From Candidatus Nitrosotalea sp. TS (GTDB lineage: Archaea; Thermoproteota; Nitrososphaeria; Nitrososphaerales; Nitrosopumilaceae), in assembly GCF_011319465.1 (NCBI RefSeq), contig NZ_RCMB01000019.1, positions 1-62,902 on the forward strand: 62,902 nt of DNA, given 5' to 3'. Below are positions 1-62,902 of this stretch, piece by piece. The position numbers and the translations under genes are program-made. The notes beneath the pieces are model-generated. The model did no database searches, was not told the DNA's origin, and saw only the letters and a program-made list of their open reading frames with translations. Positions within the stretch are counted from its first letter, which is position 1, and each line of letters begins with the position of its first letter.

Positions 1-425
1 AAATCCTGAGAAAGTCTTGGGAGATAAGATCTGTGAAAACCTGTGGAATCTATGATTATGTCAAACTCTGATTCCAAGTCTGCAATTTTTGGTGCTGTTC
101 CGTAGTGAATCTTGCAACCTTTTGACATGTCTTTTATCAAACCAATTTTGTTGTACGTGCATAATCCCATCAATTTAATGGTAAATCGCTCGGAGTTGTT
201 CATGCTGATGTACATCTTTTTTCCATCGTGGATAAGATAATCATTAAAGTCAAGATCACATTTTTTTGCAAACTCTTCCATTGGGCCTTTTGTAGTGCCC
301 CAGGCACATATGGAATCATGGTTCTCCTCTGTGGATCTTTCAAAACCGACCACTTCGTGTTGGTTCTTCAATCTTGCAAGAAGATATGCACCAGCGACCC
401 CTATGCCGACAACAGCTATTTTCAA
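1..425 (-). CDS. FAD-dependent oxidoreductase, geranylgeranyl-reductase-like (partial)
   Basis: The C-terminal part lies beyond the window edge. The reading frame starts at a TTG codon and encodes MKIAVVGIGVAGAYLLARL, a Rossmann beta-alpha-beta with the GxGxxG dinucleotide motif, followed about 30 residues later by an acidic FERS strand end that would bind the FAD ribose. A CAWGTTKGPMEEF segment at about residues 42-54 resembles the conserved Cys-containing loop of archaeal geranylgeranyl reductases, which saturate the isoprenoid chains of membrane lipids. It follows leuS by about 50 bp on the same strand and may be the last gene of that transcript. Family assignment rests on about 141 residues, so a related FAD oxidoreductase is possible. 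Confidence 0.7.
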   Translation of the reverse strand, partial: MKIAVVGIGVAGAYLLARLKNQHEVVGFERSTEENHDSICAWGTTKGPMEEFAKKCDLDFNDYLIHDGKKMYISMNNSERFTIKLMGLCTYNKIGLIKDMSKGCKIHYGTAPKIADLESEFDIIIDSTGFHRSYLPRLSQD

Positions 426-478
426 ACGAGCTTATACCTAAAATTACCTAATAAAAAGATGTGGCTGCATAAAGTCAA

Positions 479-3368
479 TTATTCTATCAGTATGGCAGGC
501 TTGTATGGTCTTGCAGTCCTAGACTTGTTTTTTGGGTCGTATTTGTTTTGATCAGATTCAGAAAAAACCTGAAGGCTTATGCCGTATTCATTTTTTATCA
601 ACGATTCTAATTCAGATAACACCTTTATTTCATCAACAAGACCAACTTTGTTTTTAGAATCTCTTTCGTCTTGAGGATTGGATAAAATGTCATTGACTGT
701 TTTTTTGACAAAATCTGGATCTTTTTTTATCTCTTCTGTTTCTTTATCTGATATGAGTAATTTTATCAAATTTCCTATGTTGATATCTCCACTTGTGACT
801 CTTTCTAGAATTTTCTGGTAAGCCTTTGCTTTCCATGGAGCGGCTGTGTATATTGGTAATCTTTCTTTGGGATTCATTTTTGTTACCTTGATTATGTTTC
901 TGATATCACTCAATGTTGCATTGAGAAGAGTCTCCGATTGCACCGAAAGTAAATCAATTTTTGCTTCATCTGGAGTTGGCCAAGACGATTTTGATACCAA
1001 ATCAAATTTCCAAGCTCTGAACCACATCTCTTCTGACATATACGGAGCAAAGGGTGACATCATTGCAACTCTTGCAGAAAATACTTCATGCAGAATTCCT
1101 GAATAGTCTGTTCTATTTTTTGCCTCAACCCGTCTAAGATACCATTGCAAATCAGAGTCAAATTCATATAAAATATGATGAAGGGCTTCCCTTAATCTCA
1201 TTTTTTGAATCGAAGAAGTTGCTTTAGAAATTAATTGTTGTAAACGGCTTTGAATCCATCTGTCTTCTTGTGTCAAGACAGTATACTTTGCAGTCTTGTA
1301 TTGTGTGCATTCGTCAAGCATGTTTTCTAGCTTGTTTTTGATACCTCGTACTGCTTCTTGATTGAAATCCGCATCTTGTAATAGTTCTGCAGAAATTAAG
1401 ATTGCAAGTCTAATAGAGTCTGCACCATGTATTTTGATTGCGTCTCTGAGTGGTATTATATTCCCCATTGACTTTGACATCTTTTTACCGTCCATTAAGA
1501 CTGAACCATTAACCACTATTTCTTCTGGCCAATACTTTTTTGGAAATATTGCCAAGTGATTAAAAATGAAAAATGTTAGATGGTTTGGTACAAGATCTCT
1601 ACCTGAATGTCTTGCGTTAACTGGATAGTAATATTGAAATTCTTTTTTAATGCTCTCTAATCTTTCTGGATTTGTTTCTGAATCTGACGAGATTTTTTTC
1701 AAATCACCTTTATCAAAAAATACATAATCGAAAAATGAATCTGATATGTGTTCTGCGTTTATCTGGCCTGCATTGACATATTTTGCTATTATGTAATAAG
1801 CCATGTAAATGACAGAATCTGACAAACTTTCTATTATCCAATTTTTATCCCAAGGCAATTTGGTTCCAAGCCCGTGTTGTCTAGCGCAAGCCCTCTCTTT
1901 GAGCCAATCCACAACATGATTGAATTCATTTCTGATCTCTTCTGGGAGTATCTTCATCTCATTTATCCAAGAATGAACCTTTTCTTTCCACTCTGGGTTT
2001 GAATAATTGAGAAACCACTGATTATCCAAAAGCTTGACCACACATTCAGCACCGCATCTGCATCTTACAGGACTCTCATTGAGTTCGTACAGGATGTCTG
2101 CATTACCGCTCTCAAGAATCCATTTTTTAACATCTTCTTTTGCATCAGTAACTGTTTTCTGCGCAAATTTGCCAGTGTTTTGTTTGAGTTTGCCACCGTA
2201 GAATTCTTTTGCATAAAGTTCCTTTGTAGCCTCCTCCAACTTTGGATTATTCCTGACTATCTATGCCAAACTTTTCAATTATGTCTCTTGCTGGAATATT
2301 GCCATATCCTTCTGTCTCAATTATGGAAATGGGTTTGATTTCTGAAAGAGAGGGTAAGTTAGTGATATTTTCCTGTATTTTTTTTCAGATCTTCTAACGC
2401 CTGATAATCAAATGGTGCGTGAGCAGGTACTGACATTACAATACCTGTGCCATTATCACTTTCTACAAACGTTGCAGGCAATATGAATACCTCATCACCT
2501 CTTTCTGGAATTTTGACTTTTTTGCCTACCAGTTCAATTCCTGTTATGTTTCCAGTTTTTGTTACCTTCTTATTTAGAAATCCCAATTTTGTCGCACATT
2601 CTGAGCTAACTATCCACTCTTCGTTGTCGACTTTTGCAATCTCATAATTGGTATCAGGGTTTACCCAGAGATTAGTTACACCAAATATTGTCTCTGGACG
2701 TAGCGTGGCAGTTGGCAAAATGTAGTTATCATATCTGAATTTGATGATGGTGTATTCTGTAAAGCTTGGTTCTACATCGCCCAAAGTATCATGCTGAGAG
2801 ACAGGGTTTTGATCTTTTGGACACCACCCTACTGGATGTGTTCCTTGAATAACAAGACCGTATTCCTTTAATTTTTTAAACTGCCACTCTATGAATTTGT
2901 TGTAAAAGGGATCTATGGTAGTGAATTCACGTCTCCAGTCTATGGAAGTATCCCATCTCTATCATGCCCTCCTTAATCTCTTGATGGAAATAATCTGCAA
3001 TTTTTACAGGCTCTGAGAACTCTTTTATTTTTTCGTCAGGAACTTTGTATAATGTTCTGAATGCCTCAATAAGCTCCTTGTCATTTTCTTGCTACTCTTC
3101 TGGACATGCCAAGTATTGGAGTTCCAGTGTAATGGAAACCCATTGGAAATAACACGTTATATCCTAACATTCGCATGAATCTTGCATGGACATCAGCCAA
3201 CGTGTATGTTCTACCATGTCCTATGTGTTGTGGTGAATTAGGATAAGGATATGCTACTGTAACAAAGAATTTTTTTCTTGCATCAGGATCGCTTTCAAAT
3301 TGTTTTTCTGCATACCATCTTTGTCTCCACTTTTTCTTCAATCGATTTCCAATCCATTGTTTTGTCAC
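479..3368 (-). CDS. leuS: Leucyl-tRNA synthetase (interrupted by frameshifts)
   Basis: Class I aminoacyl-tRNA synthetase that charges tRNA-Leu with leucine and edits mischarged tRNA through its CP1 domain. The HIGH signature is PQHIGHGR at about residue 48, and the KMSKS loop is read from about 1483 to 1469. The full span gives about 960 residues, usual for the archaeal enzyme. The frame breaks four times, each repaired by removing one base: near 3083, near 2947, in the T8 run at 2378-2385, and near 2255. The restored joins read naturally, for example [15 protein letters not shown] and [13 protein letters not shown]. Start is GTG overlapping the alaS stop as GTGA, so the two synthetases are probably co-transcribed. 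An essential gene is unlikely to be a real pseudogene; sequence error is inferred. Confidence 0.95.
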
Positions 3369-6075
3369 TTTCCAAGAATGAATTGCTCAGCAGCAAGAAG
3401 TGCGTCTTTTATCTTAAGCATGTCTTTTCCGCCTCCCTGACCAAATGTGTCTTTTCCACCGCCTGAACCTCCGAGTATTTTGGCTACGTCTTTGACTAGA
3501 TCTCCAGCTTTCTTAGTATTTACAGCATCTATGCCGGAGAATGCCACTATGCGAATTGAGCCATTTTTTATAATCAGAGCACAGTAGATGAGGGATTTAT
3601 CAAGATTGACTGCTTGTTCACCGACTGCTATGTGATATTCGTCGTCAAGTTCTTCTTCGACTGTGATAAATAACTTGACTCTTCCAAGAATTTTTGCTTG
3701 AGCGATTGCAGACTTTGCAGAAGATTCTGCGGTTCTTTTCACTATTTGTTTGACCTTCTTTTTTGCGTCCTCTCCCGTCTTTGACAACATGTTCAAATGA
3801 TTCTAGAACTTTTTCCTTGCTTGAACCAAGGGATTTTACAATCTGTGATATTTTCTTATCTTGATTCTGTGTATACTTGAGCGCTGCCTCTCCAGAAACA
3901 AATTCCAATCTGACCACCCCGTCTTGAATCCTTTCTGCTTTTGTAATTTTGATTAGGCCCAATTCGCCTGTTTTATTGACATGGGTTCCACCACATGCTT
4001 CAACGTCAAGGCCCTTCTATGTTTACAATTCTGACTAATTTTACCGGCACAACTCCGCCTTGATATATTCTAAATCCATATTTCTGCTCTGCCTCTCCAC
4101 GTTCAAATTCCTTGATAAGAATTGGTATATCTTTTCGAATCGTAAGATTTGCAAGGTCTTCTATCTTCATTATCTCCTCTTCTGTGAGGTTTGAATGGTG
4201 AGTAATGTCAAGTCTGGCATAATCTTGTTCCTTGAATGCTGAATGTTGCCAGATCCAAGAACCCAAAGTGTTTCTTGCAGATGCGTTAAGAACATGAGTA
4301 CTTGTATGATGTCGTGTTATACCATAACGTCTGGCAGAATCTATCTTGCATTTTACAATTTCTCCCTCCCAGTGGGGCTCCTCCTCTTGTTTCATGAATT
4401 ACAATATTGCCATGTTTATTCACATCGACAACATCATAATTTCCAATTTTACCATGATCTGGTTCTTGACCTCCTCCTCTTGGATAAAATAATGTTTGAT
4501 CAAGTATGACATGCTTTCCATCTAAGACTTTGAGCACTCTTGGCTTCGAATTCATGTGGTTCCTCTTTATAATATAGTAAATCTGTGTCTGGAATTCTAT
4601 CCAAATTCAATTGTACCGTTTTTTCAGTCTTCTCCGATTGATGCAAATCAGATAATTTCTCGTAAAATGTAGATGGAATCTCTGAAATGATCTGTGTTTC
4701 TTTTAGAAAATCAGGCGTTATAGCCGTCAGACTCGTACAGTCGAATCAAGTCATCTACAGATAATTTCTTGTTTTGTGATTTTAACATGTTTGAAATGTT
4801 TGTCATTCTAACCCGTGATTCCTTATAACGATCCTTTTCAATCCTAACTATTGTTTTTACATCCTTTCTAGTTTCCTCAAGCTCGCGGTATGTGGATTTT
4901 AGGTAATCTACATGAAGGTCTATTAGATCATCAAGATCAAAATTCCAACCAAATCTATCCATTGTTGCCAGAGTGCGTCTCAGTAGCATTCTTAGATTGT
5001 ATCCTCCACCTACATTACTTGGCAATGCACCGTCTGATATCGCAAATATCAGAGTTCTTAGATGGTCTGCAATGAGGTAGATTCCCTCTAATGGGGAGAT
5101 GATTTTGTCCATTTTCACATTATCGATTCCTACCGCTAACGCAGCACTTTTTCTTGCTATTGATATGTCTGAAGACTCGGATAATGTCTTGGCAATAGCT
5201 CTGAAATATTTTGATATAATGTCAGAATCCGAGTCTATGCCTATCTTTTCTATCATGTGTTTTGTTATGGGCCCAAAACAGCAATCATAGGCAGTTGGAG
5301 TTCCCATCGTAATCCACGCAAATCGTTCAAGGCCTGCTCCCATGTCTATGATTTTTTGGTCTAACACAGAATAGTTTTCCAAATCTCCCTGAAATTCAGT
5401 AAACACTGCATTTCCAAGTTCCAGTCCTCGTACAAAATATTCTAGTGATGATCCAAATGAGCCTCCACCAGCCCATACATCTTCAACAAAAACTATCTCT
5501 TCTTTGTTAATTCCAAATTTGTCAGTAAGTAGTCTAAAATCAAGTTCAACACATTTGTCCTTCCAATAACCTTGTGAGTTTGGTATGCTGTGTTGACCAA
5601 TCATGCAAAAACTTGAAAAATGTCTGCCTGTTACTCCAACGTTTTCTATGTCTTTGAATCTAAGACATGTTTGTGGCACAACCAAAGGATTTGCTGGAAA
5701 TTCAAAGACTACCTTGGAACCCATTACTCTCTGAAAATCAACTATTGAAGCAATTGTAAAATAAAGATCATCTCTCCATCTGCATACTACTGGATATCTG
5801 CTCACTGACTTGTGTCCATTATCTACAAAAAAAGATTCGACTTCCTTCCAAGCTTGTGTGTAATCAAATCTTTTCCTGGTGGGAGGATCCCCTATGAAGG
5901 AATAACTATTTTCTATATGATCAGGACAAAGATTCTGTCCGTCATTTAATACCCAGAAATATCGACCACACTTGGAACAAGACTTTCTCTTGAATCCTTC
6001 CTTCTCAAAAAGCTCCACCTTGTAATACCTATTAGGGTCCGATGAAAACTTGGCAAGAATCTGACCCTTGTCCAT
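3365..6075 (-). CDS. alaS: Alanyl-tRNA synthetase, archaeal type (interrupted by frameshifts)
   Basis: Charges tRNA-Ala and hydrolyses Ser/Gly-tRNA-Ala. The N-terminus has the archaeal zinc-ribbon-like extension (C33, C36, C50, H53), then the class II catalytic core. The editing domain shows HHTSTH and the CGGTH zinc motif, and the C-terminal oligomerisation domain has the glycine-rich [15 protein letters not shown] segment. Span is about 900 residues, normal for archaea. Five one-base surpluses break the frame: about 4720, about 4541, the C4 run near 4383, CCC at 4012-4014 and about 3790. Frame arithmetic across the five fragments agrees exactly with five single-base insertions. A TATA-like box 27 nt upstream supports a leaderless ATG start. 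First gene of the alaS-leuS unit. Confidence 0.95.
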
Positions 6076-6097
6076 TTCACAAGTTTTTGTCCTGATG

Positions 6098-6106
6098 GAT
6101 ATTAAG
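6098..6106 (-). promoter_or_regulatory. TATA-like box for alaS
   Basis: On the minus strand this reads CTTAATATC, centred about 27 nt upstream of the alaS ATG. That spacing predicts transcription starting at the start codon. Confidence 0.5.
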
Positions 6107-6123
6107 CATTCTGAAGCAACACA

Positions 6124-6131
6124 TTAAATAT
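6124..6131 (+). promoter_or_regulatory. TATA-like box for the gene at 6153
   Basis: The sequence TTAAATAT is centred about 26 nt before the ATG at 6153. This is the spacing for a leaderless archaeal transcript. It is divergent from the alaS promoter within the same 77-bp gap. Confidence 0.5.
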
Positions 6132-6152
6132 GATCTTTTTTGAGAATTTCTT

Positions 6153-6665
6153 ATGTTCGTATTTGAAAAGAAGGGCTGGAAAGAGGGAGACTATGTTTTT
6201 GCTTCCAAGCAAAATGGCGATTATAAAGACATTGTAGTAGGTATCGTAACAGGAATAGAAAATTCAAAAATTGGAGTAAATGGTATCATGATAAATCCAG
6301 TTGGTCTGAAGAACAAGGTTTCTCAAGGAAAGGCAGGTCCGCAATCAGAACAGATACTGAAAGATCCTACCTCAAAAGAGATCATCTTTGCCTTAATTTA
6401 CAGAGTTGAACATGATAACTTTACGGGAATTTTTGATACAAGTACTGACTATGTGGAAAAACTACACAAAAACATTTACGGTATTATCACTGGATGGGTC
6501 AGAGAATCCGTTCCAGAGTTGATAAACAATGTACTTTCTTTACCTGATGGACCAGATAAGGATCAGGCAAAAAGGGTTTTGAAGCAAAGGATGGATACGC
6601 TATATGATAAAGACCTCAAGCGATACATGTATTCTATTTGTAGAAGTCTTAAGATCCTCAATTAG
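6153..6665 (+). CDS. Conserved hypothetical protein, 170 aa
   Basis: I do not recognise the family. The first 50 residues are rich in beta-forming hydrophobics and glycine ([21 protein letters not shown]), suggesting a small barrel. A mainly helical C-terminal half ends in a basic [12 protein letters not shown] segment. There is no signal peptide, membrane span or metal motif. It is transcribed alone between alaS and the P1 stalk gene with its own TATA box. Codon use and the well-placed promoter argue that it is a real gene. Confidence 0.75.
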
Positions 6666-6710
6666 CTAATTCACTGCACGGGATATTTTTTGTAAGCGAG
6701 AATCTCCATA

Positions 6711-6720
6711 GTTTTATATT
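6711..6720 (+). promoter_or_regulatory. TATA-like box for ribosomal protein P1
   Basis: GTTTTATATT lies about 28 nt before the ATG at 6746. It supports that internal ATG over the in-frame upstream start at 6728. Confidence 0.5.
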
Positions 6721-6745
6721 ATGGCTCTTGCAAATTTCGTTTACA

Positions 6746-7045
6746 ATGGAATATGTATACGCTGCATTGCTTTTGCACAAGGAAAAGAAGGAAATCAATG
6801 AGGCAAATATATCTAGTATAATCAAGGCCTCAGGAGCTACAGTAAATGAAGCTCAAGTAAAAGCACTCATAGCAGCACTCGCTGATGTGGACATTGAAGA
6901 GGCAATCAAAGCTGCACCAGTTGCAGTCGCAGCCGCACCAGCAGCAGCCGCAGGTGGTGCAAAAGAAGAAAAGAAAGAGGCTGAGGTACCGGCTGCAAAG
7001 ACTGAAGAGCAGGCAATGGAAGGCCTTTCAGCACTGTTCGGTTAA
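6746..7045 (+). CDS. rpl12: Ribosomal protein P1 (L12ae) of the large-subunit stalk
   Basis: Acidic stalk protein that binds P0 (L10) and recruits elongation-factor GTPases. The N-terminal helical dimerisation domain begins [17 protein letters not shown]. It is followed by an Ala-rich hinge ([14 protein letters not shown]), a charged linker and the conserved C-terminal tail GLSALFG. Length is 99 aa, typical of archaea. The start is chosen at the ATG matching the family N-terminus and the promoter spacing. Unlike the usual archaeal L11-L1-L10-L12 order, this gene stands alone on the plus strand, while L10, L1 and L11 lie downstream on the minus strand. Confidence 0.95.
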
Positions 7046-7080
7046 ATCTGTTATTTCTATTTCCTTTTTTGTAATTTTCT
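7046..7080 (+). terminator. T-rich terminator after P1
   Basis: Several T runs, including TTTCC followed by six Ts, directly follow the stop codon. Oligo-T tracts of this kind are the usual intrinsic termination signal in archaea. Confidence 0.4.
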
Positions 7081-7116
7081 AAAGATTATTTACTATCTTA
7101 TCTAATACCTTGTAAT

Positions 7117-7752
7117 TTGATAGATCTCTCATTGTCTGTTCAGGCTACCGTTCTTGCCTTGGATCTTTTTGGAACTATGGCTTTTGCTGTTACTGGTGCA
7201 TTCAAGGCAATTGAACACAAAGCTGACATTGTTGGCATCATTATTCTTGCAACAATAACTGGTGTAGCTGGAGGGACTCTAAGAGATATAGTGATGGGGC
7301 ATTTTCCGCCGCATTCCATATCTGATCCTTATTACGTGATCATAACTGTAACAACTGGTTTTGTCATATTCTTTCTATATAAAAAAATACAAAAACACTG
7401 GAATCTATTTTTAAAATTTGATGCAATAGGACTTGGTGTTTTTACTGCTATTGGTGCAACATTTGCATACGAAGCCTATGGTATGAATTTCCTTGCTATT
7501 GCTATGGCAGGTATGGTAACTGCTATTGGGGGTGGAATCTTGCGAGACATGTTCGTAAATGAAGTGCCTATGGTATTTGTAAAAGAGCTTTATGCCTCTG
7601 CAAGTTTCTTGGGAGTCTTGGTTTTCTATATTGTACTCAGTATTGATTCCAATCTGGGGATTGCAACCATAGCCTCCATTGTGGTTACAACTGTGCTCAG
7701 ACTTGTAGCCATGAAACACAACTGGAATTTACCAAAGGCACGTGAAAAGTAA
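7117..7752 (+). CDS. TRIC/UPF0126 (YadS-like) membrane channel protein
   Basis: A 211-aa integral membrane protein with about seven hydrophobic helices arranged as two homologous halves. The repeated signatures GVAGGTLRDIVMG (about residues 48-60) and AIGGGILRDMFVNEVP (about residues 136-151) are diagnostic of the UPF0126 family, whose bacterial and archaeal members include TRIC-type cation channels and a proposed glycine transporter. Start is TTG, encoding MIDLSLSVQ. It is convergent with the L10 gene, 9 bp away. The transported substrate cannot be told from sequence. Confidence 0.85.
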   Translation: MIDLSLSVQATVLALDLFGTMAFAVTGAFKAIEHKADIVGIIILATITGVAGGTLRDIVMGHFPPHSISDPYYVIITVTTGFVIFFLYKKIQKHWNLFLKFDAIGLGVFTAIGATFAYEAYGMNFLAIAMAGMVTAIGGGILRDMFVNEVPMVFVKELYASASFLGVLVFYIVLSIDSNLGIATIASIVVTTVLRLVAMKHNWNLPKAREK

Positions 7753-7761
7753 ATTTCTTGT

Positions 7762-8628
7762 TTACTGTGAGGTGTAGTTCTTTAGCTTGCCTGTCAGTGC
7801 AGTGGCTTGGGCGTGAGCTTTCTGAAGTGTCTGCTTCTTTGTTTCTTCAGTAAGATAGCCTGATTCTGTAGCAAGTGATCTGGCATGTTGTGCAGCTCTC
7901 GCAAGAATTGCACTGACGTTTTCTTTTGTGATATAGCCTATCTCAATAGATAGCGACATTGCTTCTTGGTGTGCTTTTGCAAACGCCTCTCTGTATTTTT
8001 CTACGTCAATTAACAGCTCTTCTTGATTGTATACTATATTTTCCTCCATAGCTGCGTTTAGAATAATTCCTGCCTCTACCGGTTTGACATCAAGCTTGCT
8101 AAGAAGGGTTGCAAGTTTTGTAGAAATTACATCACCTTTCTTTGCAGCTGTAGAATCTTTAGTTATCCAGACTGTTCCTTGATCAATCTTTGTAGCAACT
8201 CCAGCCTCCTTAAAGTCAGTAAGGATTGGACCTGGAGTTATTCCTGTGTTACCTGCCTTTATTATGACATCTATGCTTGCTTTGTCTCCACCTCTTGCTG
8301 CTAACATTATCTTGTTTTTTCCAAGTAGGATGTTTAGTTTGTGTGGACTCATGTTTGTGAACATTAAGACACATTGGCCAACTAGCTTGTCGATCATCTT
8401 TTCAATAGCAGGCATTTTCAGTGTTGCAAGCGCTTTTTGTGCTACCTTGTCTTTAATGCTGATAATCTCAACATCATTTTTGAATTTCTTTCTTAGTGGT
8501 AATAGCTGGGAAGATCTAACCTTTTCCATTCGCACTAGTGCTACTACTTTGTATTTTTTTGGAAGTTCCTGAACCTGTTGATACATCTGTGCTTTCTTTT
8601 GAGGATATTTTGTTCTGTTTTGATGCAT
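7762..8628 (-). CDS. rpl10: Ribosomal protein L10 (P0)
   Basis: Anchors the stalk on 23S rRNA and carries P1 dimers. The N-terminal RNA-binding domain includes YKVVALVRMEKVRSSQL, and the helical spine near the end (residues about 220-288) has repeated alanine-rich segments that would bind P1. The 288-aa product ends TGKLKNYTSQ and lacks the acidic GLGALFG-type tail that many archaeal P0 proteins share with P1. No frameshift explains the absence, because the stop is followed at once by the convergent neighbour. Starts 1 bp after the L1 stop, in the L1-L10 operon. Confidence 0.95.
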   Translation of the reverse strand: MHQNRTKYPQKKAQMYQQVQELPKKYKVVALVRMEKVRSSQLLPLRKKFKNDVEIISIKDKVAQKALATLKMPAIEKMIDKLVGQCVLMFTNMSPHKLNILLGKNKIMLAARGGDKASIDVIIKAGNTGITPGPILTDFKEAGVATKIDQGTVWITKDSTAAKKGDVISTKLATLLSKLDVKPVEAGIILNAAMEENIVYNQEELLIDVEKYREAFAKAHQEAMSLSIEIGYITKENVSAILARAAQHARSLATESGYLTEETKKQTLQKAHAQATALTGKLKNYTSQ

Positions 8629-8629
8629 C

Positions 8630-9283
8630 TTACTTTGCTACCGCCTGTGGTTTGATTGTTTTACCCATTGTGGTTTTTACCATGACTTTTTTGATGTTTC
8701 TATCACCGCTTGGAAGTTTTTTCTCAATGGTGCTGATCACTGCATTTGCGTTAGCAGCTAAATCATCATCTGCCATGGATTCATCGCCTATCTTGCATGC
8801 TAGTGAAAGAGAATTTCTTAGTCTTACTCTTATTGAAGATCTGAATCTTTCCAATATTGCATCTATGGGTGCATTAAATGGTACTGGAGTAGGCATTTTT
8901 CCTCTGGGACCCATGAATTGACCTAATGTCTTACCAACATTAGCCATGAGTTGAGTATCTGCAAGAAAGAAATCATATCCATTAATCAGCTTGCGAGATT
9001 CTCTTTTGTTTGTGCCAATTTGCGTCAGCTGTGTTCCGTCTACAACCTTGTCAGCATTTGCATTTTTGGCCTTTAGTCCAAGATCGCCTGAAGCAATCAC
9101 GCATACTGATGCTGGTTGGTTTAATTTTTTGGGTAACTGGACTGTCTCATTGATGGCAAATCCTTTCTTAACGTCAATATCCTTGAAGACCATGATTAGC
9201 TCTAGAGATTGCTTGAATTTTCTCTCCTTTTGGTTCTTTTTAGCTTCGACTATCATCTGTGATATCTGGGACTCGTTGATCAT
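8630..9283 (-). CDS. rpl1: Ribosomal protein L1
   Basis: Forms the mobile L1 stalk at the E site and, in archaea as in bacteria, can regulate its own mRNA. The 217-aa length and segments such as GPRGKMPTPVPF and the C-terminal KKVMVKTTMGKTIK match archaeal uL1. First gene of the L1-L10 unit, with a TATA-like box 28 nt upstream of the ATG. L11, which normally precedes it directly, is separated by an opposite-strand Lrp/AsnC gene. Confidence 0.96.
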   Translation of the reverse strand: MINESQISQMIVEAKKNQKERKFKQSLELIMVFKDIDVKKGFAINETVQLPKKLNQPASVCVIASGDLGLKAKNANADKVVDGTQLTQIGTNKRESRKLINGYDFFLADTQLMANVGKTLGQFMGPRGKMPTPVPFNAPIDAILERFRSSIRVRLRNSLSLACKIGDESMADDDLAANANAVISTIEKKLPSGDRNIKKVMVKTTMGKTIKPQAVAK

Positions 9284-9306
9284 TACGAAAGAACTTCCTG
9301 AATGCC

Positions 9307-9315
9307 TATTTAAAA
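9307..9315 (-). promoter_or_regulatory. TATA-like box for rpl1-rpl10
   Basis: On the minus strand the box reads TTTTAAATA. It is centred about 28 nt before the L1 ATG. Confidence 0.5.
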
Positions 9316-9416
9316 TCGTTTAGTGACAGAATTCTTCGGGAATGGCCTATATCTAAAAATTTCATTTTATAGAATTTAAGTTGTAAGAACATCAGATTTC
9401 GACAATAGAACTTACA

Positions 9417-9426
9417 TTTATTAAAT
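9417..9426 (+). promoter_or_regulatory. TATA-like box for the Lrp/AsnC gene
   Basis: TTTATTAAAT lies about 28 nt before the TTG start at 9450. It supports that non-ATG start on a leaderless message. Confidence 0.5.
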
Positions 9427-9449
9427 AGTAACAAAAAGTAGTCGCAAAC

Positions 9450-9908
9450 TTGCACAAATTTGATGAACTAGATATGAAAATAATTACCGAACTTGCTCGA
9501 GACGGTAATATTTCTGTACCAAACCTTTCAAAAAAACTAGGAATAAACACATCTGTACTGTATAGTAGAATCAAAAGGCTCATCAAAAAGAAGCTGATAA
9601 AGAAGTTTACCATAGTTGTAGATGAATCCCTCATAGGCATTGGTGTAAGGGCTACAATGGGAATCAACAGAGACCCAAAGCTAAAGGATCAGATTCACAA
9701 ATCCCTTATGAAAACACCTGAAGTTATAGAGATATCAGAAGTTACAGGTAGGTTTGATATTCTGATTACTTTGAGGGCAACGAATTTAGAAGAATTACAC
9801 ACTGTAGCAATTGAAAAAATTGGAAAGATAGAAGGAATACAAAATACTGAAACTTTTGTAGAGCTCCAGAGGACAGACAAAGATTCGGTATATTCTATAA
9901 CTGAATAA
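9450..9908 (+). CDS. Lrp/AsnC-family transcriptional regulator
   Basis: An N-terminal helix-turn-helix (FDELDMKIITELARDGN, SVPNLSKKLGINTS) is joined to a C-terminal RAM/SAM effector domain (SEVTGRFDILITLRATN). At 152 aa it has the standard Lrp length. These proteins form dimers or octamers and bind promoter DNA in response to amino acids. It sits in opposite orientation between the L11 and L1 genes, convergent with L11 at 1 bp and divergent from L1, so control of L1-L10 or of itself is a reasonable guess. No operator was identified. Start TTG is supported by promoter spacing. Confidence 0.92.
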   Translation: MHKFDELDMKIITELARDGNISVPNLSKKLGINTSVLYSRIKRLIKKKLIKKFTIVVDESLIGIGVRATMGINRDPKLKDQIHKSLMKTPEVIEISEVTGRFDILITLRATNLEELHTVAIEKIGKIEGIQNTETFVELQRTDKDSVYSITE

Positions 9909-9909
9909 T

Positions 9910-10392
9910 TTACTTGAATTTTTCTTCCCACTTGCCTGCATCAATTTCTGCAGTTACTTCTTTGGGGTTCTTTCCATCTACCTTTATTCCAAGTGACAAG
10001 CATGTTCCTATGACTTCTTTTGCAGCAGCTTTGAAGTCTATTGCATAGGAGGAATCGATTTTAAGTTTTGCAACCTTTACGGCAGAATCTATAGTGATAT
10101 CTCCAACCCATGTGGCACCTGATGTTCCTGATCCTTTTTGAAGTCCTGCTTCTTTCAAAATTAGAGCAGATGCAGAAGGAATTCCTACCTCAACTGACCA
10201 TTTCTTGGTTTTTTTATCTACGGTAACAGTAACTGGAACCTTCATTCCTTCAAAGTCCTTTGTTTTTTCGTTGATTGCAGTAACTATCTGTAAAATGTTT
10301 ACACCCAATGGTCCTAACGTAGGTCCTAATGGTGGACCAGCGCTTGCTTGACCGCCTGTTACAAGTGCAGAAACAGTTTGAACATCTGTCAT
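9910..10392 (-). CDS. rpl11: Ribosomal protein L11
   Basis: Binds the GTPase-associated region of 23S rRNA at the stalk base. The proline-rich N-terminal domain (ASAGPPLGPTLGPLGVN) and the C-terminal rRNA-binding domain (KEVIGTCLSLGIKVDGK) are intact in 160 residues. It follows the Spt5 gene by 37 bp and belongs to the secE-spt5-rpl11 operon. Its stop abuts the convergent Lrp/AsnC gene. Confidence 0.96.
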   Translation of the reverse strand: MTDVQTVSALVTGGQASAGPPLGPTLGPLGVNILQIVTAINEKTKDFEGMKVPVTVTVDKKTKKWSVEVGIPSASALILKEAGLQKGSGTSGATWVGDITIDSAVKVAKLKIDSSYAIDFKAAAKEVIGTCLSLGIKVDGKNPKEVTAEIDAGKWEEKFK

Positions 10393-10429
10393 GATTTCTT
10401 TTCCCTCTTTACTGTAAATTTAATCCTTA

Positions 10430-10885
10430 CTACTGTGATGATGGTTTTAGATAGTTTGCATCTACAGTTACTGGTAGCTGATAAGGTGCATCAAGCAAAA
10501 TAACTGTTGCCTCTTCTTTATCGTGATCAATTCTGGTAATTGTGGCCTTCATACCTTTGAAAGGACCTCCAATTATCTCAACTATTTGATCAACTGAAAG
10601 TTCTGACACTGTAGATTTCTTAACCAGGTATCCTTCAATATCCTTGAATTGTAATTCTCCTCTAAGTTGGCCTCTGATGTGTCTCATTCCTTGCAAGGCA
10701 TCAAATGCAGCGTTTGCATCAATTGCTTCTAGTACAACATATCCCTTTAGGTTCTCTAGTAGCAAAACAGATTGTATGTTTAGCTTCTTTAACTTGATTC
10801 GATTGTCCAAAAGACCAAGTACTACCTTTTCCTGACCTCCTGTGGTCCTAACTGCAAAAAAGTGAGATTTTATTTCTTGTGTCAT
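10430..10885 (-). CDS. spt5: Transcription elongation factor Spt5 (NusG)
   Basis: Processivity factor that clamps RNA polymerase and couples it to ribosomes. The NGN domain occupies about residues 1-90 (SHFFAVRTTGGQEKVVLGLL). The KOW domain follows at about 95-130 (DQIVEIIGGPFKGMKATI). At 151 aa it has archaeal length. It starts 2 bp after the secE stop and precedes rpl11, a gene order shared with bacteria and other archaea. Confidence 0.95.
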   Translation of the reverse strand: MTQEIKSHFFAVRTTGGQEKVVLGLLDNRIKLKKLNIQSVLLLENLKGYVVLEAIDANAAFDALQGMRHIRGQLRGELQFKDIEGYLVKKSTVSELSVDQIVEIIGGPFKGMKATITRIDHDKEEATVILLDAPYQLPVTVDANYLKPSSQ

Positions 10886-10887
10886 TC

Positions 10888-11067
10888 TTATCTGTGTCCT
10901 AAATTGATTACTGCAAATGTAAATTGTATTACAAACCCAATACCGCCAATACCAGCTATGCCTAGAAGCACTAATCGTAAATGTTGCATATAGTCGTCTT
11001 TGTCTGACTTTCTGGCAAGCTTGATAGTGTTTGCCATATCCTTCAACATTTGTCTTGGGTTAACCAA
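10888..11067 (-). CDS. secE: Preprotein translocase subunit SecE (Sec61 gamma)
   Basis: A 59-aa protein with an amphipathic N-terminal helix (RQMLKDMANTIKLARKSDKD) and one C-terminal membrane span (LVLLGIAGIGGIGFVIQF), the minimal archaeal SecE architecture. It clamps SecY in the translocon. The TTG start is chosen because a TATA-like box lies exactly 26 nt upstream. An ATG six codons in is the alternative. Position directly before Spt5 and L11 is the classic secE context. Confidence 0.88.
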   Translation of the reverse strand: MVNPRQMLKDMANTIKLARKSDKDDYMQHLRLVLLGIAGIGGIGFVIQFTFAVINLGHR

Positions 11068-11076
11068 TGAAGGAAG

Positions 11077-11085
11077 TTAATAAAG
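11077..11085 (+). promoter_or_regulatory. TATA-like box for dtdA (crossed with the secE promoter)
   Basis: TTAATAAAG is centred 26 nt before the dtdA ATG. It lies closer to secE than the secE box does, so the two divergent core promoters overlap. Confidence 0.5.
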
Positions 11086-11088
11086 TGT

Positions 11089-11097
11089 CCTTATAAT
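11089..11097 (-). promoter_or_regulatory. TATA-like box for secE
   Basis: On the minus strand it reads ATTATAAGG, 26 nt before the TTG start of secE. It is interleaved with the dtdA promoter in a 39-bp gap. Confidence 0.5.
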
Positions 11098-11106
11098 TCT
11101 TATTTT

Positions 11107-11905
11107 ATGCAGTTACTCGTAGCATACCAATCTGATCCTGCTGGATCTAACATGGCGTCTTACATTGTACAAGATATGCAAAAACAAGAAGACATCTATC
11201 GATGGAAAAAATTTTGATCTTGTTGTGATTTCTACTCCTGCGATATCTGCTGATTGGATTGAAGAAAAATATCAATATGACAGTTACGTGTTTCTATCAA
11301 AACACGCTTCTGAAAGCGGTACTCTTGCACTCACTTGTCATAGCACTGGAAATTTTTCTGAAGCACAATTTGGTGGCTTCCCTAGACAAATAGCAATACC
11401 TCACCCTCATCTTCAAAAATCATACATGAAACATTTGTGGACAAAAAGAAATAATTTTTCAAAATTTGAGATTACTATTGAAGCTACTCATCACGGACCG
11501 ACTGCTTTGAATAAACCTACTCTGTTCATTGAAATTGGAACCACACAAAAGGAATGGAATGACAAGAAACTCTGTGAAAATGTGGCTAAAATAATAGTAG
11601 AAGAAGTTTGCAAAGAACCTGAAAAACACAAAGTTGCGATATGTTTTGGTGGTACGCATTATCCAAAAAAATTCAACAAAGAACTGATTGAAGGCGAATT
11701 TGCTCTTGGAACTGTTATACCAAAACATGCCTTAGATAATTTGGATGGTGCACTCTTTTCTCATATATTGGACCGAAATAAAGAAGCCAAGTACGCTCTT
11801 GTGGATTGGAGAGGCCTTGGAAAAAATAAACAAAAAGTAATTAATCTTATACAGACCACTAATCTAGAGATGATAAAATTTGAATCTCGAGGAAAAAGTC
11901 TATAA
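11107..11905 (+). CDS. dtdA: D-aminoacyl-tRNA deacylase, archaeal/plant type (one frameshift)
   Basis: Zinc-dependent enzyme that removes D-amino acids from mischarged tRNAs. The N-terminus MQLLVAYQSDPAGSNMASY joins to DGKNFDLVVISTP after removal of one base near 11200. The rest carries the DtdA signatures HASESGTLALTCHSTGN, EATHHGPTAL and CFGGTHYPKKF, whose histidines are the likely metal ligands. About 265 residues, the family length. Overlaps the following alkyltransferase gene by 26 bp. Confidence 0.92.
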
Positions 11906-12176
11906 AAAATTACTGGAAGTCCCAAAAGGCCAAGTTACAACATATGGCGAGCTTGCAAAGGCCGTTGGACTAAAAAATGGTCAAAGGCTAATTGGAAGAA
12001 TCATGAACAAAAATCCCTATCCTGTGATAGTTCCATGTCATAGGGTTGTCATGTCAAGCGGAAAAGTGGGGGGATATGCGTGGGGTGAAAAAATAAAGAC
12101 CAATATGCTTGCAAAAGAAGGGATAAAAATCAAGGATGGAAAAATCGATGATCCTAAAATAATTCACAGGTTTTAA
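11880..12176 (+). CDS. ogt: O6-alkylguanine-DNA alkyltransferase-like protein
   Basis: Contains the suicide-acceptor motif VPCHRVV with Cys53 in the PCHR active site, preceded by the winged-helix DNA-binding segment YGELAKAVGLKNGQRLIGR. The 98-aa protein is just the C-terminal catalytic domain without the N-terminal ribonuclease-like domain of Ogt. Such short forms are common and may repair O6-methylguanine, or be alkyltransferase-like if the Cys were absent, which it is not. The TTG start lies inside the end of dtdA, so translation is probably coupled. Confidence 0.9.
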   Translation: MNLEEKVYKKLLEVPKGQVTTYGELAKAVGLKNGQRLIGRIMNKNPYPVIVPCHRVVMSSGKVGGYAWGEKIKTNMLAKEGIKIKDGKIDDPKIIHRF

Positions 12177-12178
12177 TC

Positions 12179-12628
12179 TTATTTCTTAGAACGAACTTCT
12201 GCTATCAAGCTTCTCAAGTGAGCAAGGTTTCTCACTTGATTTCCATTTACCTGTTTGTACAAGTTCCAGTAAGATTCATTCGGGATTTCTTTTCTTGCTT
12301 TTGATACTTTAAGCTGATGGCGCATTGCTCTGATCCTCTTTACGTATACTTCCTTCTTTCCAACTCTTGCTCCTCTGCTACCTTTTCTTGATCCATGTTT
12401 GGTGCCGCGCTTCTTTCGTTGGGCTTTCTTAAAGTGAGCTCTTCCTTTGGAAGTACCCTTGATTGGTTTTATCTCTATAACATTTGCAGTTATCAAACTT
12501 CGTATGTTGTCACGGGTGATGGCATCAGCAACATCATCTAGATAAGTTGGATCAAACTTTACTCTGTCAAGACCCACTCCAAGAATTCTGGAGACTAGCT
12601 GTCTCTTTGTTTTAAGATTTACTACCAC
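12179..12628 (-). CDS. rpl19e: Ribosomal protein L19e
   Basis: A strongly basic 149-aa protein with the eL19 signature (KTKRQLVSRILGVGLDRVKF at the start; GSRKGSRGARVGKKEVYVKR in the middle). It bridges the two ribosomal subunits. Its start overlaps the end of rpl32e by 17 bp. In most archaea this pair continues directly into L18 and S5. Here those genes are about 9 kb away on the other strand. Confidence 0.96.
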   Translation of the reverse strand: MVVNLKTKRQLVSRILGVGLDRVKFDPTYLDDVADAITRDNIRSLITANVIEIKPIKGTSKGRAHFKKAQRKKRGTKHGSRKGSRGARVGKKEVYVKRIRAMRHQLKVSKARKEIPNESYWNLYKQVNGNQVRNLAHLRSLIAEVRSKK

Positions 12629-13013
12629 TTGTTGACACTCTCGCGTTGAAAACCTTGAAGTTCATTTCTTTTGCCTTGACGATGATCTCAAGTCTCTTCT
12701 TCTGTCCTACGCCATGGGCAAACCTAATACCGTCAGTTTTAGGATTAAGTTTTTCTAAATCTTTCAAGTTGTGAACTAAATTATCAGTATAACCGGATGG
12801 ATGGAGCCCTCTTGCGATTCTAGGTCCACCATAACCTATCTTTACAAGTGATGGCCAGCCTTTCTTTTGTTTTCGTTGATGATTATCCATTCCCTTTGGT
12901 TTTCTCCACGAAGCAGAAAGCCTGGCATATCTCCAACTTTCCTGTCTAACAAAGCTAGGCTTGTTCTGTGTTACTTTTTTCCTAAGTTCTAAGGCTTCTT
13001 TATTGATCGGCAT
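12612..13013 (-). CDS. rpl32e: Ribosomal protein L32e
   Basis: Shows the eL32 core SWRKPKGMDNHQRKQKKGWP and GYGGPRIARGLHPSGY in 133 residues. It starts from ATG at the head of a two-gene L32e-L19e operon that is divergent from pckA. Confidence 0.96.
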   Translation of the reverse strand: MPINKEALELRKKVTQNKPSFVRQESWRYARLSASWRKPKGMDNHQRKQKKGWPSLVKIGYGGPRIARGLHPSGYTDNLVHNLKDLEKLNPKTDGIRFAHGVGQKKRLEIIVKAKEMNFKVFNARVSTSGSKS

Positions 13014-13038
13014 GTAACGGTTTCTGCTTGAATTTTAC

Positions 13039-13046
13039 AATAAATA
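13039..13046 (+). promoter_or_regulatory. TATA-like box for pckA
   Basis: AATAAATA is centred about 26 nt before the ATG at 13068. It favours that start over the in-frame ATG at 13056. Confidence 0.4.
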
Positions 13047-13067
13047 CGTTTCTTGATGGGGACATAC

Positions 13068-14725
13068 ATGATCCGAAGAGATAATAAGGAAATTCCAACG
13101 AACCGGTTTATCCAGATGATTGAGGATTTGGAGCCAGCCATTACTCGTCTACTAGTATCTCAGTTGGAACAAATTGGTATTAAACCAGGTACGATACACA
13201 GAAACTTAGCAAGTCAAGAATCTGGTAGATCTTATAGCAGAAAAAAATGAAGGGTTTTTGACTGCAAATAGTGCAATATCTGTTAAAACTGGCAAATATA
13301 CTGGACGATCTCCCGATGACAGATTTATTGTAGATGATGAACAAACTCACAATACTGTAGACTGGGGAAAGATAAACCACCAGTTTCCAGAAGATAAATT
13401 TGACAAACTTTTAGAGAAGATGAAAAAACACCTAGAAGACAAAGAGATATTTGTTTTTGACGGATTTGTAGGGGCAGATCCAGAACACCGATTGCCAATT
13501 AGAATTATTACCGATCACGCTTGGCAAAACTTGTTTGTAAGACAGTTATTCATAAGGCCATCCGCAGCAGAACTTGAATCTCACAAACCCGAATATGTCC
13601 TTTTTTCAATAAATGACTTCAAATCTGTTCCTGAAGTTGATGGTACTAGAACGGATGTCTTCATCATACTAAACTATACAAAAAAGATTGTGCTCATAGG
13701 AGGTACTCCATATGCTGGAGAAATAAAGAAAGCAATGTTCTCCGTGATGAATTATTCTCTTCCACAAAAAGGAGTCTTTCCAATGCACTGCTCTGCCAAC
13801 ATAGGAAAGAATGGCGACACTGCCTTATTCTTTGGACTTTCTGGTACTGGAAAGACAACACTATCTGCAGATTCCAACAGGATGTTAATAGGAGATGACG
13901 AACATGGTTGGTCTGATAGAGGAGTATTCAATTTTGAGGGTGGCTGCTTACGCCAAAGTGCATTAATCTCAATAAAGAAGCAGAGCCACAAATCTGGGAT
14001 GCAATAAGATTTGGAACTGTATTGGAAAATGTAGTAATCGACAAGAAAACAATGATGCCAAACTTCAACGATAGTAGCTTGACAGAAAACACGCGAGCGG
14101 CATATCCTCTTGACTACATTCCAGGTGCAGTAATTCCAAGCTTGGGCGGAAATCCCAAAGTCATCATCTTCCTTACAGCTGATGCATTTGGAGTGATGTC
14201 TCCAATTGCAAGACTGACAAAAGAGGGAGCGATGTATCATTTTATGTCTGGTTATACAAGTAAACTTGCTGGTACGGAAAGAGGAATCACAGAACCAAAA
14301 GCAACATTTTCAGAATGTTTTGGTGCACCATTTATGTCACGACATGCATCTGTTTATGCAAAGCTTCTTGGGGAGAAGATTACAAAACACAAGACTGTTG
14401 TATATCTTGTCAACACAGGATGGTCAGGCGGTCCATATGGTATCGGAAAGAGAATGAATATCAATTATACCAGAAGAATGGTCACTGCTGCACTGACAGG
14501 CGAACTTGATGCTATAGAGTACAGACATGATGATGTATTCAACCTAGACATACCTACCTGAATGTCCCTGGTGTACCGTCAGAGGTGTTGAATCCTCGTA
14601 ACACCTGGTCTGAGAAGGATGCGTATGATGTCTCCGCAAAGAAACTTGCCCAAATGTTTGTAGAAAACTTTAGAAAATTTGGCAATGTTTCAAAGGAAAT
14701 AGTGGACGCAGGACCCAGAATCTAG
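13068..14725 (+). CDS. pckA: Phosphoenolpyruvate carboxykinase, ATP type (interrupted by frameshifts)
   Basis: Converts oxaloacetate and ATP to PEP, CO2 and ADP at the head of gluconeogenesis. Signatures include [16 protein letters not shown], the kinase-1 loop [13 protein letters not shown], the DDEHGW metal motif and [12 protein letters not shown]. The C-terminus NPRNTW to DAGPRI is also present. Total is about 550 residues. Four frame errors interrupt it: surplus bases at about 13224, 13948 and 13958, and one missing base at about 14560. After correction the middle reads [20 protein letters not shown], a continuous conserved segment. The ATP-type enzyme contrasts with the GTP type common in other archaea. 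Start ATG is chosen by promoter spacing. Confidence 0.94.
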
Positions 14726-14727
14726 TT

Positions 14728-16767
14728 TTACTTACGTCTAGAGACTAGGCCTATTGTAACAGTTATCATTATGATTCCTGAAATTATTGCCACCTGTTTT
14801 GCAGGAATTCCTATGATACTCTGAAGGTCAAAGATGCTCTTTTGCGCTACTTCATTGACAAGTATGGTTTGATATGCTTCATCTGTTTCATTTGAACTCT
14901 TAATCTGGGCCAAGATCCAATATTGACCTTTTTCATAAACCGGAAGAGAACTTGTCTCTTGAGGCGTAACAGAAGTACTGATAATTTCATCTGTACCTGC
15001 CTTTATCAAAGAAATTTTTGCATACGACCAATTGCCAGGATAATCAATTGAAAAGTGAAGTGTTCCATTATTTTGGTCTACTAGAAGTGTTCCCTTTGTC
15101 ATGTGAATCACAACAGGAATACGATAGCTCGTCTTGGAATCTTTTAGAATGAGAAATCCGTCATAATTCTCTTCACTTTTGACAGTATCAGAAATTTTCA
15201 CATTCAATGTATCATTAGATTGAGAATAATCAAAGCCCAAGTTAGTTTCATTGGATGCAAAATTTACCTTCAGATGTGGCATGATAGAACCATCAAGGGT
15301 TCTCAGATGCAACGTTTTTGTTTGAGATTGGTTGTCAAAAGATAGATAGAAAACTAGACTGTGTGGAGATATTATCAGATTTGATTCTAGTGCTCTAGTG
15401 ATATTCAGTCTTCCACTTCCAGCGGCAGAAATGGGGAAAAGATTACCGTATGCATCAGTAACTGGATCCGTTGTTGTAACCAGCAGCGACGCAACATCTG
15501 AGGGGGATAATCCGGGATATTTCTGTAAGATAATTGCAGCGGCACCTGCAACATGAGGGGCTGCAAAGCTTGTACCGCTTGTTAGATTGTACTTTCCTCC
15601 AAGAGTTGTAGAATTCACAAAGACACCAGGTGCAACAAGGTCTGGCTTGATGTAGAAAGGTGATACTGGCCCTTGGGAGCTAAAAGGTGCAATGAAATCT
15701 GGATGATAAAATGTATTCAAACTCCCTGTTGTATCTGAAGTCAATATGGATTTGAGCGCAATCCCGTCTTCCTGTGATAATGAAATCACAGGTATCCTTG
15801 GTGTGTATCCTGCGGTTTTATTTGGACCTATGAGCTCGCCAAAAAATATTCCAGTATCGTTGTTAAACACAACCAATGCTTTTGCACCCAAGTCTGCAGC
15901 ATTTTTTTCCTTTTCAGAAAAATAGACTTTTTGTCCTTTCACATCACTTCCTCTTTCTTCTAGAAGTATGGCTCCTCTTACATCTAGATTTTGAAGATCT
16001 TGGAGTCTTCCATATCCGCCATAAACTATCTTGCCTTCTATAGGGCTTGACAAGTCTTGGACTCCTACCATTGGAAGAACTTGATATTGTTTTTTACCTA
16101 CCTCAAAAGTTGCTACTAGACTAGATGTCAGATTGTTATATGATGCACCAACTGTAATTGCGTTAATATCCTTGCCGGGACTGCCAATGGTATTTTCTTG
16201 CGGGCCATTATTTCCTGCGGCCACAACTATGACAATTCCTTTCTTTACGGCCCTGTCAATGGCATTATCGATTTGGTCATTTGTTTTGTTGATTCCTAAA
16301 CTGATGTTTACGACATTGACCCCATCTTGCATTGCCTGTTGGATAGCTTTTACTATGTAATCTGATGACACTGCCTCGCCAGTAGACGAGACCTTGTATG
16401 AAAATAATTTTGCCTTGGGCACAATTCCGGTGAAATTTCCATCGGCTGCAATAATTCCTGCCACCTCTGTTCCATGACCGTTGGTATCCAGGGGTTTCTC
16501 ATTTGGATTGACATAATCGTATCCTCCAATTACTTTTCCAGACGGACCGTAACCTAAAAGATCAGGATGATTGTAGTCTATTCCGGTATCTATTATTCCG
16601 ACTTTGACTCCTTGGCCTTCAAGGCCGTCTAATATGGCCGCTTTACCACCAACAAGCTCTATGCTTTTTTGTAAATTATTTGGAATCTTCTGTTCATTTG
16701 ATTCTGATAAAAACAAAAATATGCAGAAAATAAAAGCGAGTGAAAAAATTAGTAATCGGTTAACCAC
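14728..16767 (-). CDS. Membrane-anchored subtilisin-family (S8) serine protease
   Basis: A 679-aa secreted protease. A hydrophobic signal peptide spans residues 3-20. The catalytic triad is D60 (IIDTGID), H98 (NGHGTEVAG) and S400 (SGTSFAAPHVAG), with oxyanion-hole N186 (AAGNNGP). A PA-like insert lies between H and S (about 235-350). Beta-rich domains follow (about 450-640), then a C-terminal membrane helix (PAKQVAIISGIIMITVTIGL) and a basic anchor. The protein should sit outside the cell, tethered to the membrane. Start is GTG with a TATA-like box 26 nt upstream (16789-16797). No prodomain longer than about 20 residues is visible, which is short for a subtilase. Substrate unknown. Confidence 0.92.
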   Translation of the reverse strand: MVNRLLIFSLAFIFCIFLFLSESNEQKIPNNLQKSIELVGGKAAILDGLEGQGVKVGIIDTGIDYNHPDLLGYGPSGKVIGGYDYVNPNEKPLDTNGHGTEVAGIIAADGNFTGIVPKAKLFSYKVSSTGEAVSSDYIVKAIQQAMQDGVNVVNISLGINKTNDQIDNAIDRAVKKGIVIVVAAGNNGPQENTIGSPGKDINAITVGASYNNLTSSLVATFEVGKKQYQVLPMVGVQDLSSPIEGKIVYGGYGRLQDLQNLDVRGAILLEERGSDVKGQKVYFSEKEKNAADLGAKALVVFNNDTGIFFGELIGPNKTAGYTPRIPVISLSQEDGIALKSILTSDTTGSLNTFYHPDFIAPFSSQGPVSPFYIKPDLVAPGVFVNSTTLGGKYNLTSGTSFAAPHVAGAAAIILQKYPGLSPSDVASLLVTTTDPVTDAYGNLFPISAAGSGRLNITRALESNLIISPHSLVFYLSFDNQSQTKTLHLRTLDGSIMPHLKVNFASNETNLGFDYSQSNDTLNVKISDTVKSEENYDGFLILKDSKTSYRIPVVIHMTKGTLLVDQNNGTLHFSIDYPGNWSYAKISLIKAGTDEIISTSVTPQETSSLPVYEKGQYWILAQIKSSNETDEAYQTILVNEVAQKSIFDLQSIIGIPAKQVAIISGIIMITVTIGLVSRRK

Positions 16768-16814
16768 AAATTATCTGAAATTTGACTTAGATAAAATGCA
16801 TTTGCAACCAAAGC

Positions 16815-16822
16815 CATAAATG
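16815..16822 (+). promoter_or_regulatory. TATA-like box for the superoxide dismutase gene
   Basis: CATAAATG is centred about 26 nt before the ATG at 16845. Confidence 0.4.
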
Positions 16823-16844
16823 GCAAGAACTAGGTGGGGTTATC

Positions 16845-17468
16845 ATGGCAAAATACGAACTTCCAAAGTTACCATACGCATACGATGCATTAGAGCCACA
16901 CATTGATGCCAAAACAATGGAAATCCATCATTCAAAACATCACCAAGCATACACTGACGGCTTGAACAAAGCTCTGGAGACTCTAAGTTCTGAACTACAA
17001 AATATGGAGTTATCCAAATTACTTGCAAGCTTGGACAAAGTTCCAGAAGCCACAAGAGGAGCTGTGAATTTTCACGGAGGTGGATATGATAATCACTCAT
17101 TGTTTTGGAACCATATGAAATCAAATGGTGGCGGAAAACCAGGTGGAAGCTTGGGTGACGCAATTAATGCGGCATTTGGTAGCTTTGATAGTTTCAAAGA
17201 GAAATTCACAAAAGACACAATCGCTATTCAAGGAAGCGGTTGGGGCTGGTTAGCATACAACCCACAAAGTAAAAAAGTTGAATTCACTACAATGCCCAAT
17301 CAGACTAGTCCTAGAACCAAGGGTTTGATTCCATTATTGGGATTGGATGTTTGGGAACATGCATACTATCTAAAATACCAAAATCGCAGAGCCGATTACG
17401 TTGGTGCATGGTGGAACGTCGTAAACTGGGATGAAGTAGACCAGAGACTATCAAAGGCAAAAGCATAA
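16845..17468 (+). CDS. sod: Fe/Mn superoxide dismutase
   Basis: Cytoplasmic enzyme that dismutates superoxide to oxygen and peroxide. Metal ligands are visible in the usual places: H28 (MEIHHSKHH), the His of NHSLFWNHM, and Asp and His of GLDVWEHAYYL. At 207 aa it has normal length. The sequence does not settle Fe versus Mn. It is monocistronic and divergent from the subtilase gene. A T-rich stretch after the stop (17470-17511) is a likely terminator. Confidence 0.96.
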   Translation: MAKYELPKLPYAYDALEPHIDAKTMEIHHSKHHQAYTDGLNKALETLSSELQNMELSKLLASLDKVPEATRGAVNFHGGGYDNHSLFWNHMKSNGGGKPGGSLGDAINAAFGSFDSFKEKFTKDTIAIQGSGWGWLAYNPQSKKVEFTTMPNQTSPRTKGLIPLLGLDVWEHAYYLKYQNRRADYVGAWWNVVNWDEVDQRLSKAKA

Positions 17469-17529
17469 TCCTTTTCCTTTTTGTTTCTATTGCATTATTT
17501 TTCAATTTCTGTCAAGTTGTAATGAGAGG

Positions 17530-17700
17530 ATGGAGAATAGAGAATCCGCACAGAAATTGATTGATGCGTTTAGGGTTCATTACAATTTCATTAGTGAACA
17601 TGGAAGTATTAAGAAAACACCTGCAGAACAAGCAGGGATCAAATTAGAATTAAGGCAAAGCAAGATTGAAAACCTGATTAAGATGGCTTCAAAAAGATGA
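17530..17700 (+). CDS. 56-aa protein resembling the C-terminus of a DDE transposase
   Basis: The product has FRVHYNFISEHGSIKKTPAE followed by QAGIK, closely matching the end of IS6/IS240-type DDE transposases (YNFIRPH...KTPAEAAGI). The DDE residues and inverted repeats are absent. It has an ATG start, no internal stop, and codon use like its neighbours. It could be a degenerate insertion-sequence remnant or a retained, domesticated microprotein. It lies between sod and the cation efflux gene on the same strand, 27 bp before the latter. Confidence 0.55.
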   Translation: MENRESAQKLIDAFRVHYNFISEHGSIKKTPAEQAGIKLELRQSKIENLIKMASKR

Positions 17701-17727
17701 TTAACAACCACTTGGTTTTGTGGTTCA

Positions 17728-18642
17728 ATGCAGGATGTTAATGAAAAACTATCATCACACAGAATATCAAAACTCAAGATTGTACTGCTTCTTACTTCTG
17801 CTTATTTTGTTGTAGAAATCATTGGAAGTCTGCTAACTGGAAGTCTTGCTCTGATTGCCGATGCAGGTCATATGCTTACTGACGTTGGCGGTCTTGCTTT
17901 GGCACTTTTAGCATTAAGTTTCACACGCAGAAAACCGACACCTCAAAGAACCTACGGATTTTACAGAATGGAGATACTTGCATCACTAGCAAATAGTGTT
18001 GCCTTGATATTGTTATCAATTTACATCTTCTATGAAGGCTATCGTCACCTCTTCCAACCGCCCGAGATCCAAAGTATACCTATGACAATAATTGGTGCTG
18101 TGGGCTTGGCAGTAAACCTGTTTAGTGTGAGAACTCTTGGCGGTCATTCGCATGATCATGATGGACATGAACATGAACATGAACATGAACATGATGAGGA
18201 AGAAAATCTCAATATCAAAGGTGCAAGGTTGGAGGTTCTAAGTGATACAATAGGTGCAATAGGTGTTATTGTAACAGGAATTATCATTTTTACAACCAAG
18301 TTTTATCTTGCTGATGCAATTTTTAGCATAGCGCTTGCTGTATTCATACTTCCGAGAACCTGGTCTTTACTGAGAAAGTCAATCAATATTCTTATGGAAG
18401 GAGTTCCAGTTGGAATAGACTATGAAGATGTGAAAAATGCAATACTAGAGGTAAAGGGAGTAACAGGACTGTTTGACTTGCACATATGGAGTATAACATC
18501 TGGCATGAATGCCTTATCGGCACATGTTGTCATAATTGATCAAAGTAAAGCACAGGTGATTCTAAAAGAAGTAACTGGCATACTTGAAAACAGATTCAAG
18601 ATCACACGTTCTACTATTCAAATTGAGAATTATCACGAATAA
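17728..18642 (+). CDS. Cation diffusion facilitator (zinc/divalent cation efflux)
   Basis: A 304-aa antiporter of the CzcD/ZnT type that exports divalent metals in exchange for protons. Six membrane helices, the site-A ligands D45, H48 and D52 in ALIADAGHMLTD, a histidine-rich loop (GHSHDHDGHEHEHEHEHD, about residues 139-157) and the C-terminal ferredoxin-like cytoplasmic domain from about 230 are all present. The HD pair at site A suggests zinc preference, by family knowledge. No adjacent metal regulator was found. Confidence 0.93.
   Translation: MQDVNEKLSSHRISKLKIVLLLTSAYFVVEIIGSLLTGSLALIADAGHMLTDVGGLALALLALSFTRRKPTPQRTYGFYRMEILASLANSVALILLSIYIFYEGYRHLFQPPEIQSIPMTIIGAVGLAVNLFSVRTLGGHSHDHDGHEHEHEHEHDEEENLNIKGARLEVLSDTIGAIGVIVTGIIIFTTKFYLADAIFSIALAVFILPRTWSLLRKSINILMEGVPVGIDYEDVKNAILEVKGVTGLFDLHIWSITSGMNALSAHVVIIDQSKAQVILKEVTGILENRFKITRSTIQIENYHE
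18169..18192 (+). repeat. Four tandem GAACAT units inside the CDF His loop
   Basis: A hexanucleotide repeat encodes alternating Glu-His in the metal-sensing loop. It is in frame, so copy-number change would lengthen or shorten the His loop without breaking the gene. Confidence 0.85.
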
Positions 18643-18719
18643 AATGTCAAACCTCCTGACATCTTACCAGAAGTATTTTTCAGAATGCATTTATAGGTGG
18701 ATAAGAGAATTTTTTGCAA

Positions 18720-19142
18720 ATGAGTGAAGAGCAAGCTCAAGCTCTGTTGCAACAATTACAAGCGCTTGAAGGATATTTGGCAGATTTGATGCAGAAAGAA
18801 GAGTCAGTAATGAGACTTTTGCAAGAAGCAGTGAGTGCTATAGAATCAATGAAAACTATGAGTGCCGATACATCAAATGAAGCCCTTGTGCCTGTGGGTA
18901 TGGGAGCTTTTGTAAAAGCTACAATAGAGCCAAACCAAAAAATAATTGTCAATATAGGAGCAGGAGCCTCAATTGAACAAGACAAGGATTCAGCAATTAA
19001 CTATATGGAATCTAGGATTAAAGAATTAGAAATAGTACTTCAACAATTGGCAGCTCAGCGACAAGAAGTATCCTTTAGACTTGAACAAGGTCAACAGGAA
19101 ATGAACAAACTTATACAATCAAGCCGCGGTTCAATGCAGTAA
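18720..19142 (+). CDS. pfdA: Prefoldin subunit alpha
   Basis: A coiled-coil chaperone subunit; two alpha and four beta subunits form a jellyfish-shaped hexamer that hands unfolded proteins to the thermosome. Long N- and C-terminal heptad helices flank a central beta hairpin region (LVPVGMGAFVKATIE, KIIVNIGAGASIEQD). Start is the ATG giving MSEEQAQ; an in-frame TTG two codons earlier is less likely. It precedes ftsY by 11 bp, a conserved archaeal pairing. Confidence 0.93.
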   Translation: MSEEQAQALLQQLQALEGYLADLMQKEESVMRLLQEAVSAIESMKTMSADTSNEALVPVGMGAFVKATIEPNQKIIVNIGAGASIEQDKDSAINYMESRIKELEIVLQQLAAQRQEVSFRLEQGQQEMNKLIQSSRGSMQ

Positions 19143-19153
19143 GGAAATCTATC

Positions 19154-20698
19154 ATGTTTGATAAACTGCGAAACGCGTTTTCTTCAGCAGTCAAAAGCTT
19201 TGGAGAAAAAGAGCTAAAGGAAAAAGACATAGATGAAGTTCTGTTTGAACTTGAGATCGCTTTGCTAGAATCTGATGTGGCAACAGAAGTAATAGATTTA
19301 CTAAAATCTGATTTAAAAAAACAGCTAATTGGTGCTACAGTACAAAAAGACACAATAGTAGAATTTGTGAAACAAAACCTAAGGCAAAGCATATCAAACA
19401 TGTTTGATGCAGCCGGAAAAATTGACATCTTATCTAACATACAAACTAAGAAGGAAAAGGGCGAGCCGTACATCATTTCATTCATGGGAATTAATGGCAC
19501 TGGAAAAACTACCACTATAGCAAAATTTGCTAATCTCTTACGTGAAAATAAATTATCATCTGTAATTGCAGCGGCAGATACCTACAGAGCAGGAGCAATT
19601 GAACAGATAAGTGAACATGGTAAGCGATTAAACATAAAGGTCATAGCACAGAATTATGGCTCTGATCCTGCAGCAGTTTCACGTGATGCTGTACTGTATG
19701 CTAAATCTCACAAGGTCGATTGCGTATTAATCGACACGGCAGGAAGGATGCAGACAAGCAAGAACCTTATGGATCAAATATCGAAAATCAACAAGGTAGT
19801 AAATCCTGATCTGAAATTATTTGTTGGTGATTCATTAGCAGGAAATGATACAGTTAGCCAAGCAAGAGAATTTCATAATTACACCAAATTTGACGGCGCG
19901 ATTCTTACCAAAAGCGATGCAGATGCACGTGGAGGTGCCGCTATATCTATAGTCAAAGTAACATCAAGTCCAATTCTCTATCTAGGGGTAGGTCAAGAAT
20001 ACAAAGATTTGAAACCGTTTGACAAGAACTCATTTTTGGAATCTTTGTTTGGACCACAAGAATCACTGTCTATGGTGCAAATCATGTCAAAAGAGAAGTA
20101 TCAACAACAAACAGAACAAAAAGAAATTATTGTTGAAGAAAAAGTAAATGTGGCAGCCAAACAACAAGAACCAAAAGCTGAGATTAAAGAGATAAAACCT
20201 GAAATTGTGCAAACCAAACCAATCCAATCCACCGAAAAAACTCTAGTAGTCAGTGTTGAAAAAGAAATTACACCTGAACAAGAATCATCAAAAAAATCAT
20301 TCAAATTCTTTGGAGATCCAAAGCCAGAGCAGAAGATAGAATCCCAACCTGAACGAAAAATAGAACCAAAACCTGAGATAAAGATCAAACAAGAAATAAA
20401 GAAAGAGGTGGAGACAAAACCAATAGAAGAAATTTCAAATGAAGAAGATCCTTTTGCGGGGGTAAATACAAAAGATATCGAAAAATATTCTGAACTATTT
20501 GATGTCCCTCCACCTGAAAATGATGACGAAGCAAGAAAACTTGCCTCTAAAATACGAAAATGGATTTCTGACGGCAGACCAAAACCCACAAAAGATAAAG
20601 ATGTTATTGAAGAGAAAACCAGTGAAAACGAAGATGAAATATCTAAAGATGACAAATCAAAGAAGAAACGTTCAATGTTTGGATGGATGAAGAAATGA
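19154..20698 (+). CDS. ftsY: Signal recognition particle receptor FtsY with long C-terminal tail
   Basis: SRP receptor GTPase that docks ribosome-SRP complexes at the membrane. The NG domain fills residues 1-301: four-helix N domain, then G1 GINGTGKTT (112-120), DTYRAGAIEQ, DTAGR (194-198), TKSD (252-255) and DARGG. Unusually, the charged extension follows the GTPase domain. Residues about 302-514 are rich in Lys, Glu and Pro (PKPEQKIESQ, KKEVETKPIEE), with a small helical module near 430-480 and a basic end [12 protein letters not shown]. In bacteria the acidic A domain is N-terminal. The ATGA overlap couples it to argF. Confidence 0.95.
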   Translation: MFDKLRNAFSSAVKSFGEKELKEKDIDEVLFELEIALLESDVATEVIDLLKSDLKKQLIGATVQKDTIVEFVKQNLRQSISNMFDAAGKIDILSNIQTKKEKGEPYIISFMGINGTGKTTTIAKFANLLRENKLSSVIAAADTYRAGAIEQISEHGKRLNIKVIAQNYGSDPAAVSRDAVLYAKSHKVDCVLIDTAGRMQTSKNLMDQISKINKVVNPDLKLFVGDSLAGNDTVSQAREFHNYTKFDGAILTKSDADARGGAAISIVKVTSSPILYLGVGQEYKDLKPFDKNSFLESLFGPQESLSMVQIMSKEKYQQQTEQKEIIVEEKVNVAAKQQEPKAEIKEIKPEIVQTKPIQSTEKTLVVSVEKEITPEQESSKKSFKFFGDPKPEQKIESQPERKIEPKPEIKIKQEIKKEVETKPIEEISNEEDPFAGVNTKDIEKYSELFDVPPPENDDEARKLASKIRKWISDGRPKPTKDKDVIEEKTSENEDEISKDDKSKKKRSMFGWMKK

Positions 20699-21610
20699 AA
20701 TTAAAAACAAAAGACCTGTTAACATTAAATGAACTTGGCAAAGCTGAACTTGCTGAAATCATTGATAACGCAATAAAGATGAAGAAGGATCTGAAGAAGG
20801 GAATTTCTAAACCTCTTCTTAAAAATAAAACACTTGCAATGGTCTTTCAAAAACCGTCTACAAGGACACGAATAAGCTTTGAAACTGGAATGTTTCAACT
20901 AGGAGGACACGCATTAAATCTCTCTGCAGATGAATTGCAACTAAAAAGGGGAGAAACGATAGAAGATACAGCAAAAACGCTTTCGAGATACGTAGATTTG
21001 ATAATGGCTAGGGTTTATTCTCACGATGAAATAGAATTACTGGCAAAGAATTCTTCTGTTCCTGTGATGAATGGCCTTTCTGATTCTTTTCATCCGTGTC
21101 AAATACTTGCAGATCTTATGACAATCAAAGAAAAGAAGAAAAAACTATCTGGCCTTAAACTGGCATGGATAGGTGATGGCAACAATGTATGTAATTCGAT
21201 GATATACGGCTGTGCAAAAACTGGCATTGAAGTTAGTATAGCAACTCCAAAAGGATACTGAGCCTAATCCAAACGTTGTAAAAGAATCTAGTAAATTAAT
21301 TGACGTGAAATTATCACATCATCCAGAAACTGCTGTAAAGGGCGCAGATGTTGTAGTCACAGACACCTTTGTTTCAATACATCACCAGACTACCGATAGG
21401 ACAAATGACTTTCTTCCATATTTTCAAGTAAATTCATCTTTGATGAAAAAGGCTAATCCATCTGCAATTTTCATGCATTGCTTGCCTGCTAAAAGAGGTC
21501 AAGAAGTTACAAGTGAAGTGATCGATGGTCACCAGTCAGTAATCTGGGATGAAGCTGAAAATAGACTTCATGCTCAAAAGGCGCTTATGGTAGCCCTGCT
21601 GCGAGTCTAA
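20695..21610 (+). CDS. argF: Ornithine carbamoyltransferase (one frameshift)
   Basis: Forms citrulline from ornithine and carbamoyl phosphate in arginine synthesis. The carbamoyl-phosphate loop is STRTR (55-59) and the ornithine-side motif is MHCLPAKRG. About 305 residues once a surplus base near 21260 is removed (restored join [14 protein letters not shown]). Start is the ATG in the ATGA overlap with ftsY; a second ATG four codons upstream is possible. No other arginine gene is nearby. Confidence 0.93.
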
Positions 21611-21612
21611 CG

Positions 21613-21620
21613 TTTATAAG
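21613..21620 (+). promoter_or_regulatory. TATA-like box for the rpl18-cbf5 operon
   Basis: TTTATAAG lies about 40 nt before the rpl18 ATG, right after the argF stop. This leaves a short leader containing a GGTAG-like ribosome-binding sequence. Confidence 0.4.
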
Positions 21621-21656
21621 AGCTTCACCAAAATTTTTTGTAAATAGGTAGTATCG

Positions 21657-22146
21657 ATGGCATATTCACAAATATTACGCAGGTCTCGCGAAGAGAAAAC
21701 CAACTATGGAAGAAGAAGAAATCTTCTAATGGGTAGGAGAGACTTTATCACAGTTCAGATATCAAATGAAAATACACTTGTGCAAATTCACAAACCAGAA
21801 CTATTGGGAGACAAAGTTCTGTCATCGGCTCATTCAAGATCTCTTCTGAAAAAAGGCTGGAAGGGTTCAAGAAAAAGTATACCTGCAGCATATCTGACAG
21901 GTTATCTTGCAGGCAAAAAAGCACTGGCTAACTGGTGTCAGTGGTGCAGTTCTTTATGTTGGTACTAGACGATATACTCAGAGAATATCTGCAGCATTGA
22001 AAGGAATAATAGATGCTGGACTAGATGTACCTGCAGATGAGGAAACTTTTCCTTCTGCAGATAGAATTACTGGAAAACATCTCAAAGTCGCAAATGAGAT
22101 TGACAAAGTAAAATCAGCAATAGATAATGAGGTAAAAACTAAATGA
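21657..22146 (+). CDS. rpl18: Ribosomal protein L18 (one frameshift)
   Basis: Binds 5S rRNA in the central protuberance. The N-terminal half (YSQILRRSREEKTNYGRRR) and C-terminal half (GAVLYVGTRRYTQRISAALK) join as KKALATGVSGAVLY after one surplus A near 21931 is removed. About 162 residues. It opens the S5-L30-L15-SecY operon; its stop overlaps the rps5 start by 4 bp. Confidence 0.95.
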
Positions 22147-22772
22147 GCAGATCAGAGACAAGACAAAGATCTAGAGAACCCGAAGTGGAATGGGTACCAA
22201 GAACTACATTGGGAAAGCTAGTTGCTACTAACAAGATTACTTCCATGAAAGAAATCTATGAAAATGGTTATAGAATTCAGGAGTCCGGAATCATCAAGAA
22301 ATTATTGCCTGGTATCAAAACGGAGGTCATAGATGTAGGTATAGTTCAAAAACAGACCACCAATGGAGAATATACAAGATTCAAGGCACTAGTGGCGGCA
22401 GGTGATGAAAACGGATGGCTTGGAATAGGACAAGGAAAATCAAAACAAATGCGAATTGCTATTGAAAAAGCCACCAGTCAGGCTTATCTTAATGTAAGTC
22501 CGGTGAAACTGGGTTGCGGAAGTTGGGAGTGTAGGTGTGATCAAAAACATTCCGTACCTTTCAAGGTAAGAGGTAGGGGTGGAAGCGTAACAGTTGAAAT
22601 TATTCCAGGACCTAGAGGTCTTGGGTTGGTAGCAGGCGGTAATATTAAAAATCTGTTAAAACTTGCAGGTCTGAAAGATGCATGGACAAAAAGTACAGGA
22701 TCCACAAATACAATGACTTCTACATCACGGGCAGTTTTGAATTGCTTGAGACAAACATTTAGTCAAGGTTGA
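22143..22772 (+). CDS. rps5: Ribosomal protein S5
   Basis: Small-subunit protein important for decoding fidelity and mRNA entry. It shows the S5 domain (FKALVAAGDENGWLGIGQGK) and the archaeal/eukaryotic C-terminal portion, with an unbroken 209-aa frame. Translationally coupled to rpl18 through ATGA and followed 7 bp later by rpl30. Confidence 0.97.
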   Translation: MSRSETRQRSREPEVEWVPRTTLGKLVATNKITSMKEIYENGYRIQESGIIKKLLPGIKTEVIDVGIVQKQTTNGEYTRFKALVAAGDENGWLGIGQGKSKQMRIAIEKATSQAYLNVSPVKLGCGSWECRCDQKHSVPFKVRGRGGSVTVEIIPGPRGLGLVAGGNIKNLLKLAGLKDAWTKSTGSTNTMTSTSRAVLNCLRQTFSQG

Positions 22773-22779
22773 GTATAGA

Positions 22780-23247
22780 ATGGGAAAAGCTTTCTTAGTA
22801 ATACGAATGAAAGGAACGATTAATGTTCCGCACTGGGCAAACACTACTTTAGATCTACTTCATTTAGATAAGAGATTTAGAGCCACAATAGTCCCAGAAC
22901 GGGATAATACAAAGGGAATGTTGAACAAGATCCAGCACTATGTATCTTGGCAAGAAATTGACGTTTCAACCACGAAGGAACTTTTAGAAAAAAGAGCAAG
23001 AAAAGAAGGTTATAGAAAACTTACCTCTGAAGATATCGAAAAACTTGGATTCAAAAATACTGACGAGCTGGCAAAATCATTGGCAGATGGTGCCGTTGCA
23101 TTATCAAAGTTAAAACCGCTCAAACCATGGTTTGCTCTTGCTCCTCCAAGACATGGATTCAAGAGAAGTACCAAGAAAATGTATGGTCAAGGCGGAATAT
23201 TGGGAAATCATAAGGAACTTCTTACACAAGTAAAGATGATGATTTAA
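22780..23247 (+). CDS. rpl30: Ribosomal protein L30
   Basis: A 155-aa archaeal/eukaryotic form of uL30 (bacterial L30 is about 60 aa) with the N-terminal core FLVIRMKGTINVPHWANTTL and a C-terminal extension (APPRHGFKRSTKKMYGQGG). Third gene of the operon. Confidence 0.96.
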   Translation: MGKAFLVIRMKGTINVPHWANTTLDLLHLDKRFRATIVPERDNTKGMLNKIQHYVSWQEIDVSTTKELLEKRARKEGYRKLTSEDIEKLGFKNTDELAKSLADGAVALSKLKPLKPWFALAPPRHGFKRSTKKMYGQGGILGNHKELLTQVKMMI

Positions 23248-23248
23248 G

Positions 23249-23671
23249 ATGGCAACAAGACTACGAAAGACCAGAAAATTCCGAGGAGGAAGACATCATG
23301 GATGGGGACAGATAGGACAACACAGAGCCAGCGGTCACAAAGGAGGACTTGGACAATCTGGTATGCACAAACATCACTTTATCAGGATGCTTTTAACAGA
23401 TCCACGACATTTTGGTCATGATTCTACTCACCCGCCACATCCAAACCTAGTAAGGAAATGGGCAAGTGTAAGAGATCTAGATGATATCTATGCAAAACAT
23501 GGAAAACAAGAAGGCGGAAAGAAGGTAATAGATCTCTCAGAACTTGGCTATGACAAGTTGTTAGGAGGAGGACAGACAAAGAACGCTTACGTAATAAAAG
23601 TAGGACGATTCTCTGCTACTGCAGAAGATAAAGTCAAAAAATCTGGTGGTGAGGTGCTTGCTGCAGAATGA
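23249..23671 (+). CDS. rpl15: Ribosomal protein L15
   Basis: Gly/Arg/His-rich N-terminus (RKFRGGRHHGWGQIGQHR) that threads into 23S rRNA, with a globular C-terminus. 140 aa. The ATGA overlap with secY couples ribosome and translocon synthesis. Confidence 0.96.
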   Translation: MATRLRKTRKFRGGRHHGWGQIGQHRASGHKGGLGQSGMHKHHFIRMLLTDPRHFGHDSTHPPHPNLVRKWASVRDLDDIYAKHGKQEGGKKVIDLSELGYDKLLGGGQTKNAYVIKVGRFSATAEDKVKKSGGEVLAAE

Positions 23672-25102
23672 GTGAAGAAGAGGCACCAAAAGGTTTTCTT
23701 AGAACAATAATTTCAAAAGCCGAGACTTACATTCCACAGGTACCAAAACCCAAGAAAAAAATTCCTTTACACGTCCGTTTGATATGGTGTGGAATAGCTC
23801 TATTTGTTTACATGATTATGGGACAGACTCCACTGTACGGAGCATCAACCCCCTGCATTTGACTTTCTTGCCTTTGCAAGAGTAATTTTTGCATCCCAAC
23901 AAGGAACTTTGGTGGAACTGGGAATTGGACCTATAGTAACAGCAGGACTTTTGATGCAGCTCTTAAAAGGGTCTGAAATATTTCACTTGGATTTCAAAAA
24001 GCCAGAGGACAGAGAGCTCTATCAAACAGCAACAAAAATTGTAACGTATATTGTAATCGTTGCCGAGTCTTCACTATATGGAATGGCAGTATATGGGCCA
24101 AGGCTTCCTAACCATGAGGTTGCCTTTATCTTAATTGGACAACTCATCGGCGCATCTGTAATAATCATGCTATTGGATGAATTGGTTCAGAAAGGATGGG
24201 GAATAGGAAGTGGAATTAGTTTATTCATTGCAGCAGGTGTAGCTCAGCAGATAATCTGGTCACTCATAAGCCCAATTCCTGCAGGTGATGGAGGACCAGT
24301 TGGTGTCTTTGCAAACATCATTTATTCCGTTATACATAGCAACTTTAGTAACCTGCTATTTCGAGTAAACCAACTGCCTAGCATTTTCAGTCTCTTCATT
24401 ACTGCTGGAGTATTACTAATTCTTGTATATACGCAAGGAATCAAGGTGGAAATTCCTATCGTATCAACCAAATACAGAGGATTTTCTGCTGTATATCCAA
24501 TCAAGTTGATGTATGTCTCAAACATTCCTGTTATCTTGGCATCTGCTCTTACTGCTAATGCCGTATTTATTGGTCAGATACTCTGGGCCAACTTTAATCC
24601 AAGAAATGCAAACCCTGTTCTGAATTTCTTAGGTATGTTTGATCCAACTTCTCCATCTACCCCGACCGGAGGTATACTTTACTATGTAACAGCTCCTCTT
24701 GGTCTTGATACTGTAGCACTGGATCCTACCAGAGCCGTTCTGTACATCTTATTCATGGTGGGCATAGTTGTTCTCTTTGGTAGACTTTGGATTGAACTTG
24801 GAGGATTGTCTGCTAAAAGTGCTGCAAAGAACTTGTTAGATGCAGATGTGCAAATACCAGGTTTTAGACGTTCTAATCAACCAGTAGAAGACTTGCTGCA
24901 GAAATACATCCCATCTGTCACAATAATAGGTTCTATTATTCTTGGACTATTAGCTGGTATTTCAAATGTATTGGGAACGTTTGGCTCAGGAACAGGAATG
25001 CTGCTTACAGTTGACATCTTGATTAACTATTACAATCTACTGGTAAGAGAGCGAGTAGAAGAAGTAATGCCTGCCCTGGGTGCACTGCTTGGTAGAAAGT
25101 AA
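23668..25102 (+). CDS. secY: Preprotein translocase subunit SecY (one frameshift)
   Basis: Pore subunit of the Sec translocon with ten membrane helices in about 478 residues. One surplus C in the CCCCC run at 23849-23853 breaks the frame in the plug region. The repaired join ASTPAFDFLAFARVIFAS fits SecY. Later signatures include GLLMQLLKGSE and QKGWGIGSGISLFIAAGVAQ. The last codons overlap the adenylate kinase start. Confidence 0.95.
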
Positions 25103-25682
25103 AAGAGTAATAATTGTTGGAATTCCAGGCGTTGGAAAGACTACCATTGTTTCCAAGGTTGTTGACATCTTAAAAGAGAAAAAGATCAGTGTCAGTGTAT
25201 TCATATTTGGTACTGTGATGTTTGATGAAGCAAAGAAGACCAAAGGAATTCAAAGCAGAGATGATCTTCGTAAACTTACAGTTCGAGAACAAAAAGATCT
25301 CCAATCCATGGCTGCAAAAAAAATAGCTTCGATAACAGACGAGGCTGTAATTGTAGATACTCATGCATTTATCTCGACAAAGGAAGGGTTCTATCCTGGC
25401 TTGCCTCACAATGTTTTAGAAATTCTAATGCCTGACAGCTTTATCATGATCACTGCCAGACCTGAAGAGATCTACAATAGGAGAATGAAAGATAGCACAA
25501 GAAATCGTGATATTGTATCGATTGATGCAATAAAGAAAGAACTTGATGTTACAAGCGCAATGCTTTCCACTTGTTCTATACTATGTGGCTCTCCAATTAA
25601 GATGGTTCTCAACACTGAAGGCAAAATTGACGAGGCTGCAAAAGGAATCGTAAGTGCAATGGGATTTAACAATGGAACATAA
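25080..25682 (+). CDS. adkA: Adenylate kinase, archaeal type
   Basis: Equilibrates ATP and AMP with ADP. P-loop GIPGVGKTTIVSK is near the N-terminus, with VIVDTHAFISTKEGFYPGLP typical of archaeal AdkA and no zinc-finger lid. 200 aa from a GTG start; a TTG three codons downstream is also possible. The secY-adk pairing is conserved from bacteria to archaea. Confidence 0.92.
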   Translation: MHCLVESKRVIIVGIPGVGKTTIVSKVVDILKEKKISVSVFIFGTVMFDEAKKTKGIQSRDDLRKLTVREQKDLQSMAAKKIASITDEAVIVDTHAFISTKEGFYPGLPHNVLEILMPDSFIMITARPEEIYNRRMKDSTRNRDIVSIDAIKKELDVTSAMLSTCSILCGSPIKMVLNTEGKIDEAAKGIVSAMGFNNGT

Positions 25683-26289
25683 CCTAATCTTTGATTTCTT
25701 AAACATGGTATCATTGCAGATTCCAGGTCTCTCTAGAGGACCCATGGGAAGCACCAATCCAATAGTAAAAGGAATGATTCCATCTGTTATCGGAATTATG
25801 TTAATTGCAATCGGGCTCAATCTTTTCAATGCAATGATAAAACGTAGGATGGTGGATCAAAATAAGGTAAAGAAGTTACTCAAGGACACTCGAGCTTGGC
25901 AAAAAGAACGTATTGCGGCCTTTAAAGCAAAAGATCAAGAAAAAATAGATGAATTGAACAAGAAATCTGCGTACATGAACAAGATGAATATGGAATTAAT
26001 GCAACTGAACATGAGGCCGATGATGATTACCTTCTTGCCTCTTATCTTGGTATTTTATTTTGTGTTGCCTCCACTTTTTTCGTATACGGTCGCGGTATCA
26101 CCAATACCGCTAAATTTCATTCCGGGTAACTTTTTCCAGCTAACATGCACCGCAGATAAGGTTGCATCTACACCTAGTATATGCAAACACGTAAACGATC
26201 TATATTTCTGGGCATGGTATTTCCTGTCATCTGCTTCATTTAGCGGTATAATCATGCGGCTTACCAAGACTACAATGGACACAAGTTGA
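25672..26289 (+). CDS. DUF106 membrane protein (Oxa1/EMC3/Get1-like insertase)
   Basis: Three membrane segments (about residues 32-54, 125-145 and near the C-terminus), with a long charged coiled-coil loop between the first two (LKDTRAWQKERIAAFKAK, KSAYMNKMNMELMQLNMRP). This is the architecture of the archaeal DUF106 branch of the YidC/Oxa1/Alb3 superfamily, which helps insert membrane proteins co-translationally. Encoded between adk and cmk in the secY operon, which supports a translocon role. Start ATG (MEHNLIFDF) overlaps adk by 11 bp; a start at 25654 is possible. Confidence 0.85.
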   Translation: MEHNLIFDFLNMVSLQIPGLSRGPMGSTNPIVKGMIPSVIGIMLIAIGLNLFNAMIKRRMVDQNKVKKLLKDTRAWQKERIAAFKAKDQEKIDELNKKSAYMNKMNMELMQLNMRPMMITFLPLILVFYFVLPPLFSYTVAVSPIPLNFIPGNFFQLTCTADKVASTPSICKHVNDLYFWAWYFLSSASFSGIIMRLTKTTMDTS

Positions 26290-26290
26290 A

Positions 26291-26875
26291 TTGCTCAGAT
26301 CAGTAATAATATCAGGCTCACCAGCCATTGGAAAGACTACCATAGCAAAGGGTCTTGCAAAGGAATTTGATCTGAAATATGTTAGTGGCGGTGATGTACT
26401 CAAAGAGATGGCAAAAGAAGAAGGATTTCAGACTGAAAAGGATGATTTCTGGGATACTGAAGCAGGGATGAAATTTCTGAATATGAGAAAAGGAAACTCG
26501 GAATTTGATAAAATAGTTGATGAGAAACTGAAGAAAATGGTACTAACCGAAGATGTAGTCATAACTAGCTATACTCTTCCTTGGCTGGTGGAAGATGGAA
26601 TTAAAATTTGGCTTGCCGGTTCACAAGAAATTAGCGCAAAAAGGATGACAACAAGAGATCATATATCATATGAACATGCACTTGGAATTGTGAAAAAAAG
26701 ATATGAAGAAAATAAAATGATATACAAGAAACTATATGGCTTTAATTTTGGAGATGATCTATCCGTGTTCAATGAAATACTAGATACGGATGGTCTGGGT
26801 CCAGTTCAAGTGCTTGAACTTGCAAAGAAGGCAGTGAAAAATCATTATGACACTCAAACAAATAGAAAATCTTAG
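26291..26875 (+). CDS. cmk: Cytidylate kinase, archaeal type
   Basis: Phosphorylates CMP/dCMP. P-loop SGSPAIGKTTIAKGLAKE opens the protein, followed by the VSGGDVLKEMA nucleoside-site segment and DFWDTEAGMKFL. 194 aa. TTG start 1 bp after the DUF106 stop; the end overlaps cbf5 by 29 bp. Confidence 0.9.
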   Translation: MLRSVIISGSPAIGKTTIAKGLAKEFDLKYVSGGDVLKEMAKEEGFQTEKDDFWDTEAGMKFLNMRKGNSEFDKIVDEKLKKMVLTEDVVITSYTLPWLVEDGIKIWLAGSQEISAKRMTTRDHISYEHALGIVKKRYEENKMIYKKLYGFNFGDDLSVFNEILDTDGLGPVQVLELAKKAVKNHYDTQTNRKS

Positions 26876-27845
26876 AGTCATAGATCAGGACATAACAAAT
26901 GACTCGTATGGTACTTACTATGATAAAAGATCAATAGAGCAACTTCTCAACTATGGTTTCATATTGTTGGATAAACCAAATGGTCCAACAAGCCATGAGA
27001 CTGTTTCATGGGTGAAGAAAATATTGAATGTTCCAAAGGCGGGACATAGCGGCACTTTGGATCCGCAAGTCTCAGGACTTTTGCCAATTGGTTTTGGTGA
27101 AGCAACCAAGGCACTGATAGTTCTTTTGCTTGGACCAAAGGAATATCATGCTTTAGGTAGACTTCATTCGTTGCCTTCTAAAGAAAAATTGAATCAAGTG
27201 CTGAAACTATTGACAGGAAAAATTTACCAAAAACCACCACAACGATCAGCCGTATCAAGACAAACTAGAATAAGAAATGTGTATGAAATTGAAGTTGTAG
27301 AAGAAAAGGAACGACTCTTGCTTTTACGAATCTTGTGCGAAGCAGGAACGTACATACGAAAAATTTTCTACGACATGGGAGAAATTTTGGGGCCGGGGGC
27401 TACAATGATAGAGCTAAGGAGAACCCGGGTGGGACAATTTAATGAAGAGTCAAACCTTGTCAAAATGCATGATCTTGTAGATGCATATGCATTATGGAAA
27501 GAAAAGAATGATGAGTCAAAGATAAGAAGAATACTCATGCCAATTGAACATTGCCTAAGTGAGATAAAATCAGTAGTAATAAGGGACTCGGCGGTAGACG
27601 CGTTGTGTCACGGAGCTCAATTGGCAATACCTGGAATCCTTGAAATCTCTAGTGGACTCAAAAAAGGAGACTTGGTTGGAATCTATACTCAAAAAGGCGA
27701 GATTGTGGCTCTTGCCGAGACTATAATGCCAGAAGACGAGATAGTTGAAAATACCAAAGGATTTGCATTTCAGATAAAAAGAATCATCATGGCGCCTAAC
27801 ACTTATCCCAAAAGCTGGCGCTCAAAGGCAGTAGTTAACAATTAA
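26847..27845 (+). CDS. cbf5: rRNA/tRNA pseudouridine synthase Cbf5 (TruB family)
   Basis: Catalytic subunit of H/ACA ribonucleoproteins, also able to modify tRNA U55. The catalytic aspartate is D72 in GHSGTLDPQVSG. The TruB domain runs to about residue 225 (KPPQRSAVSR, CEAGTYIRK), and a PUA domain follows (about 240-320, AQLAIPGILEISSGLKKGDL). 332 aa, normal for Cbf5. Last gene of the long operon. Confidence 0.95.
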   Translation: MTLKQIENLRVIDQDITNDSYGTYYDKRSIEQLLNYGFILLDKPNGPTSHETVSWVKKILNVPKAGHSGTLDPQVSGLLPIGFGEATKALIVLLLGPKEYHALGRLHSLPSKEKLNQVLKLLTGKIYQKPPQRSAVSRQTRIRNVYEIEVVEEKERLLLLRILCEAGTYIRKIFYDMGEILGPGATMIELRRTRVGQFNEESNLVKMHDLVDAYALWKEKNDESKIRRILMPIEHCLSEIKSVVIRDSAVDALCHGAQLAIPGILEISSGLKKGDLVGIYTQKGEIVALAETIMPEDEIVENTKGFAFQIKRIIMAPNTYPKSWRSKAVVNN

Positions 27846-27872
27846 AAAGGAATCAAAATCACCTTTTGAAAG

Positions 27873-28322
27873 TTGATTCCAAAAGGAGCTACGATTTGTT
27901 TTGTTGTAGGAGTTATAGGAGCGGGAATAATTGGAGGTTTCTTGTTTCAGATCTCAAACCAGACGCCCTCTCTAGTATACCAAGATGGTCCATCGCTTTC
28001 CATAATCACTGAAAAAATAAACTATCATCTAGATGAGCCGGTTCACATAAGGATAATTAATTCAGGCACGGTACCTTTGACGTTTTCTGACTCTTCATTT
28101 GGATTGAAGATTCGAGGCTTGGATGGCACTATCATATACTTGCCAGCATCAATTCAAACAATTTCCACATTGAACCCTCATGAGGAGAAAATGTTTGTCT
28201 GGAATCAAACAAAAACTGATGGAAGTAAAGTGATTGAAGGTAGGTATAAAATAGAGTCCAACACATCACCAGACGCAGACAATGTATTGAAAAAATCAGT
28301 TACAATAAACATCTTTCAGTGA
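27873..28322 (+). CDS. Membrane-anchored small beta-domain protein
   Basis: A single N-terminal hydrophobic segment (ICFVVGVIGAGIIGGFLF) acts as signal anchor. About 110 outward-facing residues then have an immunoglobulin-like strand pattern (DEPVHIRIINSGTVPLTFSD). It resembles BsuPI-type inhibitor domains often seen in archaeal surface proteins, but I cannot assign a function. TTG start, 27 bp after cbf5. 149 aa. Confidence 0.7.
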   Translation: MIPKGATICFVVGVIGAGIIGGFLFQISNQTPSLVYQDGPSLSIITEKINYHLDEPVHIRIINSGTVPLTFSDSSFGLKIRGLDGTIIYLPASIQTISTLNPHEEKMFVWNQTKTDGSKVIEGRYKIESNTSPDADNVLKKSVTINIFQ

Positions 28323-28401
28323 TACTGCTGAACTTGTATACTGCATCAATTAACGTAATATATGGTCAATTTTTACAACGAAGTTGACTTGGCGAATTGA
28401 T

Positions 28402-28498
28402 GCCGGGGTCGCCTAGCCTGGTAGGGCGCGCGCCTGGAAATGAAAACCATAAAGCGCGTACTCGCAAGGGTCCGAGAGTTCAAATCTCTCTCCCGGCG
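28402..28498 (+). tRNA. tRNA-Ser (GGA) with intron
   Basis: Acceptor stem GCCGGGG pairs with TCCCGGC, with discriminator G. The D arm is GCCT/GGGC, the anticodon stem CGCGC/GCGCG, and the T arm GAGAG-TTCAAAT-CTCTC. A long variable arm (ACTC-GCAA-GGGT) marks class II. The mature anticodon loop reads CTGGAAA, giving anticodon GGA for Ser codons UCC/UCU. CCA is not encoded. Confidence 0.93.
28440..28452 (+). other. tRNA-Ser intron between positions 37 and 38
   Basis: Thirteen extra bases (ATGAAAACCATAA) sit in the anticodon loop at the canonical archaeal intron site. Removing them leaves a normal seven-base loop. The exact splice sites could move by one base because of the A runs. Confidence 0.8.
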
Positions 28499-28569
28499 CC
28501 TTAATTTTTTAGAATTTGGAAAAATCTGAAAAGATATAGTCTGATGACAAAATCTTTGATTTTGACAAC

Positions 28570-30768
<2,199 letters not shown>

Positions 30769-30792
30769 GGGTTAGATTAGTTGTCTACGGCA

Positions 30793-30798
30793 TTATAC
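30793..30798 (-). promoter_or_regulatory. TATA-like box for cdc48
   Basis: On the minus strand it reads TATAAT within GGTATAATG, 28 nt before the proposed start. This supports translation beginning at the ATA-read codon. Confidence 0.45.
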
Positions 30799-30882
30799 CT
30801 TGTTATTTGCTTTATTGGCAAGTTTTCCATAAATTCAGTGCTCAAAAATGACGAGATCCAAAGCGCTTGATCTGAAAAAAAT

Positions 30883-31017
30883 CTAAACCATGGTGTTAAA
30901 CTCTTTGCAATCACATTTTTTTCCATCAGAATTTACATGGATGCAATATCCGTGAGGAAAATGATCATGTCTGGGATGACTGCAATCTATCCTATTGCAT
31001 ATCTCGTAAAGACTCAT
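30883..31017 (-). CDS. 44-aa Cys/His-rich microprotein
   Basis: An ATG-started frame encodes four cysteines and five histidines in 44 residues (ICNRIDCSHPRHDHFPHGYC then KKCDCKEF), a likely zinc-binding fold. No family is recognised. It lies between cdc48 and the gene at 31137, antisense to neither. The density of metal ligands and the clean ATG-to-TAG frame make it a credible gene. Confidence 0.55.
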   Translation of the reverse strand: MSLYEICNRIDCSHPRHDHFPHGYCIHVNSDGKKCDCKEFNTMV

Positions 31018-31107
31018 CCTTTAGTGTAGTTTTGGTAGGATAAAGAGAATGCGGTTGACTCAAGACACTATGTTATCATGCATGGATTTACACATATTCG
31101 ACCAAAC

Positions 31108-31115
31108 TTAATATT
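31108..31115 (+). promoter_or_regulatory. TATA-like box for the gene at 31137
   Basis: TTAATATT is centred about 26 nt before the GTG start and supports that start as leaderless. Confidence 0.45.
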
Positions 31116-31136
31116 GTTAGATGGCAAAACAAACTC

Positions 31137-31397
31137 GTGTTTCCAGAACATTGTTCAATTAGGAAAAATGGACAAGACTGTCCAATGCCGCCAGAGTTTG
31201 TCATTTCTATAAAATCTAAGGATGATGAATACATGGTTGGAGTCACATGTGACAACCACAAGAAAATGTTTGTTGATAGACTGGGTTCCTTACAGAAAGA
31301 AGGTAAAGTTCCGCAAGGATCGATTCACTTTGCAGATCTAAAACCCGTGGGAACAAGTTGTATTAAAATCGACCCAAACGACCTGATTCAACTTTAA
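31137..31397 (+). CDS. Conserved hypothetical protein, 86 aa, Cys-containing
   Basis: GTG-started protein with CSIRKNGQDCPMPPEF near the start and GVTCDNHKKM in the middle; the three cysteines and a histidine could bind zinc. The rest alternates short beta strands. I do not recognise the family. The 3' end overlaps the convergent dehydrogenase gene by about 35 bp. Confidence 0.7.
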   Translation: MFPEHCSIRKNGQDCPMPPEFVISIKSKDDEYMVGVTCDNHKKMFVDRLGSLQKEGKVPQGSIHFADLKPVGTSCIKIDPNDLIQL

Positions 31398-32349
31398 CTT
31401 GGTAGATTGGTTTTTTTCCAGCAAGTGAGAGAATCAAGTTTTTTACTGTTATTTCTGCCATCTCTCTTCTGGTTTCTACGGTTGCGCTTCCAATATGCGG
31501 AGTTATCAGCACGTTTCTTAATCCTGTTAAATGATTTGAAATGCCTATGGGTTCATTTTGAAATACATCCAAGGCAGCACCTGCGATAATTTTTTTCTTT
31601 AATGCTGCCACAAGGTCCTTTTCATTTATTATCTTGCCTCGTGCTGTGTTTACTAGAAAAGAAGTTTTCTTCATGCTCTTGAGCCGTTTCAGATTCACTA
31701 TCTCATGTGTCTTTGGTGTATATGGAGCATGGATGCTTACTACATCACTTCTTCTGAACAACTCATCAAGTGAAACATATTTTGCATTCAACCTCTTTTC
31801 TTCTTGAGGGGAAAGCCTTTTTCTGTTGTGGTATAACAATTTCATCTCAAAACCAAGTGCTCTTTTTGCAACTGCCTTGCCTATTCTTCCCATTCCAAAT
31901 ATGCCTAGGGTTTTTCCGGAGAGATCCGTGCCAAGAAACTCGTATGGCCCAAATATGGTTCTCCATTCATTTTTGCGAATCAGTCTGTCTCCCTCGCAGA
32001 CTCTTCGAAATAGAGCTAGTACGAGTGCCACGGTAAGATCTGCTGTAGCCTTTGTAAGTACCTCTGGGGTATAACTTACAGTAATTCCTTTTTTTAATGC
32101 GGTATTGACATCAATGTGGTTGTAACCAACACTAAAAGTAGAGATTGCCTTGAGCCTAGTTCCTGCATTTATTACATCTGAATCGATTCTGTCGTATGGA
32201 TAACAAATTAAGCCATCTTTGTCCTTTATTTTGGAGATGAGTGAATCCTTCGATATTGGAATCTTTCCAGTATGGATCTCAACTTGGTATCTCTTCTTCA
32301 ATTCTTTTACTGCAAAATCGTGCAGACGTCGAGTAAGCAAAATCTTCAT
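31363..32349 (-). CDS. D-isomer-specific 2-hydroxyacid dehydrogenase
   Basis: NAD(P)-dependent reductase of the glyoxylate/hydroxypyruvate reductase and phosphoglycerate dehydrogenase superfamily. The Rossmann motif is GIFGMGRIGKAVA, and the catalytic Arg (VNTARG), Glu (FQNEPIG) and His (TPHIGSATVETR) are all present. At about 328 aa without an ACT domain it is more like glyoxylate/hydroxypyruvate reductase than SerA. ATG at 32349 fits the family N-terminus MKILLTRRL; an in-frame GTG lies four codons upstream. Confidence 0.88.
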   Translation of the reverse strand: MKILLTRRLHDFAVKELKKRYQVEIHTGKIPISKDSLISKIKDKDGLICYPYDRIDSDVINAGTRLKAISTFSVGYNHIDVNTALKKGITVSYTPEVLTKATADLTVALVLALFRRVCEGDRLIRKNEWRTIFGPYEFLGTDLSGKTLGIFGMGRIGKAVAKRALGFEMKLLYHNRKRLSPQEEKRLNAKYVSLDELFRRSDVVSIHAPYTPKTHEIVNLKRLKSMKKTSFLVNTARGKIINEKDLVAALKKKIIAGAALDVFQNEPIGISNHLTGLRNVLITPHIGSATVETRREMAEITVKNLILSLAGKKPIYQVKVESGRLGRF

Positions 32350-32386
32350 TGAAAAAAGCACTCAAAAGGTCATTATAAAAACTCAT

Positions 32387-32394
32387 TTATAACA
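32387..32394 (+). promoter_or_regulatory. TATA-like box for the microprotein at 32416
   Basis: TTTATAAC is centred 26 nt before the TTG start. Confidence 0.4.
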
Positions 32395-32415
32395 AGTCTG
32401 TATAATAATATTGAA

Positions 32416-32550
32416 TTGAAACACAAAGAAGAGTTTGCAGTTTGTGTTCAATGTAGTAATCCAATTGAAAAATGTGTTTGTGTTTGTCCATTTTGTGGCG
32501 AGCGTGATAAATGTGAGTGTGCATTGTTTGATGCTGCTACCGGCGGTTAA
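32416..32550 (+). CDS. 44-aa cysteine-rich microprotein
   Basis: Starting at TTG, the product has eight cysteines in 44 residues, in CVQCSNPIEKCVCVCPFCGE then KCEC. The CxxC...CxCxCxxC spacing suggests one or two zinc ribbons or a small iron-sulfur site. No family is recognised. A TATA-like box is placed for a leaderless message. It precedes the 2-oxoacid oxidoreductase genes by about 55 bp but has a separate promoter. Confidence 0.6.
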   Translation: MKHKEEFAVCVQCSNPIEKCVCVCPFCGERDKCECALFDAATGG

Positions 32551-32573
32551 GTCGCAAAATAGGAATTATAGCA

Positions 32574-32583
32574 TTATTAATAT
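32574..32583 (+). promoter_or_regulatory. TATA-like box for korA
   Basis: TTATTAATAT lies about 27 nt before the GTG start at 32606. Confidence 0.45.
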
Positions 32584-32605
32584 TTGATGACTGTCTAGAT
32601 TCGTC

Positions 32606-34521
32606 GTGGCGTCAATAGATTTAACGTGGGTTATAGGCGGCCCTCAGGGAGGCGGCGTTGAATCTGCAGCTAATATCTTTGCTGGTGCCTGTGCTGGATG
32701 CGGTCTGAAAATTTTTGGAAAAAGAGAATATTATTCTAATATCAAGGGAGAGCATAGCTATTTCGGGGTAAGGGTTTCCGACAAGGAAGTTCGTTCTAAT
32801 ATATCTGGAATTACAATGCTTGCGGCATTTGACGCAGAAACTCTGTTCAGACATACTGATGATGTACACGATGACGGCGCAATTGTATACGAGTCTGATC
32901 TTGAGCAGGTTAAGATTGACGAAATCCCGACTCTTGACAAGCCATTCAAAGAAAGATTAGAGAAATATCTTTTGTCAAAGAATAAACCGTTTACTGTACA
33001 TGGAGTATTGGAAGCAGCAAAAGAAAGAGGCGTCATTTTGTATCCTGTATCCTTTAAGACAATACTTTCTACTCTGGCAGATGAAATGAATAATCCTACC
33101 ATTCGAGGAATGTTTCGAATGTTAAATGTCCTATCTGTGTCGGTATCAATTGGTTTGCTGGGTTTACCGCCTGACACTCTGTTACGATCTGTGGATAAGG
33201 TCTTTTCAAGCAAGCCCAAGATTGCAGAGATGAATAAACATGCCGCAAACTATGCATATAATTATGCGACAGCCAAATATCAGAAATTCAAATATCAACT
33301 ATCTCCAATTCAAAGTAACTCTGATGTTATTCTAGTACAAGGTTTCCAATCTACTGGTCTTGGAAAATTAGCTGCTGGATGCAGGATTTCAATCATACTA
33401 TCCAATTACACCCGCATCCGACGAAAGCGTATTTTTGGAATCAAATGAAACATTTGATGTTGAAAATAATAGGCCAGGCTCTACCATAATAGTACAAACA
33501 GAAGATGAAATTTCAGCAATAGGAATGTTGATTGGGGCTGCATTGACAGGTGCAAGGGCTGCAACTAGTACCTCAGGTCCTGGATTTTCTCTTATGGCAG
33601 AAGCGCTTGGTTGGGCTGGAATAAACGAAGTGCCAATTGTAGTTACACTATACCAAAGAAGCGGTCCCTCAACAGGACTTCCTACTAGACATGGACAAGA
33701 CGATCTGCTCTTTGCGATATATGCAGGCCACGGTGATTTTCCTAGAATTGTTTATGCGTCAGGTGATACTGAAGAGGGATTTTATGATGCCGCAGAATGT
33801 TTCAATTTTGCAGAAACATTCCAAATGCCTGTAATTCACATGATGGATAAATTCATTGCAAGTACTGTGTCAACTGTAAAAAGATTTGATCCAACAAAGG
33901 TTACAATTGAACGAGGCAAGCTCTTAGAGAAAATCGTTGATGATAATTACCTGCGTTTTGCCCCCTCTGAAGATGGCATATCGCCAAGATCTAAGCTAGG
34001 GCTTGAAAATGGTATATTCTGGAATACCGGAGATGAAAGCGATGAACAAGGTCATATCTCCAGAAGATCCAGTGAATAGAATGTACAAGATGGACAAGCG
34101 AGCAAAGAAGATTGAGGTGGCGTTAGAAACAATTCCAAAGGAAGATCAAGCGGTAAATCATGGAATTTCTGACTTTTGTATCGTAAGCTGGGGCTCTACC
34201 AAAGGCCCAATTCTTGATGCAATTGAAATGCTGAAAAAAGACAACTATAACGTTGGGTTTATACAAGTAAAACTATTGCATCCGTTCCCACAAGATCATG
34301 TCAAATCTTTGCTAAAAGGCGTCAAAACCATAATAGACGTGGAAGCAAATTACTCTGCTCAACTAGGAACATTACTAAATGAAAATTTGGACCGTAAAGT
34401 TGACTATTATATTCTCAAGTATACTGGAAGAGCAATGACTTGTACGGAATTATATGAGTCAATTAAAAAAATAATAGACGGAAAGGCGGAGAAAAGACAG
34501 GTGTTATCATATGGCGTCTAA
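32606..34521 (+). CDS. korA: 2-oxoacid:ferredoxin oxidoreductase, fused gamma-alpha subunit (two frameshifts)
   Basis: Oxidatively decarboxylates 2-oxoacids (probably 2-oxoglutarate and/or pyruvate) to acyl-CoA, reducing ferredoxin. The N-terminal gamma domain ([19 protein letters not shown]) is fused to the alpha domain. Removing one base near 33385 restores the YPITPASDE motif of archaeal enzymes. A second surplus base, in CC at 34060-34061, interrupts the linker (restored [15 protein letters not shown]). About 638 residues, GTG start. Overlaps korB by 11 bp, so the pair forms the two-subunit enzyme seen in Sulfolobus and haloarchaea. Substrate range cannot be read from sequence. Confidence 0.9.
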
Positions 34522-35476
34522 TTTATCAGATTACAAAACCGAGGTGCACAATGACTGGTGTCCCGGCTGTGGCGATTTTGGAATTGTAAGCGCTATTCAG
34601 ATGGCGCTTGCAGAAATGGCAATACCTCGTCACAAGGCTGCGATCTTTTCAGGAGTCGGATGTTCTGGCAAGACGTCTCATTTCGTAAATGTCTATGGTG
34701 TACACACGCTACACGGAAGAGTAATGACTTTTGCGCAAGGCGCCAAGCTTGCAAATCCGGAAATGACAATAGTTGCTGCAGGTGGTGATGGAGATGGATT
34801 GGGTATAGGTGCAGGACATTTTGTAGCAGCAGGAAGAAGAAATGTGGACATGACCTATATCATATTCAATAATGGTGTCTATGGCTTGACAAAAGGGCAA
34901 GCTTCTCCAACTCTTAAGCTTGGCTTGAAGACAAAATCGCTTCCAGAACCTAACGTAAACCAATCCGTGAATCCAATTGCATTGGCAATAGCTAGCGGTT
35001 TTACATTTGTTGCACGAGGATATGCATATGATGTCAGGCAACTAAAAGATCTAATCGTTGCAGCCGTGAAACATAGAGGACTTTCTTTTCTTGATGTCTT
35101 ACAACCATGTCCTACGTATAATGACATTAACACAAGAGATTGGTTTGCAGGAATGGATAATGTTGACGAAATAACAAAGAAACCGCGTCCACGAATCTAC
35201 AAGTTGGAGGATACTGGGTATGATCCAATTGTGCATATAGATTCACCAGATGAAGAAAATGAAAAGTTAACACAAGCCCTCATAAAGTCAAATGAATGGG
35301 ACTCAAAAATCCCAACTGGAATATTTTATAAAAATGAGATGATTGCTCCATATGATGAAAGGATAGCGGATAGAATTCCAAACTATCTTGAAAATCCTCC
35401 GGCATATCAAGAAATTTCATCAAACGGCAAACCCATAACAGATATTTCAAAAATTCTAGATTCACTTCAAGTCTAA
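34511..35476 (+). CDS. korB: 2-oxoacid:ferredoxin oxidoreductase, beta subunit
   Basis: Thiamine-diphosphate subunit. The TPP motif is [13 protein letters not shown]...[11 protein letters not shown]. Cluster ligands C17 and C20 (WCPGCGD), C51 (GVGCSGKT) and a Cys in LQPCPTYND bind the [4Fe-4S] cluster. 321 aa, unbroken. Translationally coupled to korA. Confidence 0.93.
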
Positions 35477-35598
35477 GGTGAGTTTTTTCCTGTAAAGAAT
35501 AATCTGTACGTTCTTGATACTAGTGACCCAATTTGTTAAATCCCATTAACGACAATGATATAAGTTATTAGCATGATGAACAGAAGAGTAGTTCTACA

Positions 35599-36033
35599 TT
35601 GAATTTAGAGGAAGTTAACAAGATATTCCGCAAATCAATTATCAAGGGATACTTCGAGCCTAGCCTTCTGAACCTGGATTTTAAAAAGTCAAGCATAAAA
35701 CATCCCACCATGAGAGATGATGGTCTCATGCAAACAAATTTTCTTCATCTGTTCTTTGATATTGAAACCGGCTCTGACTATCCTGATGGTGACGAGTGGT
35801 TTATGGCAGAATTTCTCTTTCCTTACAATATCAAACTTCCTGATAGCCTGAAAGGTCCAGATTACTTTAGTACCATATCAGTTGGTGAAGGAAAGAATTT
35901 CTGGAGACATCGAGAACTCATCAGATACAAATACGGTAAATCAAAGAAGCTTGAAGAGTCTTTAGATTTTATAGAAAAAAAATATCGCGAATTGAACTCT
36001 CTACTAGAACCTTTGGAAAAAGAAATCAAGTAA
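35599..36033 (+). CDS. Hypothetical protein, 144 aa
   Basis: No recognised family. Mixed alpha/beta with an acidic central stretch (DIETGSDYPDGDEWFMAEF) and a helical, charged C-terminus (LEESLDFIEKKYRELNSL). No signal or membrane segments. The TTG start has a TATA-like ATATAAG about 38 nt upstream. Convergent with the next gene, overlapping by 8 bp. Confidence 0.65.
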   Translation: MNLEEVNKIFRKSIIKGYFEPSLLNLDFKKSSIKHPTMRDDGLMQTNFLHLFFDIETGSDYPDGDEWFMAEFLFPYNIKLPDSLKGPDYFSTISVGEGKNFWRHRELIRYKYGKSKKLEESLDFIEKKYRELNSLLEPLEKEIK

Positions 36034-36565
36034 TTTTCCATTCGTTTTGTGAAAACGTATAAGTTTCATTTTCTGACGTAGCTGAATTGATATTCCATCT
36101 CCCAGTTCTATCATCAAAATAATACATAACTTCTGTGATGCTGGCAGGTATCTTGTGTGGATCAAGATGATAAGGAAGAAGTTCCAAAACAAAATCTGTT
36201 TTTTCTATGGCTGCATCAAACAAATTTCTATTGTCTAGATCTAGCGTGAACTTTATGCTTGGCTTGCCAATGAATTTCATGTAAATTCGCAGTGTTTTTC
36301 CTCCTCCTCGTCGTCTTTTCAATTCTTTTAGAATTGCCTTGAACTTGTCCCATCTTGCATTTCCAAACCACTTGAAGAAGGCATCACTGAATGCAAGAGG
36401 AAAAACGATATCAATCATTGTGGTAAAATCCTCGTCAGGCTGTTCTTGTGAATCTTCCTCTACTTGGAACAAGCTATGGAGCAGGCTGTATAGAACTTCT
36501 AATTCCCAAGGGGATACTCCATAGAATTTTAGCGAAAGAGGAAGCTTGGCTGCACTCATCAACAT
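36026..36565 (-). CDS. Hypothetical protein, 179 aa
   Basis: Unrecognised soluble protein with a helical first half containing an acidic patch (VEEDSQEQPDEDFTTM), a basic segment KRRRGGGKTLRIY and a C-terminal beta region. The first residues LKFYGVSPWELEVLYSLL look like an amphipathic helix. It shares the minus strand with the unknown genes that follow, but sits 100 bp from them. Confidence 0.65.
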   Translation of the reverse strand: MLMSAAKLPLSLKFYGVSPWELEVLYSLLHSLFQVEEDSQEQPDEDFTTMIDIVFPLAFSDAFFKWFGNARWDKFKAILKELKRRRGGGKTLRIYMKFIGKPSIKFTLDLDNRNLFDAAIEKTDFVLELLPYHLDPHKIPASITEVMYYFDDRTGRWNINSATSENETYTFSQNEWKIT

Positions 36566-36666
36566 GTAATTCTAAAAAATTCTAATTAAAGTTTCAATCT
36601 TATTTTAGGAATAGATCTTGGTTTCTACTCGTCCAAGTCCAAATTCTACCCTGCATTGGCATATTT

Positions 36667-37095
36667 CTAAATGGCGTACAAATGACTGATTATGTGGAAT
36701 CTGATTAGTTCGTTTGCCCTTTTGTATTGGTATTCCAGGTCTCCTATTTTTGCATAATAGATATCGTCTAGAATCTCCTTTTCCTCTCTTGTTACCCTTC
36801 TGTCTAGTAGGTTGTCATAACTGGGTCCATCATAAAATATCATCTTGGTAAGTTCTATGGCCTTGTATGCAAATGAATTGTTATGCAAAACAGCATTTCT
36901 CTTCTTTGTTCCAATTGCTTCTCCAATAAAGCAATGTTTACTGTTTTCCTGTCTTAGCGTATCGTTGACTATGGATGATGATATGGCGAGTCTTTGTGTC
37001 TGGGAAAGATGATTCCACAGGTACTCGACTTTTTTCAGGTATTCTAGCTCATGTGTATCTAGTCGATGGCTGTTGTCATACCATGACATTGCCAT
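36667..37095 (-). CDS. Hypothetical protein, 142 aa
   Basis: Mostly helical soluble protein with several aromatic-rich helices (ELEYLKKVEYLWNHLSQTQR). No metal motif or catalytic signature is evident. ATG start. The coding frame is uninterrupted in an otherwise error-rich region, which supports it being real. Confidence 0.6.
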   Translation of the reverse strand: MAMSWYDNSHRLDTHELEYLKKVEYLWNHLSQTQRLAISSSIVNDTLRQENSKHCFIGEAIGTKKRNAVLHNNSFAYKAIELTKMIFYDGPSYDNLLDRRVTREEKEILDDIYYAKIGDLEYQYKRANELIRFHIISHLYAI

Positions 37096-37161
37096 GTATT
37101 ATCTAGGCAGAGGATTGATTTAAGATTTGAACGGCAATGATTGTCCTGTCTTGTAAGAGGG

Positions 37162-37713
37162 CTAGATTGTCAGTATGTACTTGAAGAGGTACAGGATGCC
37201 TGTTGCTCCTATGAAAAATACCATTGGCTTCCAAGCCAAAACTGGAAAGCTTGGGGTTTTAAGCTGAACCTTGTAATTGTCAACAATTGCCTTGACATAT
37301 TTTCTTATTCTTTCATTCCATATTTTGTATTCAATTTGATGCTTCTTGAGGAGAGACTCTATTTCGTACAAGACTGGCGTTCGCTGGCAAAAGAGGTGCT
37401 GCAAATAGTCTCGCGAAACCTCAACTTCGGCCTGTATTGCTACCAGCCCTTTTTTCATTTCAAGCAGCCTGACATGCATCTCCCAGGGCTTTTTCAGTTT
37501 CAATGAAAGGCCGTGGCCTATCTGCAGTGTCTGCTTGTGCTCAAACTTGACATGAGTAAAACCCTCATGAGCGAAGACTTTCAGCAATTCGTCAACGCTT
37601 TTCTTTACTACGATGGTGAGCTGTTCTACTCCGTTCTTGTCCACTTTTACCATCTCACTCATTCCATCTAGGAGTGATACCGTCTTTGGATACCGGGTGA
37701 AGAATTCCACCAT
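37162..37713 (-). CDS. Hypothetical protein with C-terminal membrane helix, 183 aa
   Basis: Soluble alpha/beta domain (residues 1-150) then one C-terminal hydrophobic segment (WKPMVFFIGATGILYLFKYI), so it is probably tail-anchored facing the cytoplasm. The pattern VKKSVDELLKVFAHEGFTHVKF suggests a ferredoxin-like or START-like small domain, without certainty. The start is ATG; an in-frame stop lies five codons upstream. It lies 41 bp after cofE on the same strand, and a shared transcript is likely. Confidence 0.65.
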   Translation of the reverse strand: MVEFFTRYPKTVSLLDGMSEMVKVDKNGVEQLTIVVKKSVDELLKVFAHEGFTHVKFEHKQTLQIGHGLSLKLKKPWEMHVRLLEMKKGLVAIQAEVEVSRDYLQHLFCQRTPVLYEIESLLKKHQIEYKIWNERIRKYVKAIVDNYKVQLKTPSFPVLAWKPMVFFIGATGILYLFKYILTI

Positions 37714-37754
37714 ATGCTGCCGTCAAATCTAGCTCTATTAAAACTATGGCTGCA

Positions 37755-38525
37755 TCAGATTCTTGTTCCAAGTCCACGAACGTACACACATTGATCATAT
37801 GAAACAGCCATTTCATTCTCCTGGATTCTTCTATCTGTGAGTCTGGCACCAGAGTCTCTAATGAGTGCAGCAGGAATAGCTTCAGCTCCTTCTCCCATCT
37901 TGAGATTTGCAATGGATGCTAGATCATCTGCCACAGCTTGAAATGTAACTTTGAGTGGATTTCCGTACAAATCTTTTTGACCTCTAAGATCTGATAATGG
38001 CTCTATCCCGGCACATGCAATTGCAACACCTACAGTTCCCGACCTTGCTGGCATCAACCTGCTATCTATTATGATTATTCCAACGTGAACATTATATGTT
38101 AACAGAAATTTGCGTCTTAGCTGTTCTGATACGGCGTAAGGATCAATTGGGTATAAAATAACGTCTCCTTTTTTTGCATTAGATTTGTCAATGCCTGCAT
38201 TTGGCGCCATGATGTAATCTGAAGATGTTATAACAAATCCCGGAATCCCGCCAAAAATAACATCTGATTCTCTTAGAATAATCTCGGCTATTTTCGGTTT
38301 AATGTGAAATTTTGACGCAATAGTTCCCGCCTCCAAAGATGGAGACACTTTGTCATATTCCACTGTTCTTCCTTGAGAATTTGCAACATACTTGCTTGAT
38401 ATCACAATGACGTCTCCATCTTGAAGTTCTAATTCCTCCGTTTCAAGATCTGATTTTAGGCTCTCAAACAGATCAAACCTCTCAGCCTTTGGCAAGGACT
38501 TTATTGAAAATACTGAAAGCGACAT
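37755..38525 (-). CDS. cofE: Coenzyme F420-0:L-glutamate ligase
   Basis: Adds gamma-linked glutamates to F420-0 using GTP. 256 aa with the CofE signatures DGDVIVISSKYVANSQGR, DPYAVSEQLRR, DLYGNPLKVT and VADDLASIANLKMGEG. F420 is used by several thaumarchaeal reductases, although no other F420 biosynthesis gene is in the window. Start is ATG. It heads a minus-strand unit with the tail-anchored hypothetical gene. Confidence 0.92.
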   Translation of the reverse strand: MSLSVFSIKSLPKAERFDLFESLKSDLETEELELQDGDVIVISSKYVANSQGRTVEYDKVSPSLEAGTIASKFHIKPKIAEIILRESDVIFGGIPGFVITSSDYIMAPNAGIDKSNAKKGDVILYPIDPYAVSEQLRRKFLLTYNVHVGIIIIDSRLMPARSGTVGVAIACAGIEPLSDLRGQKDLYGNPLKVTFQAVADDLASIANLKMGEGAEAIPAALIRDSGARLTDRRIQENEMAVSYDQCVYVRGLGTRI

Positions 38526-38573
38526 GAATGATTCATAACCGAATTTACTATTTAGCGTTCTGCAGGTATGGTA

Positions 38574-39203
38574 CTATTCCGGTATACTTGATTTTTTGTT
38601 CTTTGAGATGACCTTTTTTCTGACCATGAATGCCACTATGCCTACGGCAATAGCGACAAGCACACCATCTAACAAAAGATGGTTATTGTCATTGTTGGTA
38701 GTATCTATATTGACATTAGAACTACTCTCAGATGTTGTGTTGGAAACCGTTTGGTTTGCTGTTTGTAATTCTCCTTGGGATACATAAATTGGGAAGGTAA
38801 CCTCATCAAGTGAAACTGAGTTGTCTTTTGAGAGTGCAGTGTCATTTAGATCAATTTCCACTTGATAATTTCCTGGTTTTTCAAACTCGTATGGTATTCC
38901 TACCTTTCCAGTAATTGTTGATCCTCCTGGTAATGTGAGAATCTGGCTTGTTTCATTTTTTATGATAAAGTTGTAGTAAATGTCACCACGTAGAACTTTA
39001 CTCTGTGGATCTATGAACTGAATGAGAATAACAGTAAGCTGACCTGTAACAGGATTTGCAGGAGAGGTTGAGAGGTTAACAAATGCCAGTCCTTTACTTG
39101 ATAATCTAGTCTGCGGTGCAGATTCTTCTTGCGCATAAACTGCATATTGGAATAATGATAAAAACACGATTAATACTGATAATTTTAAAAGTCTTGAAAC
39201 CAA
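38574..39203 (-). CDS. Secreted, membrane-anchored surface protein
   Basis: Signal peptide (LKLSVLIVFLSLFQYAVYAQ), an ectodomain of about 120 residues with immunoglobulin-like strands (ANPVTGQLTVILIQFIDPQS, KPGNYQVEIDL), and a Ser/Thr/Asn-rich stalk with many N-glycosylation sequons. A C-terminal membrane helix (LLLDGVLVAIAVGIVAFMV) and a basic cytoplasmic tail end the protein. Function unknown. TTG start. 209 aa. Confidence 0.75.
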   Translation of the reverse strand: MVSRLLKLSVLIVFLSLFQYAVYAQEESAPQTRLSSKGLAFVNLSTSPANPVTGQLTVILIQFIDPQSKVLRGDIYYNFIIKNETSQILTLPGGSTITGKVGIPYEFEKPGNYQVEIDLNDTALSKDNSVSLDEVTFPIYVSQGELQTANQTVSNTTSESSSNVNIDTTNNDNNHLLLDGVLVAIAVGIVAFMVRKKVISKNKKSSIPE

Positions 39204-39262
39204 CTTTTTTTAGATGATTTTCAAGGAATGTAAATCTTTGTAGGCGGCTCTTTCTGCAAACG

Positions 39263-39270
39263 TTTTAATT
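39263..39270 (+). promoter_or_regulatory. TATA-like box for the first leuC/leuD pair
   Basis: TTTTAATT is centred 26 nt before the TTG start at 39293. Confidence 0.45.
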
Positions 39271-39292
39271 TCTAAAAAAGATATTTCTTTTA

Positions 39293-40564
39293 TTGAATAT
39301 CACTGAAAAGATTCTGGCTAGAGCATCAGGAAAAACCAAAGTGTCTCCAGACGATGTCATATTTGCTAATGTGGATAAGGTGATGGTACATGATGTATCT
39401 GGACCTGGAGTAATAGCTGTATTTGAAAAATTAAAGAAGACTGGAATGAAGATCGAAAAATTATGGGCTCCGGAAAAAGTGTGGGTTGCCGAGGATCATT
39501 TTGTACCTGCAGCTGACAAAATATCTGCTCAAAATGTGGTATTGTTGACGCAATTCACAAAAGAGTATGGCATAGAAAAGCATTTCAAATATGGCATGGG
39601 TCAGTATGGGATCTGTCACACACTTTCTCACGAAGAGGCAATGGTTTTACCAGGCGAGGTCTATGTCGGGGGTGATTCGCATACAAACACCACTGGAGCA
39701 CTAGGTGCATTTGCAGCAGGACTTGGACATACTGATGTAGCGTATGTTCTATTGAATGGAAAGATCTGGTTCAAGGTTCCAGAAACAATCTACTTTAAGC
39801 TAAATGGAAAATTGCCTGACTATGTAATGGCAAAGGACTTGATATTGAAAATAATTGGTGACATTGGTACTGATGGTGGTGCATACAAGACAATGCAATT
39901 TGGAGGATCTGGAATTTCCGAAATGTCTGTTGAGGAAAGACTAACTCTAACTAACATGACTACAGAAGCTGGGGCAAAAAGTGGAATAATTGAACCAGAT
40001 CAAAAAATACGAGACTATCTTGCACAGAGAGGAGCTACAAATTACAGTGAAGTTCACGGAGATCCTGACGCTCAATATGAAAAAACCTACGAATATGAGG
40101 CGTCTGAACTTGATCCAATTGTAGCTAAACCATTCTCTCCAGAAAATATCACAGTCGCACGGGAACTATCATCTGTATCGCTTGACAAGGCATACATTGG
40201 TTCATGTACTGGCGCAAAACTTGAGGACTTGAGAGCTGCGGCAAAAATACTTAAAGGAAGAAAAGTAAAGATTAGAACTGAAGTACTTCCTGCCGCGATA
40301 TCTATCTTCAGAAAGGCAATGGATGAAGGGCTTGTAAAGATTTTCATGGATGCTGGCGCCATGGTGGGTCCACCAACATGTGGTGCCTGCTGTGGTGCAC
40401 ATATGGGAGTCTTGGCAAAAGATGAGGTGTGCATTAGCACCACAAATAGAAATTTCCCAGGCAGAATGGGTCATGTTGAATCAAAGACGTATCTTGCTTC
40501 ACCCCTTGTTGCAGCTGCATCTGCAATCACAGGAAAAATCACAGATCCGAGGGACATTAAATGA
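39293..40564 (+). CDS. leuC: Isopropylmalate/homoaconitate dehydratase-type large subunit, archaeal class
   Basis: Aconitase-superfamily large subunit, 423 aa, of the short archaeal LeuC/HacA class. The [4Fe-4S] ligands are Cys in GSCTGAKLEDL and the two in GPPTCGACCGAH. It also shows GDSHTNTTGALGAFAAGLGHTD and the C-terminal ISTTNRNFPGRMG. It isomerises 2-isopropylmalate or a related 2-hydroxyacid through a cis-alkene. The small subunit follows with an ATGA overlap. A second, bacterial-class pair lies directly downstream, so this pair's substrate is uncertain. Confidence 0.88.
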   Translation: MNITEKILARASGKTKVSPDDVIFANVDKVMVHDVSGPGVIAVFEKLKKTGMKIEKLWAPEKVWVAEDHFVPAADKISAQNVVLLTQFTKEYGIEKHFKYGMGQYGICHTLSHEEAMVLPGEVYVGGDSHTNTTGALGAFAAGLGHTDVAYVLLNGKIWFKVPETIYFKLNGKLPDYVMAKDLILKIIGDIGTDGGAYKTMQFGGSGISEMSVEERLTLTNMTTEAGAKSGIIEPDQKIRDYLAQRGATNYSEVHGDPDAQYEKTYEYEASELDPIVAKPFSPENITVARELSSVSLDKAYIGSCTGAKLEDLRAAAKILKGRKVKIRTEVLPAAISIFRKAMDEGLVKIFMDAGAMVGPPTCGACCGAHMGVLAKDEVCISTTNRNFPGRMGHVESKTYLASPLVAAASAITGKITDPRDIK

Positions 40565-41043
40565 AAGGCTCTGTAATAAAATATGAAAGGGACAACATTG
40601 ACACAGATGTAATATTGCCAGGTCCATACCTAAAAATTCATGATTACAATGAGCTTGCAAAACATGCCATGGAGGGAATTGACAAAGATTTTCACAAAAA
40701 AGTAAAACCAGGCGATTTCTTAGTTGCGGGTAAAAACTTTGGCTGCGGCTCTTCAAGGGAACATGCACCAATAGCACTATCGTACTCTGGAGTCAAGGCA
40801 GTTCTGGCATTGTCCTTTGCAAGAATATTCTATAGAAATGCAGTAGATGGCGCATTCTTGTTACCTATTGAGATAGAAGAAAATGCCTACAAGGACATAT
40901 CTGAAGGAGATCAACTCGAGATTGAAATATCTAAAAATGAAATAAGGAATATGACAAAAAATGCGACCTACAAAATAAAGCCATTTCCAGAATTGATAGG
41001 AAAAATAATTGCAGCGGGCGGATTGTTCAACTACAAACCATAG
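40561..41043 (+). CDS. leuD: Isopropylmalate/homoaconitate dehydratase-type small subunit
   Basis: 160-aa swivelling domain that closes the active site. It shows NIDTDVILPGPYL and the conserved KNFGCGSSREHAP. In the substrate-recognition loop after the PGPYL segment it reads YLKIHDYNEL, unlike the YLRT I recall for Methanocaldococcus IPM isomerase or the YLVY of homoaconitase. Specificity therefore cannot be assigned from that loop. Coupled to the upstream large subunit. Confidence 0.88.
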   Translation: MKGSVIKYERDNIDTDVILPGPYLKIHDYNELAKHAMEGIDKDFHKKVKPGDFLVAGKNFGCGSSREHAPIALSYSGVKAVLALSFARIFYRNAVDGAFLLPIEIEENAYKDISEGDQLEIEISKNEIRNMTKNATYKIKPFPELIGKIIAAGGLFNYKP

Positions 41044-41077
41044 AAAATCTACTCCGTAACAATTGTTCGTTATACCA

Positions 41078-41084
41078 TTATATC
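41078..41084 (+). promoter_or_regulatory. TATA-like box for the second leuC/leuD pair
   Basis: TTATATC lies about 28 nt before the ATG at 41109. The second pair therefore has its own promoter. Confidence 0.45.
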
Positions 41085-41108
41085 TCCGATTTGAATGTGA
41101 ATAATTAG

Positions 41109-42521
41109 ATGGCAAAGACCTTGTTTGAAAAGATCTGGGATTCACATGTAGTAAAAGAAGGCAACGGCCGTTCTCTGTTGTATGTTGACAGACACCTAGT
41201 GCATGAGGTTACATCACCACAGGCTTTTGATGGACTACGCATGAATAAGAGGAAGGTACGAAGAACAGATCTTACTTTTGCAACCATGGATCATAATGTG
41301 CCAACAAGCAACAGGTCATTACCTATACTGGACCAAACCTCTGCAACGCAGATAAAGGCACTTGAAAGAAACTGCAAAGAGTTTGGAATTGAGCTTTTTG
41401 ATATTAACAGTCCAAATCAAGGAATAGTTCATGTCATAGGTCCTGAACTTGGAATAACCTTGCCTGGAACAACAATAGTCTGCGGCGATAGTCATACTTC
41501 CACTCATGGAGCTTTTGGTGCACTTGCTTTTGGAATTGGTACAAGTGATGTAGAACATGTACTGGCTACTCAATGCATATGGATGGAAAAACCAAAGACA
41601 TTTGAAATTAGGGTGGAAGGAAAACGAAAGAACCCTCATGCGATAACTGCTAAGGATATCATACTTTCAATAATACGACGGATTGGTACTGCCGGAGGCA
41701 CAGGTACCATATTTGAGTATAGGGGAGAGACAATCTCAGAACTTAGTATGGAACAAAGGATGACTATATGCAATATGTCAATTGAAGGAGGTGCAAGAGC
41801 AGGTCTTGTAGCTCCAGATGAAAAGACATTTGATTATTTGAAAGGGCGAAGATATGTTCCCAAAAATTATGACAAATTAGTAGAATATTGGAGAGAAAAC
41901 TTGAAGACTGATAATAACGCAAGATTTGATAAAAGTTTCACATTACATGCGGATACAATTGCGCCTCAGGTAAGCTGGGGAACAAATCCTGCAATGACTA
42001 TTGATGTCACAGGCAAGGTTCCATTTCCTGAGGAATATGCAAAAGGAAACCCTGAGGAAGAAAAAGCTGCAACCAAAGCCCTACAATATATGGGACTCAA
42101 ATCAGGAACTTTGATTACTGATATTGAACTAGACAGAGTTTTCATTGGATCTTGTACAAATTCTAGATTGGAAGATTTGACTGAGGCTGCAAAAATAGTA
42201 AAAGGAAACAAAGTTTCATCAAAAATAAGGGCGATGATTGTACCTGGCTCACAGCATGTGAAGAAACAATCCGAAGAATTAGGCCTTGATAGGATCTTCA
42301 AAGATGCAGGTTTTGAGTGGCGAGAATCAGGATGTAGCATGTGTCTTGGAATGAATCCTGATATTCTATCTGCTGGTGAAAGATGTGCAAGCACTTCTAA
42401 TAGGAATTTTGAAGGCAGGCAAGGTTCTGGTGGTAGGACCCACCTTGTTAGTCCTGTAATGGCGGCCGCTGCTGCAATTCGTGGTCATTTTGTTGACGTA
42501 CGTGAGTTGGATTTGAACTGA
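41109..42521 (+). CDS. leuC: 3-isopropylmalate dehydratase large subunit, bacterial class
   Basis: 470 aa, the length and order of bacterial LeuC. It shows [20 protein letters not shown] near the start, [20 protein letters not shown], cluster cysteines in [11 protein letters not shown] and [10 protein letters not shown], and [19 protein letters not shown]. It catalyses the second step of leucine synthesis with its LeuD partner 1 bp downstream. Its close resemblance to bacterial sequences, next to an archaeal-class pair, suggests ancient horizontal acquisition. Confidence 0.93.
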
Positions 42522-42522
42522 G

Positions 42523-43113
42523 ATGGAACCTTTCATAACAATCAAAAGTATTGCAACTCCACTTGACAAGGTTAATGTTGATACTGATCAGATAATTCCG
42601 AAACAATTCTTAAAACTGGTTCAAAAAACTGGGTTTGGACAATATTTGTTTTATGACTGGAGATATGAAAAAGATGGAACTGAAAAAAAAGACTTTGTTT
42701 TAAATGAACCAAAATATAAAAATTCAAAGATATTGTTAGCAAGAAACAATTTTGGATGTGGATCAAGCAGAGAACACGCTGCTTGGGCGCTTCTAGATTT
42801 TGGGTTCAGAGCTGTCCTGTCTACATCATTTGCTGATATTTTTTATAACAACTGTTTCAAAAATGGAATATTACCAATAAAGGTAAATGAACAAGTATTA
42901 CAGAAATTATTTGAAAGTAGATCTGAGATTGAAATAGATCTGCAAAAACAAACCATAATCAATGATGATACATCTATATCTTTTGATATTGAACCTCATT
43001 GGAAAAAAATTCTCCTTGAGGGTCTTGATGATATTGCAGTTACACTACAACATAACGACGAGATCTCAAAATATGAAGCCGCTCAAAGAAACTCTAGCCT
43101 TGGAGTTTCTTAA
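42523..43113 (+). CDS. leuD: 3-isopropylmalate dehydratase small subunit, bacterial class
   Basis: 196 aa with the bacterial LeuD features NVDTDQIIPKQFLKLVQKTG, RNNFGCGSSREHAAWAL and SFADIFYNNCFKNGILPI. It pairs with the LeuC just upstream. Its 3' end overlaps the convergent nucleotidyltransferase by 20 bp. Confidence 0.93.
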   Translation: MEPFITIKSIATPLDKVNVDTDQIIPKQFLKLVQKTGFGQYLFYDWRYEKDGTEKKDFVLNEPKYKNSKILLARNNFGCGSSREHAAWALLDFGFRAVLSTSFADIFYNNCFKNGILPIKVNEQVLQKLFESRSEIEIDLQKQTIINDDTSISFDIEPHWKKILLEGLDDIAVTLQHNDEISKYEAAQRNSSLGVS

Positions 43114-43830
43114 TTATTGTATTTACCAGTTCTTTTTCTCTTTCAACACGACCTGGTGAATCCACATCAATCCATGGATTCTTTCCTATATCGTAAGCAC
43201 TAATCTTTCCTTCTTTTGATAATGGTTGGAGAATATCATATGAAAGATTCATTTCTTTTCTTTTATCTTTTTTTGACTTGATGATCTTCAGAATTTTTGA
43301 GTTTAGGATGTAGATTCCAAGACATTCGGCCATCTCGAGTTTTATTGTTGGTTTTTCCCTAAATTCAACGACTATTCCATTTTCTACTATGGCATAACCT
43401 GTCTCTTCCTTCCTGTACTTTCTGGTAGCTATTGTAGCTAGGGTATTTTTTTCTCTATGAAACTGATACATATTTTTGACATCAAGAGGGGTCAGGTTAT
43501 CAACAAACCATAGCAGAAATTCTGAATTTTTTTCCAGAATCTTATCTAGATGTACTAGATCTCCACCAGTCCCACTTTGAGAATCTTGAATAAATCTGAA
43601 GTGGCTTTTTTGCCCTTTTGTAATTTTCAAAATATTTTTCTATTTGTTTGCCTAAATCCATCAAAATCTGCAAGGATGATTATATCCTCTATGATCTTAA
43701 ATGATGATAGGTATTCCACAATGTGAGCAATTAGTGGTTTTCCATGAACCGGTATCATTGCTTTTGGAATATAGTCTGTAAAAGGCCTTCCACGTGTTCC
43801 ACGCCCGCCGGCCAGAATTACAGCTTTCAA
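43094..43830 (-). CDS. Sugar-phosphate nucleotidyltransferase (two frameshifts)
   Basis: Activates a sugar phosphate with an NTP. N-terminal LAGGRGTRGRPFTDYIPKAM is the GxGTRxxPxT nucleotide loop and IPVHGKPLI follows. The central FIQDSQSGTGGDL and C-terminal NPWIDVDSPGRV fit glucose-1-phosphate thymidylyltransferase/NDP-mannose pyrophosphorylase relatives. Surplus bases near 43655 (AAA) and 43617 (TTTT) break the frame, and the restored linker reads GLGKQIEKYFENYKGQ. About 245 aa, without an acyltransferase-type hexapeptide tail. It starts 2 bp after rps9 and seems to ride on the ribosomal operon. Confidence 0.85.
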
Positions 43831-43832
43831 AG

Positions 43833-44288
43833 CTACCTGTATGATTTCTGTTTTCTTCTTCTAGCACTAGGGCCGCCAAATTTCTTTGGTTCTTTTCTTC
43901 TGTCGTCGCCGCTAAGCAAGTGTTTATCGTATTCTGAAATTTTCTTTTTTAGATCTTCGCGAACTGTTCTTGTAAATGGATGATCTTTTGGCTCTTTTCG
44001 GGTCTTTGTCCAACCTGTCAAAGCTCTTGATATTGCAACAGCACTTGCATATGATTGTCCCATAAAACCGCCACCACGTACTTTGACTGAAAGATCAATT
44101 TTGTTTCTAAGTTCTCCTGTGATTTCAAGCGGGGCAAGAATTACTTCTCTTGCTATTTCTTGTTGCATCATCTCTACTGGAACATTGTTGATTCTAACTC
44201 GACCTGCTCCCTTTGTGATAAAGGCATGAGCACGTGCAGTTTTTCTTGATGCGAAATAACCTTCAAGTTTTGCCATTATTCGTGCCAC
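43833..44288 (-). CDS. rps9: Ribosomal protein S9
   Basis: 151 aa with KTARAHAFITKGAGRVRINN, GGGFMGQSYASAVAISRAL and the basic C-terminal tail (SARRRKQKSYR) whose last residues contact tRNA in the P site. Overlaps rpl13 by 13 bp. Confidence 0.96.
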   Translation of the reverse strand: MARIMAKLEGYFASRKTARAHAFITKGAGRVRINNVPVEMMQQEIAREVILAPLEITGELRNKIDLSVKVRGGGFMGQSYASAVAISRALTGWTKTRKEPKDHPFTRTVREDLKKKISEYDKHLLSGDDRRKEPKKFGGPSARRRKQKSYR

Positions 44289-44752
44289 CCTACAGTTCTG
44301 CCTAGCTCTCCAAAAGTTGTATAATATGCAGCCGGCCTTCTTATCTTTGCATCTTCAAACTGAGTAGTCTTTTTTGATTTTAATTCATTTGGAACTCCCA
44401 AATATGCTCTCAGTCTCTTTAAGGCTGTCTGACCAGAAGGCTTGTTCTTTGGAAGCATACCTCTTACCATCTTTGTGATCATTGTATCAGGTCGACGAGG
44501 ATGGAATGGACCAAATTTAGGATTGTTAATACTTGCTACCTCGAGAAACTTTCTATATTCACCAATTATCATATGTCTGTCACCACTGAGCATGATGTTT
44601 TCAGAATTTACAATTGAAACTCTTGTACCGTTTATCAATAATTTTGCTACGTGTGAACACAGTCTTCCAGCTACCTGGTTTGTACCATCTACTATTATGT
44701 CCTGAGGCTTTTTGGATTCTGTCTTTGCCTGTGTCTGTTCTTGTTTAGCCAA
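44276..44752 (-). CDS. rpl13: Ribosomal protein L13
   Basis: 158 aa. A Gln/Lys-rich N-terminal extension precedes the uL13 core DGTNQVAGRLCSHVAKLLIN and MVRGMLPKNKPSGQTALKRL. Overlaps rpl18e by 8 bp in the archaeal rpoD-L18e-L13-S9 order. Confidence 0.96.
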   Translation of the reverse strand: MAKQEQTQAKTESKKPQDIIVDGTNQVAGRLCSHVAKLLINGTRVSIVNSENIMLSGDRHMIIGEYRKFLEVASINNPKFGPFHPRRPDTMITKMVRGMLPKNKPSGQTALKRLRAYLGVPNELKSKKTTQFEDAKIRRPAAYYTTFGELGRTVGWHE

Positions 44753-45092
44753 GTATTTTCACTCCTTTACCTGTTGGGTTATTCTTGATCATCTGTGCAA
44801 AGTCTATGATCTTTCCTCCTGATTGTGTTATTTTCTTTGCTCCTGTTGTGGAAATTGAGAAAGAGCATAATGTTATCTTGTGTGAAATGTTTCCAGTACC
44901 CAGAACCTTTCCAGGTACTATGACTATGTCATTATCGCTTACGAACCTGTCAATTTGACCTAAATTGAGTACTCTTTTTGTTCTGGCTGGTTTTAACGCC
45001 ATCTCTGAAAGTCTCAACCAGATGGGTGCCTTGTTCTTCTTTGAGGCCACTTTGAGTTCTTTTGCCATTCGTATGACAACTTGATTAGTCAT
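44745..45092 (-). CDS. rpl18e: Ribosomal protein L18e
   Basis: 115-aa archaeal/eukaryotic protein related to L15, with WLRLSEMALKPARTKRVLNL and VPGKVLGTGNISHKIT. It lies between rpoD and rpl13. Confidence 0.95.
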   Translation of the reverse strand: MTNQVVIRMAKELKVASKKNKAPIWLRLSEMALKPARTKRVLNLGQIDRFVSDNDIVIVPGKVLGTGNISHKITLCSFSISTTGAKKITQSGGKIIDFAQMIKNNPTGKGVKILG

Positions 45093-45131
45093 GTGTACTT
45101 ATGCCAATTTTTACCCAAATATAATATATGC

Positions 45132-45767
45132 TCAGCCAAGTGCTGCCATTGTCTGCTGAAATTCGCCCAGTCTCTTCTCTAACTCTTCAACTGCTGCTTT
45201 TACTACTTCGCCTGGGGTCAAACTTCCTACAGTTTCTACCGTCAAAATATGTTCGTCAACGTTGTTACCTTGAGTTAGAACTGAAACTGTCGCAGAATTC
45301 CATTTTGCATGCTCGCTACCTCGTCCAAGTCTTGCATAAGCTTCAATCTTCAACTTTTGGCCTGGCGCCAAAGCCACGATGGGAATATTGGGATTTACTG
45401 GCTTTACAACTTCATCTTCAGAACTAAGATCTTGTGACGTAACAGTGCGAGTTGTGTCAGAATTACCAGAATCTAGCATCAATAAGACTCTACAACGACT
45501 ACATCCTAACTCGCTATTGCAGTCACAGGCGGAAGGCTCTACGAATCTAGAAAGGTCTGTTTTCAATGGTAGCATGGCAAGTCTGTGCGATACGCCTTCA
45601 TCTGCCAAAACTGAAGAATTTTCGATCATTACAACATCATCAATTGCAAAGGTAGGCACACCAGAAAGGCAAATCCTTCTGAGCGCATTGGCATATTGAA
45701 GCGGTATTCCCTTTAATTTAACAATAATTCTATTTTCATTTTCTTCAATTATCTCTAGAGAAGTCAA
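45132..45767 (-). CDS. rpoD: RNA polymerase subunit D (Rpb3/AlphaNTD homologue)
   Basis: Assembly platform of archaeal RNA polymerase with subunit L. 211 aa: dimerisation domain (PLQYANALRRICLSGVPTFA, AIDDVVMIENSSVLADE) split by an insert with cysteines (EPSACDCNSELGCSRCRVLL). That spacing could hold a small Fe-S or zinc site, as in Sulfolobus RpoD; whether it is loaded is not known. TTG start, divergent from the SBDS gene. rps13, rps4 and rps11, which often precede rpoD in archaea, are not here. Confidence 0.95.
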   Translation of the reverse strand: MTSLEIIEENENRIIVKLKGIPLQYANALRRICLSGVPTFAIDDVVMIENSSVLADEGVSHRLAMLPLKTDLSRFVEPSACDCNSELGCSRCRVLLMLDSGNSDTTRTVTSQDLSSEDEVVKPVNPNIPIVALAPGQKLKIEAYARLGRGSEHAKWNSATVSVLTQGNNVDEHILTVETVGSLTPGEVVKAAVEELEKRLGEFQQTMAALG

Positions 45768-45819
45768 ACCTTGTGGATGAAGACTGAAATTCCAAATAAA
45801 AATCTAGCGAGTTTTTCTG

Positions 45820-45830
45820 TATAGATAAAT
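45820..45830 (+). promoter_or_regulatory. TATA-like box for the SBDS-exosome operon
   Basis: TATAGATAAAT lies about 28 nt before the ATG at 45853. This favours that ATG over the one at 45838. Confidence 0.45.
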
Positions 45831-45852
45831 ACCAAGAATGGATACCTCAGTC

Positions 45853-46539
45853 ATGGATAAAGTTACGGTTGTTAGGTTGTCTGTAGAGGGCGAAAAGTTC
45901 GAAATTATAGTAAAACCAGATCCTGCCCTTGAGTTTAAACTTGGCAAAAGAAAGGAAGTTTCAGGTGTCCTAGTTTCAGATGAAGTGTATTCGGATTCAA
46001 ACAAAGGAACAAGGGCATCCACAGAAAAACTGATGAAAGCGTTCAAAACCACAGATTCTATTTCTATTGCAACAATTATACTGCAAAAAGGAGACCTTAA
46101 TCTCACTACAGATCAGAGACGAAAGATGGTCACAGAAAAACGTAAACAAATTGTAGATTCTATTGCAAAAAGCTTTGTAGATCCACGATCCCATCTTCCG
46201 CACCCGCCGCTTAGAATAGAACAAGCAATGGATGATGCTCGAATCTCAATTGATCCGTTTAGAAACGTAGATGAACAAATTAAAGAAATTGTTGAACAAC
46301 TCCGATCAATTATTCCACTCAAGTCGGAAAATATGTTACTTGAAGTTGTGGTACCTGCACAATTTGCAGCTCAATCTTATTCGGTATTGAAGTCATTTGG
46401 TTCTTTGAAGAATGAAGAATGGCAATCAAATGGATCTCTTAAAGTAATACTAGATATACCGGCTGCGGCAAGAGCAAATGTGATTGATAGGTTGGGTTCG
46501 GTAACAAAAGGTACTGCTTCTGTTGAGGTTTCGAAATGA
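45853..46539 (+). CDS. sdo1: SBDS/Sdo1 ribosome maturation protein
   Basis: Homologue of the Shwachman-Bodian-Diamond protein, which releases the anti-association factor aIF6 from 60S-like subunits. Three domains in about 228 residues: FYSH-like N-terminal (VRLSVEGEKFEIIVKPDPAL), central helical (RPL-type HPPLRIEQAMDDARISIDP), and C-terminal ferredoxin-like. Start chosen at MDKVTVVRL from promoter spacing; an in-frame ATG lies five codons upstream. ATGA-type overlap with rrp4. Confidence 0.94.
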   Translation: MDKVTVVRLSVEGEKFEIIVKPDPALEFKLGKRKEVSGVLVSDEVYSDSNKGTRASTEKLMKAFKTTDSISIATIILQKGDLNLTTDQRRKMVTEKRKQIVDSIAKSFVDPRSHLPHPPLRIEQAMDDARISIDPFRNVDEQIKEIVEQLRSIIPLKSENMLLEVVVPAQFAAQSYSVLKSFGSLKNEEWQSNGSLKVILDIPAAARANVIDRLGSVTKGTASVEVSK

Positions 46540-47241
46540 TGGACATAAAAAGAAGATATGTCATACCTGGCGACGTTATTGTAACCGGACCATTGAGACC
46601 AGAGCAAAACGTATACCAAGAGGGCGACAGAATTATTTCAACCTGTGTTGGAATATCTGAAATTTTCGAGAATGCTGTAAGAGTAATCCCACTAACGGGC
46701 GTATATGTACCAAAAACAAATGATTTGGTAATTGGAAAAGTAGTTGGAACTTCTCCGTTGTCTTGGGAGTTTGACATTAATTCTTGTTTTATAGGCTTTT
46801 TACCAGCTCAGGATGTTTTTGGCAGAGATTATTCTCCAACTAAGGATGAATTAAAACAAAGATTGAACATTGGAGACTTGGTAGCTGCAAGAGTAGCAAA
46901 TTTTGACAGATCACGAGATCCGCTTTTGAACCGTTCAAGATAGAGATCTAGGTAAAATTGATGCCGGTGAGCTAATCGAGATAGCTCCGAGCAAAGTACC
47001 TCGACTGATAGGCAAGAGAGGCTCAATGATCCAATCTATAGAAATGGCAACAAAGGCAATCATAACAATTGGCCAAAATGGATGGATTGTAGTATCTTGC
47101 GACGATCCAGAGGGATTATTAAAGGCAATTGAGGCGGTAAAAATGGTGGATGCCCTAGCGCATACGCCTAACTTGACTGAAAGAGTCAAATCTATGCTAG
47201 GAATACCAGAGGATGAAAATAATGACACAATTAATGAGTGA
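46536..47241 (+). CDS. rrp4: Exosome RNA-binding subunit Rrp4 (one frameshift)
   Basis: Cap protein of the archaeal exosome. N-terminal domain (RRYVIPGDVIVTGPLRPEQN), an S1 domain, and a KH domain with KVPRLIGKRGSMIQSIE. One surplus A at 46929-46930 splits the S1 region; the repaired segment reads DPLLTVQDRDLGKIDAGEL. About 234 residues. Overlaps the rrp41 start by about 29 bp. Confidence 0.94.
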
Positions 47242-47939
47242 AGATGGAATTAGATGTGATGGGAGAAGAGTAGACCAATTAAGAAATATCTCGATCAAAG
47301 TTGGCGTTCTAAAGAATGCTGATGGGTCAGCATATATCGAATTTGGTAAAAACAAGATTCTTGCAGGTGTCTTTGGACCAAGAGACGTACATCCAAAACA
47401 CATGGCTAATCCTGATACTGGAATTTTGCGTTGCAGATATCACATGTCGCCATTTTCTGTAACTGAGAGAAAAAATCCAGCTCCATCAAGAAGAGAAATT
47501 GAGATATCCAAAGTACTAAAGGAAGCACTTCAACCAGCCTTAATCTTGAAAGATTTTCCAAGAACTGTTATTGATGTATTTGTGGAAGTTCTTCAGGCTG
47601 ATGGTGGTTCTAGATGTGCTGCTCTTGATGCAGCGGCAGTTGCATTGGCAGATACTGGTATACCAATGAGAGACTTGGTATCTGCATGTGCAGCAGGTAA
47701 AGTAGCTGATAGAATAGTTCTAGATGTAAACAACGAAGAAGATCAAGAAGGACAAGCAGACATGCCTGTTGCAATAATGCCAAACTCCGGAAAAGTTACT
47801 TTGATGCAACTTGATGGAATCTTGACATCGGAGGAATACAAAACATGCTTGCAAACAGCCATAGGTGGCTTGCAGACAGGTCTATGAGGTTCAAAGAAGA
47901 GCTCTTATTGAAAGATACTTTGAAAGTGGAGTGCAATAA
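47213..47939 (+). CDS. rrp41: Exosome catalytic subunit Rrp41 (frameshift near the 3' end)
   Basis: Phosphorolytic 3'-5' exoribonuclease of the RNase PH fold. It shows DGRRVDQLRNISIKVGVL, the RNA-binding RCRYHMSPFS, EVLQADGGSRCAALDAAAVA and DLVSACAAGKV, with catalytic Asp in NEEDQEGQADMPVA. A surplus base near 47868 shifts the last 20 codons; corrected, the end is QVYEVQRRALIERYFESGVQ. About 241 aa. Start ATG at 47213 or 47222. Confidence 0.94.
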
Positions 47940-47941
47940 AA

Positions 47942-48745
47942 TTGGAATCTGTAATAATTGATCAATTAAAACGAGATAAAATCTTAGACTTGCTCAAGCA
48001 GGGAAAAAGATTGGACGGTCGTGCCCTTGACGAACAGCGTCCTCTGAGCATAGAAACAGGAGTTATTCCAAAAGCAAATGGTTCTGCTAGAGTGAAGCTA
48101 GGAAATACCGAAGTCATTACGGGAGTTAAAGTCCAGCCTGACAAGCCATTTCCTGACTTGGGAGACAAAGGAATTCTTATCTGCACTGCTGAAATTCTTC
48201 CACTTGCTGATCCACATGTAGAGCCTGGACCTCCAACTGAGGAAGTAATTGAACTTGCCAGAGTTGTAGATCGTGGTATAAGAGAGACTGAAATGATTGA
48301 TCTGCATCAACTTGTTTTAATTGAGAACAAGTCCGTTGTAGGGATATTCATTGATAGTAGTGTTATTGATTCTGATGGAAATCTCTTTGATGCCTGCTCA
48401 TATGCTTCAGTGTCTGCAGTACTTTCCTCAACCATTCCAAAATACGAAATTAAAGATGAAGCACCCGTCTTAGTTGAAGGAGTCACATCAAAGCCTCCTG
48501 TGAAGACATTGCCAGTTTCAGTTACTATGGCAAGAATAGGGGATTACATAATTGTAGATCCTACCAAGGATGAAGAAGCATGCATGGACGCAAGAATTAC
48601 TATCACCACAAACTCTGCAGGTAATATTTGTGCATTGCAAAAGGGTGGGGAAGATGGATTCTCAGTTGATCAACTTTTAAAGTGCTCAGAACTGGCACTC
48701 TCCGTGGGAACAAAAATAAGGAAGAAGCTAGAACAGTTGATGTAG
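47942..48745 (+). CDS. rrp42: Exosome structural subunit Rrp42
   Basis: Non-catalytic RNase PH-like partner that alternates with Rrp41 in the hexameric ring. 267 aa with GKRLDGRALDEQRPLSIETG and GNTEVITGVKVQPDKPFPD. TTG start 2 bp after the rrp41 stop. Fully conserved archaeal exosome gene order. Confidence 0.95.
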   Translation: MESVIIDQLKRDKILDLLKQGKRLDGRALDEQRPLSIETGVIPKANGSARVKLGNTEVITGVKVQPDKPFPDLGDKGILICTAEILPLADPHVEPGPPTEEVIELARVVDRGIRETEMIDLHQLVLIENKSVVGIFIDSSVIDSDGNLFDACSYASVSAVLSSTIPKYEIKDEAPVLVEGVTSKPPVKTLPVSVTMARIGDYIIVDPTKDEEACMDARITITTNSAGNICALQKGGEDGFSVDQLLKCSELALSVGTKIRKKLEQLM

Positions 48746-48746
48746 T

Positions 48747-48962
48747 ATGGCAAAAGGTAAAGGAGCTTCGCTAAAAGGTCTGGGTCAAAAGTATGGATTA
48801 AAACCACGCAAAAAGTTCACTGCAGTACATAGACTTCTAAAGACTAAGCGAAGATGTCCTGACTGTGGCTCTATTCAATTTGGTAGAGAGGCAGTAGGTA
48901 TATGGGTATGTAAGAAGTGTGGTTTCAAAGTAGCAGGCATGGCCTATGACGTTAAACTATAG
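48747..48962 (+). CDS. rpl37ae: Ribosomal protein L37Ae
   Basis: 71-aa zinc-ribbon ribosomal protein (eL43). C37/C40 (CPDC) and C55/C58 (CKKC) bind zinc. It follows rrp42 by 1 bp, as in many archaea, and overlaps pcc1 by 17 bp. Confidence 0.96.
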   Translation: MAKGKGASLKGLGQKYGLKPRKKFTAVHRLLKTKRRCPDCGSIQFGREAVGIWVCKKCGFKVAGMAYDVKL

Positions 48963-49191
48963 CGCTAAAATCCAAGTTTTTGCTGGTAAAAAAAACAAGG
49001 CAATTTTCAAGTCTTTAGAAACTGATAACAAATTTTATGATGAAAATCCAACTCAGACAAAAATGACGCTTGATAAGGAAATAGAAATTCTAATTGACAC
49101 TCAGGAGATTGCACATCTTCGCGCCAACTTGAACTCTACATTACGTCTGATTCAAACAAGTAATGACGCAATAGAATCGGTAAAAATATAA
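48946..49191 (+). CDS. pcc1: KEOPS complex subunit Pcc1
   Basis: Small 81-aa dimeric subunit of KEOPS, which makes t6A37 in tRNA together with Kae1 and Bud32. It has the two-strand, one-helix pattern with EIAHLRANLNSTLRLIQTSN near the end, the Pcc1 signature region. Position between L37Ae and prefoldin beta is the conserved archaeal location. The other KEOPS genes are elsewhere. Confidence 0.85.
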   Translation: MTLNYSAKIQVFAGKKNKAIFKSLETDNKFYDENPTQTKMTLDKEIEILIDTQEIAHLRANLNSTLRLIQTSNDAIESVKI

Positions 49192-49214
49192 GCAAAACAA
49201 CTACTGGGACAAGC

Positions 49215-49604
49215 ATGTCCTCAGGAGAACAAATTCCACCATGGTTACAAGAACAAGTAGGGAGATTACAACAGTTACAACAAAATCTTCAATCAATCAT
49301 GGCTCAAAAGCAACACCTTGAGGCAGAACAACTTGAAACAGAAAGAGCTCTTGAGACGTTAAAGAAGACAGGTGATAATGACGCTGTGTACAAGGCAGCA
49401 GGTTCGATTCTTGTTAAATCGACAAAACCCATTCTAGTTTCAGAGCTTGAGGAAAAAAAGGAACTTGCAAATACTCGTATAACTGTACTAACGAAACAAG
49501 AATCTAGACTTAAGGAAAATCTCAAAGAATCTGAAACAAAAATCAGAGAAATGTTACATGGATCTACTGCTCCAACTGGACAAAAAACAGATACTCCTAA
49601 ATAA
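49215..49604 (+). CDS. pfdB: Prefoldin subunit beta
   Basis: 129-aa coiled-coil chaperone subunit with VGRLQQLQQNLQSIMAQKQH, a hairpin (YKAAGSILVKS) and a C-terminal helix. Partner of the alpha subunit encoded about 30 kb away beside ftsY. Confidence 0.93.
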   Translation: MSSGEQIPPWLQEQVGRLQQLQQNLQSIMAQKQHLEAEQLETERALETLKKTGDNDAVYKAAGSILVKSTKPILVSELEEKKELANTRITVLTKQESRLKENLKESETKIREMLHGSTAPTGQKTDTPK

Positions 49605-49630
49605 AATACTCGCTGAATTTTAGCGGTTCA

Positions 49631-50318
49631 ATGAAGATCGAAGACATGCGAATGGTAATTGACGAACGAGAAAAAAAGAGTGGTCATTCCTGATCTTTTA
49701 AAAGAGATTGGAGTAAAGGTGGAGATGAAAAATATCCCAATAGGGGATTATATCGTTGCCTCTGAAACAGTGGTTGAAAGAAAAAGTATTCATGATTTTA
49801 TTTCATCTGTTTTTGATGGACGGTTATTTGATCAATGCAATAGACTGAAGGAGCATTTTGAACATCCTGCAATCATTATAGAGGGTGACATTGACGAAAT
49901 AAACCAAATTGCCGAAAACCCGCTAGTCTTCTACGGCGCGATTTCCTCTGTAGCTCTAGATTTCAAGATACCTGTTTTACCAACCCCAAATGCGTCAAAT
50001 ACCGCTAAATTGTTAGTTGCAATGTGTGCAAGACAAGAAAAGACAAAAGGTCCATTCTTGAAGAAGATACGAAAATCAGGAAATATACATCACCAACAAT
50101 TGTCTGTTTTATCCAGCTTGCCTGGAGTAGGTGAAAAACTTGCATCAAGGATGTTGGAAAAATTCGGGTCTCCAAGTAATTCCTTTAGTGCATCCATCGC
50201 AGAACTTTCAAAAATAGAAGGAATGGGTGAATCACGTGCACAAAAGATACGAAATCTACTTGATGCAGAAATAAAAAATGACAAAAAAATTGGTCAGAAA
50301 ACTTTACATGATATTTGA
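49631..50318 (+). CDS. xpf: XPF/ERCC4-family structure-specific nuclease (one frameshift)
   Basis: Short, helicase-less XPF as in crenarchaea, which cuts branched DNA as a dimer with PCNA. The catalytic ERKxxxDF motif is VVERKSIHDFISS. Two C-terminal helix-hairpin-helix elements read LSSLPGVGEKLASRMLEKFG and IEGMGESRAQKIRNLL. A surplus A in the A7 run at 49671-49677 breaks the N-terminus; corrected it reads MVIDEREKRVVIPDLL. About 228 aa. No PCNA-interacting peptide is visible at the C-terminus (KKIGQKTLHDI). Confidence 0.92.
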
Positions 50319-50356
50319 CATACAATAAAATACTGCTGATTGACTTTAACAACTAA

Positions 50357-51116
50357 ATGATAGTTTCTCATTCTTGGCTGGCAGAACATTACAATGATCC
50401 AGATCTTATCATATTGGATTCTCGAGGAAGTGTTGCCTATTCATATGCACACATACCGCGGTCCCAGCCTCTTGGTGTGGAAAAAGTAGTTACAACTACT
50501 GATTCTGGCGCAAATCTTGTCCTAGAACCTGAAAATGCCTGCAAGCCTGTTTAGCTCTCTTGGAATTGATGAGACAAAGACTGTAATAGTATATGGAGAT
50601 TACATGGATCCATCTGCAGCCAGGATAGCCTGGACTCTGCTATATTATGGGCATGAAAAAACAAAGATTCTTGACATTGGAATTAGAAGCTGGCATCAAA
50701 AAGGACTTGCAATCACAAAGGAGGTCCACAAACCAAATCCTACTACTTTTGTGCCAAAAGTAAATTCTACTATTCGAATAGAGGCAGAAGAACTTCAAAA
50801 GAGAATAGATTCGGCTTTTATCATTGACGCTAGATCACCGCAAGAGTATATGGCGGGCAGGATACCAAATTCTGTTCTTTTTCCTTTTACTGATGGCGTG
50901 GGAGAAAAAGGTGCTCTTTTCAAAGAAAAGGATGAACTCATAAAGATATTTGAAGAACAAAAAATCCCAAAAGACAAAGAACTTGTGTGCTATTGTGCGC
51001 TTGGCCATAGGGCAGCAAACGTGTTCACGCAGCTTAAGATTGCTGGTTATGAAAATGTCAGACTGTATGACGGTTCACTAGCTGACTGGATGGGACGAAG
51101 ACTACCGCTTGGATGA
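50357..51116 (+). CDS. Tandem-rhodanese sulfurtransferase (one frameshift)
   Basis: Two rhodanese domains. The N-terminal one (LIILDSRGSVAYSYAHIPRS) lacks an active-site Cys. The C-terminal one has CYCALGHR with the sulfur-accepting cysteine and DARSPQEYMAGRIPNS. A surplus C at 50538-50539 splits the first domain; the repaired join is EPENAASLFSSLGI. About 252 aa. It transfers sulfane sulfur from thiosulfate or mercaptopyruvate to a thiophilic acceptor. A second rhodanese lies 1.4 kb downstream. Convergent overlap of 15 bp with nob1. Confidence 0.9.
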
Positions 51117-51578
51117 TTTACGTCTTATTTTGCTTCCGCATATTGGACAAATAGAAGCTTTTGATGAACTCGATTTACAGCCAGGACAAAAGTAAACCCA
51201 ACTTATCTTGTCTGCACCTTTTGTCATAATTGGAATGACTTTCAAATTCAGATGTTTTGCTACATTTGAAACTGCAAAATCATCTGTCATTAATTCTCCT
51301 CCTAGCTGCAAACATAACGCAATAACTGAAATATCTTCTTTGGAAAGCTGTTGATGATCTCCACTCTCTTCTGCTTTTCTGAGTGCCATCTCAGTAAATT
51401 TACTTTCAGGTTCAACAATTTTTAATCTGTTTGATTCGATTAGAATCATTATTGCATCTTGGCTTTTTTTGATATGCTTGATTTCCTCAAAAACTAGCGG
51501 TGTGGTATAGCTGATATCCTGTGACGCAAATGGTATGCCTGCATAAAAAGAGGTAGCATCTAAAATTCTAAAAACCAA
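51102..51578 (-). CDS. nob1: rRNA maturation endonuclease Nob1
   Basis: PIN-domain nuclease that makes the 3' end of 16S rRNA. Catalytic acidic residues D7 (RILDATS), D82 and D99/D100 (LMTDDFAV), followed by a zinc ribbon C131/C134 and C144/C147. 158 aa, archaeal length. Overlaps the NAD kinase gene by 11 bp. Confidence 0.92.
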   Translation of the reverse strand: MVFRILDATSFYAGIPFASQDISYTTPLVFEEIKHIKKSQDAIMILIESNRLKIVEPESKFTEMALRKAEESGDHQQLSKEDISVIALCLQLGGELMTDDFAVSNVAKHLNLKVIPIMTKGADKISWVYFCPGCKSSSSKASICPICGSKIRRKSSKR

Positions 51579-52383
51579 GCTTGCTCATCTGTCTCAGACC
51601 TCTTTTCTTGAGTCTTACAAACACTGCGTGTTTTTTGTATTTTCTAATTGTGATGACCTCATCAAATCTTGCAGTCTTGATTACTTGAGCATCCATGATT
51701 ATATTGGAATCATGACTGCTTAGTATCTCAATTTTTTCATCCGGCACTACTATGGAAGGTAATTTGTTGACTGGCGCTACCGGTGTTATTATTAGAACAT
51801 CCAAGCTTTCATGAAGAATTGGACCTCCTAAAGAATATGAGTGTCCAGTTGAACCGCTTGGAGTGGCAATTATCACGCCGTCCATTCTTTGTGTGACGGT
51901 ATCATTTTGGAATCTTATCTCAAAAAGTGATGTTTTGGTTAGATTTTGCCTGTTAATGTATATCTCATTTAGTGCAGGAGGAAATTCTTGTCCTGCACAG
52001 GATGCAACTACGCGAGTTCTTTTATCAAGAAGTATGTTGCCCGATATTATCTGCTCTATTGCAGTATCAATCTCTGGCATAGTTATTTCTGATAAAATTC
52101 CTCTATTGCCTCCAACATTTATGGCCAAATTTGGAGTCTCATTTTCTAAATATCTGAAGGTGCGCAGAGTGGTACCATCACCGCCAAGCGTGATTGTAAG
52201 ATCAAGCTTTGCAGTTTTGAGATCTTCTAATTCATCTACTTTCTTGGCTCCTTCAACTTGAACTGGAGATACTGTGTGTACTCTTATTTTTCTCTCAAGT
52301 AGTTTCTTCGCTACTTTCTTTGCTGCGTCTTCTGCTTCCTTTGAGCCAACTTTGCTGACGATGGCTACATTATTGAGATCCAA
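51568..52383 (-). CDS. nadK: NAD kinase
   Basis: Phosphorylates NAD to NADP with ATP or polyphosphate. GGDGT at residues 67-71 (TITLGGDGTTLRTFRYL), the NLAINVGGNRGILSEI loop and ATPSGSTGHSYSLGGP are diagnostic. 271 aa. Two-gene minus-strand unit with nob1. Confidence 0.94.
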   Translation of the reverse strand: MDLNNVAIVSKVGSKEAEDAAKKVAKKLLERKIRVHTVSPVQVEGAKKVDELEDLKTAKLDLTITLGGDGTTLRTFRYLENETPNLAINVGGNRGILSEITMPEIDTAIEQIISGNILLDKRTRVVASCAGQEFPPALNEIYINRQNLTKTSLFEIRFQNDTVTQRMDGVIIATPSGSTGHSYSLGGPILHESLDVLIITPVAPVNKLPSIVVPDEKIEILSSHDSNIIMDAQVIKTARFDEVITIRKYKKHAVFVRLKKRGLRQMSKLGF

Positions 52384-52473
52384 TCAAGAGTACTATTCTA
52401 ATTTTACTTAAAAAGCATATGATGGGTATAAAATATTAAGAACCATCTTCTGTAATTCAGTTAGAAAGACGTT

Positions 52474-53319
52474 ATGACCTACGCACATCCTGAAGTTTTG
52501 ATAGACACTGAGACAGTGGCAAAAAACATAGGTAATAGCTCAATTAAGATTGTTGAAGTTGATTATGATCCAGAGAATGCCTACCGACAGGGACATATTC
52601 AAAATGCCAGTCTGATTTGGTGGAAAAGAGACATCAACGATCCTGTGACCAGAGATATAATTAACAAATCTCAATTTGAAGAATTAATGTCAAGAAATGG
52701 AATAACATCTGATTCAGAAGTAATTCTTTACGGTGATTTCAACAACTGGTTTGCAGCTTTTGTTTTTTGGATATTCAAGTATTATGGACATGAAAAACTA
52801 AAGATCATGAACGGTGGCAGGAAAAAGTGGGAAATGGAGAAAAAGCCATATACAAAAGAAGAACCGCAGATTCAAAAAACAAAATATGTGTCAAAACCAC
52901 CTAACGAAGGAATGCGAGCTTATCTATTTGATGTGAGGAGAGCCCTTGACAAAACAGACACTGTTCTAGTTGATGTACGTTCTCCAAAAGAATTCTCAGG
53001 GGAAGTTACAGCTCCGGCAGAATATCCTATGGAACATGCTCAGAGGGGAGGACACATTCCAGGTGCACATAATATTCCATGGGCTACTGCTGTAAATGAC
53101 ACTGATGGTACTTTCAAGGCTGTTGACGAATTAAAGAAAAATTACGAACCCAAAGGAGTTACACCAGATAAAGATGTGATTTGTTATTGTAGGATAGGAG
53201 AGAGATCATCTCATTCATGGTTTGTCCTAAAGTATCTGTTGGGATATCCGCAAGTTAGGAATTATGATGGCTCTTGGACTGAATGGGGTAATATGATTGG
53301 AAACCCAATCGAAAAATAA
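52474..53319 (+). CDS. Thiosulfate/3-mercaptopyruvate sulfurtransferase
   Basis: 281-aa tandem rhodanese. The first domain is inactive (GDFNNWFAAFVFW where the catalytic loop would be). The second has CYCRIGERSSHSW with the catalytic Cys and the CRxGxR[ST] type loop of thiosulfate sulfurtransferases, plus VDVRSPKEFSGEV. Complete and unbroken. The last 23 bp overlap the next gene, so the two are coupled. Confidence 0.92.
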   Translation: MTYAHPEVLIDTETVAKNIGNSSIKIVEVDYDPENAYRQGHIQNASLIWWKRDINDPVTRDIINKSQFEELMSRNGITSDSEVILYGDFNNWFAAFVFWIFKYYGHEKLKIMNGGRKKWEMEKKPYTKEEPQIQKTKYVSKPPNEGMRAYLFDVRRALDKTDTVLVDVRSPKEFSGEVTAPAEYPMEHAQRGGHIPGAHNIPWATAVNDTDGTFKAVDELKKNYEPKGVTPDKDVICYCRIGERSSHSWFVLKYLLGYPQVRNYDGSWTEWGNMIGNPIEK

Positions 53320-53629
53320 TGAGTCCGATCAGGAACTTCCTGTACTAAACAAAGGAATATTCTATGCCATAAGGGATGGTTCTACTGATCTCATCATGGA
53401 AGACAAAACCAAGCGAGGTCTTACAGTACAAGAACAAGCAATAGATGAAAAATACAACGTAATTTCAGAAAAAGGGATGATCTATGATATGGATGGTATT
53501 GGCCATAAAGTTGGCATACGGTGGTTCTTTCCTAAGGACAAGTATAGTTTTGAGAGGGTATTAGAGCATGCCAAAGAGATGGAAGAAAGATACCGAAAGA
53601 TCCGTGAAGAGACTTGCCCGGACTACTGA
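53297..53629 (+). CDS. Conserved hypothetical protein, 110 aa
   Basis: Unrecognised soluble protein with an N-terminal strand-rich part (GIFYAIRDGSTDLIMEDKTK) and a charged C-terminal helix (FERVLEHAKEMEERYRKIRE). TTG start inside the end of the sulfurtransferase gene, so translation is likely coupled. It precedes the ferredoxin fusion gene by 36 bp. Operon position suggests a role in sulfur or redox transfer, which is inference only. Confidence 0.7.
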   Translation: METQSKNNESDQELPVLNKGIFYAIRDGSTDLIMEDKTKRGLTVQEQAIDEKYNVISEKGMIYDMDGIGHKVGIRWFFPKDKYSFERVLEHAKEMEERYRKIREETCPDY

Positions 53630-53665
53630 GAAGAGTTTTTAAAGACTTTTTCTAATAATAATAAC

Positions 53666-54622
53666 ATGTCTCTGCTTCTAAAAGATAAAGTATACTCTGT
53701 CCAGTCTGCCACTTCAAAGAGAGGGATTTACCCACTACACAGCTATAAACTAGGACTTTATCGCCTGCCAATAAAATTGGAAGACAAGTATGAAATAGAT
53801 TCCATTGTTAGCGGTTTTAAGAAAGTTTTTGTCATGGATCAGTTTGCTGACCGAGTTTATGCGACATATCGCTGGAAAGAGGAGAACATGCCAGATCCAG
53901 ATGAACGAGGATACAAACAGATTGAGCTTGAAGTTCAAGTTGAAGTTGTAACCGGAGAGGTAGTTGACATGATATATCAAATCTATCCAATTGAAAAATA
54001 CGGTGACGGTTTATGGGTCAAAGATTATAGAAGAAAAGCTGATGCAAATGCTAAGATGATGATTGATACTATATTGCGCAATAGCATTCTTGCCGACAAG
54101 ATGATTGAACACATTGTGAAAACTAAACAAGTAGAACCAGAGATTGCTATCAAAGAACTGGAAGAGATGACACCATTGGCACAGATAGTTCCAAATGCCA
54201 AACCAAAACCAAAGCCAGCTGCACCTCCGCCCGGACAAGAGGCACAACAACCAGTAGAAATAGAAACCCCATCTGGAGCAAAACAGGGACCAATAGATGT
54301 TGAATTCAAATCAAAGCTCAAAGTAACTGAAACGTTTACTGCTCCATCAAGTAGTAACAAGATCAAGATCTTTGGACCAAGAAAAGGAAACGAAGTGTTA
54401 GGTATATGGGGTGAATTTGTCTCAGTAGATTTTGATGTCTGTGTGGGAGACGGTGCATGTATTGACGCTTGTCCTGTCAAGGTTTACGAATGGGCAGACT
54501 TTCAAGGAAGTCCATCATCTGATAAAAAGCCACTAATGGCAAGAGAACCAGATTGTATCTTCTGCTTGGCATGTGAGAATGTTTGCCCTGTTCAGGCAAT
54601 CAAGATCTCAAAGAAGGGCTAG
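53666..54622 (+). CDS. Ferredoxin domain fused to an N-terminal domain of unknown function
   Basis: 318 aa. Residues 1-170 form an alpha/beta domain I do not recognise (HSYKLGLYRLPIKLEDKYEI, GEVVDMIYQIYPIEKYG). A Pro/Lys-rich linker covers about 175-215, then a Sulfolobus-like dicluster ferredoxin. The first cluster motif is CVGDGACIDACP (C259, D262, C265, C269), the Asp-containing form that holds [3Fe-4S]. The second, CIFCLACENVCP (C297, C300, C303, C307), binds [4Fe-4S]. The histidine-rich zinc arm of Sulfolobus zinc-ferredoxin is not seen. It lies downstream of a rhodanese and may be its electron partner. Confidence 0.85.
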   Translation: MSLLLKDKVYSVQSATSKRGIYPLHSYKLGLYRLPIKLEDKYEIDSIVSGFKKVFVMDQFADRVYATYRWKEENMPDPDERGYKQIELEVQVEVVTGEVVDMIYQIYPIEKYGDGLWVKDYRRKADANAKMMIDTILRNSILADKMIEHIVKTKQVEPEIAIKELEEMTPLAQIVPNAKPKPKPAAPPPGQEAQQPVEIETPSGAKQGPIDVEFKSKLKVTETFTAPSSSNKIKIFGPRKGNEVLGIWGEFVSVDFDVCVGDGACIDACPVKVYEWADFQGSPSSDKKPLMAREPDCIFCLACENVCPVQAIKISKKG

Positions 54623-54669
54623 TAAAACAACGGTAAGGCTATAAGGACTTGTGAGTTGAAAGACTCCAA

Positions 54670-56697
54670 ATGCTGATGCATAGTCTACCAACTCCTTTAA
54701 CACAATTCCTATGGAATATGTTCATCGGAATAGCCCTTGTAATCACTCTATACACCTGTAATTTCTATTATCTAGTTTTCCTGGCACGACAAAAAAAGAA
54801 AACAAAATCTATCGAGTTAAAAGAAATCCCAACAGTTACAATCCAACTTCCAATTTATAATGAAAAATACGTCGCGGCCAGATTGGTAAATGCTGTCTGT
54901 GCACAAGACTATCCAAAAGAAAAACTGTGTATCCAAGTATTGGATGATTCTGATGATGATACCTTCAATATTCTGGAAGATCTAGTTGACGATTACAAAA
55001 AGAAAGGATTCGATATAACTCATGTAAGGCGGGGAAATCGAAAAGGGTACAAAGCGGGGGCACTTCGTCATGCAATGAGCTTTACAAAAGGTGACTTTGT
55101 CGCCATATTTGACGCAGATTTTATTCCGCCTTCGTGGTTTCTAAAAAGGGCACTTTCGTATTTTTGCAAGCCTGAGATAGGTCTAGTGCAATGTAGATGG
55201 GGGCACGTTAATGAAAAATATTCAGCTTTAACGATGGCACAAGCACTAAGCTTGGATTTTCATTTTCTCATAGAACAAAAGGCAAAAAGTAACTCTCATT
55301 TATTTATGAATTTCAATGGTACTGCTGGCGTGTGGAGAAGAGAGTGTATTGAAGACTCTGGGGGATGGCACACTGCAACACTAGTGGAAGATCTGGATCT
55401 TAGTTATAGGGCACAGATGAAAGGCTGGAAATGCGTATTCATACCTGACATTGTAGTAGATGCTGAACTTCCCGTACAAATGAATGCGGCAAAGAGACAA
55501 CAATTCAGGTGGGCAAAAGGATCAATTCAATGTGCAATAAAATTATTGGGAGATGTTGCAATAAAGAGAATCCCCGTTGAGACAAAGATCCAAGCCTTTG
55601 TTCAACTTACAAGACACATATCATTTCCATTAATGCTGATACAATTCTTAATTCTTCCAATATTACTAGCTTCAAAAATCAATCTGTATGTAATCAGTGG
55701 ACTGCCAGCCATTACAATAATGGCATATCTTGCTATGGGACCTCTGGTGTATATTATGATAATTCGAGACTTGTATCATGCAAGTTGGAAGTCTAAGGTA
55801 CTGTCATATTTTTACATGATCTTCTATTCTGCAGGCATGTCAGTGAATAATACCGTAGCTGTCTTTGATGCGCTCTTTGGAAAGAAGAATGAATTTTTGC
55901 GTACTCCAAAGTTTGGAATAATAAATAAGAATGATGATTGGAGAGACAAAGCTTACGCTTTACCTTTCACAAAAACTACATTGCTTGAGATATTCTTTGG
56001 CGTATATGGAGTCATAGGAATATTTGTTGCGATCTTTTCAAACAATCCCATTTTTGCTCCAATAATAGGAATTCAGGTTGTAGGATTTTTCTATATAGCG
56101 TATCTTAGCATATCTCATTCAACATTTAAAAAAGGCAAATCAAGAAATATGCCTGTTACATCAGGTACTCAAAGAATGGCAAATACATACTACAAGCTTG
56201 CAATGGCAGGAATTATGGGACTCATAGTCTTAGGTGTAGTGATGGCTTTTGAGGAATATGGTACCACAATATACCCGCTTGACCAATCTAGAGGGCTTTT
56301 GTCAAGAATTCAGGCTACATCTGACCCGCAAACCATTCACAACGATCTGAAAGATATAATGATGCTTCTCCCAACTCATGGTAATCCAGTATGGATATTT
56401 CCTACTGACGACACAGACTTTGGATTAATGCAAGGAGACCTACAGACTATGTTAGGAACCGTAGATAAAGTTGCAAGCACATCTCCTGACAGTGCAGCAT
56501 TTCATGCCGGAATGCTAAATATTCATACGCAAGCTTCAGCAATTTCATTTAGTCTAATTGATGCTACACCATACATGTATGTGAGCATATCAAACATTTT
56601 GTTTGGTTGCATATGGGTAGCTGTGATAATTGGAATATTTGCAATGTTGAAGAGAAAACGAGAACGTCTAAGAGCTTACGATTTGGAAGAGACCTAG
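54670..56697 (+). CDS. Cellulose-synthase-like family 2 glycosyltransferase
   Basis: 675-aa membrane synthase for a beta-linked polysaccharide or glycan. One N-terminal membrane helix, then the GT-A domain with LDDSDDD (91-97), FDAD (147-150), LVED (238-241) and QQFRW (277-281). About four membrane helices follow (about 305-480). An extracytoplasmic segment (about 540-620) precedes a last membrane helix (ILFGCIWVAVIIGIFAML). The D, DxD, ED, QxxRW set marks a processive enzyme. No c-di-GMP PilZ domain is present. Product unknown; surface polysaccharide is inferred. Convergent with the coiled-coil gene, overlapping 4 bp. Confidence 0.9.
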   Translation: MLMHSLPTPLTQFLWNMFIGIALVITLYTCNFYYLVFLARQKKKTKSIELKEIPTVTIQLPIYNEKYVAARLVNAVCAQDYPKEKLCIQVLDDSDDDTFNILEDLVDDYKKKGFDITHVRRGNRKGYKAGALRHAMSFTKGDFVAIFDADFIPPSWFLKRALSYFCKPEIGLVQCRWGHVNEKYSALTMAQALSLDFHFLIEQKAKSNSHLFMNFNGTAGVWRRECIEDSGGWHTATLVEDLDLSYRAQMKGWKCVFIPDIVVDAELPVQMNAAKRQQFRWAKGSIQCAIKLLGDVAIKRIPVETKIQAFVQLTRHISFPLMLIQFLILPILLASKINLYVISGLPAITIMAYLAMGPLVYIMIIRDLYHASWKSKVLSYFYMIFYSAGMSVNNTVAVFDALFGKKNEFLRTPKFGIINKNDDWRDKAYALPFTKTTLLEIFFGVYGVIGIFVAIFSNNPIFAPIIGIQVVGFFYIAYLSISHSTFKKGKSRNMPVTSGTQRMANTYYKLAMAGIMGLIVLGVVMAFEEYGTTIYPLDQSRGLLSRIQATSDPQTIHNDLKDIMMLLPTHGNPVWIFPTDDTDFGLMQGDLQTMLGTVDKVASTSPDSAAFHAGMLNIHTQASAISFSLIDATPYMYVSISNILFGCIWVAVIIGIFAMLKRKRERLRAYDLEET

Positions 56698-58028
56698 GAA
56701 ATATTTAGCTCATGTCTTACTTCATCTACCGCTCTAATTCCAAATAGATCGCGGATTTGTTCCATTCTGATTGACTCTTTTACCAAATCAGCTCCGAGCT
56801 CACTTATCAAAAGTCTAAAGACATCTGTAAATCTGATTTCCCACCTGTCAGAACAATCCATGATCTTTGATATGCTCCATTGTTTTACTTCAAGAGGAAG
56901 TGGCATCTTTGATTCCACTTCGATAGAAAGTCTATCAAATAGATTTACCATATCTGCAGTCTGAGCTACCATTTTTTGTATGTCCTCTAACGTGCCATAT
57001 TTTGATTCTGATCTCATACGTATGTTAGACTGAAACTCAGAAAGACGGAGCAAACCCATGACTTCCCTCGAAGTACTCTGCGAGGTCTTGTGGGTCACAT
57101 CTCTAATCTCATTTAATTGCTGAGAAATCTCGTATGTCTTTTTATTAAATTCGGATATGGAAGATGAGTTTCTATTGAGTAATTCTGCAAAATCTGACAT
57201 TTTCTCTTCGAGATCCTTTGTTTTGCCTAGCACATTGTCCTTGAAATTGCTAAATTCAGCATTTACATTTCTAATGTCATTACCTAACACATCAAGAGAA
57301 TCTGTTTTCTTTATCAACGAGTTAATCTCTGTGCTTACGTTTCTAATCTGAGAATCAAGACCAAAGATTGGCTCTGTCTTTGTGACGATTCCGTCAATTT
57401 CAGTTTTTATGTTTGATATGCTTTCTTCAAGATGTTGCATTTTTTCAGTTTTTTCAGAGATTTCCTTTGTACTCTTCTTTACCTCATCAATTTCAGAGCC
57501 AATGTTTGATAATGACTCTGCTCTGCTTGTAACGCTCTTTATCTCCTCGCGTATCTTCTCGGTCTTTTCTGATACGTGCATTATCATCTTGGTGTTATTT
57601 CTAATAGAGTCTAAATTGTCTGCTAAATTCTGCATGAGCTTGTTGGTATCGGGAATATTCTCTTGTTTTTGATGAATCTTGCTAACTTGATCCTGAAGAC
57701 GATTTATCTGATCATTGATTTTCTCTATGATGTTTGAATGTGCTTTTACCTGGCTAATTCCATGGAAGAGTCTTTGTGTATCTTCTTCAAGAATGGTTAT
57801 CTGTCTTGAACTTTTCTGAATCTGATCTAGTGAAGAATTTACTCCATCTATCATGCTTTTTAATGAGATTAGTATTTTTTGATTTTCAGTGAAAATTTTG
57901 GACATTGTTTTCACTTCTGATGCCAAAACCTTGGTTGCCTCAGAAATTGAGCTCATCTTTTTGAGAACATCTGCAGTACGATCTTTGGTTGATCCCTTGC
58001 TGTTCTCAGTCCTTTTTGTCTGCTTCAC
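56694..58028 (-). CDS. Long coiled-coil protein with C-terminal globular domain
   Basis: 444 aa, no signal peptide or membrane helix. Residues about 20-330 are an almost continuous coiled coil (heptads rich in Ile/Leu with Lys/Glu/Ser), containing repeated units of the form SEKTEKIREEI and KTDSLDVLGNDI. The last 110 residues are globular (KQWSISKIMDCSDRWEIRF, RLLISELGADLVKESIRMEQ). I know no characterised family with this plan. A cytoskeletal, chromosome-associated or scaffold role is plausible, but nothing in the sequence decides. Confidence 0.75.
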   Translation of the reverse strand: MKQTKRTENSKGSTKDRTADVLKKMSSISEATKVLASEVKTMSKIFTENQKILISLKSMIDGVNSSLDQIQKSSRQITILEEDTQRLFHGISQVKAHSNIIEKINDQINRLQDQVSKIHQKQENIPDTNKLMQNLADNLDSIRNNTKMIMHVSEKTEKIREEIKSVTSRAESLSNIGSEIDEVKKSTKEISEKTEKMQHLEESISNIKTEIDGIVTKTEPIFGLDSQIRNVSTEINSLIKKTDSLDVLGNDIRNVNAEFSNFKDNVLGKTKDLEEKMSDFAELLNRNSSSISEFNKKTYEISQQLNEIRDVTHKTSQSTSREVMGLLRLSEFQSNIRMRSESKYGTLEDIQKMVAQTADMVNLFDRLSIEVESKMPLPLEVKQWSISKIMDCSDRWEIRFTDVFRLLISELGADLVKESIRMEQIRDLFGIRAVDEVRHELNIS

Positions 58029-58096
58029 TTTAAATTACAATAACCGTAGCCGATAAAAAAGTTCGGTTTTAATTTTCTTCAAAAAATAGCCAGAAA

Positions 58097-58204
58097 TTAG
58101 TTGTTGACTAACTCCGGATCATGTAGTACCTCATGCAAGGTCTTTTCTACTAAACCATTTGCAGTCTCAAAGAACTGCCTTGGACAGAATTCGCAATTTA
58201 ACAT
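58097..58204 (-). CDS. 35-aa C2H2-like zinc microprotein
   Basis: ATG-started frame whose product contains CEFCPRQF and HEVLH, i.e. C-x2-C-x17-H-x3-H, with Phe and Leu placed much as in a classical zinc finger, though the Cys-His gap is longer than the usual 12. It has its own TATA-like box (58227-58232 on the minus strand), with a perfect palindrome between box and start. Function unknown. Confidence 0.55.
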   Translation of the reverse strand: MLNCEFCPRQFFETANGLVEKTLHEVLHDPELVNN

Positions 58205-58208
58205 ATCT

Positions 58209-58225
58209 TACCGTACCATACGGTA
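58209..58225. promoter_or_regulatory. Palindromic operator between TATA box and start
   Basis: TACCGTA-CCA-TACGGTA is a perfect 7-bp inverted repeat with a 3-bp centre. It lies immediately downstream of a TTAATA box and ends 4 bp before the start codon of the microprotein at 58204. In this position a bound protein would block polymerase, the usual mode of archaeal repression. The regulator is unknown. Confidence 0.6.
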
Positions 58226-58267
58226 CTATTAACATAAAGGTAATTTTGGTATTACCCAAGGTAGATT

Positions 58268-58654
58268 TTACTTTTTTTGAAGCTTAAGTGATGCCGAGTT
58301 TATACAGTATCGTAGTCCAGTAGGAGCTGGTCCGTCATCAAAAACATGTCCTAGATGAGAACCACATTTTTTACACATGACCTCAGTCCTCATCATGCCA
58401 TGACTGGTATCAGTCTCCACTCGTATGTTGTCTGGCAATGTCTCCCAAAAACTTGGCCATCCCGTACCAGAATCAAATTTTGTTTCAGAACTGAATAACT
58501 CTGTCTCACAACAAACGCATTGGTAAACTCCACTATCTTTGCAATTGTGGTATGGACCAGAAAAAGGCGGCTCTGTACCCTTCATTCTACAAATAAAGTA
58601 CTGATCTTGTGTGAGCTTCTTTTTCCATTCGTCATCTGACATTTCTGATAACAC
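58268..58654 (-). CDS. msrB: Peptide methionine-R-sulfoxide reductase MsrB
   Basis: Repairs oxidised methionine. 128 aa with zinc cysteines C46/C49 and C94/C97, substrate-site GTGWPSFW, and catalytic Cys117 in [10 protein letters not shown]. The resolving Cys found near position 63 in some MsrBs is replaced by KFDSG. GTG start. No msrA is fused or adjacent. Confidence 0.94.
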
Positions 58655-58737
58655 ATTGTATCTTTTTTTGAATATTAATCTTTAAAGTCATTCACGTGCA
58701 GTTTGTTGGGTTATAACTAATTGTCAAGTTTTAAATT

Positions 58738-59678
58738 ATGATACAAAGCGTGTTTCTCATTATGCAACGAGACTTACAATTAACAGTAAGAATGGTAATT
58801 AGTTTTCTTGCACTCACGCTAATCTACCTTGTATTTTTGAGCTTCATTGCCATGTACTTTGGCTTGGGTATCCTGCCAATCTCAATAATTGCCGGATTGA
58901 TGATTGGGGCACAATGGTACTTTTCTGCTAAGCATAGTTCTTTGGAGCACAGGAACTAAACTTGTAACTAGGGAAGAATATCCAGTTTTACATGAAATAG
59001 TAGAAAGATTAACGCAAAAGGCAAATCTTCCAAAGCCCAGAGTAGGTATCATGCCAAGTGATATACCAAATGCATTTGCTACAGGCAAGGGTCCAAAGAG
59101 CTCTGTAGTAGTCGTGAGTTTGGGAATAATGAAAATTCTAGACAAGGACGAACTTGAGGGTGTCCTATCTCATGAAATCACTCACATAAAACATCAGAGA
59201 TGTTACAATAATCACCCTTGCAAGTTTGTTCTCTACTATTGCTTGGTATCTCATGCAATCCTCAATGTTCAGTTCAATGTGGGGTGGATATGGTTCGGGA
59301 TACGGAGGAAGGCAGCAGCAAGGAGGGAATCTCTTTTTGGTCATTATTGTAGCTGCAATAGTGTGGTTGCTAAGTTTCCTAGTGATCCGAGCCATATCTA
59401 GATACAGGGAATTTGCTGCTGACAGAGGTGGGGCTCTACTTACGGGTCAACCAATGAATCTATCTCGTGCATTGATGAAGATAGAAGGAAGAGTAAAGGT
59501 AGCACCAAAGCAGGGACTTCAAAAAATGGAGGGAATGAATGCATTTTTCATAGTACCGGCAATATCAGGTCAGACTATTGCAAGGTTTTTTTCTACACAT
59601 CCTCCATTAGAGGAGCGCATCAAGCGTTTAATGGAAATTGAACGACAACTTCGTGACTCTGATACGGCAGGCATCTAA
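58738..59678 (+). CDS. htpX: HtpX-family membrane zinc metalloprotease (two frameshifts)
   Basis: M48 peptidase that degrades damaged membrane proteins. Two N-terminal membrane helices, the HEITH zinc motif (LSHEITHIKH), two further helices flanking a Gly/Gln-rich loop (GGYGSGYGGRQQQGG), and the third ligand region YREFAADRGGALLTG. Surplus bases near 58933 and 59197 split it; restored joins are SAKIVLWSTGTKLV and HIKH-DVTIITLASLF. About 312 aa. TTATAAC 24-26 nt upstream supports a leaderless ATG. Confidence 0.92.
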
Positions 59679-59722
59679 ACCTAGAAACCAGTCATCAGCA
59701 AGTTCTACGCGTACAAATATCT

Positions 59723-59888
59723 TCAGAAAGCAGTCAGATACCCCAGGTATAATTCATCATAATCAGTAAACCCGATCATCATTCTGCGAATCATGTTATC
59801 TGAACGTGCTTTATAATGTGACCGATTTCTAAATGAGACAATCTGATTTGACTTATCGACAAATACGTCGAAGGTAAGAATTTTTCAC
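59723..59888 (-). CDS. Possible small protein of about 54 aa (start uncertain)
   Basis: The minus strand reads a protein-like sequence, KILTFDVFVDKSNQIVSF then RNRSHYKARSDNMIRRMM and a C-terminal YDELYLGYLTAF. An in-frame stop sits just before KILTF. Removing one base from the A5 run at 59881-59885 would give a GTG start, matching the error type seen elsewhere. Without that correction no good start exists. No family is recognised. This is the only candidate gene in the 250-bp gap between htpX and the next gene. Confidence 0.4.
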
Positions 59889-59931
59889 CAAATAGTTGGT
59901 CTAGATTATGTTGGGTATTAAATAAAATTTC

Positions 59932-60519
59932 ATGAGAGTTCTGTACATGACTGGGGAAATTCTGCACAGGATAGAGTCTGCAGGAATAGACGGTATTAAA
60001 AAGGCAGACCTCAAGAAAGCATTTGGTAAAGAATGCGATGACATACTTGAGAATCTAAGGCAAAAAGACAAAGTCTTCATCGAGAAAAAGGGAGTTGCCT
60101 ATTTCGTCTGGACTAGGGACAATTACATTTTACATCTGACAGAAAATGATACAAAATTCAAACTCATGCTCAATATGGTAATTGGTGTAAGCCATTCTGT
60201 TGCAAGGCTAAAAGAGCATACTCAAAACCTCCGGGAAGACATGGAAAGAATTTCTTTACAAGAAAATTTGCCGCAAAATGTTGATTTTGAGAACGTATTC
60301 AACAAGTGTATCAGTGAGGCAGGTACCTCTATAGGATGGACTCCATTCTCAAAGGTAAGAGAAAAAGTATGCGAGACACAGAATCTCTCAAAAGAAAAAT
60401 TTTACTCGCTCGCAAGTGACCTAGTTGAGAGGCATCGTGAGAGATATGAGGTCTCATCAGGTGGCCAAGAAGGTATCATCATTCGTGGAATGGTTCATGG
60501 TTTTGTGAGGAATGTCTAA
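59932..60519 (+). CDS. Protein with winged-helix-like domains at both ends, partner of the ATPase
   Basis: 195 aa. Residues 1-65 resemble a winged helix (TGEILHRIESAGIDGIKKAD, then DDILENLRQKDKVFIEKKGV). A helical linker (about 85-125) leads to a second winged-helix-like module (about 125-195: TSIGWTPFSKVREKVCETQN, LVERHRERYEVSSGG). I do not recognise a named family. The stop codon overlaps the next start as TAATG, so the two proteins are made together and probably form one complex. A DNA- or protein-binding adaptor for the ATPase is inferred. Confidence 0.75.
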   Translation: MRVLYMTGEILHRIESAGIDGIKKADLKKAFGKECDDILENLRQKDKVFIEKKGVAYFVWTRDNYILHLTENDTKFKLMLNMVIGVSHSVARLKEHTQNLREDMERISLQENLPQNVDFENVFNKCISEAGTSIGWTPFSKVREKVCETQNLSKEKFYSLASDLVERHRERYEVSSGGQEGIIIRGMVHGFVRNV

Positions 60520-62126
60520 TGTATGCATATGGATTAGAAAACAACCCCATATCCCAGTCAGTCCTACACCACTGAAAAAGATGCAAAGATACTTGGAGGG
60601 AAAAGACACAAAGAAGCAAAATCTGCCATAGTTGAATGTATGAAAGAACTAAATGGCAAAGTACAAGGAAGAGATTCTGCAGATAATGACTTTAGAGTAA
60701 TAACGGTAATCCAAGATGTAGGTTCTGGGAAGACTCACTTGGCACTACATATAAAAAATTTAAAAGGACGCTACAATGCAGAATGCTCCTTTGTTGATTT
60801 GTCTACCATATCGCCCAAGACCATGTCAAGCATTTACAATGCAATAATCAAAGGATTTGACAATGACTTTTTTGTTCAATTAAGAACAAAATTCCTAGTA
60901 TACATAAGAGAAAGAGCAGAACAGGGTGATAACTCTGCAAAGAAAGCCATCAACTATACTGTGATAAACAGGCTAACTGGATTGACAATTAAAGAAAAGG
61001 TAGAAGACATTACAACTGGAAAAGAACATGTTTCTGATGAAAATCTAAAACAATTTCTTATTCAGAGATTCAATTATCATCGAAGCCGCATTGATAAGAA
61101 GTGTTGTAACAAACTCCTTTGAAAACATACAAAACCTTGAGGAATTGCTTGGTATGATTTCAGCCATATCAAAATTTACACATAGGTTTTTGGGGAAAAT
61201 TACACTTCTTGAAATAGATGAATTTGATGGCAATAAGGATTCGATAGAATTTGTAAAGGGAATGATAAACTCTCACATTCCTGCGTGCACATTGCTTTTG
61301 ATTTCAACTCCATCAGGGATATGCAGAAGTACAAAACACCAATCCATCTGTTTTTGATAGGCTTGAGAAAGCAAACTACAAGATTGATCTGGTAGGCTCA
61401 AACTCTAAAGATGAACTTGCAGAAATTGCCGTTGAGTACATAAAACACAATGACAAACACGGTAAGCTTGGAGTCAAGTCAGAGGAGGAACTGATCGATA
61501 AAATCCAAGCACTCTACGAGGAATTTCCAGAATTTAGAAGTGTTAGATCTGTGATAAACATACTGTATCACGCAATGGAAAAATCAGAAGAGTCGGGTCT
61601 TGATAAAATTGATGAAAATGTAATTGATGATGCCATAAAACAAACATATCCTGGACTAAAAGTGCGAGGAAGTATAATGGACATACCAATATCTGATTTT
61701 ATTGCAATAAGAAAAATCTGCAACGAGCCATCTTCAGAAAAAGATCTCAAAGAGGCAGTGCACAACTTGGCAAATCTTGTACATGAAATGGGAGGTATAT
61801 GTAAACTTGAGAAACAGAATTTGTCCCTAGATGCCCTGTATCAGGATTCATTTGGAGCCAAAGTAGGGGTAGCCATAATAACAAACTCAAACAATGATCA
61901 TAATATCGATCAAATCTCTAACATATCAAAATCGGCAGTTGTGGATAAATTAGTAATCTTGACTAGCCAAAAGATCCAAAGTCCCTACAACGCGACAATA
62001 GTAAATGTAGACAAGTCAAAGATGATTGATCTGATTTATTTCAACAACAAGTATATTGGCAAGAAAATTGCTGAATCTGATAACGAACGAGCAGAAATAC
62101 TGGCAAAAACTCTCTGCATCATCTAA
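60519..62126 (+). CDS. P-loop (AAA-like) ATPase of unknown function (three frameshifts)
   Basis: About 535 aa after correction. The N-terminus YGLENNPYPS precedes Walker A DVGSGKTHLALHI (about residues 68-80), and Walker B is LLEIDEFDGNKD. SVFDRLEKANYKIDL and RSVRSVINILYHAMEK follow, like sensor-2/lid helices. A C-terminal alpha/beta region (VGVAIITNSNNDHNID, KLVILTSQKI) ends it. Surplus bases in CCCC at 60545-60548, AA at 61072-61073 and GGG at 61316-61318 break the frame; each repair gives a smooth protein. It superficially resembles Orc1/Cdc6 and STAND ATPases but lacks a clear Orc1 winged helix. Coupled to the winged-helix gene upstream. Confidence 0.8.
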
Positions 62127-62142
62127 ATCTACTGTGTGTATA

Positions 62143-62153
62143 TTTTTAAAATA
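62143..62153 (+). promoter_or_regulatory. TATA-like box for the gene at 62175
   Basis: TTTTTAAAATA lies about 27 nt before the ATG. Confidence 0.45.
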
Positions 62154-62174
62154 AGGCATATCATTCTTTAGCAT

Positions 62175-62330
62175 ATGGCAGACACTGAGCTGGAAGAACT
62201 TCTGGCCCAACGACACAAGGATGTTACGCTTTTTGATTTTGAAGGAAAAAAGGTACCCTGTATCATAATGGAAGAGAAAAGATTTGATGATGTCATGAAG
62301 GCAATAGCTGGCAAAACCAGTCTCGGTTGA
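62175..62330 (+). CDS. Small hypothetical protein, 51 aa
   Basis: ATG-started, with LEELLAQRHKDVTLFDFEGK then PCIIMEEKRFDDVMKAI; an acidic amphipathic helix, a short beta hairpin and a second helix. No family is recognised. A well-placed TATA box supports expression. Confidence 0.55.
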   Translation: MADTELEELLAQRHKDVTLFDFEGKKVPCIIMEEKRFDDVMKAIAGKTSLG

Positions 62331-62346
62331 AACCAATCTTAATATC

Positions 62347-62595
62347 TTGCAGGATGGACTGGGTCATGTTTTTGTTAAAATGACATTACATTTTTCGCAA
62401 GAAATTGAAGAAAAAGTATTATTGTATGCAAACGAATCTTTTGATTTCTTTGAAGCCTTAACTGAGACATCTATGTTGGCTCTGTCTTCTCCTCATTCAG
62501 AATATGGTCGCTCTAATGTATTTATGATCCAACTTCCTAAACCTGAAAAAACAGCAGACGCTTTAGAAATAATCAAGAAAGGTCTTAAGGTGTAA
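62347..62595 (+). CDS. Small hypothetical protein, about 70-82 aa
   Basis: Unrecognised. The core is MTLHFSQEIEEKVLLYANES, then SFDFFEALTETSMLALSS, ending KTADALEIIKKGLKV; mixed alpha/beta. The longest frame starts at TTG 62347, but a TATA-like TTAATATC at 62338-62345 would put the transcript start near 62366, which favours the in-frame ATG at 62380 as the real start. It ends 1 bp before the tRNA-Gly gene on the opposite strand. Confidence 0.55.
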   Translation: MQDGLGHVFVKMTLHFSQEIEEKVLLYANESFDFFEALTETSMLALSSPHSEYGRSNVFMIQLPKPEKTADALEIIKKGLKV

Positions 62596-62596
62596 A

Positions 62597-62670
62597 TGCG
62601 GTTGCCGGGATTTGAACCCGGGTCGCAGAATTGGCAATCCCGCATATTAACCAAGCTGTACTACAACCGC
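62597..62670 (-). tRNA. tRNA-Gly (GCC)
   Basis: Acceptor GCGGTTG/CAACCGC with discriminator A, anticodon stem CGGGA/TTCTG, and loop TTGCCAA giving anticodon GCC. The T arm is CCGGG-TTCAAAT-CCCGG. No intron, and CCA is not encoded. The D stem is short (GTA/TAT) but acceptable. Confidence 0.93.
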
Positions 62671-62723
62671 TTAATCGATTTAGAAATTTTGAGTCTATTA
62701 AAGGGTACTGTTTAGAAACATAA

Positions 62724-62733
62724 TTTTTTAACA
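62724..62733 (+). promoter_or_regulatory. TATA-like box for the gene at 62754
   Basis: TTTTTTAACA is centred about 26 nt before the GTG start. Confidence 0.4.
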
Positions 62734-62753
62734 TCTGAATACTAAGGAATATT

Positions 62754-62902
62754 GTGAATTCTCAACTTGAAGAAAAAGTGAATCAAAAAATAAAAGAAGT
62801 AACTGGAAAATCAGACGAAATCTTCAAGATAATAAATTCATTAGATGATCTCAGGACCCATTCAGATTCTTTTGCTTATGGGATTGCTATAGGAAGATTA
62901 TA
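62754..62902 (+). CDS. Hypothetical protein, N-terminal part (cut by window end)
   Basis: GTG-started frame open to the end of the window, about 49 codons. It is mostly helical and charged (LEEKVNQKIKEVTGKSDEIF then LDDLRTHSDSFAYGIAIGRL). No recognisable motif. A TATA-like box upstream supports it as a real leaderless gene. Confidence 0.55.
   Translation, partial: MNSQLEEKVNQKIKEVTGKSDEIFKIINSLDDLRTHSDSFAYGIAIGRL

Follow-up and report, generated by a model that had tools for sequence, protein, structure and literature searches.

What do the two overlapping genes at positions 59932-62126 of a contig from Candidatus Nitrosotalea sp. TS encode, and do they belong to a system that has already been characterised? 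A preliminary description of the window (the whole stretch of 62,902 nucleotides that was analysed, to which all coordinates refer unless stated otherwise) had viewed them as an operon of a double winged-helix adaptor and a P-loop ATPase. We examined the integrity of the pair, its domains, its distribution in the phylum and its gene neighbourhoods, and used these data to weigh several possible functions.

Organization of the gene pair

The unit consists of the following elements:

59932-60519, plus strand: adaptor gene, 195 aa, intact; an open reading frame with a homologue in 30 of the 37 genomes of the genus, this genome included
60517-60521, plus strand: TAATG stop/start overlap
60519-62126, plus strand: AAA+ ATPase gene, its frame interrupted in the window by three +1 insertions (the closest relative encodes 534 aa)

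The TAA of the adaptor gene occupies 60517-60519 and the ATG of the ATPase gene 60519-60521, in agreement with the overlap described previously; from this overlap it had been deduced that the two proteins are made together. RNA folding of the overlap region revealed nothing special (z 0.55). The closest intact ATPase relative, a 534-aa protein from a Nitrosopumilaceae metagenome assembly (locus L066), was 89.5% identical to the window gene at the DNA level, and the adaptors of the two loci were 93% identical. Compared to L066, the window ATPase contained single-base insertions at three sites (near 60549, 61081 and 61316) and was otherwise free of indels, which accounts for the three frameshifts noted earlier. 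Differences were concentrated at codon position 3, both in the ATPase (121 of 168 differences from L066) and in the adaptor (42 of 58 differences from its closest relative). This excess indicates purifying selection on both genes and excludes chance open reading frames. The two-gene unit is thereby confirmed as real.

The neighbouring gene of an M48 (HtpX-like) peptidase (58738-59678) was also split over several frames. The broken ATPase frame is therefore likely to stem from indel errors made in assembly, not from decay of the gene. The genome that carries the window is 70.9% complete and consists of 24 contigs.

An AAA+ ATPase with an ORC/Cdc6-like predicted fold

Three motifs could be located in the ATPase gene:

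60721-60735, plus strand: Walker A, GSGKT
61211-61228, plus strand: Walker B region, EIDEFD
61353-61379, plus strand: FDRLEKANY, containing the putative arginine finger (R280 of L066)

In an alignment of 61 ammonia-oxidiser sequences, G70, K71 and T72 (Walker A), D233 and E234 (Walker B), R280 and R342 (L066 numbering) were each present in all 61 rows, giving the residue pattern of AAA+ P-loop ATPases; R280 is presumably the arginine finger by analogy with other AAA+ proteins. The clear Walker motifs and N-terminal segment of the preliminary description were thus borne out, as Walker A (GSGKTH), Walker B (DE) and an N-terminal NP segment were conserved or invariant across the 61 rows. Among 20 ammonia-oxidiser ATPases compared with Pfam, AAA_22, matched by all 20 rows, gave the best score (E 1.6e-4), and weak similarity to the Cdc6 lid was observed in 8 of them (best E 0.038).

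The structural model of the ATPase had a mean pLDDT of 83. Its best Foldseek matches in the PDB were Aeropyrum ORC2 (E 1.2e-5) and Sulfolobus Cdc6/Orc1 (E 1.3e-4), with low TM-scores (0.3-0.45) for the whole multidomain model. A fold search of a viral library retrieved mostly AAA+ proteins of a generic kind, together with weak matches to entries for RecB-type proteins and restriction endonucleases. According to the predicted structure, the protein is an AAA+ ATPase whose fold is closest to that of ORC/Cdc6.

The same 20 sequences matched no NCBIfam family (best match E 0.05) and none of the known defence systems in PADLOC (2023). Remote homologues of the ATPase gave weak, mostly P-loop matches in the PADLOC scan, the best being to mad8 (3.4e-7), and PDB sequence-profile searches returned P-loop or chance matches only.

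The winged-helix adaptor

The adaptor could be divided into three parts:

59932-60147, plus strand: N-terminal winged-helix domain (AlphaFold2 pLDDT 84-96; Foldseek)
60151-60258, plus strand: helical spacer, variable in length between lineages
60286-60516, plus strand: tentative winged-helix-like C-terminal module, ending in a conserved GGxEGxxxRGxxHG motif (pLDDT 53-88)

The AlphaFold2 model of the whole adaptor (pLDDT 80, pTM 0.43) begins with the N-terminal winged helix, continues in a long helix and closes with a helical module that includes a hairpin. The N-terminal domain has both the helix-turn-helix and the beta-hairpin wing of a winged helix. The helix-helix-helix-hairpin arrangement of the C-terminal module is tentatively read from the model as winged-helix-like. 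Thus, where winged helices had been proposed at both ends, the N-terminal one is well supported and the C-terminal one is tentative. Foldseek matches of the adaptor included chain 8iue_P of an RNA polymerase III complex (E 4.4e-4) and ScpB and MarR-type proteins (E 0.01-0.02). Adaptors of 406-419 aa with a longer middle region were present in three Nitrosocaldus-type loci. In Pfam, B-block_TFIIIC was weakly matched by 6 of 21 adaptor rows. Other Pfam matches were set aside: Vac_Fusion, LPD13 and similar weak ones were regarded as due to chance, and those to Apolipoprotein and others (best E 8.6e-11) were attributed to the composition of rows with long coils.

Neither protein had a confident match to a characterised pair, in Pfam, NCBIfam, PADLOC and PDB searches of the ATPase and in Pfam and PDB searches of the adaptor, consistent with the earlier statement that no nameable system fits. 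In the literature searched, from which most subscription papers are absent, we found no description of the pair.

Distribution and pairing

An ATPase-alignment scan of named genomes (titles Nitrosotalea, Nitrosotenuis, Nitrosopumilus, Nitrososphaera, Nitrosocosmicus, Nitrosocaldus or broader) yielded 112 loci, of which the best 80 were kept. Among these 80, the adaptor was directly upstream of the ATPase at 67 by rule, with a gap of -1 or -4 in 44 of the 67 pairs, and at one more (L070) by eye, where a longer start call had masked it from the rule. The rest were near a contig end (5 loci), had no adaptor (6) or had no intact ATPase reading frame (1). All six adaptor-less loci were titled Nitrosopumilus. 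Even at E 1, no adaptor was detected in any of the seven Nitrosopumilus-type genomes with the ATPase (these six and G424; eight handles, as G320 and G466 are the same genome), while two control genomes were positive. This suggests that the ATPase can stand alone in these organisms. Both genes were absent from two 99% complete genomes of the window's own genus (G022 and G034).

Across the phylum, a profile of the ATPase (A1) detected it in 41 of 397 genomes, seven of these via remote homologues; genus g27 had it in 2 of 12 genomes among the matches listed. An adaptor profile that included remote members matched 95 of 397 genomes, some of its weakest matches being partial or in other contexts. 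The ATPase was widespread in two further lineages, the order of genome G108 (41 of 45 genomes) and family f36 (29 of 31 genomes), which we take to be Thermoproteales and Sulfolobales, respectively. In f36 the adaptor was directly upstream at 39 of 39 places inspected, out of 42 strong ATPase matches (G415, G389 and the first copy of G458 are left out of this count), and in the order of G108 the same held for 11 of 12 loci drawn from the ATPase list, with the remaining one at a contig end; for many of the loci in both counts, adaptor matches were known beforehand. Comparison of the ammonia-oxidiser and f36 ATPase profiles (A3 and A7, with no shared rows) gave a probability of 98.3% and an E-value of 1.8e-14, with the AAA+ part as well as the C-terminal domain aligned. 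A second hhalign comparison (A4 and A6) is partly circular, as A6 includes ammonia-oxidiser rows. As remote homologues, the pair also reaches other lineages of the phylum, probably Sulfolobales and Thermoproteales. Conservation of the pair in relatives therefore holds for ammonia oxidisers and extends beyond Nitrososphaerota, but is not universal, given the adaptor-less Nitrosopumilus-type genomes. Viral contigs, phage records and plasmid records contained no relatives, in searches that reach mainly close relatives.

A nuclease-like C-terminal domain with a lost triad

The C-terminal part of the ATPase, which the preliminary description had called an alpha/beta domain that could not be assigned, gave one further feature:

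61719-62123 (approximate bounds), plus strand: PD-(D/E)XK-like domain, catalytic residues lost (topology, motif and profile comparison)

The model agreed with the alpha/beta character and suggested an assignment. In the whole-protein model of the ATPase, the order of elements (H405-422, E428-430, E438-441, E447-453, H458-471 and E476-481) is compatible with the alpha-beta-beta-beta-alpha-beta core of PD-(D/E)XK nucleases, and the domain reads as a PD-(D/E)XK nuclease-like one. As no profile-library match exceeded its cut-off, this assignment rests on the motif, the topology and weak NERD and Mrr hints, i.e., NERD matches in 3 of 17 sequences (best E 0.024) and a Mrr_cat match in locus L147 (E 0.002), all below cut-off. 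A PDB sequence search with this domain gave nothing meaningful.

In ammonia oxidisers, the first Asp of the triad was present in 60 of 61 rows, the (D/E) position in 0 of 61 and the Lys in 0 of 61, a pattern that does not correspond to an active nuclease. One ammonia-oxidiser copy outside these 61 rows (L154, positions 7374-8999 of that locus) had a C-terminal domain decayed to low complexity and had kept the pair. The f36 sequences fell into two groups, whose labels were assigned after inspection of the sequences. The D...(D/E)xK triad was complete in 15 of 15 patchily distributed f36 paralogues, as well as in L146 and L195, and at 0 of 23 distinct places in a syntenic f36 clade (L189 and L253 are one place and were counted once). 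The deepest member of this clade, L194, has D, D and R at the three positions. The triad was also incomplete in three further f36 ATPases (G415, G389 and the first copy of G458). ATPases of families f27 and f38 are approximately 250-280 aa long and end before the nuclease-like domain.

On the tree, the distinction between a live triad and a dead or absent one corresponds to four changes, with an absent domain scored as dead and L194 excluded; the trees were built mainly on the AAA+ core and lid and contain flagged long branches that may join falsely. Should the live state be the ancestral one, this implies at least four losses of the nuclease. As judged by sequence motifs, the probable nuclease triad has been lost repeatedly across the family.

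Gene neighbourhoods

Among 79 ammonia-oxidiser loci, genes near the pair encoded a conserved ~140-aa protein at 59, a glycosyltransferase at 43 and a coiled-coil protein at 30; MsrB and the M48 peptidase were further neighbours. The coiled-coil family was directly upstream of the adaptor in two Nitrosotenuis loci (L096 and L101). We considered these neighbours as a possible pathway clue and rejected them, as they look like ordinary synteny and suggest no pathway. In the window, the coiled-coil protein, whose C-terminal part is conserved, is encoded at 56694-58028 on the minus strand. The gene of the ~140-aa protein (62175-62595) is split over frames, and a relative's copy of it has no Pfam match; a tRNA-Gly (gcc) gene lies just 3' of it on the minus strand (62597-62670).

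Other lineages had different neighbours. In genus g66, GINS and then MCM followed the ATPase in 5 of 5 genomes (by Pfam in L151, by BLAST cluster in the others); the adaptor was visible in four of these, whereas in the fifth the contig begins within the ATPase gene. This linkage was absent from 7 further f38 loci, from 7 f27 loci and from every f36 locus fetched. An endonuclease III-type gene was upstream in 5 of 7 f27 loci (Pfam on one), and a photolyase gene adjoined the pair in both g75 genomes (Pfam on one). At least two neighbour families were common with another locus of the same group at 20 of 24 nuclease-dead f36 loci, compared to 4 of 15 loci of the live group. A stable neighbourhood of the dead clade and a shifting one of the live group are as expected of a core and a mobile form, respectively.

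Several single loci had a defence-like context. One live copy (L199) adjoined a Cas3-like helicase. In L196 (positions 4627-7847), a divergent winged-helix protein with a weak match to the adaptor profile was located near a possible ATPase and a SIR2-domain gene. In L197 (positions 6375-8349), from a g27 genome, a weak adaptor-profile match was accompanied by an ATPase matching Pfam BrxC_BrxD (26.1 bits, cut-off 22.2).

Comparison with known systems

Orc1/Cdc6 initiators are similar to the ATPase in AAA+ fold and motifs, in the weak Cdc6-lid similarity and as its best PDB fold matches. However, the Orc1/Cdc6 initiator family TIGR02928 was matched by none of the 20 ammonia-oxidiser rows, and the remote homologue L146 scored 16.8 bits against it (cut-off 181.3). 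Where Orc1/Cdc6 proteins have a winged helix C-terminal to the AAA+ lid, the ATPase model has the nuclease-like alpha/beta domain, and the winged helices are found in a separate protein. The idea that the pair is the genome's own Cdc6 was rejected: canonical Orc1/Cdc6 scored over the cut-off in addition to the pair in 15 of 15 genomes tested, so the pair is no replacement for it.

A second likeness is to BrxC/BrxD of BREX, in which, according to parts of PMC12839542, an ORC/Cdc6-like ATPase is combined with wHTH modules; remote homologues of our ATPase also have weak BrxD/BrxC similarity. In contrast, ammonia-oxidiser ATPases matched no BREX profile in Pfam, NCBIfam and PADLOC scans, the winged helices are encoded by a second gene, and the ATPase has 534 aa compared to the 1200-1300 residues given for BrxC in the same parts of that paper. 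Another relative by description alone is arCOG03166, an AAA+ ATPase fused to HTH and RecB nuclease domains, which a section of PMC4158269 tabulates as likely defence or plasmid. It has the same three domain types, but these are fused in one protein, whereas here the winged helices are encoded by a gene of their own and the nuclease residues are gone. Finally, MuB/TnsC/IstB-type ATPases resemble the ATPase in that a MuB filament was at Foldseek rank 8 and remote homologues weakly matched IS21 helper ATPases; unlike them, the pair has no recognised transposase partner in a conserved position and no match in phage or plasmid records.

Possible functions of the pair

The reading that we tentatively prefer, at slightly less than an even chance, is a DNA-loaded ORC-like switch ATPase with a double winged-helix adaptor, which probably acts in replication or repair and probably descends from a nuclease-armed, defence-like system. 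The adaptor would bind DNA via its winged helices, as their predicted fold suggests, with the helical spacer setting the distance between them, and, as the gene pairing suggests, would recruit the ATPase. In its ATP-bound state, the ATPase, whose motifs are in place, may load onto DNA as an oligomer and act as a switch. The PD-(D/E)XK-like domain, with its catalytic residues lost in ammonia oxidisers, may serve as a docking or DNA-binding surface instead of a nuclease. The complex could then help to replicate or repair the chromosome, perhaps by bringing in the MCM helicase or restarting it, and the nuclease-competent paralogues would probably be the older, invader-directed form. This reading is based on the invariant ATPase motifs, the ORC2 and Cdc6/Orc1 fold matches and the directly upstream adaptor. 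Its link to replication comes mainly from one genus, g66, with GINS and MCM after the ATPase, and the endonuclease III-type and photolyase genes adjoining some loci agree with replication or repair. The distribution of complete and incomplete triads, the steadier neighbourhood of the dead f36 clade and the canonical Orc1/Cdc6 found besides the pair also speak for it. On the other hand, the ammonia-oxidiser neighbours are no replication genes, there are lineages that live without the ATPase (as the A1 profile count and the two nearly complete genomes of the genus indicate), and the adaptor is missing from the Nitrosopumilus-type genomes. The low TM-scores and the PD-(D/E)XK call without a match over cut-off also count against it. 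The preliminary description had suggested a DNA-loaded switch ATPase with an adaptor, and this interpretation as a whole is partly supported, through the ORC-like AAA+ fold and the winged-helix partner.

Defence is a rival to be taken seriously, especially for the nuclease-competent copies, because, as parts of PMC12839542 report, ORC/Cdc6 ATPases, wHTH proteins and nucleases recur together in anti-invader systems. The winged-helix protein would be a sensor with which the ORC-like ATPase marks or traps foreign DNA, and the nuclease-dead form would use another effector or a steric block. The patchy occurrence of the nuclease-competent f36 paralogues, 11 of 15 of which have at most one neighbour family in common with another locus of their group, is consistent with such a role, as are the copy beside the Cas3-like helicase and the distant adaptor-profile matches beside the SIR2-domain gene and the BrxC_BrxD-matching ATPase. 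However, the 20 ammonia-oxidiser ATPases scanned had no PADLOC match, the dead form follows clades and has a stable neighbourhood, and no relative was detected in viral contigs, phage or plasmid records by searches that reach mainly close relatives. We regard defence as rather unlikely for the pair.

The winged helices could also point to a DNA-damage or transcription regulator, with the adaptor providing promoter specificity. An ORC-like regulator has a precedent in the non-initiator Orc1-2 of Sulfolobus, as described in part of PMC9738581, and in Foldseek the adaptor winged helices resembled repressors of the MarR and SmtB types as well as chains from RNA polymerase III and TFIIIC complexes; in Pfam there were the weak B-block_TFIIIC matches. 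Yet the neighbours are variable and unrelated, and an inherited nuclease-fold domain is not expected in a plain regulator; we consider this role improbable. A factor of chromosome organisation or segregation, in which the adaptor would be a kleisin/ScpB-type bridge and the ATPase its loader, is very improbable: ScpB was at rank 2 among the adaptor Foldseek matches and the spacer varies greatly in length, but the ScpB match had an E-value of only 0.01 and a TM-score of 0.27, and no SMC gene was recognised among the neighbours inspected by eye.

A bolder form of the preferred replication or repair reading, which we consider unlikely, is that the pair is an undescribed, phylum-wide DNA-loading machine apart from Orc1/Cdc6. 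It would have arisen from a nuclease-armed anti-invader system and been recruited to chromosomal replication or repair on several independent occasions, in every case with the nuclease killed or discarded, and would act on or with MCM-GINS.

Machines are commonly loaded onto DNA by ORC-like ATPases that work with winged-helix DNA readers. With live as well as dead nuclease versions in a single family, this conserved archaeal pair would allow clade-by-clade tracing of how a defence-like device possibly turned chromosomal. The pair also appears testable, as genome G136, which we take to be that of the tractable organism Sulfolobus acidocaldarius, holds a single copy that is nuclease-dead by motif.
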